From an uncultured Pseudomonadota bacterium (GTDB lineage: Bacteria; Desulfobacterota; Desulfobacteria; Desulfobacterales; Desulfobacteraceae), in the NCBI GenBank assembly GCA_937880875.1, contig CALGRI010000106.1, forward strand, positions 1-36,706: 36,706 nucleotides of DNA, written 5' to 3'. The notes under the pieces were generated by a model. That model searched no databases and was not told the origin of the DNA. It saw only the letters and a list, made by a program, of their open reading frames with translations. Made by a program: the position numbers and the translations under genes. Below, one piece after another: positions 1 to 36,706 of the stretch; positions within the stretch are counted from its first letter, which is position 1, and every line of letters begins with the position of its first letter.

Positions 1-1684
1 TCATTGCATCTGCTGTATCATCACCTCTTCTACTTGCAATGCCGATACTGATCGTTATACTAACCTCTCCTGATCTTGTGACCATTTTATGGTCGGCTAT
101 TTTTGCCCTCACGCGCTCATAGATCCTTTCTTCAACCAATCCGCTAGAAGAGGGCAAATCGGGTATAACGAATAAAAACTCTTCTCCACCGTATCGGCCC
201 ACAAGGTCATAAGGCCTAAGGGTGTTCTGGACAGTTTTGACAAAATTGCACAGGACATCGTCGCCCATCTGGTGACCATACTTGTCATTGACATGTTTGA
301 AGTGATCAATGTCACATAACCCAATGCTTAGCTTCAAGTTCCCCCTCTTAGCACGGGCCAGTTCTTCGCTCAGTCTGTCTAAAATGGCACGCCGGTTCGG
401 GGCTCCGGTTAAAGGATCATGTGTGGCCTCGTGTTCCAACTTCAAGTTAAGTAATTTTAATTCCTGTTTAGCCTGCTTCTGGTCAGTGATGTCTTTTAAA
501 ATTACAATCAGCTTTGATATTTTATTATTTAGATTTTTTATGCAGGATGCACTTATGATAACATCTATACTGCTGCCGTGCTTTGTAAGCCTTTGAGTCT
601 CAAATTGTACTTTATTCCCGGAGCCCAACAGCTCTTTTGTTTTTTCAGAAGTTATCTGTTCTTGATCATCAGGGACAAAGGGTATGCGCTTGCCTTTTAA
701 TTCATCCAAAGTCCATCCGAATACATCAACAAAGGCTGGATTCAGATATTCAGTCTCACCCTGATTGCTATATATTACAATTGGATCAGGAGTTGCAGAT
801 AGAATGGTTTTTAGTCGTTCTTCGCTCTCTTTCAGCGCTTCCTCAGTCTGTTTACGTTCGGTGATATCCTGTACCAGTGATGCCATGCCAATACCCCTGC
901 CATCAACATCTTTCAGGGCTGTATTGTACCACTCACATGTGATTCGCCTGCCGCCTTTAGTTATATTCTCGTTTATACTATGTGTATCACCACCTTTTTC
1001 AGATAACATATCCTGGAAAATGCCCTCAACCAATTCCTTCATATCTTCAGGAAGAATAAGTTCAGTAATATGTTTGCCGATAACCTCTTCTTTGGTATAA
1101 CCAAATATATTTTCGGCAGCAGGGTTCCACTCAACAGTCTTGAAATTCAAGTCCCAGGAAATTGCTCCAATCGGTGTATTTAAAAGATGAGTGGAAAGCA
1201 GCTGTTCACTCTTTCGCAACGTTTCCTCGATCTTCTTCCATTCGTTGATAACCTCATTGTATATAATGATACCACCGATTGAACCATCGGATTCATACCA
1301 GGGACGGCATTCCCAGCGTGTCCAATGCACGGAGCCGTCCTCTCTATAATAAGGATCTTCCTCTGCGCTTAACACCTCCCCGGCTAATGATTTTTGATGC
1401 ACGTCTTTCCATTTTTGAGGAAGATCCGGAAAAACATCATAGTGGCATTTGCCAATTACATGCTGCTCTTTAACCTTGTAATCAGTTAGATATCGTGTGC
1501 TGACATATATATACTTTAAATCCCTGTCAAATACGGCAATTGCACTTCGGGCATGAGAAATAATATAATCCATCAAATCGTGGGAGTGAATGAGTTGTTT
1601 TTCGCTGCGTTTGCGATTAGATTCTGCCTGCTCTAATTTTTGAATCTTTTTTTTTAATGCCTCATAGGTTGGTTTTTGCGCCAT
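1..1684 (-). CDS. Multi-PAS sensor diguanylate cyclase (GGDEF), truncated at its C-terminus by the left window edge
   Basis: Manual minus-strand translation from ATG at 1684 (MAQKPTYEALKKKIQKLEQAE...) stays open to the edge. PAS-like segments include 'WNPAAENIFGYTKEEVIGKHITELI' and 'YLNPAFVDVFGWTLDELKGKRIPFV'. The GGDEF domain reads 'HDPLTGAPNRRAILDRL...DIDHFKHVNDKYGHQMGDDVL...VGRYGGEEFLFV' (GGEEF near 181-199). It is missing from the ORF track because it has no stop inside the window. Confidence 0.9.
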   Translation of the reverse strand, partial: MAQKPTYEALKKKIQKLEQAESNRKRSEKQLIHSHDLMDYIISHARSAIAVFDRDLKYIYVSTRYLTDYKVKEQHVIGKCHYDVFPDLPQKWKDVHQKSLAGEVLSAEEDPYYREDGSVHWTRWECRPWYESDGSIGGIIIYNEVINEWKKIEETLRKSEQLLSTHLLNTPIGAISWDLNFKTVEWNPAAENIFGYTKEEVIGKHITELILPEDMKELVEGIFQDMLSEKGGDTHSINENITKGGRRITCEWYNTALKDVDGRGIGMASLVQDITERKQTEEALKESEERLKTILSATPDPIVIYSNQGETEYLNPAFVDVFGWTLDELKGKRIPFVPDDQEQITSEKTKELLGSGNKVQFETQRLTKHGSSIDVIISASCIKNLNNKISKLIVILKDITDQKQAKQELKLLNLKLEHEATHDPLTGAPNRRAILDRLSEELARAKRGNLKLSIGLCDIDHFKHVNDKYGHQMGDDVLCNFVKTVQNTLRPYDLVGRYGGEEFLFVIPDLPSSSGLVEERIYERVRAKIADHKMVTRSGEVSITISIGIASRRGDDTADAM

Positions 1685-1878
1685 GTGACTTTCCTTTTAT
1701 GTCAAATTAGGCTTGATTCTTGGAGCAGAATGCTTGCCTCCAGCACACTTCCCAGGCCATAAGACCATCAGAATGCGTTTAATATTCTGGTCAATCCAAA
1801 TAAGAATTACAATAACATATATTGTGGCGCAAGGTAAATTGATTAATTTCGGGAAAATTTTGTTGAACAAATTGTTCA

Positions 1879-4800
1879 TCAGAGCATTGTAGATAGTTTG
1901 ATTAAAAATGCATCCAGTTTTTTGGCAGAAATCTTTATGGCTGTTTTCAGTTCCGGAGCAAATAAAGAAATTTTATATTCTTCTAAAAGCCAGAAAAACT
2001 GTTCTATTCTTTGGGATTTTTCTGGCATTGAGTCTTTTGAAAGCGAGGTTAAAAGATTATTCAGGTGAATGGTGTAATCGGTTAGCTGTAATGCTTTTTT
2101 TTCTTCTTTTAAAGGATTGTTAACCGCTCTTTGGGCCCTGATCCGGGTACAGGCGATATAGCGGTGAAGCTGTTTGATCCTTTCGTAATCATACAGGTCA
2201 ACAAAATTTTCAGGCACAAGGTGTTTGAGATCTTTGAACAGCCCGGTTAATATTATAAAGATTTTTTCTTTTTTCTGATGTTGAAAAGATAACTTCTGGA
2301 TAAGTTCAAAGCAGGATTGATATTCTTTTCCCAGAACAAGAAAGGTTTTAATAAAGTCCTGTCCCGTATTGAAAAGCTGTTTTAATTGGGTCTGGGCATG
2401 AAGCTCAAACGCTTTTTTTGTTCTGAGATTTTTTTCAAACAGGGTATGGGTGATAATATTGAACAAGGATTGCTGAAATTTTGTCTGGCCATTGAAAAAA
2501 GGCGCCATCTGTTTTATCCCGGAAGATGCATTGATGTCTTTTCTAAGCGCCTTGAAATCATCTGGATAAGATAGTTTAAATAATTCTTTTATCCCCTGGC
2601 AATGGGATTCAAAAGCCACCTGTTCTGAATTGAAAAGCCTGAGGGATATTATTGGGGGTCTGGTTTTTGAATCAGGTTGTGTTTCAATTTTCAGGCCAAA
2701 AAAGCCTTTCCGGGTAAATTCCTTGTCCTGGGATATGATAATAAAGTCTTCAAGGTCTTTAAAATTCCATTCTCTGATATCGATTATTTCATGTTCTTTT
2801 TGGGCTCTTTCAAAGGCATTGTTTTTTTGGGGAATGGTAGTTGCTGAAAATTGATTTAAAACGGCTTTATCCCGCAAGGCTTTTATCTCATGGCCTTTTT
2901 CATCCCGGATGGAGAATCGCATTTTTAAGTGGTCCGCAAGTTCTTTATCAGACCAGAGATTTGCCGGGATGATAAAATTAAATCGGTTTTGAATAAAGGC
3001 GGAGAGCTGTGAAAACAAGGGGGCATCTTCGTTTGGCAATTCTCTTGCAATGATGGCTGCTTTTTCAGACACAGGCACCAGTTTTACCCGGTATTTTTTG
3101 GGGAGCGCCTTTATCAGGGCGGCAATTTTTTCTTCAAACAGGCCTGGAACCAGCCTGTCCACACTGTTTTTTGAGACAAGCATGGCTGAGGCAGCAGGAA
3201 CGTTCAGGGTGATTCCATCTTTTTTAGACCCGGGATTGAATTCATATTCCAGCCTGAATTTAGCCTGGGCCATTTTCAGGGTATCGGGGAATAAAGACAG
3301 TTCATGTCCATCAAAGGCAGATTTTTGAAGATCTTCCAGTGTCATTTTTAAAAAATCCTGGTTTTTCTGGTCTTTAATAAATTTGGAAAAGGTTCTGATA
3401 TTATAAAAAGGCCCTGGCAGTCTTGACTGGTAAAAAGCAAAAATATCCTCTTCTGATGCCAGAATATCCTTTTTTCGCCGTTTATGTTCAAGGGTTTCAA
3501 GCTCATCCATGAGTTGAAGGTTATGGGTCATAAATTCAAATTTTTGAAGGATTTCTCCCTGGACCAGAGCATGACGTATAAATATTTCCCCTGATTCTTC
3601 GGGGTTTATCTGGCCATAAGCAATATTTCGGTCATTTACAATAATCAGTCCAAACAGGGATATCTGTTCTTTTGCAATCACTTCACCGCGTTTTTTTTCC
3701 CAGTGTGGATCTGAATAGGTATGGACACAAAGGTCTTTGCCGATCTGTTCAAGCCATTCAGGATCAATGGTGGCAACCGTTCTTGCAAAAAGCTGACTGG
3801 TTTTCACAAATTCCGCCGCCACAATCCAGTTGCTGGCAGTCTTAAAAAGACCTGATCCGGGGAATATCATTGCCTGCTGGCCCTTTGCAGCGCTGAAGAG
3901 GTGTTTTTCCTTTTTATGGGCAATATTGGCAAGATACCCGGCTAAAATGGCTTTATGCAGGGCAATATATAAAGGCCCGCCAAATTCAAATTCTTTAGCT
4001 TTCATGCCAGAGGTTCCTGTTGGAGGGGTAAATTCTTTTTCACCCTGCAAATCATGGTCTTTCAGTATCCTGATAATCTGGCCATGAATTTCATTCCATT
4101 CCCTCATGCGTTTAAAGGACAGGAAGTGGTCCTGGCAGTATTTTTTGAGTCTGGCGCGGGAACTTAATTCTTTTTCAGCAGTTTTAACCGCATTCCATAT
4201 ATTTAGAAGCGTAATAAAATCAGAACCCGGGTCTTTGTACAATGCATGTTTTTGATCGGCTGCCTGGGTTTTATCTGCCGGCCTTTGCCGTGGATCTGCA
4301 ATGGCAAGGACCGTTGTAATGATAGCAGCTTCTTTCAAGCATCCGTTTCTGTCGGCTTCTATCAAGATCCTGGATAATTTGGGATCTATGGGAAGCCTGG
4401 CCATGGTCCGTCCGATTTTTGTCAGAGCATATGTTTTTTTCTTTTTTTGTATTTTGTGGGACTTTTCTTCTTTAATAGCGGAAAGTTCAATCAAGGTATC
4501 AAATCCGTCCTTAACACTTTTGGGCACTGGTGTATCAATGAATGGAAAGGTAGCGACATCCCCGAGATTTAATGAGATCATTCGTAATATGACTTCAGCA
4601 AGGTTGCTTCTTAAGATTTCAGGGGAGGTAAAAAAAGGCCTGGCCCCAAAATCATCTTCATCAAACAACCGTATGCAGATTCCATTTTCCACCCTGCCGC
4701 AACGGCCCAGCCTCTGGTTGGCGGAAGACTGGGAAATAGGGCTGACGGGAAGGGAGGTGGTCCTTGTCCGGGGAGAATACTCAGGAATCCTTGCAAGCCC

Positions 4801-5799
4801 TGTGTCAACTACATATTTAATCCCGGGTATGGTCAAGGAGGTTTCTGCCACATTGGTTGCAACGATGATCTTTCGTCCAACTTGCCGGGAAAAAATTTTG
4901 GCCTGCTCATTTGCTGAAAGTCTTGCAAAAAGAGGCAGAACCGTGACACTGGGATGATTTTTTCCCCGGATCAATTCTATGGTTTCTCCGATATCCTGCT
5001 CTGTGGGCATGAATACTAGGATGTCACCGGACCTGGATTGGGAAAGAAGAAGATTTACAGCATCTGCTGCAGCTTCCACATACCCCTGGTCTTCAATGGT
5101 CCCATTTCCATCCTCTTTATTTAAAAAGGGCATATAGATAGTCTCAACCGGGTACATCCGTCCTGTGACTTCAATGATAGGAGCATTGTCAAAGGCTTTG
5201 GAAAATTTTTGCGTATCAATGGTGGCAGATGTGATTATCAGTTTGAGATCATTCCTTTTTTTAACCAGGTCTCTCAAAATGCCCAGGGTGAAGTCAATAT
5301 TCAGGCTTCGTTCGTGGGCTTCATCTACAATAATGGTATCATATTCATTTAAGAACCTGTCGCCTTGAGTTTCCGCAAGCAGTATCCCATCCGTCATTAT
5401 TTTTATACAGGTCTGGCCCCGGGTTTTATCATCAAATCTGATTTTATATCCAACAGACTGGCCAATACTTTCATTGAGTTCCTCGGCAATTCGTTTTGCA
5501 ACATTGATGGCCGCTATTCGTCTTGGCTGTGTACAGCCGATCATTCCTTTTATTCCCTGTCCTGCTTCAAGACAGAATTTGGGAATCTGGGTGGTTTTTC
5601 CAGACCCTGTTTCCCCAGAAATAATCACCACTTTATTGTTTTTAATGGCATTGATGATGTCTTGTTTTTTTGAGGTGATGGGCAGATCAGGGTTAAAAAT
5701 TATGTTGGAAGGCCTGCTAAACTGCCGGTCTTTTTTCTTTCTTGTCACTGATCCTCTTTTCGGGTCTATTGTCGAATCTATTTTTTTGGGTTTATTCAT
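1879..5799 (-). CDS. hrpA: ATP-dependent RNA helicase HrpA (DEAH-box)
   Basis: 1306 aa. Motifs GETGSGKTTQIPK, DEAHERSLN, SATIDTQKF, ATNVAETSLTIPGI and QRLGRCGR, plus the long C-terminal region typical of HrpA. Confidence 0.95.
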   Translation of the reverse strand: MNKPKKIDSTIDPKRGSVTRKKKDRQFSRPSNIIFNPDLPITSKKQDIINAIKNNKVVIISGETGSGKTTQIPKFCLEAGQGIKGMIGCTQPRRIAAINVAKRIAEELNESIGQSVGYKIRFDDKTRGQTCIKIMTDGILLAETQGDRFLNEYDTIIVDEAHERSLNIDFTLGILRDLVKKRNDLKLIITSATIDTQKFSKAFDNAPIIEVTGRMYPVETIYMPFLNKEDGNGTIEDQGYVEAAADAVNLLLSQSRSGDILVFMPTEQDIGETIELIRGKNHPSVTVLPLFARLSANEQAKIFSRQVGRKIIVATNVAETSLTIPGIKYVVDTGLARIPEYSPRTRTTSLPVSPISQSSANQRLGRCGRVENGICIRLFDEDDFGARPFFTSPEILRSNLAEVILRMISLNLGDVATFPFIDTPVPKSVKDGFDTLIELSAIKEEKSHKIQKKKKTYALTKIGRTMARLPIDPKLSRILIEADRNGCLKEAAIITTVLAIADPRQRPADKTQAADQKHALYKDPGSDFITLLNIWNAVKTAEKELSSRARLKKYCQDHFLSFKRMREWNEIHGQIIRILKDHDLQGEKEFTPPTGTSGMKAKEFEFGGPLYIALHKAILAGYLANIAHKKEKHLFSAAKGQQAMIFPGSGLFKTASNWIVAAEFVKTSQLFARTVATIDPEWLEQIGKDLCVHTYSDPHWEKKRGEVIAKEQISLFGLIIVNDRNIAYGQINPEESGEIFIRHALVQGEILQKFEFMTHNLQLMDELETLEHKRRKKDILASEEDIFAFYQSRLPGPFYNIRTFSKFIKDQKNQDFLKMTLEDLQKSAFDGHELSLFPDTLKMAQAKFRLEYEFNPGSKKDGITLNVPAASAMLVSKNSVDRLVPGLFEEKIAALIKALPKKYRVKLVPVSEKAAIIARELPNEDAPLFSQLSAFIQNRFNFIIPANLWSDKELADHLKMRFSIRDEKGHEIKALRDKAVLNQFSATTIPQKNNAFERAQKEHEIIDIREWNFKDLEDFIIISQDKEFTRKGFFGLKIETQPDSKTRPPIISLRLFNSEQVAFESHCQGIKELFKLSYPDDFKALRKDINASSGIKQMAPFFNGQTKFQQSLFNIITHTLFEKNLRTKKAFELHAQTQLKQLFNTGQDFIKTFLVLGKEYQSCFELIQKLSFQHQKKEKIFIILTGLFKDLKHLVPENFVDLYDYERIKQLHRYIACTRIRAQRAVNNPLKEEKKALQLTDYTIHLNNLLTSLSKDSMPEKSQRIEQFFWLLEEYKISLFAPELKTAIKISAKKLDAFLIKLSTML

Positions 5800-5978
5800 A
5801 GCAGTTGAATAGTAACTTAAAGTTCAAAAATGTCAAATTTTGAATCTTTATTTTTAAAATATGGTTGACATGAAAGACGGAATAAGAGAAAAAGAACTTT
5901 GTTTAAAAAATTTTAGTTAATATACGATAAGGTGATGAAAAGACTTTAAATTTGGATATACAGGGGGAAAACAATAGC

Positions 5979-7298
5979 ATGGGAGATACAGCTATTAAAA
6001 TTGGAGGCGCAAGGAAGAGCGTTTTTAAAGATAAGGTAATGAAGCTTTTGCCTGATGGCGGGAATTTGAATGCATGCCTGACATGCGGTGCTTGTGCATC
6101 AGGTTGTCCTGCAACGGGTCTTGAAGGAATGGATCCAAGAAAGTTCCTGAGAATGGCAGCACTTGGAATGGATGAAGAAGTGTTGAACTCAAACTGGGTA
6201 TGGATGTGTACCATGTGTATGCGGTGTATTTATGTCTGTCCCATGGAAATTAATATTCCCCAGCTTGTATTCAATGCAAGAGCGCAATGGCCAAGAGATG
6301 AAAGACCAAAAGGTATCAGGGGTTCATGCGACATGGCATTAAAGAACGACACCTGTTCTGCCATGGGTGCCAATGAAGAAGATTTTCAATTTGTTGTGGA
6401 AGATGTTCTTGAAGAATACCAGGAAGCACAGCCTGAATTTGAAGAGATGACGGCAGATGTAAACCGGGAAGGGGCCTATTATTTTTTGAACCAGAACTCC
6501 AGAGAGCCTGTAACAGAACCTGATGAAATGGTTCCGCTTTGGAAGATCCTGCACCTTGCAGGGGCAGACTGGACCTATGGCACAAAAGGCTGGGCAGCGG
6601 AAAATTATTGCATGTTTCTGGCTGAAAATGAAACCTGGGAAAAAATTATCCGGACAAAGGTAAAAGCCGTGGAGGATCTGGGCTGTAAAGTCTGGCTCAA
6701 CACGGAGTGAGGGCACGAACTTTTCGCAGTCCTGGCAGGACTGAAAAAATTCAAGATCCCTTACAATTTTGAAATTAAAAGTATTATTCAACTTTATGCT
6801 CAATGGATCAGGGAAGGCAAACTCAAACCGTCTTCTGACTGGAACAAAGACAGGAAAATCAAGTTCACACTTCAGGATCCCTGTCAGCTGGTGAGGAAAA
6901 CGCTTGGTGACCCGGTTGCCGAAGAAATGAGATATGTTGTCAAGAAAGTTGTGGGTGAAGAAAATTTAATTGACATGACACCCAATAAATCAAATAATTT
7001 TTGCTGCGGCGGCGGTGGCGGATTCCTCCAGTCTGGTTTTCAGGAGCAAAGAAGGGCTTATGGACAGACAAAGGCCAACCAGATCCTTGCAACAAAAGCC
7101 ACCTATTGCATCACCCCATGCCATAATTGTCATGCCCAGGTGCATGATATGGCCGAGGTCAATGACCATGCATGGGAAACAGTTCATCTGTGGACTCTGT
7201 TAAATCTTTCCCTGGGTATACTGGGCCCTAATGAAAGAACCTATCTTGGTGATGATTTAAAAGAAGTGGATGTGTTTCACCCGGAATCTGCCATGTAA
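5979..7298 (+). CDS. HdrD/GlpC/TmcB-like (Fe-S)-binding protein with an in-frame UGA, probable selenoprotein (Sec at codon 244)
   Basis: ORFs 5952..6710 and 6891..7298 are in the same frame. The 60 codons from 6711 to 6890 are open and coding (GHELFAVLAGLKKFKIPYNFEIKSIIQLYAQWIREGKLKPSSDWNKDRKIKFTLQDPCQL). Two N-terminal 4Fe-4S motifs (CLTCGACASGCP, CTMCMRCIYVCP) and a C-terminal CCG-type Cys-rich region (DPCQL...NNFCCGGGGGF...CITPCHNC). ATG at 5979 has a GGGGG ribosome-binding site upstream; the track's 5952 start is TTG. Confidence 0.85.
6717..6752 (+). promoter_or_regulatory. Candidate bacterial SECIS stem-loop just 3' of the in-frame UGA
   Basis: cagtcc(6727-6732)-tggca-ggactg(6738-6743) gives a perfect 6-bp upper stem with a 5-nt loop carrying G in its first two nucleotides. 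It extends through a small internal loop to tttt/aaaa and gaa/ttc pairing. The stem starts 16 nt after the TGA. Confidence 0.65.
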
Positions 7299-7329
7299 TT
7301 TGCATATCTGAAATTTTAAGATTAAGTCA

Positions 7330-7369
7330 GCCTTATACAGCAAGTAATTTGCTGTATAAGGCTTTTTTT
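7330..7369 (+). terminator. Rho-independent terminator after the Fe-S protein gene
   Basis: Perfect 14-bp inverted repeat gccttatacagcaa-gtaat-ttgctgtataaggc followed by a T run. Confidence 0.9.
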
Positions 7370-7457
7370 ATGGTTTATATTTTTAAAAATAAAAAATAAG
7401 ATTTGAGAATTTTAATAGTTTGCCTAAGAAAATTAATTGTGGTAATGAAATCTGATC

Positions 7458-8252
7458 ATGACTCAAATTATCAGTATAGCAAACCAGAAAGGTGGCGTTG
7501 GAAAAACAACGACCGCTGTTAATCTTTCAGCCGCTCTTGCCACAATCGGAAAAAAAGTATTGCTTGTTGATTGTGATTCCCAGGCAAATGCAACAACAGG
7601 TATGGGGATCGATAAACCCTCCCTGGAATATTCTTTGTACCAGGGCCTGATTGGTGAGATTGGGGTTGAAGATATTATTTTTCCCACTATTTTACCAAAA
7701 TTAATGATGATTCCGGCTGATACGGATCTCATAGGCTTTGAAATTGAGATGGTGTCGGAAAGGGACAGGGAGAAAAAGCTTAAAACGCTTCTGGAACCGG
7801 TAAAGGGAAATTTTGATTATATTATCATTGATTGCCCTCCGGCTTTAAGTTTGTTGACATTAAACGCGTTTGCAGCTTCAGATTCAGTTTTGATACCCCT
7901 TCAGAGTGAATTTTATGCACTGGAAGGCCTGGGGCAACTCCTGGATACCATTAAACGCGTTAAAGCATCTTTTAATCCCGGATTGAAGATCAAAGGGATC
8001 CTTTTGACCATGTATGACAAACGAACAAATCTTGCTCAAAATGTTGTTGAAGATGCAAAAAAATATTTCAAAGATATGGTTTTCAAAACAAAAATACCGC
8101 GTAATGTGAGGCTTGGAGAAGCACCAAGCTATGGATTGCCGATTATTTTATATGATAAGCTGTCAACAGGGTCAAAAAGTTATATTACTTTTGCAAGGGA
8201 ACTTCTAACCCGGAGGTCACACGTAACCCGGAGGTCACACGTAAAAAGATGA
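7458..8252 (+). CDS. parA: ParA/Soj-family chromosome-partitioning ATPase
   Basis: MTQIISIANQKGGVGKTTTAVNLSAALA deviant Walker A; DYIIIDCPPALSLLTLNAF; R-rich C-terminus. Confidence 0.95.
   Translation: MTQIISIANQKGGVGKTTTAVNLSAALATIGKKVLLVDCDSQANATTGMGIDKPSLEYSLYQGLIGEIGVEDIIFPTILPKLMMIPADTDLIGFEIEMVSERDREKKLKTLLEPVKGNFDYIIIDCPPALSLLTLNAFAASDSVLIPLQSEFYALEGLGQLLDTIKRVKASFNPGLKIKGILLTMYDKRTNLAQNVVEDAKKYFKDMVFKTKIPRNVRLGEAPSYGLPIILYDKLSTGSKSYITFARELLTRRSHVTRRSHVKR
8206..8241 (+). repeat. Perfect tandem duplication of 18 bp (taacccggaggtcacacg x2) spanning the parA 3' end and the parB ribosome-binding site
   Basis: Read directly; it encodes TRRSHV-TRRSHV at the ParA C-terminus and doubles a GGAGG core. 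Confidence 0.95.
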
Positions 8253-9118
8253 TGAAAAGGAAAAAGAAAAACACTGGTCTGGGAAGGGGAATTTCAGCAC
8301 TGATTCCGGATTTTGACATGTCGGAGAGCAGTCCTGATTTTTTCATGTGTTCCATTGAAGATATAAAACCTAACAGGTATCAGCCTAGAACCGTTTTCAG
8401 CCAGGAAGAAATGGACCTGCTTAAGGAATCCATTGCACAGCAGGGTGTTCTGCAACCTTTGCTGGTAAGGCATCTTGATGATTCCTATGAGTTGATAGCA
8501 GGGGAGAGAAGACTTCGCGCTGCCAGGGAAGTCAATTTGACCCATGTGCCTGTGTTTGTAAAAAATCTGACGGATGAACAGGTCCTGGAAGTTTCCATTA
8601 TTGAGAATATTCAAAGAGAAAATCTAAATGTTCTTGAAGAGGCAGAGGCTTATTACCGATTGATTAATGAGTTTAATTATACCCAGGAAAAAGTTGCAAA
8701 AAAAATTGGCAAGAACCGTTCTACAATCGCAAATCTGATTCGTCTCAGAAGCCTTCCCCAGGTGATTAAAGACAGCCTGATTGCAGAAATTATATCCATG
8801 GGACATGCAAGAGCCCTTTTAGGGGCCGGCTCCCAGGAAAACCAGATTTATCTTTTTGAAATAGTCCTTGAAAAAGAGTTGTCTGTGAGACAGACGGAAA
8901 AACTTGTCAACAACGCCAAAAAAGAACCCCAGAAATTTCAGAAAAAAATATCAGCAGCTGAAAAACAATTTCTTGATGAAACCTGTTCAATCCTTTCCAA
9001 TCATATTCAATCCATTGTCAAAATTAAAAAGATCGGGGATAAAGGCAAGATTGAAATCAATTTTAAATCCAAAATAGAGTTCACACGACTGGTCGATCTT
9101 TTGACTAATCTTTCATGA
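8249..9118 (+). CDS. parB: ParB/Spo0J-family partition protein
   Basis: KKNTGLGRGISALIPD N-terminus; ELIAGERRLRAAREV; ENIQRENLNVLEEAEAYYRL; HTH region with GKNRSTIANLIRLRSLP. ATGA overlap with parA. Confidence 0.95.
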   Translation: MMKRKKKNTGLGRGISALIPDFDMSESSPDFFMCSIEDIKPNRYQPRTVFSQEEMDLLKESIAQQGVLQPLLVRHLDDSYELIAGERRLRAAREVNLTHVPVFVKNLTDEQVLEVSIIENIQRENLNVLEEAEAYYRLINEFNYTQEKVAKKIGKNRSTIANLIRLRSLPQVIKDSLIAEIISMGHARALLGAGSQENQIYLFEIVLEKELSVRQTEKLVNNAKKEPQKFQKKISAAEKQFLDETCSILSNHIQSIVKIKKIGDKGKIEINFKSKIEFTRLVDLLTNLS

Positions 9119-10827
9119 AAATAGTTGTTGCAAAAACCGCCGGGTTCTGTATGGGAGTCCGCCGTGCTGTGGATATGGTGCTGGATGCATCTAACCTGTC
9201 CCAGGAATCCATTTATACCTATGGGCCTTTGATCCATAATCCTCAGGTACTTGCGATGCTTGAAGAAAAAAATATTTTCAGGATTGATAAAATCCCTGAA
9301 AAGGGGAGTGGTATTATCTTAATTCGGGCGCACGGGGTTCCGCCGGAAGATGAAAAAGCATTAAAACATGCCGGTTTTACAGTGATAAATGCGACTTGCC
9401 CCAGGGTAGTAAGAGTCCAGGTGATTATTGATGAATATGCCCAGAAAGGGTATTCAACTATTATTATTGGGGATGAGAAACATCCGGAAGTCGTTGGTCT
9501 TTTAGGATATGCAAAGGGAAAAGGGCATGCCATCACATCCATGGAACAGCTTTGTGCTTTACCTAAGTTTGAAGCTGCTGTTGTAGTTGCTCAAACAACC
9601 CAGAATACTGCATTTTACGATGAAATAAAGACATGGTGTAAAACCAATGCATCCCATTATAAAATATTTGATACTATCTGCGGCTCCACTGAAAAACGCC
9701 AGGCAGAAATCCGTAAACTTGCCGGGGAAAATGATGCAGTGATAGTTGTTGGAGGAAGACAGAGCGGAAATACAAAAAGACTGGCACAGATTGCATCCGG
9801 AACAGGCAAATTTGTTACCCATATTGAGGATGTTTCCCAGATTGATTATGGCAAATTGTCATCGGCCAGGTCCGTGGCGATCACAGCCGGAGCGTCAACA
9901 CCAAACTGGATCATTAATGATGCATACAGGAAAATAGAAAGCAATCTTCAACATCAAAATGATGTGAAAGCTTTTTTATTTTTCATTCGTGATTTTTTGC
10001 TGAAAACCAATATAATGGCTGCAGCAGGTGCAGGGTTCCTGACCTACGCATGTTCCATGCTTCAAGGGATTACCCGGGATTTTCACCATGCTTTGATTGC
10101 CACGCTGTATGTCCTTTCAATGCAGATACTAAACAATTTATTTACGATTAAATCTGATAAATATAATCATCCCCAAAGAGCGCTTTTTTACAGGAAAAAT
10201 TGGTTTTATCTGTGTGTTCTTGCCATTTTATCAGCTTCAACAGGTCTTTACCTGAGCTTTACCACGGGAATGTTCTCTTTTTTTGTTCTGCTTGTCATGA
10301 GCTTTTTGGGGTTATCATACAATTTTAAAATTTTCTCTTTCATGTCAAAAAAGGGAAAACTTGCCAGAATAAAAGATATCCCCGGATCAAAAACCATTCT
10401 GATTACCATTGCCTGGGGAACTGTGACCTGCCTTTTGCCGGCAATGACAAATCAAAGTGATTTGATTTCAGTTGCAACGGTGTGCCTGTTTGCCATGGGG
10501 CTCGTATTTGCGAGAACTGCCTTTTTTGATATCATGGCCATTCAGGGTGATAGAATCACAGGGAAGGAAACCCTTCCAACCCTTTTAGGGGAAAAGCAAA
10601 GTTTTAAAATCATACAATATGTGTTGCTTGTTGATACGGGTATTATTATTTTATCTATTTTCACAGATGTGTTGGCAATAAAGGCTTTCTTTTTCGCTTT
10701 CATACCCTTGATGATGCTTTTATTAATAAGGTTTTTTAAAAACAATAGTCTTATATCTGGTGTGCACAGGGAATTTGTTGTTGAATTTTCATTTATTGCC
10801 ACGGGATTGCTGGCAGCTGTCATTTAA
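9115..10827 (+). CDS. ispH: IspH (4-hydroxy-3-methylbut-2-enyl diphosphate reductase) fused to a C-terminal UbiA-like polytopic membrane domain
   Basis: N-terminal ~280 aa matches the IspH pattern (KTAGFCMGVRRAVD, RAHGVPP, NATCPRV, TICGSTEKRQ, ITAGASTPNWII). From about residue 285 it becomes multi-TM with UbiA-like 'NNLFTIKSDKYNHP' and 'FFDIMAIQGDRITGKETLPTLLG'. ATGA overlap with parB. Confidence 0.9.
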   Translation: MKIVVAKTAGFCMGVRRAVDMVLDASNLSQESIYTYGPLIHNPQVLAMLEEKNIFRIDKIPEKGSGIILIRAHGVPPEDEKALKHAGFTVINATCPRVVRVQVIIDEYAQKGYSTIIIGDEKHPEVVGLLGYAKGKGHAITSMEQLCALPKFEAAVVVAQTTQNTAFYDEIKTWCKTNASHYKIFDTICGSTEKRQAEIRKLAGENDAVIVVGGRQSGNTKRLAQIASGTGKFVTHIEDVSQIDYGKLSSARSVAITAGASTPNWIINDAYRKIESNLQHQNDVKAFLFFIRDFLLKTNIMAAAGAGFLTYACSMLQGITRDFHHALIATLYVLSMQILNNLFTIKSDKYNHPQRALFYRKNWFYLCVLAILSASTGLYLSFTTGMFSFFVLLVMSFLGLSYNFKIFSFMSKKGKLARIKDIPGSKTILITIAWGTVTCLLPAMTNQSDLISVATVCLFAMGLVFARTAFFDIMAIQGDRITGKETLPTLLGEKQSFKIIQYVLLVDTGIIILSIFTDVLAIKAFFFAFIPLMMLLLIRFFKNNSLISGVHREFVVEFSFIATGLLAAVI

Positions 10828-11711
10828 GTTTTCAAAGTTTTTATTTTTTCGTCTTTTTTTTGCCATAAAGCATTCAGCCAAATACAAAATCGGTCTTTAT
10901 ACTCAGGGTCATTAAAGTAATCTCCAGTCAGAGACTCAGTTAAGGGTATGACTTCAAAGTCAATAATGATTTTATTGGTCCTGCCTGAAATATATTCCCA
11001 GAAGGTTGGGATTTTCTCCGGATACACAATGGTGACATCAATAACTTTATGAAGATATTCTCCCATGGAACTTAAGACAAAGGCGATCCCACCTGCTTTT
11101 GGGATCAGAAGATGATTGAAATGATTTTTTTGCAAGTCTTTTTTGTGCTGGGTAAATCTTGTCCCCTCAACAAAATTCATAATGGAGACAGGTGTATGTT
11201 TGAATTTTTTACATGCCTTTTTTGTGCTTTCAAGATCTTTCCCCTTTAGATGGGGTTTTTCTTTTAATAGTTTTTTTGAATACCGTTTCATAAAAGGAAA
11301 ATCCAGTGCCCACCAGGCAAGCCCTAAGAAGGGAACCCAGATCAGTTCTTTTTTTAAGAAAAATTTCAGCATGGGGATTTTTTGGTTTAATATGGTCTGC
11401 AATACTAAAATATCAACCCAGGATTGATGGTTGGAAATAATCAGATACCATTCCTTTTTTGCTAATTTTTCAAGCCCCCTGATATCCCAGTCTATTTTAC
11501 AAAACAGTTTTGAATTGAATGAATTAATCTTGATCCAGAGAGTGGCAATGGATATCAGAAGGTTGTCAAGAATAACAACAAAGGAATGAACCGGGATAAT
11601 AAACTTGAAAAAAGAGATCAGAATCAATGGAATGGTCAAACATATGGTGTTTAATGTGTATAATAAAATTGATAAAATGCCCTTGAAAGAGGGAGGTAGA
11701 AAATAGAGCAT
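10824..11711 (-). CDS. 1-acylglycerol-3-phosphate acyltransferase-like (PlsC/YihG-type) membrane acyltransferase
   Basis: ISNHQSWVDILVL (NHx4D variant), LGLAWWALDFPFMKRYSK, NFVEGTRFT, IPKAGGIAFVLSSM. Confidence 0.85.
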   Translation of the reverse strand: MLYFLPPSFKGILSILLYTLNTICLTIPLILISFFKFIIPVHSFVVILDNLLISIATLWIKINSFNSKLFCKIDWDIRGLEKLAKKEWYLIISNHQSWVDILVLQTILNQKIPMLKFFLKKELIWVPFLGLAWWALDFPFMKRYSKKLLKEKPHLKGKDLESTKKACKKFKHTPVSIMNFVEGTRFTQHKKDLQKNHFNHLLIPKAGGIAFVLSSMGEYLHKVIDVTIVYPEKIPTFWEYISGRTNKIIIDFEVIPLTESLTGDYFNDPEYKDRFCIWLNALWQKKDEKIKTLKT

Positions 11712-11718
11712 GGGATAT

Positions 11719-13203
11719 TCAGTCTTGTTTAAAATTCATGATATGTTTTTTTATGGTTCTTCTATCAAGCCCTGTCATTTTTGCGACCTTTTCATAGGTG
11801 CCCAATTGGTCATACAGGAGTTTGCAATATCCTGATACCAGGGATGGCACATCAATGTTCTGATCCAAAATTCCCTGTGCGAGTTCCTGTTTCAGGGAGA
11901 TAGTTTCTTTCCAATTAGTTTCTTTTCCTTTATAGTCGCGTCTTAACAATACACTTCTGACACACTGCTCAAGCTCTCGAACATTCCCTGGCCATTGATA
12001 ATCCTTTCCAAGCTGCCGGTCAATAATTCTTTTAACTTTCAGGATTAATTTTTCAGAACGGGTGCCCGTCATTCTTTTGATGGTAAAGTCAAGGAGATCA
12101 TCCAATTCCGACGGTCTTTCCTTTATCCTGGTTCTAAGGGGCGGAACTTCAATGATATCGGAACAAAGCCTGTAATAAAAATCATCCCTGAATACCTTGC
12201 CATGGAGAATTTCTTTTTTGGGGCGGTTAGTTGCGGCAATGACCCTTCCGTTGAACCTTGATATTTCATGGGTGCCCACGGGTGAAAAACTTCTTTCCTG
12301 GAGAATTCTTAACAATTTGATCTGTACATGGTTTGGGATTTCACCGATTTCATCCAGAAGAATGGAACCATGGGGACTGCACCGGTCAAACACGCCCTGG
12401 TAATCATCTACGGCACCCGTAAATGCCCCTTTTGTGTGTCCGAACAATTCTGATTCAAGCAGGGTTTCAGGATATTGGGAAAGGTTCAGCGAAGAAAAGG
12501 CCTGGGTGAAACTCTGGGTAAAACATAGCTTTTTTGTATCAAAGGGGATAAATCCGCTTCTGCCAATGGCTTTGGCAGCAGTACCTTTTCCCGTGCCCGT
12601 CTCACCTAAAAGCAGGGTGGAAAAATCCTCCATTTTATTCCATAAAAATTTGTTGTACAGGTCAATATTATAGGTGAAAACATTGTACCATAAATGCTTT
12701 TTCAGCTTTTGCATGCATGGACTGCTTCCCACAAGGGAGTTGGAAATAAAGTAAAAGGCCCGTCTGAGTTGATAGGAAAGGGAAAAATAGTGGGGAATGC
12801 TTTGATCCTCAAACCCCTTTGTATGGAGCATGTGCATGGCTTTTTCTGCAAAGGGAACCTTGATTGATATGTCTTCGGCTTTAATTTGATCTTTTATCAG
12901 CTGATCAAAATCATCCCTGAATTTGTGAAAAATATCAAACAGGAATACAATGGTAATGATTTCCTTATCCTGTCCGTGAAATGCATTGATATTGGCCCGA
13001 CCCTGCCCTTCAAGTTTTTTTATCTGATGATCCACTTCTTTAATGCACAGATCTTTGCTTTCCCGGCGGTCAACCAAAGGAAAAAGCCCTGCAATTTTAA
13101 TATCAAGTTTTTCTCTTAAATCGCTGAAAGGGTTTGCAAAAGCGGCATTATGAACCGTTTTGAAAAAATGGCGTTCTTTGGAAGTCAATTTTGTTTTTTT
13201 CAA
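11719..13203 (-). CDS. Sigma-54-dependent transcriptional activator with an uncharacterised N-terminal region
   Basis: GETGTGKGTAAKAIG (Walker A), ESELFGHTKGAFTGA (GAFTGA loop), GSILLDEIGEIP, AATNR, WPGNVRELEQCVRS, and a C-terminal Fis-like HTH (TYEKVAKMTGLDRRTIKKHI). No obvious receiver, PAS or GAF motif in the first ~190 aa. Confidence 0.92.
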   Translation of the reverse strand: MKKTKLTSKERHFFKTVHNAAFANPFSDLREKLDIKIAGLFPLVDRRESKDLCIKEVDHQIKKLEGQGRANINAFHGQDKEIITIVFLFDIFHKFRDDFDQLIKDQIKAEDISIKVPFAEKAMHMLHTKGFEDQSIPHYFSLSYQLRRAFYFISNSLVGSSPCMQKLKKHLWYNVFTYNIDLYNKFLWNKMEDFSTLLLGETGTGKGTAAKAIGRSGFIPFDTKKLCFTQSFTQAFSSLNLSQYPETLLESELFGHTKGAFTGAVDDYQGVFDRCSPHGSILLDEIGEIPNHVQIKLLRILQERSFSPVGTHEISRFNGRVIAATNRPKKEILHGKVFRDDFYYRLCSDIIEVPPLRTRIKERPSELDDLLDFTIKRMTGTRSEKLILKVKRIIDRQLGKDYQWPGNVRELEQCVRSVLLRRDYKGKETNWKETISLKQELAQGILDQNIDVPSLVSGYCKLLYDQLGTYEKVAKMTGLDRRTIKKHIMNFKQD

Positions 13204-13232
13204 TTCTGATTCTCCATGGGGTTACAGCTTGT

Positions 13233-13251
13233 AATTGTACAATTTTGTACA
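13233..13251. promoter_or_regulatory. Candidate activator-binding (UAS) site: palindrome AATTGTACAATT plus a second TTGTACA 10 bp further on
   Basis: Perfect 12-bp palindrome at 13233-13244; TTGTACA at 13235-13241 and 13245-13251, one helical turn apart, between the divergent activator and megasynthase genes. Confidence 0.4.
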
Positions 13252-13357
13252 TGCCATATGCATAAAAGGCAAGAATAAAAATGGTCTGCCAAAGCTGAAA
13301 CAAAATCCACTAAAGAAAAACTCTTTTATTCTGTGTACTTATATACTTTAAGCCCTG

Positions 13358-13373
13358 TGGCACAATACTTGAA
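13358..13373 (+). promoter_or_regulatory. Candidate sigma-54 (-24/-12) promoter of the megasynthase gene
   Basis: TGGCAC-AATAC-TTGAA against consensus TGGCAC-N5-TTGCW, with GG to G(A) spacing right for -24/-12. The one mismatch is in the -12 GC. About 60 bp upstream of ATG 13433. Confidence 0.6.
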
Positions 13374-13392
13374 AGGTTTAATAAGGTTTAAT
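13373..13392 (+). repeat. Tandem 10-bp direct repeat aaggtttaat x2 in the megasynthase leader
   Basis: Read directly, just downstream of the candidate -12 element. Confidence 0.8.
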
Positions 13393-13432
13393 AGATTGAG
13401 ATGGATTAAAAAATATTGATGGAGAAACACTT

Positions 13433-16400
13433 ATGATTAGAAGAATACTGAATTCAAGACTGCCTTTAATGGTTTATAACCCGGTAAAGGTGTTTGATGT
13501 AAAGTATTTCAAAGAAATCTTCAACGCTGGCGCTCTTCCCGTATTTGATACGGAATTTTTAACCCATGACGACATACTTCAAAACGCCTTTTTGCTTTCC
13601 AAAGAAAAATTCAGTTTTGGTATCAGACTTTCAACCCATGATAATGAACTGATCCAAAAGATCAAACATCAGCAGATGATCAACCTTGATCTTTTAATTT
13701 TTCCTTTTGGCAAAGATGATACACCTGCAGATTTTACAAATATTGCAGAGACTAAAATAGTTTTGGAAATCAAAGATATTAATATTAACGACAAGATAAA
13801 AGCGGTTTCACCCCATGCCTTGATCTTGAAAGGGAATGAAGCAGGTGGCAAGGTTTCAAGATACTCATCTTTTGTTTTGATGCAATGGTATTTGAAAAAC
13901 AGCCAATTGCCGATATTTATCCACGGAGGCGTTGGAAAGTATACTGCTGCCGGCATGTTTGCAGCAGGTGTTTCAGGCCTTGTTATGGACAGTCAATTGC
14001 TCATGACAGATGAAGCCCCCGTATCAGATAATTTTAAAAAACTTTTGGCCATGGTGGATGAGAGTGATTCCACTGAAATTACATATAATGGCAGCGATAT
14101 TTACCGGGTGTTTGCAAAACTGGGGACTAAAATTGTTAAAGAACTCAAACTTGCTGCAGTTGAATCTGGTGATGATCTCCAGGGACAACAAAAGGTTTAT
14201 GAGTCCATCACCACCCATATGACATCTTTTGACAAGGAAGATGTTCAGTTTATCCAGTCTCTTTTCTATCTTGGCCAAGATGGGGTATTTGCAAAGGATT
14301 TTGTAAAAGACTCAACAAGTCTTAAAGAAATTATTTCAGGCTTTTTCAAAATTATTGGTGAGAATTTAAATTTTATTGATGCATTTGATCCAATAAAGCC
14401 CGGTTCCCCCTTTGCCAAGGACCAGGGAACAAAATTCCCATTGATCCAGGGACCCATGGCCAATATTTCTGATAATGCTGATTTTGCAAATAAGGTTCTT
14501 GAGCAGGGGGCGCTGCCGTTTTTTGCAGTGGGAAGTCTTCCAGAGCAGCTGGCAGACAATATGCTAAAGGATGGTGCCAAAAAAGTGAATGTTTTTGGTG
14601 CAGGATTAGTGGGCATTGAAGCCTTTAACCCCATTGTAAAAAAACATCTGGACATGGTAAAAAAATATAAGGTTCCCTATGCGCTTTTTGCAGGCGGAAA
14701 TCCTTCCCAGGCAGCAGAACTTGAAAAAGCAGGAACCAAAACCTATCTTCATACCCCCTCGGTTTCCATGATGGAAAATGCCCTGAAAAGCGGATGCAAA
14801 CGGTTTATCTTTGAAGGCGGGGAAGCCGGCGGCCATGTGGGCACCCTTTCTTCCATGGTGTTATGGGAAGATGCCATTGCCACTTTAATCAATAAAAATT
14901 ATGACCTGTCTGATGTATACCTGGTATTTGCCGGTGGCATCTCCACTTGTTTTGCATCATTTTTTATTTCCGGGTTGACATCTTTTCTTGCAGCTAAAGG
15001 GGCGAAAATTGGTATCCAGGTGGGAACAGCCTATCTTTTTACGGATGAAATTGTTGAAACCAAATGTATCAAGTCTCAATATCGCGACATCATTATCCAG
15101 GAAAATGAAACCATGGTGATCGGCAAAAGCTTAGGATTGGCATCCAGGACGGCACCCACAAGGTTTGCCAGGATTATGCTTGAAGCTGAAGCTGAGATGA
15201 TTAAAAACAAGGATAGCCTGGAAAAAAGAAAGCGTGTCTTTGAAAAGAAAAATATCGGTTCTTTGCTCATAGGCGCTAAAGGGTTTTTGCCGGATTTTAA
15301 AAATCCAGGGCCTGAGAACTATACCTGGTTTGAAGATGAAGAACATAAGGAAAAGGGCAATTTTCTTGTGGGGGACAGTCTGGCCTTTTTTAATGGATCT
15401 GTTACCATAAAGGAAATTCACAACAAATACTTTGAAGCCAAATCAACGCTTTTCAAAAACATTAACTTTCTTGAGATATTTTCAAGCCCGAAAAATAAAA
15501 TCAATGATGAGATTGCAGTGGTGGGTGTCGGTTGCACCCTTCCGGACGCCGATGATCCTGACAGTCTGTGGGAAAATATTTTAAATAAAAAATATTCCAT
15601 CAGTCAGATGCCAGAATCAAGATTTGATCGCGACCTGTATTATGACCCTGACAAAAGTGCGGAAGACAAGACCTACACCATCCTTGCAGGACATGTAGAC
15701 CATTTTGAGTTTGACAAGGAACGATTCGGATATGCTGATGGTAAAGAAAAAAGACTTTCCCGCAGCCAGAAAATGGTGTTGCAGACCGCATATAAGGCCG
15801 TTGAAAATGCAGGACTTATGGGAGATGACAACCGTCTGATCTGTGAAGATCCTGCAAGAACTGCTGTTATTATTGCCACATGCCTTTCCAATGAGCTGGG
15901 AAATGACGTTCAGCTCAAGTACTGGTACCCGCAAATTGTTTCCATGATGGAAAAAACAGATGAATATCAAAGCTTAAGTGATGATGAAAAAGAGACGGTC
16001 AAACAGGTTTTAATGGAGGGCATGGAAGGGGAGAACAAAGGATATGATCCTGTCCATGGTATTTTACTGAACATTGAAGCCTCAAGGATTGCCCGCCACC
16101 TGGGTGTCCGGGGTACAAATTATGTTGTGGATGCAGCCTGCGCATCCTCGGTGACAGCTCTTGATGCAGCAGCAGGAGAGCTTTTGTCCGGCGATTATGA
16201 CCAGGTTATTGTGGGTGGAGTCAATACCCATCTGGCACCGGAATCCTTTATCGGGTTTGCAAAAATGGGAACCTTGTCCCAGAAGGGATCATACCCCTTT
16301 GACCAGCGGGCTGACGGGTTTATCCTGGGTGAGGGCTCCGTTATTTTTGTGTTAAAAAGAATGAAAGATGCCATAAGAGATAAAAATAATATTCTGGGTG

Positions 16401-19400
16401 TCATCAATTCCATTGGTTCAAGCTCTGACGGCAGAGGAAAAGCCATTGCTGCACCAAACCCGACGGGGCAGGTATTAAGTGTCCAGCGGTGTTTTGAAAA
16501 TATCCGGAACAGCATAAAACCTGAAGATATCGGATTTATTGAAGCCCATGGTACATCCACCACCATTGGTGATCAGGCAGAGCTTGAGACCTTGAATTCC
16601 ATCTACAAGAATGCCAGTGCCGGTATCTCTTCCATAAAATCCCAGGTCGGCCATCTTTTAGGATGTGCAGGATCAGCAGGGCTTTTAAAGGCATTATTGG
16701 CTATTAATAAAGGAAAACTTCCGCCCAATGGGCAATTTGAAGCCCTTTCAAAAAATCATGATTTAAAAGGATCTTCCCTGTTTATTATAAAAGACACACA
16801 GGAATGGAAATCTGAAAATAATACATCCAGAAAAGCCGCTGTCTCTTCTTATGGATTTGGCGGTATTAACTATCATATGGTTGTTGAGCAGATGACCCAA
16901 AACTATCAATTGATTCCACGGGATATTTTCACTGATCCAACCTATGATTTTAATGATGACCGAATCGTGGTTGCAGGTCTTGGAGTTTTTCTTCCCGGTG
17001 CAAAAAACACAGAAGAGTTCTGGGAGAAACTTGAATCAGGGGAAAAACAATTGTCCGACATCCCTATTGAACATTTTGATAATGCTGCCTATGCAAATCT
17101 TGATAAAAATTCTACTTACAGGCTTCCCAAAGTAAAGGCAGGAGTTGTCAGGGATGTAAAGTTCAACAATTTGAAATACAGAATGCCCCCCATGATGGTC
17201 AAATCCATTGAAAGAGGGCAGATCTTTGGCCTTGAAGCCGCCAGCGAGGCCCTTGAAAGTTCAGGCCTGCTGGGTCGCTTAAGCGCTGCCAACAAGGTTG
17301 GCGTTATTTTAGGCACCATTGCCGGAGAGCGTCAGAGCAAAAATATTGTCAGGGTTAGAAAACAATTTATTGGTAATATCATTAAAAATTGTCAGAATGT
17401 TGATGTTGAAAAGCGCAACAAGGTTTCAGAGGCGCTTGTGGAATCGATCCGGAATACGATTCCAGAGAATAATGAAGATACCACACCAGGGCTTTTGTCC
17501 AACATTATCTCCGGCAGGATTGCCAATTATTTTGGATTGAACGGTGCCAATTACGTGATTGACGCATCCTGTGCCTCATCCTTTATCGCCATGCGAAATG
17601 CAGCCCGGAACCTGAAACACAAAGATCTTGATTTTGTCCTGGCAGGCGGAGTTGACTGCAACCTTTATCCGGCAGTTCTCATGGCCTTTAAACGCCTGGG
17701 ACTTTTGTCAGAGGGGGACTGCAACTTTTACGATTCAAGGGCTGACGGCTATGTCATGGGAGAAGGCGCAGCCATCCATATTATGACCACCTATAAAAAA
17801 GCCCGTGAGTATAATATGGAGATTTTAGGAGAGATCAATGATTGTGCTGTGCGCTCAAGCGTGCCAGATCATCTTCTTGCCCCTTCGGAACAAACCTTTG
17901 TATCCACCATAAACGAAACATATTATAAATCCGGAATCAGAAAGCAGGATATCAACCATATTGACGTGTTTGCATTTTCCAATATTTTTGGTGATATCGT
18001 GGAAAAGCAGGTGATTGAAAATTGTTTTGACCATGAAATGCATTGCGGAAACATAAAATCTCAGTTCGGGTATTTCAAAGCTGCCAACCCGGCTGTAGCC
18101 ATGGCAAAGCTTATGCTCATGAACAGCAAAGGAAAAATTCTGCCGGATTTTAATTATAATTCTGAACATTCTATTTTAAATGATGGTAAAATTTTAAAAC
18201 CTGCTAGCTTGATGCAGGTAAAGCCCAAAGGCCAGCCCTTTAGATTTGCAGCCAATGTCAATGGCATTGGCGGTAATCATTGCCATATGATCATGAGTAC
18301 AATACCTGCGAGGCTTGAAAGAAAAGATAAAATTGTACACCTAGAATTTAAGGCAGCAGCAGAAGATGATATCGTATTAATAGATCACGCGTACTCTGCT
18401 GATGACATGGGTAAAAAATTGAGAATGGTTGCGCTTCTTTCCGGCCAGGGTGCTCAGAGAAGCCGCATGATGAAGGAGCTTTTTGAAAAAGATGCCCACA
18501 TCAGAAAAGTGATGGAAAAAGGCGAACAGATTTTTGTTGAACAAAGGGGGTATTCCCTTTTAGATATGATGTTTGGTACGGATGATGCCATTAACTCAAC
18601 ACAGAATACCCAACCGGCTGTCTTTCTTTCTTCTGCTGCCATTTACAGTCGATTGTCTCAGGAAGGATTTTCTCCGGATTATTTTATCGGCCACAGTGTG
18701 GGTGAATACACAGCCCTTTTTTGCAGCAAAATGCTTTCCTTTGCCGATACCATGCGTCTGGTCATTAAACGTTCAGACCTTATGTATGAAGCCACATTAA
18801 AGGTTCCGGGCAAAATCATGGTGGTATTTAAAAATGAAAAAGAGACAGAGCATCTCATAAGAAAATCTTTTATTGCTAACATTTATATTACCAATAAAAA
18901 CAGTGAAAAACAGACGGCGGTTTCCGGTCAGGCTGAGGATATTGAAAAATTCTGCATCTTTTTGACCCAGCAGGAGATTTTTTATAAAAAACTGAATCTT
19001 ACCGGGGCCTTTCATACACCTTTTCTCAAAGAAGCTTCAGTTGATTTAAGAGCATATCTGGACACCCTTACCTTTAATGACACCCGGTTTGGAAGAATTA
19101 TTTCCAATACCCTTGCAAAACCCTACCCTGAAATACGACAAGATGTCAAAGATCTTCTGGCAAGGCAGATTATTTCTCCGGTTGAATTTATAAAATCCAT
19201 TGAAAATGTATATAAATCCGGCCGTACCCATTTTATTGAAATCGGTCCGTCAAGGCTGCTGGTGAATCTCTTGAAAAACATCAATATCGGAGAATATGGC
19301 ACAGCCGTATCCGTGGATGCAAAGGAAGGAGAGGTGAAATCCTTTGAAGCCTGCAGAAAATACCTTCAGGATTGCAACAGCATTTTTGAGACAAAACCTC

Positions 19401-22400
19401 TCGCCCCAATTGCAAGAAAATTTATTCCCAAACCTGAAGAGGAGTTACCAAAAATTAATATGTCTGAAAATTTTGAATCCTTTAAGCAAAATAACCAGAA
19501 GCTGGTTGATCAAATCCTTTACAAGGAATATCAGCACCAGAAACGTCAATCAGCCATTGATGCCATTGAAAGGTATGATTTTAATACCCAGAGAATAGTG
19601 ATCTCAGGTGTTTCTGTAGGGCTTCCGGGCAAAGACAGACGTGTCTTTGCAGCAGATAATTTTGATGCGATTTTAAATGGTGAAAACTTTATCGAATCCC
19701 TTACGCCTGAAGACCAGGATAAAATAATAGATAAAAATATTACCAAGTTGTTCAAACAGCCCGATGGAAACGCCAGGTTTGTACAGATCACCAAAGCAGA
19801 AGACGTTATCCATCTGGCAGGACAGCTCGGTTATTTTGATCTCATGGATGAATACGGGATTAAAGAACAATACGATATTACCATGGCCATCAGTATTGCC
19901 GCCGGTATTGAAGCGTTAAAGGATGCGAATATCCCCCTTGTCATGCAGTATAAAAAGATGAAGGGCGGTAAAATCAAGGTTCCCGACGGGTTTGCCCTTC
20001 CTGAAGAGATGCAGGAGGATACGGGAGTGATTATTTCATGTTTATGGCCAAGCCAGGAGACCCTGATTGAGGAACTTGAAAAATATTATTATGAAAAGTT
20101 TTTTCTCAAACCCTATGAAGCCTTTGAAAATATCTACTACTATCTCATGGAAAAAGTCACAGACATTGAGATAAAAGAACAGATCACTGAATGGTTTTTC
20201 AAGGCCAAGTCAGGAAAGAAAAAAGAGTTTAAAGAGTTTAAGTTTGACCGGTATTTTGCAGGTAAAATCACACCTTTAGGGTCTGCCTATCTTGCCCAGA
20301 TTATTAAAGCAAAAGGACCCAACACCCTTGTCAGTGCAGCCTGTGCATCAACAGCCCTTGCCATTGGTATTGCCGAAGACTGGATCAGGGTCGGAAGATG
20401 CAAAAGAGTTATTGTCATCGGCGGTGAAAATGCCACATCTCAAAATCAGAACCAGTGGATCGGGTCAGGTTTTCTTTCCCTGGGTGCGGCAACCATTAAA
20501 AAAAGAGTTTCAGAAGGTGCAAAACCCTTTGACGAAGATCGAAACGGCACCATCCTGGGGGCTGGAGCCGTGGGGCTTGTTGTTGAGGCTGAATCCTGTG
20601 TCAGGGAAAGGGGAATGGAAGGACAATGTGAAATCCTTGGAACACACATGGCCAACTCTGCGTTTCATACGTTCAGCATCGATGTGAAACATCTGGCAAA
20701 GGAAATGAATAAATTCATCAATAAAGTTGAAGCACGAACAGGTCTTAAGAAAGAAGACTATGCTGACAAACTTTTGTTTATGTCCCACGAGACCTATACC
20801 CCTGCAAGGGGAGGAAGTGCCGATGCGGAAGTGACAGCGCTTCAAACGGCATTTGCCGATCACCTGGATTCCATATGTATTTCAAATACAAAGGGATTTA
20901 CCGGCCATACATTAGGGGCTGCCATAGAAGATGTGGTCATGGTGAAAGCGCTCCAGAAAAGAAAAGCCCCTCCCATTGCAAATCTTAAAAAAATACCCGA
21001 GCATTTTAAGAATCTCAATTTTTCCGGTCAGGAGAAAATTAATTCTGAGTATGGACTCCACCTGGCTGCAGGGTTCGGCTCTCATCTGGCTTTTCTATTT
21101 GTCAAACGAATCGAGGAAAACCTGGTTGAAGGCAATGTGCGATACCAGAACTGGATAAAGAAAATTACGGGTTCCCAAAATCCTGAACTTAAGATTATTG
21201 ATAATACCCTTTGTGCCATGGCCGGCGGGGAAGCCTTGCAACAGGCTATAAAAGAAACAGGGAAAAGTGCTGACCCTGTAACGATAGCCATGGCTTTAAA
21301 AGCATCTATGCAGGCCCTCCCGGCAGCCCCTGCACCTGTTGAAACTATGAAGGAAATGGCTGGTGCGAATGACGACAAAGCGGTTAAACAGAAAGCCGGG
21401 GAAGCCTCTGCAAAAGTTTCTGCGGTGTCCGTTGCGCCAGGGCAGGGTGAGGATGTGTCAGCCATGGTTAAAGAGGTGATTGCTGCCCAGACCGGATACA
21501 CGGCTGACATGCTGGAACCTGACCTGGATTTAGAAGCAGATCTTGGAGTGGATACAGTAAAACAGGTTGAGATTTTTGCCAAATTAGCCTCCCATTTTGG
21601 CTTTTCAGTGCCAGACGATCTGAAACTTCGGGATCTGAACACCATTGCCAAACTTGGGGAGTATATTCAATCCCGGGCAGACAGGCCTGTTGAGACAGCA
21701 AACCAGGCAGAGACACAAGAATCAGCACCTGGGGCCCTGGTTGTACCAGCCCAGGGTGAGGATGTGGCAGCCATGGTTAAAGAGGTGATTGCCGTCCAGA
21801 CGGGATACACGGCTGACATGCTGGAAGATGACCTGGATTTAGAAGCAGATCTTGGAGTGGATACAGTAAAACAGGTTGAGATTTTTGCCAAATTAGCCTC
21901 TCATTTTGGCTTTTCAGTGCCAGACGATCTGAAACTTCGGGATCTGAATACCATTGCCAGATTGTCCGACTATATTACTATCCAGGCAAAAGCTGTGCAA
22001 ACGCTTCAAACAGAATCAACCACTCCCGTGGAAAGCGATGAAAAAAATCAGACAACTATAGTCATACCTTCAAATGAAGATGATGAATTTCCTGATCCTG
22101 CATCGCCCATCAAGCGGTTGATTGTCAGAGCGGTGGAATCTAAGCTCCCTGAGCTTTCCAAAAAGGATTTCACCCGTGACCTTAAGGTTAAAGGCAAAAA
22201 AATCATCATCTCCCTTGACAATCATGGGTTTGCCAAAGAGGTTATTAAAAAAATAAAGCAGAAAAAGGGGGAAGTCATTACCATTGGCAGCAAAGGAGCT
22301 GATTTCAAGTTTGACTTAACCGATGTCAAAGCCACGGAAAAAAGGTTGGAGGAATTTAAAAAAGTCTATCCCGAGGTAAATGGATTTATCCATCTGGCAC

Positions 22401-24604
22401 CCCTTGATTTCTATTTTGATAAGAAAAACCAGAAAGCGGATTCAGACGATGCCCTTAACACGACGATCAAATCTTTTTTTGTCATGATCAAATCTCTTTT
22501 TGAAAACCTTGATCAAAAGGAAACTCTTATTGGAACCCTTACATTTGATTCTGTTGTATTCCCTTATATGGAAAACTGCGGTGATATCCATCCCATGTTT
22601 GCAGGACTTGCAGGGCTTATGAAAACTATGAACAAAGAGCTGCCAGATACCCAGGTCAAGGTGGTGGACTTTTCATATAAACAACCCAAAAAAAATATCG
22701 ATCAGATTACAGACCTTTTCTTAAATGAGCTGTTGTCTGATGATACAAGGGTAGAGGTGGGATACAAGGATAAAAAGCGGTATGTCCTTTCAATGAAACC
22801 CTCCATTGCAGACAAAACACAAAAGGTCATATCAGACAATGATACCTTGCTTGTGACAGGGGGGGCTGGCGGTATTACCTATGAAATCATTAAAAAAGTG
22901 GTTGAAAAGTATAAGACCAACCTGATTATCCTTGATATCAATGATATTTACAGCACTGATCCAAAATATCTGGATAAAAAATCCACTGACCCAGAGCTCA
23001 TGGAAATGCTTAAAGAGGATATGCCAGGAGTAAAACCTATTGAAATCAAACGGGCTCTTGATCGCCTGACGAGGGTCAGGCAGGCGCTTGAAAATATTGA
23101 GTACCTGAAATCTCTGGGTGCCAGTGTTGAATACAATTGTGTGGATGTAACTAATGCAAAAGCCGTAAAGGCGGCTTGCGATAAGTATGACAGGATTGAT
23201 GGAATTTTCCATGCAGCAGGCGTGGAAATGAGCCAGTTTATCCCCAAAAAGGAACTCTGGTCTTTTGAACTGGTGGTGGATGTCAAAGTCAAAGGTATGC
23301 AAAATCTATTACAGGCCTTTAAGGACAGGGAGTATAAATACTTTTTCACTTTTTCCTCGGTTACGGCTCGTTTTGGAAACCAAGGCCAGGTGGATTATAC
23401 TGCAGCCAATGATTTCCTCGGGAAAATGCTATTCAGACAGAAACAGATTCATCCTGAAAGAACCTATAAAGTCTATGCATGGACAGCATGGGGCGGTGTT
23501 GGCATGGCCACCCATCCAACAGTGAAGGCAGTGCTTGAACAAAGAGGCATACAATTCCTTCCAATGGAACAGGGGGTCAAGTTCTTTATGGCAGATCTCC
23601 TGGATAAGACTGAATCTGAAATGGTATTTTCCGGCCTTGATTATTCCTTTGACAAGGACGGCCTTCTGGGAGACCCTGGGGATGCACAGTTTCCTTTTCT
23701 GGATATCCCCGTGGAGAAAACCCCAACAGGGATAACCTATTCAAGAGTGCTGGATGTTGAAAGGGATGTCTTCCTCCATGATCATACCATGGAAGATGTA
23801 CCGCTTTTCCTTGGTGCCACAGGCATTGAAACCATGGCTGAGGTCGCCAGATCCCTGTCTAAAGATAAAGAGCATTTTGTTGAATTGACGGATTTTCAGA
23901 TTCCCTACGGGATCAAACTGTTAAAGAAACGGCCCAAGGAGCTTCTGATTTCAGGAAATTATGAAGGAGAAGATCTATTTGACTGCAGGATAACTTCTGT
24001 GTTTAAAAATCCCAAAGGCCTTGTCATGGGTGATCCAAAGCTTCACTATGAAGGAAAATACAGGTTTGCTCAAAAGCCATTAAAAGCGAAAAAAATTAAA
24101 CTTCCGGCATTTAATCCCGTATCCTGGGAAGGTGATCTTGAACCCTTGGTTTATAACCCCAAACGATTGTTCATGTTTGGCCTTTTTGGCACCATCACGG
24201 ATATTAACTCCTTTGATGGTAAAACATTGGTCACAACTATGGAAGATAAAAGTACAAAAGAGTTTTTCAAAGGGGTGAAAGATCCCAACTTTGTGGCAGC
24301 CCCCATCCTGGTTGATGCCATGTTCCAAACGGGTGGGCTTCTTGAGTTTTTTACCACCTCAAGGACAGTCCTGCCTTATAAAATAAAGTCATTGAAATTT
24401 TACAGGGATGTTGAAAAAAACAGGGAATATTTTTGTATCACCCAGAAGATGGCCTCAGGCGAGGAAACCAATACCTATGACCTGAAACTGGTTGATAAAC
24501 AAGGAAATGTCTTTATTGAGGTGGATAATTTTGAAATGGTAAAGCTCAATCAGCTTGACCCTGAAGACAGGATAATTGACCGGGTTGAGTTTAGTTTTTC
24601 ATGA
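13433..24604 (+). CDS. Giant iterative PUFA-synthase/type I PKS-like megasynthase (NPD*-NPD-KS1-KS2*-AT-KS3-ACP-ACP-KR-DH)
   Basis: 3723 aa. NPD/PfaD-like ER domains (second has FEGGEAGGHVG); KS1 DAACASS/EAHGTSTTIGD/GHLLGCAG; KS2 DASCASS without the His motifs; AT GHSVGEY...GAFHTPFL; KS3 SAACAST/SHETYTPARGG/GFTGHTLGAA; two ACP-like LGVDTVKQVEIF segments; KR TGGAGGI...SSVTARFGNQGQVDYTAAN; DH-like FLHDHTMEDVPLFLG...LVDAMFQTGG. Confidence 0.9.
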   Translation: MIRRILNSRLPLMVYNPVKVFDVKYFKEIFNAGALPVFDTEFLTHDDILQNAFLLSKEKFSFGIRLSTHDNELIQKIKHQQMINLDLLIFPFGKDDTPADFTNIAETKIVLEIKDININDKIKAVSPHALILKGNEAGGKVSRYSSFVLMQWYLKNSQLPIFIHGGVGKYTAAGMFAAGVSGLVMDSQLLMTDEAPVSDNFKKLLAMVDESDSTEITYNGSDIYRVFAKLGTKIVKELKLAAVESGDDLQGQQKVYESITTHMTSFDKEDVQFIQSLFYLGQDGVFAKDFVKDSTSLKEIISGFFKIIGENLNFIDAFDPIKPGSPFAKDQGTKFPLIQGPMANISDNADFANKVLEQGALPFFAVGSLPEQLADNMLKDGAKKVNVFGAGLVGIEAFNPIVKKHLDMVKKYKVPYALFAGGNPSQAAELEKAGTKTYLHTPSVSMMENALKSGCKRFIFEGGEAGGHVGTLSSMVLWEDAIATLINKNYDLSDVYLVFAGGISTCFASFFISGLTSFLAAKGAKIGIQVGTAYLFTDEIVETKCIKSQYRDIIIQENETMVIGKSLGLASRTAPTRFARIMLEAEAEMIKNKDSLEKRKRVFEKKNIGSLLIGAKGFLPDFKNPGPENYTWFEDEEHKEKGNFLVGDSLAFFNGSVTIKEIHNKYFEAKSTLFKNINFLEIFSSPKNKINDEIAVVGVGCTLPDADDPDSLWENILNKKYSISQMPESRFDRDLYYDPDKSAEDKTYTILAGHVDHFEFDKERFGYADGKEKRLSRSQKMVLQTAYKAVENAGLMGDDNRLICEDPARTAVIIATCLSNELGNDVQLKYWYPQIVSMMEKTDEYQSLSDDEKETVKQVLMEGMEGENKGYDPVHGILLNIEASRIARHLGVRGTNYVVDAACASSVTALDAAAGELLSGDYDQVIVGGVNTHLAPESFIGFAKMGTLSQKGSYPFDQRADGFILGEGSVIFVLKRMKDAIRDKNNILGVINSIGSSSDGRGKAIAAPNPTGQVLSVQRCFENIRNSIKPEDIGFIEAHGTSTTIGDQAELETLNSIYKNASAGISSIKSQVGHLLGCAGSAGLLKALLAINKGKLPPNGQFEALSKNHDLKGSSLFIIKDTQEWKSENNTSRKAAVSSYGFGGINYHMVVEQMTQNYQLIPRDIFTDPTYDFNDDRIVVAGLGVFLPGAKNTEEFWEKLESGEKQLSDIPIEHFDNAAYANLDKNSTYRLPKVKAGVVRDVKFNNLKYRMPPMMVKSIERGQIFGLEAASEALESSGLLGRLSAANKVGVILGTIAGERQSKNIVRVRKQFIGNIIKNCQNVDVEKRNKVSEALVESIRNTIPENNEDTTPGLLSNIISGRIANYFGLNGANYVIDASCASSFIAMRNAARNLKHKDLDFVLAGGVDCNLYPAVLMAFKRLGLLSEGDCNFYDSRADGYVMGEGAAIHIMTTYKKAREYNMEILGEINDCAVRSSVPDHLLAPSEQTFVSTINETYYKSGIRKQDINHIDVFAFSNIFGDIVEKQVIENCFDHEMHCGNIKSQFGYFKAANPAVAMAKLMLMNSKGKILPDFNYNSEHSILNDGKILKPASLMQVKPKGQPFRFAANVNGIGGNHCHMIMSTIPARLERKDKIVHLEFKAAAEDDIVLIDHAYSADDMGKKLRMVALLSGQGAQRSRMMKELFEKDAHIRKVMEKGEQIFVEQRGYSLLDMMFGTDDAINSTQNTQPAVFLSSAAIYSRLSQEGFSPDYFIGHSVGEYTALFCSKMLSFADTMRLVIKRSDLMYEATLKVPGKIMVVFKNEKETEHLIRKSFIANIYITNKNSEKQTAVSGQAEDIEKFCIFLTQQEIFYKKLNLTGAFHTPFLKEASVDLRAYLDTLTFNDTRFGRIISNTLAKPYPEIRQDVKDLLARQIISPVEFIKSIENVYKSGRTHFIEIGPSRLLVNLLKNINIGEYGTAVSVDAKEGEVKSFEACRKYLQDCNSIFETKPLAPIARKFIPKPEEELPKINMSENFESFKQNNQKLVDQILYKEYQHQKRQSAIDAIERYDFNTQRIVISGVSVGLPGKDRRVFAADNFDAILNGENFIESLTPEDQDKIIDKNITKLFKQPDGNARFVQITKAEDVIHLAGQLGYFDLMDEYGIKEQYDITMAISIAAGIEALKDANIPLVMQYKKMKGGKIKVPDGFALPEEMQEDTGVIISCLWPSQETLIEELEKYYYEKFFLKPYEAFENIYYYLMEKVTDIEIKEQITEWFFKAKSGKKKEFKEFKFDRYFAGKITPLGSAYLAQIIKAKGPNTLVSAACASTALAIGIAEDWIRVGRCKRVIVIGGENATSQNQNQWIGSGFLSLGAATIKKRVSEGAKPFDEDRNGTILGAGAVGLVVEAESCVRERGMEGQCEILGTHMANSAFHTFSIDVKHLAKEMNKFINKVEARTGLKKEDYADKLLFMSHETYTPARGGSADAEVTALQTAFADHLDSICISNTKGFTGHTLGAAIEDVVMVKALQKRKAPPIANLKKIPEHFKNLNFSGQEKINSEYGLHLAAGFGSHLAFLFVKRIEENLVEGNVRYQNWIKKITGSQNPELKIIDNTLCAMAGGEALQQAIKETGKSADPVTIAMALKASMQALPAAPAPVETMKEMAGANDDKAVKQKAGEASAKVSAVSVAPGQGEDVSAMVKEVIAAQTGYTADMLEPDLDLEADLGVDTVKQVEIFAKLASHFGFSVPDDLKLRDLNTIAKLGEYIQSRADRPVETANQAETQESAPGALVVPAQGEDVAAMVKEVIAVQTGYTADMLEDDLDLEADLGVDTVKQVEIFAKLASHFGFSVPDDLKLRDLNTIARLSDYITIQAKAVQTLQTESTTPVESDEKNQTTIVIPSNEDDEFPDPASPIKRLIVRAVESKLPELSKKDFTRDLKVKGKKIIISLDNHGFAKEVIKKIKQKKGEVITIGSKGADFKFDLTDVKATEKRLEEFKKVYPEVNGFIHLAPLDFYFDKKNQKADSDDALNTTIKSFFVMIKSLFENLDQKETLIGTLTFDSVVFPYMENCGDIHPMFAGLAGLMKTMNKELPDTQVKVVDFSYKQPKKNIDQITDLFLNELLSDDTRVEVGYKDKKRYVLSMKPSIADKTQKVISDNDTLLVTGGAGGITYEIIKKVVEKYKTNLIILDINDIYSTDPKYLDKKSTDPELMEMLKEDMPGVKPIEIKRALDRLTRVRQALENIEYLKSLGASVEYNCVDVTNAKAVKAACDKYDRIDGIFHAAGVEMSQFIPKKELWSFELVVDVKVKGMQNLLQAFKDREYKYFFTFSSVTARFGNQGQVDYTAANDFLGKMLFRQKQIHPERTYKVYAWTAWGGVGMATHPTVKAVLEQRGIQFLPMEQGVKFFMADLLDKTESEMVFSGLDYSFDKDGLLGDPGDAQFPFLDIPVEKTPTGITYSRVLDVERDVFLHDHTMEDVPLFLGATGIETMAEVARSLSKDKEHFVELTDFQIPYGIKLLKKRPKELLISGNYEGEDLFDCRITSVFKNPKGLVMGDPKLHYEGKYRFAQKPLKAKKIKLPAFNPVSWEGDLEPLVYNPKRLFMFGLFGTITDINSFDGKTLVTTMEDKSTKEFFKGVKDPNFVAAPILVDAMFQTGGLLEFFTTSRTVLPYKIKSLKFYRDVEKNREYFCITQKMASGEETNTYDLKLVDKQGNVFIEVDNFEMVKLNQLDPEDRIIDRVEFSFS
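21437..21959 (+). repeat. Tandem near-identical ACP-encoding repeats (about 214 bp, period 309 bp)
   Basis: 21437-21650 versus 21746-21959; about 10 mismatches by manual comparison, with an identical run of roughly 70 bp across the carrier-site motif. Confidence 0.9.
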
Positions 24605-24641
24605 TGCACGGACAATTCCTTGGATATCAAGTCATCTCAAA

Positions 24642-26333
24642 TTAAATACAGGTATTACATCTGTTACAGTCAATCATAGGGCAGGCGGGTGATTTTTTTC
24701 CTTGTCTGGATTTTACAAATTCTTTTGCAAGGAAATCTTTTTTGACTCGATTGTCAAGAAAATCCCAGGGCAGAGGGGTATCAACGGGTGTTTCCTGATA
24801 GACAATTGAATCACAATAGGCTTTGTTCTGCTTCATGGTAAAGGACCAGCCATTCTTTAACGCTGATTCGATGAGGTCTGAAGCCTTTTGATCTCCACGG
24901 GAAAGAAGGGCATGAATTTTTGCTTTTCTCAATGATTCTACATTGATTTTTACATTGGCGATTTTTTTCAAGCCTTGCCGGATAAGTGCGACTCTTTTTT
25001 TTAATGTGGCTTCATCTGTCATTCCAGCCCATTGAAACGGGGTAAATGGTTTAGGAATAAACGGGTTGACACTTAAGGTAATGGTTCCGATTTTCTTTTG
25101 TTTTTTTGATGCCTCAAGAAAAACAGATTTAATGTTTTTTGTGAGATCCACGATGGCCAGAATATCCTGATCCTGTTCAAAGGGAAGGCCGATCATAAAA
25201 TAGAGCTTTAAATTCATGATGCCAGCATTGACAAGCCTTTGGGCGGCACAAAGAATATTTTGTTCATCAATGTTTTTATTAATAATATTGCGCATCCTTG
25301 CTGATCCTGCTTCCGGGGCAATGGTTGCTGTTTTTACCTTTGCGGCTGAAAGTGCAGTGATAAATTCATGGGTCAGCTTATCTGCCCTTAGGGATGAAAA
25401 TGAGAGTTTAAAATTGTGTTTCAAACCATAGTCGCAGATATTTGTTATGTCGGGATGATCTGCAATAGCTGAACTGACCAGTCCTATTTTATCTGTCTTG
25501 CCCGTGGCAGTATCCATGGCCCTATAAATATTTTCAGCAGGATAAATTCTGGGTGGCCTGTAAATAAATCCTGCACTGCAGAATCTGCACCCATGAGGGC
25601 AGCCTTTAAGGGTCTCTATAAGAAAGGTATCCTTAAAAGCAGTTTCAGTGGTGAGAATACTGGTGGCTGTTGTAATTGTGTCAAGATTTTTAAGGTATTG
25701 CACCTTGATTTGAAATGGATTTTTATCATTGTGAAGAGCGGGTACATAGGCACCGGGTATTATTTTTTCCAGGCTGTGTAAAAAAGAGTTTTTATCGATT
25801 TTTTTTAAAAATTTATCAAAAAACGGTTCAAGTAAGCATTCTGCTTCTCCTAAAAGGAAACAGTCAATAAAAGGGGCAATGGGTTCAGGGTTTAAGAAAC
25901 AGGCGACTCCCCCTGCAACCACCAGGGGGTGGGTGTGGTTTCGATCGGGCGATCGCAAGGGGATGCCTGCTTTTCCAAGGAGTTGAACAATGTGGATAAA
26001 GTCGTTTTCAAATGATATTGAAAACAGAATGATATCAAATTTATTAAGGGTTAAACCGCTTTCAAGACTTTTGACCTTAAGGTCACACTTAAGACCTTGT
26101 GCTTTCTGCTTTGGGTCTGGCATAAAGACCCTTTCGCAGGCTAAAAAATTAATATTATTTGCAATCCTGTATACGGTTTGAAATCCCAGGCTGGACATGC
26201 CTGCCTTATAAGTATTGGGATACACAAGCGCTGCTTTTATAAAGCCTTTACCTTTTTTAACAATGGCTCCTTGTTCCAGAATCTTATTTTTATTTGAGCC
26301 ATAATTCCAAGGTGGTTTGAGCCTTTTTCCCAT
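24642..26333 (-). CDS. B12-binding-domain-type radical SAM protein with a Cys-rich C-terminal tail
   Basis: ETLKGCPHGCRFCSAGFIYRPPR (CX3CX2C), APEAGSARMRNIINK, YFMIGLPFEQ, C-terminal CPMIDCNRCNTCI. Confidence 0.85.
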   Translation of the reverse strand: MGKRLKPPWNYGSNKNKILEQGAIVKKGKGFIKAALVYPNTYKAGMSSLGFQTVYRIANNINFLACERVFMPDPKQKAQGLKCDLKVKSLESGLTLNKFDIILFSISFENDFIHIVQLLGKAGIPLRSPDRNHTHPLVVAGGVACFLNPEPIAPFIDCFLLGEAECLLEPFFDKFLKKIDKNSFLHSLEKIIPGAYVPALHNDKNPFQIKVQYLKNLDTITTATSILTTETAFKDTFLIETLKGCPHGCRFCSAGFIYRPPRIYPAENIYRAMDTATGKTDKIGLVSSAIADHPDITNICDYGLKHNFKLSFSSLRADKLTHEFITALSAAKVKTATIAPEAGSARMRNIINKNIDEQNILCAAQRLVNAGIMNLKLYFMIGLPFEQDQDILAIVDLTKNIKSVFLEASKKQKKIGTITLSVNPFIPKPFTPFQWAGMTDEATLKKRVALIRQGLKKIANVKINVESLRKAKIHALLSRGDQKASDLIESALKNGWSFTMKQNKAYCDSIVYQETPVDTPLPWDFLDNRVKKDFLAKEFVKSRQGKKSPACPMIDCNRCNTCI

Positions 26334-26336
26334 TTA

Positions 26337-27590
26337 TCAGTCAGCTTTTCTTCTAAGAAATGTCGGTACCTCCAGATCATTATTATCAAACGGGATTGAA
26401 TTGTAATCATTTAGAATGTCATAATCTCCAACCGCTTTTTTATGTTTAACGCTGACAGGATTGTCAAATTCATTCCAGTTTGCAAGCTCCTCCTGGGAAG
26501 GAATTCTCAATTGTCCCCGGGCAATGGTTCCAGCAGATTGTGTAATGGGCTGGGCTGCTGTCCCTGGCTGTTGATATGCAATGGGTTGGGCCATGGGATC
26601 AAAATGGTGTATGTTATCGGATCCTTTTACCTCTTCAGAGTCAATACCTGTGGCAATGACTGTAATTCTTATTTCATCTCCCAGTTCCTCATCAAATGTC
26701 TGGCCCCAGATGATGTCTGCATCATCTCCGACTTCCTTGTAAATCCTGTCAGATGCTTGTGTCATCTCATCAAGGGTGATATCAGAACTGGATGTAATGT
26801 TCATTAACACCCCTTTTGCACCGGCTATAGAAATATCTTCAAGAAGTGGATGGGAAATAGCCCTTTCAGCAGCTTCAACAGCACGGTTTTCTCCTGATGC
26901 AATGCCAATACCCATCAATGCTTTGCCTGCTTTTTGCATGGTGGTTCTGACATCTGCAAAATCAAGATTGACATGGCCCGGCATCATAATCAGGTCTGTA
27001 ATACCCTTTACAGAATGGTGGAGAATTTCATCTGCTTTAATAAACATATCAACCATTTTAGCACCTTTGGTTGCAATTCCCCTGAGCCGGTCATTTGGAA
27101 TGATAATGACGGTATCTGTAATCGCATGAAGTTTTTCAAGGCCTGCAAGGGCCTGTTTTTCTCTTTTTTTGCCTTCAAAGGAAAATGGTTTAGACGCAAC
27201 AGCCACAGTCAGTATACCAAGATCTCTACAGATTTCAGCAATAACCGGGGCAGCTCCTGTTCCAGTACCACCCCCAAAGCCTGCTGTAATAAAGACCATA
27301 TGGCTGTCCTCTAACGCCTGCCGCAGTTCAGATGCACTTTCCTCTGCTGCTTGCTGACCCTTTTTCGGATCAGCACCAGCGCCAAGTCCTTGTGTCAGTT
27401 CTTTCCCAATCTGAATTTTTACTTCAGCCCTGGATGCTTCAAGCGCCTGGACATCAGTGTTGGCAACAATGAATTTTACACCTTTGAGTTTCGCATCAAT
27501 CATGTTGTTCACTGCATTGCCGCCGGCACCGCCAACGCCAATAACCTTGATTTTTGCTGATTTTTCGTTTTCCACATAAGAGAAAGCCAT
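26337..27590 (-). CDS. ftsZ: Cell division protein FtsZ
   Basis: IKVIGVGGAGGNAVNNMI, GGGTGTGAAPVIAE tubulin signature, C-terminal peptide LEVPTFLRRKAD. ATG at 27590 (MAFSYVENEKS) has a GGGGG ribosome-binding site; the track start at 27596 is GTG. Confidence 0.98.
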   Translation of the reverse strand: MAFSYVENEKSAKIKVIGVGGAGGNAVNNMIDAKLKGVKFIVANTDVQALEASRAEVKIQIGKELTQGLGAGADPKKGQQAAEESASELRQALEDSHMVFITAGFGGGTGTGAAPVIAEICRDLGILTVAVASKPFSFEGKKREKQALAGLEKLHAITDTVIIIPNDRLRGIATKGAKMVDMFIKADEILHHSVKGITDLIMMPGHVNLDFADVRTTMQKAGKALMGIGIASGENRAVEAAERAISHPLLEDISIAGAKGVLMNITSSSDITLDEMTQASDRIYKEVGDDADIIWGQTFDEELGDEIRITVIATGIDSEEVKGSDNIHHFDPMAQPIAYQQPGTAAQPITQSAGTIARGQLRIPSQEELANWNEFDNPVSVKHKKAVGDYDILNDYNSIPFDNNDLEVPTFLRRKAD

Positions 27591-27608
27591 TTTCACCCCC
27601 CTAAAAAA

Positions 27609-28835
27609 TTAAATTATATTTTTAAACCACTGTTTCATCCTGTTTAATACTCCGGTAAACCCTTGAACTGGTGCGTCGTTCAAATTAGTTCGACAGCTTG
27701 CCCTGGAACCTAAAAGGACAAGCCCGACACCCGTTGCATAGGCCGGGTTTTTAACAATATCTTTCAGCCCCCCAACTTTATTGGGTTCGCCAATTCGTAC
27801 AGGCACATTGAAAACAGACTCTGCAAGTTCATTGATGCCGTCAAGAAGCACGCTTCCACCGGTGAGGACAAACCCTGCCGGGAATGAATTTTCAAGTCCA
27901 TTGGAGAACAATTCTTTTTGTAAAAGAGAAAAAATTTCTTCCATCCTGGGCTCAAGGATTTCAGCTAGAATCCTCTTGGAAAGTTTTTTAGGGGATCTTC
28001 CCCCAACACCCGCTACCTCTATGGTTGCTCCGCTTTTTACATTTTCCGGGATACAGGTGCCATGTTCGTTTTTTATTTTTTCAGCTTCCGGCAGCGGTGT
28101 TCGAAGGCCGATGGAAATATCATTGGTTAGGTTGTTTCCACCCAGAGGGAGGTTATATATAAATTTTAAATTATTGTTTTTGAAAAGGGCCAAATCAGTT
28201 GTTCCGCCACCCATATCAGCGACAACACATCCCAGTTCCTTTTCTTCATCTGTAAGAACTGCTTCGCCCGAGGCCAAAGATTCAAGGGCAATGTCACAAA
28301 CTTCAAGGCCTGCCTTATTGCAGCACTTGACAATATTTCTGGCTGAAGTTACTGCACCAGTGATAATGTGAATATTGGCTTCAAGACGGATGGCTGTCAT
28401 ACCCACGGGATTTTGAATGGATTCCATGTCATCAACAATAAATTCCTGGGGGATGACGTGAAGAATTTCTCTGTCGGCTGGAATGGCAATTGCTTTTGCT
28501 GCATCGATGACGCGGTCAACATCCTGTGCTGTAATTTCACGGCCCTTGATAGCGATAAGCCCATGGGAGTTAAGACCTTTTATATGATTCCCTGCAATAC
28601 CCGCATAAACAGATGAGATATCACATCCGGCCATTAGTTCTGCTTCTTCTACGGCTTTTTTTATTGAATCCACAGTTGATTCAATATTGACAACAATTCC
28701 TTTTCTAAGTCCCGTGGATGGGTGGGAGCCGACACCAATAATGTTGATTTCGTCTTCGAGCATTTCCCCTACAACGGCCATAATTTTGGTTGTTCCGATA
28801 TCCAGGCCCACAATTATCTTTTCATTTCCCTGCAA
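27609..28835 (-). CDS. ftsA: Cell division protein FtsA
   Basis: IVGLDIGTTKIMAVVGE, VVADMGGGTTDLALF, VLTGGSVLLDGI, amphipathic C-terminus NRMKQWFKNII. Confidence 0.97.
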   Translation of the reverse strand: MQGNEKIIVGLDIGTTKIMAVVGEMLEDEINIIGVGSHPSTGLRKGIVVNIESTVDSIKKAVEEAELMAGCDISSVYAGIAGNHIKGLNSHGLIAIKGREITAQDVDRVIDAAKAIAIPADREILHVIPQEFIVDDMESIQNPVGMTAIRLEANIHIITGAVTSARNIVKCCNKAGLEVCDIALESLASGEAVLTDEEKELGCVVADMGGGTTDLALFKNNNLKFIYNLPLGGNNLTNDISIGLRTPLPEAEKIKNEHGTCIPENVKSGATIEVAGVGGRSPKKLSKRILAEILEPRMEEIFSLLQKELFSNGLENSFPAGFVLTGGSVLLDGINELAESVFNVPVRIGEPNKVGGLKDIVKNPAYATGVGLVLLGSRASCRTNLNDAPVQGFTGVLNRMKQWFKNII

Positions 28836-28836
28836 A

Positions 28837-29712
28837 TTACGCCCCCTTTTCTAAATCGTTGCGAAGAGCATTGTTGAGTTTTGTTTTGATAAACACTTTT
28901 TTAATATTAAAAAGATCCATGGAGCAGATTGTTTTGTCGGGAAAGTTTTTATCAATATATTCACTAATATTTTTTGCTTTAGTCAGTTTTGCTTTAAAAT
29001 TATCAAACCCCAGTTTAATTTGAACTATTCCTTGACCGCCTATGGGTTGCTGATTATAAATATCCCTGGCTTCAATGGTGACTCCGGTATTTTTATCTCC
29101 ATTTATTTGCCTTATATTAATGCAGTCCACTGATTGTAAAAAATTCATGGTGGAATTAAATAAAGTCCCATTGAACAGATACTGGTTATTGACACTTGTA
29201 AGATCAAGCCCCGTGATAACGGGTAAATTTTTTATATTATCATTAAGAGGGCTGTATTCTTTAAAAGGGCTTCCCTGGGTATTAATTAAAATATCAGCCA
29301 GGTTTTCAATTTTAACAATGGCCAGGGGTTCATGCTCAATAATGGATATGGACAGCACGGAATCCAGATTTCTTTTTACACTGGCTGACTGAATCCAGGG
29401 ATGGGAAATAATTTGCTTTTCAATGGAAAATAAATTGATCGCCAGAATATTTTTTTCAAAGGTCAGGTCTGCAAGCTTGAGAATGTCTTCTTTTAAAACC
29501 TGGTTTGTCCCTGAAATTTCAATTTTTTTAATATTAAAAAAAGGTGACTGGGTAATAAAATCGTAAATAAATATCGATACAAGGCTTAAGACACTGATAA
29601 ATACCAAAGTCATGACATATTTAAGACAAACCGCAATGCCGGACTCGGAATTTGCATCCTTGCCGTCTTTGGCCTCAGGTTTATACCTGTTGGGTTGAAT
29701 TTTTTTACTCAC
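28837..29712 (-). CDS. ftsQ: Cell division protein FtsQ (POTRA)
   Basis: Single N-terminal TM, 'FFNIKKIEISGTNQVLKEDILKLA' POTRA start, 'HPWIQSASVKRNLDSVLSISIIEHEPLA'; position directly upstream of ftsA. Confidence 0.9.
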   Translation of the reverse strand: MSKKIQPNRYKPEAKDGKDANSESGIAVCLKYVMTLVFISVLSLVSIFIYDFITQSPFFNIKKIEISGTNQVLKEDILKLADLTFEKNILAINLFSIEKQIISHPWIQSASVKRNLDSVLSISIIEHEPLAIVKIENLADILINTQGSPFKEYSPLNDNIKNLPVITGLDLTSVNNQYLFNGTLFNSTMNFLQSVDCINIRQINGDKNTGVTIEARDIYNQQPIGGQGIVQIKLGFDNFKAKLTKAKNISEYIDKNFPDKTICSMDLFNIKKVFIKTKLNNALRNDLEKGA

Positions 29713-30625
29713 CTTCCAGCCTCACTTCTGTTTCTAACTTAATTTGGTATTTTTTAAATACAATCTCTTGGATATGTTGTTTTAATAAAAGGATATCTTC
29801 ACAGCTTGCATTGTTGGTGTTTACAATAAAATTTGCATGTTTTTCAGATACCATGGCGTCATTGATCCTCATCCCTTTAAGCCCTGATTTTTCAATCAGT
29901 TCCCCGGCAGATTTTCCCAGGGTTGGATTTTTAAAAAAACACCCAGAGCTGGCAGCGGAAACAGGCTGGCTATCATTTTTTATGGTAAGGTTTTCTTTAA
30001 AGCATTCTTCTATTTGTACCCGGGATTTTTCCTTTAATATTAAGGTTGCTGACACGATAATGCCCGGGTGATTAAGTCGGCGGTAAGAAAAATCAAGGTC
30101 TTTTTTCCCCATGGTTTCAAATGCCAGGGTATTTTTGTTTAATATATCAATGGATTCAACAATATCTGACATTTCCCAGGATTTTGTTCCGGCATTCATC
30201 ATAATGGCACCCCCGACAGTCCCGGGTATTCCTGCGGCATATTCGAGTCCGGAAAGCGAGTTGCGGATGGCAAACTGACAGACACTTGATAACCGCTCTC
30301 CTGCTTCAACATAAATGGTTTTTCCTTGAAGGTCAGCCTGGGTAATATGGATTTTAGATTTTAAAAACTTTGTAATAACCACAAGACCCCGGATGCCTTT
30401 ATCTGTAATTAAAATATTGGTGCCGCCCCCAAAAATAGTGACTGGAATACCAAGAGTTGAGGCTTTTTCTAATAATTTTTTTAATTCCAGTTTGTCTTTT
30501 GGCATTGCAAGAAGATCAGCCGGGCCTCCGATTTTAAAGGAGGTATATTTTTTCATTGGCTCATCAACAAGAAGTTTGAACTCTTGAGCCAGTGTTGAAA
30601 CAGCCGTGTTTTCTCTTGTTACCAT
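29705..30625 (-). CDS. murB: UDP-N-acetylmuramate dehydrogenase
   Basis: YTSFKIGGPADLLAMP, TIFGGGTNILITDKGIRGLV, AAGIPGTVGGAIMMNAGT, FFKNPTLGKSAGELIE. Confidence 0.96.
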   Translation of the reverse strand: MVTRENTAVSTLAQEFKLLVDEPMKKYTSFKIGGPADLLAMPKDKLELKKLLEKASTLGIPVTIFGGGTNILITDKGIRGLVVITKFLKSKIHITQADLQGKTIYVEAGERLSSVCQFAIRNSLSGLEYAAGIPGTVGGAIMMNAGTKSWEMSDIVESIDILNKNTLAFETMGKKDLDFSYRRLNHPGIIVSATLILKEKSRVQIEECFKENLTIKNDSQPVSAASSGCFFKNPTLGKSAGELIEKSGLKGMRINDAMVSEKHANFIVNTNNASCEDILLLKQHIQEIVFKKYQIKLETEVRLEGE

Positions 30626-30634
30626 GTTTTGCCT

Positions 30635-32002
30635 TTACAATATTTCAAGCAGTTTTTCTCCAAGGGTATAAATGTCTCCGGCACCAAGTGTCAGAACAAC
30701 ATCTCCCTTTTTTAGTTTATGGGTAATCATGGATAAAGCCTGGTTAAAATCAGGTGCATAAGTGACCTCTTTATGTCCATGTTTTCTGATACCTTCGCAT
30801 AGGCATTGGGCATCAACCCCTTTAATTTCTTTCTCGCTTGCCGCATAAATCGGGAGTACAATCAGAATATCGGATTGGTAGAAAGAGCGGGTGAATTCAT
30901 GAAACAATCCCTGGGTACGGGTGTATCTATGGGGCTGGAATACAACAATCAGTCTTTTGCCCATACTGCTTTCCCTGATTGCAGTCAGGGTTGCCATGAT
31001 TTCTGTTGGATGATGGCCATAATCATCTATTACCAGGATTCCCTTTTTTCTCCCCTTGATTTCAAGTCGCCTTTTTACGCCTTCAATCTGTTCCAATGCT
31101 TTTTTAATTGTTTTAAAGGATATGTTCAGCTCAAGCCCCGTTGCAATGGAAGCAAGTGCATTGGAGATATTATGCTTTCCGGCAATATTTAGATTAATGT
31201 CACCCAATAGTTTTTCATGGTGGAAAACTTTAAAGAAACTCTTGTTGCCCATAAATGAAATTTCCCTGGCCCGCAGATCAGACTGGGCCGTCATACCAAA
31301 GGTGGTATATCTGACCTTTAACCTGGGAAGGATATCCTGGACATGTTCGTTATCAAGGCAGAGAATGGCAAGGCCATAAAAGGGAACGGAGTTGATAAAC
31401 TGAACAAATTTATCTTTGATATCTTCAATATCTCTGTAAAAATCAAGGTGTTCAAGATCTATATTGGTGACGACGGCAATGGCAGGTGCATACTTTAAAA
31501 AAGATCCGTCGCTTTCATCGGCTTCAGCAACAATATATTCGCCTTTGCCATGCAATGCATTGGTATCAAGCCCTTTGAGAAGGCCTCCAATAATTACTGT
31601 GGGATCAAGACCGGCAGTGTTGAGGATTTGAGAAATCATGGAAGTGGTGGATGTTTTGCCATGGGCACCTGAAATAGCAATGGAATATTTGATCCGCATT
31701 AACTCTGCCAGCATTTCAGCCCGTGGAATAATAGGAACTAAAAGTTCTTTTGCGCGAACCACTTCTGGATTATCACCCGTAATGGCCGTAGAGGTGACCA
31801 CCACGCTGGCACCGGCTATCTGCTCCTTACTGTGTCCTTGAAAGATGATGCCGCCATGTTTTTCAAGTCGTTTGGTAATGGGGGAGAGCTTTAAGTCAGA
31901 TCCAGACACTTTATAGCCAAGATGTATAAGCAGTTCTGCAATCCCGCTCATGCCTATGCCGCCGATTCCAACAAAATGGATATGGTAATTTTTTTGATAC
32001 AT
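30635..32002 (-). CDS. murC: UDP-N-acetylmuramate--L-alanine ligase
   Basis: HFVGIGGIGMSGIAELL, AISGAHGKTSTTSMI, EADESDGSFLKY, VIDDYGHHPTEI, VVFQPHRYTRT. Confidence 0.98.
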   Translation of the reverse strand: MYQKNYHIHFVGIGGIGMSGIAELLIHLGYKVSGSDLKLSPITKRLEKHGGIIFQGHSKEQIAGASVVVTSTAITGDNPEVVRAKELLVPIIPRAEMLAELMRIKYSIAISGAHGKTSTTSMISQILNTAGLDPTVIIGGLLKGLDTNALHGKGEYIVAEADESDGSFLKYAPAIAVVTNIDLEHLDFYRDIEDIKDKFVQFINSVPFYGLAILCLDNEHVQDILPRLKVRYTTFGMTAQSDLRAREISFMGNKSFFKVFHHEKLLGDINLNIAGKHNISNALASIATGLELNISFKTIKKALEQIEGVKRRLEIKGRKKGILVIDDYGHHPTEIMATLTAIRESSMGKRLIVVFQPHRYTRTQGLFHEFTRSFYQSDILIVLPIYAASEKEIKGVDAQCLCEGIRKHGHKEVTYAPDFNQALSMITHKLKKGDVVLTLGAGDIYTLGEKLLEIL

Positions 32003-32005
32003 GGC

Positions 32006-33136
32006 TTAACCCTTAATATCCTTTGTTTTTAAAATATGATTTGCTATTTTTTCATCTGCGTCAGGCATGGCAAGCTGCCTTGACATTTGGGCCATGTGGT
32101 CAAGCCTTTCTTTGTTTTCGATCAGATCTTCCATCTTTTCTTTTAAGGCATGTCCCGTGAGTTCATTATCTCTTATCATTACAGCTGCTCCTTGTTCTTC
32201 AAGGGCTTTTGCATTATAGGTCTGGTGGTCGTCAGCTGCATGGGGGAAGGGGATTAGAATGGCAGGCAGGCCCTTGATACACAGTTCTGAAATAGTTCCT
32301 GCACCCGCCCTTGTGATTACAAGATCTGCCATGTCCTGAAGCTGTGGCATGTTATGGAAAAAAGCTTTGGTTGCTGCATTGATTTTCAGGCGGTTGTATC
32401 GCTGTAAAATTTCAGATTCATCATTAATGCCGGTCTGATGAATAATATTGAATTTGTCAGTATCCGTCATCAATTCAAGGGCATCCATGAATGCAGTGTT
32501 AATGCTTGTGGCACCCTGGCTTCCACCTGTGACAAGCAGGGTAAATTTGTCTGGATCAAAATTATTTAAATTCAGGTTATCTTCAGATTCAATACTTTCA
32601 GTTTTTCTAACAGGGTTTCCCACATAATTCACTTTTGGGTTGTGGGCAAACCCTTTTGTTTTTTTGAACGATGTGAAAATGGTTTTGGCAAATCCTGACA
32701 ACAGGCGGTTTGTCAATCCGGGGAAAGCGTTTTGTTCCTGGATGGCAGTTGGAATTCTGAAGATCCAGGCTGCCAGTACAATGGCAAAGGATGAAAAGCC
32801 TCCGACTCCCAGGACAAAATCCGGTTTAAAACTTTTCATGATTACCATGGACTGGATCAGAGAAATAAGGATAATGCTAATGGAGAAGGCTTTGCTGAGA
32901 AGGTTACCGCCTTTAATGGGCTTTGAGAATATAGCTTTGTGGGCATACCCGTATTTTTCAAGGGTTTGGATCTCAAAGGGTGCAGTGGTGCCAACAAAAA
33001 GAATATTCACGTGATGGTTGGTCTGTTCAACCATTGGGGCAAGTATCCGGTCAAGGGCCTGGGCAATGGCAATTCCCGGAAACAGGTGTCCGCCCGTCTT
33101 TCCACCGGCTATGATTATGTTAAGCACTTTTTTCAT
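32006..33136 (-). CDS. murG: UDP-GlcNAc:undecaprenyl-PP-MurNAc-pentapeptide GlcNAc transferase
   Basis: IIIAGGKTGGHLFPGIAIA, LVTGGSQGATSIN, ITRAGAGTISEL, LIPFPHAADDHQTYNA. Confidence 0.97.
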   Translation of the reverse strand: MKKVLNIIIAGGKTGGHLFPGIAIAQALDRILAPMVEQTNHHVNILFVGTTAPFEIQTLEKYGYAHKAIFSKPIKGGNLLSKAFSISIILISLIQSMVIMKSFKPDFVLGVGGFSSFAIVLAAWIFRIPTAIQEQNAFPGLTNRLLSGFAKTIFTSFKKTKGFAHNPKVNYVGNPVRKTESIESEDNLNLNNFDPDKFTLLVTGGSQGATSINTAFMDALELMTDTDKFNIIHQTGINDESEILQRYNRLKINAATKAFFHNMPQLQDMADLVITRAGAGTISELCIKGLPAILIPFPHAADDHQTYNAKALEEQGAAVMIRDNELTGHALKEKMEDLIENKERLDHMAQMSRQLAMPDADEKIANHILKTKDIKG

Positions 33137-34268
33137 GATCTTTGGATGCCCCGATATTCATTAAAATTCCCATGGCTGCCATATTTATCACAAGGGAAGT
33201 TCCCCCATAACTGATAAAGGGCAGGGTAAGACCTTTTGTCGGCAGAGCCCCTAAAGCAACTCCTGTGTTGATGATGACCTGAACTCCGATATAAATGGTA
33301 AGTCCAGCAGCTGTTATGGCACCAAAAAGAGTCTTTGAGTTTTTGGCAATCTGGATTCCTTTTAATAATAAAATTAAATACAGGGACAAAACAGTGAGTA
33401 CACCTATCAACCCCAGTTCTTCCCCGATAATTGAAAAAATAAAGTCTGTGTGGGGTTCTGGAAGGTAATGCATTTTCTGCATGCCAAGACCAATGCCTTT
33501 TCCGAAAATGCCTCCTGAACCAAATGCTTTTAAAGAATGGGTGATCTGGTACCCCGTATTATAGGGGTCATCCCAGGGATTTAAAAATGAAAGAATCCTT
33601 TCCAGACGGTAGTCAACCTTATAAACCCAGAAATACATAATGGGGATCAGCAAAGGAGCCGGGGAAAGCAGATGGAAGATTTTAACCCCTGCAACAAACA
33701 TCATTCCCCATGTGATTATCCCTAACACAACAATCGTCCCAAAATCTGGCTGGATAATGATCAGGCAGGCAAACAGAGCATAAATCAATGCATGGGGGAA
33801 AAACCCAATGGAAAATTTTTTTACCATATCCTGTTTTTTGGAAAGGGAATATCCAAGGAAAAGTATGAGGGCAAGTTTTGCAAATTCTGACGGTTGAAAG
33901 GTAAATCCACCCAGATTCAGCCACCTGTGGGCACCGCCGGCCTTAATATTTAATGCTGGGACAAGTACTGCCACAAGCATTGCAATGGCAGTAAAAAGGA
34001 TGATATAGGAAATGCTTTTGTAAAGTTTATATGGAAAAGAGGCTGCAACAAACATGACACAAAGGCTGATGCCCAAAAACAGAGCCTGCTTTTTCATATA
34101 GTAAAATACCGTATTATGGCTTTCCATGCTAATGGCGGAACTTGCTGAATAAACCATGATAATACCGATCCCGGAAAGAAGAAGAACAGGGAAAAGAATG
34201 CTTTTTTCACTGAAAAAGGGATGTATGGTTTTTGTTTGTCGGGCCATCTTATTTATTTCCAAGGGCAT
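33120..34268 (-). CDS. ftsW: SEDS glycosyltransferase FtsW
   Basis: GIIMVYSASSA, KAGGAHRWLNLGGFTFQPSEFAKLALI, DFIFSIIGEELGLIG, LPFISYGGTSL. The true start may be ATG 34247 (MARQTKT). Confidence 0.95.
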   Translation of the reverse strand: MPLEINKMARQTKTIHPFFSEKSILFPVLLLSGIGIIMVYSASSAISMESHNTVFYYMKKQALFLGISLCVMFVAASFPYKLYKSISYIILFTAIAMLVAVLVPALNIKAGGAHRWLNLGGFTFQPSEFAKLALILFLGYSLSKKQDMVKKFSIGFFPHALIYALFACLIIIQPDFGTIVVLGIITWGMMFVAGVKIFHLLSPAPLLIPIMYFWVYKVDYRLERILSFLNPWDDPYNTGYQITHSLKAFGSGGIFGKGIGLGMQKMHYLPEPHTDFIFSIIGEELGLIGVLTVLSLYLILLLKGIQIAKNSKTLFGAITAAGLTIYIGVQVIINTGVALGALPTKGLTLPFISYGGTSLVINMAAMGILMNIGASKDHEKSA

Positions 34269-35625
34269 TTACAAGGGTTACAAAATCATTGCCCCTGTGG
34301 GCATAATTTTTATACATGTCAAAGCTTGCACAGGCAGGGGAGAGAAGTACAATAGCCGGTTCACCGGCGTCATCTTTAAAAGCCTTATTAAAAGCAGTTT
34401 GAACAGCCTCTTTCATGGTGTGAACTTCTAAAACCGGGCATATATTTTTAAAGGTATCTTTGATAAGTGTCCTGCACTCACCCATGGCAATAATGGTTTT
34501 AACACTCTTTTGAATATCATTGACCAGCAGGGAAAAATCTGTGCCTTTTTCCCTTCCTCCCAGAATCAGGATAATATTTTTTTCAAAGCACTTAATGGCC
34601 CGGATGACCGCATCTGTATTGGTTCCTTTGGAATCATTATAAAAAGAAATTCCATCAATTGTTTTAATGAATTCCATTCTGTGGGGCAGATTTTTAAAGG
34701 TTTCCAATCCCTTTTGAATGTCATTTATATCTGCACTAAGGGCAAGACAGGCAAGAACGGCCGCGGCAACATTTTCTTTGTTGTGAGTGCCTGGCAGTTC
34801 TTTGAGTTGATTTGTTTTTATCGTATGATTCAGTTCCCGGGTGATAATTTGAATGCTTTTTGAATCAATTTTGGCATTGCAGTTTATCAGGATGTCTTTG
34901 TCTGATGAAAATGTGAAAATTCTTGATTTCAATTTTTGGGACAGCATATAAAAGTCTTTAACTGATTCATTAATCACAGCTTTGTCAGAAGAGTTCTGAT
35001 GGTTGAAAATGCTCCATTTGGAAGTTTCATATTCCTGATAATTTTCATATCGATCCAGATGGTCTTCTGAGATATTTAAGAGGACTCCCACATCTGGCCT
35101 GAACTGCTTTGAAATATCCAATTGAAAACTTGATATTTCAGCCACAATAACATCGGTTTTTCCTTTGTTCATCAAGTGATCCATCAAAGGCGTCCCAATG
35201 TTTCCCCCAACAAAAGGTGTCATGCCGCAGGATTTTAAAATATCACCGATTAAAGTGGTGGTGGTGGTTTTGCCGTTGGTTCCTGTAATGGCGATCACTG
35301 GAAGATCATTGTATCGGGTGAAAATATCCAGTTCGCCAGTGATGCCAACCCCCAAGTCCAATGCAGTCTTGATAAATTTATTGGTTTTCGGGATTCCAGG
35401 ACTTGGAACCATAACGCTGGCCAGGTTAAAGGTTTTCTGGTCGTGAAAACCAATTTCAGTTTTAATCCCAAGCCCATTGAGTTCTTGTGCAATTTTTGTC
35501 TTTGAAGCATCAATATCCGTGGCAATAACAGTCTTGCCCTTGGAACAAAGGAATTTTGCCATGGAAATTCCTGAAGCTCCCAGGCCAATGATCAGAAAAT
35601 AGGGTTTTTCTTTTTTCACATTCAT
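34249..35625 (-). CDS. murD: UDP-N-acetylmuramoylalanine--D-glutamate ligase
   Basis: IIGLGASGISMAKFL, AITGTNGKTTTTTLIGDIL, EISSFQLD, NDSKGTNTDAVIRAI, LLSPACASFDMYKNYAHRGNDF. Confidence 0.97.
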   Translation of the reverse strand: MNVKKEKPYFLIIGLGASGISMAKFLCSKGKTVIATDIDASKTKIAQELNGLGIKTEIGFHDQKTFNLASVMVPSPGIPKTNKFIKTALDLGVGITGELDIFTRYNDLPVIAITGTNGKTTTTTLIGDILKSCGMTPFVGGNIGTPLMDHLMNKGKTDVIVAEISSFQLDISKQFRPDVGVLLNISEDHLDRYENYQEYETSKWSIFNHQNSSDKAVINESVKDFYMLSQKLKSRIFTFSSDKDILINCNAKIDSKSIQIITRELNHTIKTNQLKELPGTHNKENVAAAVLACLALSADINDIQKGLETFKNLPHRMEFIKTIDGISFYNDSKGTNTDAVIRAIKCFEKNIILILGGREKGTDFSLLVNDIQKSVKTIIAMGECRTLIKDTFKNICPVLEVHTMKEAVQTAFNKAFKDDAGEPAIVLLSPACASFDMYKNYAHRGNDFVTLVNALGNK

Positions 35626-36705
35626 CTACCTTATTTTCAGAGTACTTAAGGATAATAACGCCAGGGTAATGGATATAATCCAGAACCGAACAATCACTTT
35701 GGATTCATGCCACCCTTTAAGCTCAAAATGATGGTGTAAAGGGGCCATTCGAAAAATTCTTTTCCCTTTTGTCAGTTTAAAATATGACACTTGAATGATG
35801 ACGGATAGGGCTTCAATGACAAACAGCCCGCCTACAATGACCAAGAGGATTTCCTGTTTTGTAATGACAGCGATAGTCCCTAAAATACCACCCAAAGGGA
35901 TAGATCCTGAATCACCCATAAAAATCTGTGCCGGGTGTGCATTAAACCATAGGAACCCTAAACCGGCACCTGCCAGGGTTCCGCAGATGACCGCTATTTC
36001 GCCGGCTGAGGCAATATGTTTGACATGAAGATATTCAGCGATCTGGATATGACCGGTAACATAGGCAAAAAACATATAGGTGACACTGGCAACGATATAA
36101 GGGCCTATGGCAAGCCCGTCAAGTCCATCCGTCAGGTTTACAGCATTGGATGTACCCACAATAACAAGACAGGCAAAGGGGATGTACCAGATTCCCAGAT
36201 CCGGTGAAACATCTTTAAAAAAAGGAATGGTCAGCGTTGAATTAAAATCAGGACAGTTATAGATTAACCAGCCAATAATCAGGCCAAACAATACCTGGAT
36301 GAGAAATTTGCCTTTGGCCGTAAATCCCATATTTCTTTTTTTGATCTGCATGAGATAGTCATCAATAAATCCGATAAATCCAAAAAGCATAAGTGTTAAA
36401 AGAAGAATGTTGACATAATGATTGGACAGGTTCCCCCAGATTACTATGGTCAAGAAAACAGAAAAAAGGATAAGGATGCCGCCCATGGTAGGCGTACCCT
36501 GTTTGCCCAGATGAGACTGCGGCCCATCTGTCTGGATGATTTGTCCGATCTGCATCTGAGTAAGCTTTCTGATAACAAAAGGCCCGAAAAGAAGACAAAT
36601 TAAAAATGCTGTCAGTCCGCCGTAAATCGTTCTGAATGTAATATATCGAAATATATTTAAGAACGAGAAATCAACATGATATGGATATAAAAATTCGTAC
36701 AGCAT
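35626..36705 (-). CDS. mraY: Phospho-N-acetylmuramoyl-pentapeptide transferase
   Basis: GTPTMGGILIL, FIGFIDDYLMQIKKRNMG, NAVNLTDGLDGLAIG, FMGDSGSIPLGG, MAPLHHHFELKGW. The start sits one base inside the right window edge. Confidence 0.97.
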   Translation of the reverse strand: MLYEFLYPYHVDFSFLNIFRYITFRTIYGGLTAFLICLLFGPFVIRKLTQMQIGQIIQTDGPQSHLGKQGTPTMGGILILFSVFLTIVIWGNLSNHYVNILLLTLMLFGFIGFIDDYLMQIKKRNMGFTAKGKFLIQVLFGLIIGWLIYNCPDFNSTLTIPFFKDVSPDLGIWYIPFACLVIVGTSNAVNLTDGLDGLAIGPYIVASVTYMFFAYVTGHIQIAEYLHVKHIASAGEIAVICGTLAGAGLGFLWFNAHPAQIFMGDSGSIPLGGILGTIAVITKQEILLVIVGGLFVIEALSVIIQVSYFKLTKGKRIFRMAPLHHHFELKGWHESKVIVRFWIISITLALLSLSTLKIR

Positions 36706-36706
36706 T

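Follow-up and report, generated by a model that had tools for sequence, protein, structure and literature searches.

The window (the whole stretch of 36,706 nucleotides that was analysed) comes from an assembly of 3.63 Mb in 528 contigs. On its forward strand, a mechanical search for open reading frames returned two ORFs, at bases 5952–6710 and 6891–7298, separated at a TGA codon at bases 6708–6710. Apart from this TGA, the frame is open from base 5952 to a TAA at 7296–7298. Reading through from the ATG at 5979 gives one protein of 439 aa, in which the UGA is codon 244, and the coding sequence extends to base 7295. An earlier reading of the sequence alone, made with no database searches (the sequence-only reading), had recognized that the TGA splits a single gene, and this was confirmed. 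It had also described the frame as open for a further 60 codons. The frame does stay open past the UGA, but the true stop is 195 codons away, and 60 codons reach no further than the next GTG (base 6891). The ATG at 5979 is the likely start codon; the ORF extents of most orthologs match it, giving 439 aa with U at 244. A GGGGG run in a purine-rich stretch (bases 5963–5967, 11 nt before the ATG) may be a ribosome-binding site. Using read-through, ortholog ORF extents, Pfam matches to Fer4_8 and CCG, HdrC and HdrB profiles and dN/dS, bases 5979–7298 (+) were annotated as a single selenoprotein gene for an HdrC-HdrB fusion of the HdrD type with selenocysteine (Sec) at residue 244.

The gene lies between an hrpA-type helicase gene on the opposite strand, on its 5′ side, and parA, parB and a lytB-ubiA fusion on its 3′ side. 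A terminator-like stem-loop of 16 pairs followed by a T run is found at bases 7329–7363 (+), and the gene is therefore probably monocistronic in the window. The lytB-ubiA gene (bases 9115–10827, +), whose 570-aa product joins LytB (IspH) domains to those of a UbiA prenyltransferase, adjoins parAB throughout the genus. Further along, bases 13433–24604 (+) encode a polyketide/PUFA-synthase-like megasynthase of 3723 aa, in which three ketosynthase stretches, an acyltransferase, carrier domains, a KR and a dehydratase were recognized.

Codon 244 and selection beyond the UGA

A strong relative was found in 242 of the 292 genomes of the order, and the best relatives all have an internal TGA. When the codon at the Sec244 column was recorded in 104 homologous loci (a count that includes five loci entered twice, with the picture unchanged), it was TGA in 77, TGC in 25 and TGT in two, and no other codon was seen. 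The column is occupied by Sec or Cys only, Cys being the residue that the sequence-only reading had expected in related proteins. The TGA is kept at the same codon in these 77 loci, at identities as low as about 40%, and a sequencing error is excluded because dozens of independent assemblies share it. In the UGH motif encoded by bases 6705–6716 (Glu243-Sec244-Gly245-His246, +), E243, C/U244 and H246 are invariant among 27 homologs. Purifying selection is as strong past the UGA as before it, with dN/dS near 0.04: in comparisons between close relatives, limited to those with unsaturated dS, dN/dS was 0.036–0.079 after the UGA and 0.022–0.059 before it.

These results bear on two explanations in which the UGA would be a real stop. 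In the first, translation really ends at the TGA, or the codon is a pseudogene lesion (a recent nonsense mutation or a sequencing error), and the halves are separate or dead. The split in the mechanical ORF list agrees with this, as does the fact that the hairpin described below has no significance by itself, but the TGA in 77 loci, the strong purifying selection past it and the finding that Cys codons are the sole alternative in the column all oppose it, and its probability is close to nil. In the second, the two halves are polypeptides that assemble, much as B and C of HdrABC are separate chains. The UGA, however, falls inside the HdrB-like part and not at the C/B boundary, a start at GTG 6891 would lose 60 conserved residues, and the Cys homologs are single open frames, among them a paralog (G000:C479, locus L037) that comes from the same genome as the window and is 59% identical; we regard such a pair of chains as exceedingly improbable. 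On codon conservation together with dN/dS, both the stop or pseudogene and the split-gene explanations were rejected. The reading we prefer, with a probability of about 95%, is that the gene encodes a selenoprotein of the known Fe-S oxidoreductase (GlpC)-like family. Judging from the sequence comparisons, Sec would be incorporated at codon 244 in vivo.

The Sec or Cys label changes at least seven times on the tree, counting starred branches alone, compared with 16.7 changes for shuffled labels. Rooting of this tree with distant paralogs was unsuccessful, owing to long branches, and the Sec/Cys switches are accordingly given without direction. A tandem pair of copies of the gene was observed in Desulfamplus records (L128, L129) and in G035:C7, and Desulfospira joergensenii (L118) also has an ortholog.

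The stem-loop downstream of the UGA and the selenocysteine machinery

The sequence-only reading had drawn attention to a hairpin (cagtcc-tggca-ggactg) with the loop G of bacterial SECIS elements and further pairing in the lower stem. A SECIS-like stem-loop is present at bases 6727–6743 (+), with a 7-bp stem and a GGC triloop (caguccU-GGC-Aggacug), 16 nt separating the UGA from the stem. Taken alone it is unremarkable. Folding of the single sequence gave z = -1.1, which is inadequate as proof of a SECIS, and a search of Rfam found no matching SECIS model or hit at the stem-loop; the pairing of the window's native hairpin is matched in 1.8% of synonymous recodings. The hairpin is convincing only by comparison among homologs.

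Of 74 distinct Sec sequences, 72 form at least seven of the eight tested pairs. Averaged over all 74, 7.46 of the 8 pairs are formed, compared with 4.54 ± 0.13 (sd) when these proteins are recoded synonymously; the average for 19 Cys homologs was 3.74, with 3.41 expected. As the stem is kept in the Sec genes and is absent from the Cys homologs, the element tracks the UGA and not the protein sequence. The covariation score was 0.449, compared with 0.195 ± 0.023 in shuffles, none of the 500 shuffles was as high, and the signal was destroyed when the pairing partner was slid along. Two-sided changes were found at four pairs, most commonly at the loop-closing pair (U-A, G-C or A-U). All 74 Sec sequences have G as the first base of the loop, in agreement with the sequence-only reading, but the lower-stem pairing it proposed lacks conservation: one of the two outer pairs forms in 44/74 sequences and the other in 27/74.

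The genome was also examined for the genes needed to read UGA as Sec, a check that had been suggested earlier, and all were found: a tRNA-Sec (74.1 bits, cut-off 47), selA, selB and selD. The selD gene (L192, G000:C265:2444-3370) itself includes one in-frame TGA, and SelD of this genome is likely a selenoprotein. In the mechanism we propose, SelB with Sec-tRNA would read the UGA at 6708 as selenocysteine in a host that is a Desulfobacula-type sulfate reducer, and the downstream stem-loop would direct the insertion.

Protein identity and the position of Sec244

The protein matches Pfam families Fer4_8 (PF13183) and CCG (PF02754). Residues 29–101 match HdrC of methanogen heterodisulfide reductases (5odc_C, E 1e-12), and this HdrC-like domain (bases 6075–6242, +) includes two cubane 4Fe-4S motifs in conserved columns, C33, C36, C39 and C43, and C77, C80, C83 and C87. 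The C-terminal part matches HdrB. A structure predicted with good confidence (pLDDT 82.8, pTM 0.85) found its best solved-structure match in EtfD of Mycobacterium smegmatis, followed by HdrB. By sequence and predicted fold the protein is an HdrC-HdrB fusion, or HdrD-type protein, with both the HdrC-like dicluster domain and the HdrB-like CCG domain of the HdrBC/HdrD type, and the earlier description of one HdrD/GlpC-like protein of about 439 aa holds. Only one PF02754 match was found rather than two complete CCG cluster sites; it is C-terminal and complete, and the N-terminal site is without CCG and CxxC motifs. No conserved CCG-type Cys motif was found in the N-terminal half, a part covered without detailed alignment. 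The best NCBIfam profiles were HmcF, TmcB and DsrK, all below cut-off (149.9/750, 141.2/735 and 101.7/400 bits, respectively), and assignment to these equivalogs was rejected. Also rejected were LutB, far below its NCBIfam cut-off, and the strict GlpC of anaerobic glycerol-3-phosphate dehydrogenase (TIGR03379, 33.2 bits, cut-off 279.9).

Mycobacterial EtfD (PDB 9ojn) was used to locate residue 244. It shares the HdrC-HdrB-like soluble part but also has a membrane part, and its Cys503, 538, 581 and 584 hold a linear [3Fe-4S] cluster; its noncubane [4Fe-4S] cluster is held by His583 and Cys637, 672, 673, 709 and 712 (PMC13083937). In an HMMER alignment the C/U-G-H of the family falls on EtfD Cys581-Pro-His583, so that U244 corresponds to Cys581 and H246 to His583. 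The ligands of the noncubane cluster are all kept, with H246, the His of the C-x-H motif, and C302, C342, C343, C381 and C384 invariant or nearly so. The five Cys, aligned with EtfD Cys637/672/673/709/712, lie in the C-terminal CCG domain (bases 6867–7142, +; PF02754 match). By contrast, the equivalent of Cys581 is Sec and that of Cys584 is Glu. With the noncubane ligands kept, Glu at the Cys584 position and no CCG-type Cys motif found in the N-terminal half, Sec244 probably stands in an emptied N-terminal cluster site beside the noncubane cluster. In EtfD, the Cys at the position taken here by Sec is a ligand of another cluster nearby. The sequence-only reading had raised the idea of Sec as a ligand or redox residue at the catalytic Fe-S site, which is plausible. 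We consider it somewhat more likely than not that Sec acts at the noncubane cluster, and it may ligate or open it.

The product would be a soluble HdrC-HdrB fusion in which the two cubane clusters of the HdrC half exchange electrons with the noncubane [4Fe-4S] cluster of the CCG domain at the C-terminal end. This cluster is probably completed by His246, and Sec244 beside it would provide a selenol that tunes or opens it.

Known relatives, gene neighbourhood and possible partners

The protein is not of a new kind: the selenoprotein family that it joins was described some two decades ago. The entry in a 2026 review lists an 'Fe-S oxidoreductase-like protein' (PTHR43551) with a UGH motif and one Sec, credited to Kryukov and Gladyshev 2004 (PMC13188914). 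GlpC selenoproteins were reported by Zhang et al. 2006 in Syntrophobacter fumaroxidans (three), Desulfotalea psychrophila and Desulfovibrio vulgaris, with two Cys-to-Sec events inferred for the family; in S. fumaroxidans and D. psychrophila the operon is glpC-hdrA-frhD-frhG-frhA (PMC1794560). As the family was already catalogued, the gene is much less of a surprise. Compared by description, the protein agrees with this Fe-S oxidoreductase-like family (GlpC, COG0247, PTHR43551; reference protein WP_174406253.1) in its single Sec in the UGH motif (U244-G245-H246), its COG0247-type Fer4 and CCG architecture (judged by PF13183 and PF02754), its deltaproteobacterial hosts and its Sec/Cys exchange. 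It differs in its surroundings. The reported operon, which is not a defining trait, was not found at this locus, where the neighbours are hrpA and parAB and the gene is solitary; relatives have it with hdrA-mvhD-metV-metF. HdrD4 (hdrD4) of Desulfobacterium autotrophicum HRM2, a reported HdrD-type selenoprotein (PMC2702500), is also alike, by description only, in being soluble, in combining HdrC and HdrB domains, in containing Sec and in coming from the same bacterial group.

Neighbourhoods were compared in the 51 named relatives with enough flanking DNA. In 20 of these, hdrA, mvhD, metV and metF were found nearby on the same strand, frequently in the order hdrA-mvhD-[Sec HdrC-HdrB gene]-metV-metF. 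Three others had hdrA/mvhD only, two had metF only, 12 had parAB and 14 had none of these. The parAB context is made up almost entirely of Desulfobacula and close kin; in Desulfobacula the gene is alone, between hrpA and parAB, and not beside hdrA or metVF. Several of the relatives' clusters also have an in-frame UGA in hdrA (NDCxMU) and mvhD (CCDYU), at CxxU sites of the type catalogued for the HdrA and MvhD selenoprotein families (PMC13188914). Examples of the five-gene order recurring in Desulfobacterota are L140:2755-9139 and the relatives L135, L189 and L163. No description of this cluster was found in a literature search that covered few subscription papers. The hdrA-mvhD-metV-metF clusters of the window's genome are located elsewhere. 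One has an mvhD (L200, G000:C238:1405-1749) with an in-frame TGA at CCQYU, beside hdrA, metV and metF, and in the second, at C113, mvhD has Cys instead of the UGA.

The methylene-THF reductase complex that HdrCBA-MvhD forms with MetVF has been studied in acetogens (PMC9430772). The complexes of Sporomusa and Moorella share hdrA, mvhD, metV, metF and an HdrBC unit with the Desulfobacterota clusters; in the latter, by contrast, HdrB and HdrC are fused and contain Sec, and HdrA and MvhD may carry a UGA. The neighbours in relatives suggest that the protein may be part of an Hdr-type methylene-THF reductase arm. The likeliest partner would be the HdrA-MvhD flavin module and, via it, MetVF methylene-THF reductase or a comparable reaction. 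From gene order, this is a reasonable hypothesis for the family and an indirect one for the window's organism: the gene is not beside hdrA or metVF in its own genus, and the assignment of partners therefore rests on relatives. We put a partnership with HdrA-MvhD-MetVF in the window's organism at a little short of even odds. There is an even chance that Sec244 is present as proposed but that the protein serves an electron-transferring flavoprotein, a quinone-linked membrane module, a hydrogenase-linked Hdr (glpC-hdrA-frhD-frhG-frhA) or a DsrC-like disulfide. EtfD as best structural match, HmcF, TmcB and DsrK as top profiles (below cut-off), the solitary gene in Desulfobacula and the hydrogenase-type operon of other deltaproteobacteria (PMC1794560) favour one or other of these, whereas the many relatives with the gene on the same strand beside hdrA, mvhD and metVF do not.

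A more specific proposal joins the partnership with HdrA-MvhD-MetVF to a role for the selenium. Sulfate reducers would have a methylene-THF reductase complex that is flavin-based and rich in selenium (HdrA-Sec, MvhD-Sec, HdrCB-Sec, MetV and MetF), with the protein as its HdrBC arm, and Sec244, in the emptied site, would serve the noncubane cluster directly as an additional or exchangeable ligand. We consider this whole combination doubtful. To our knowledge, from a non-exhaustive search, no enzyme has been described with this chemistry.

Gene callers that ignore recoding would mis-split this gene, and so also the electron-transfer protein of sulfate reducers that it encodes. The family also offers a natural series of Sec-for-Cys exchanges next to a noncubane Fe-S cluster, with at least seven switches on the tree and a Cys paralog in the same genome, so that how selenium affects a cluster of this kind could be tested directly. 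For a family whose biological role is unclear, the recurrent hdrA-mvhD-[Sec protein]-metV-metF cluster provides a testable partner hypothesis.
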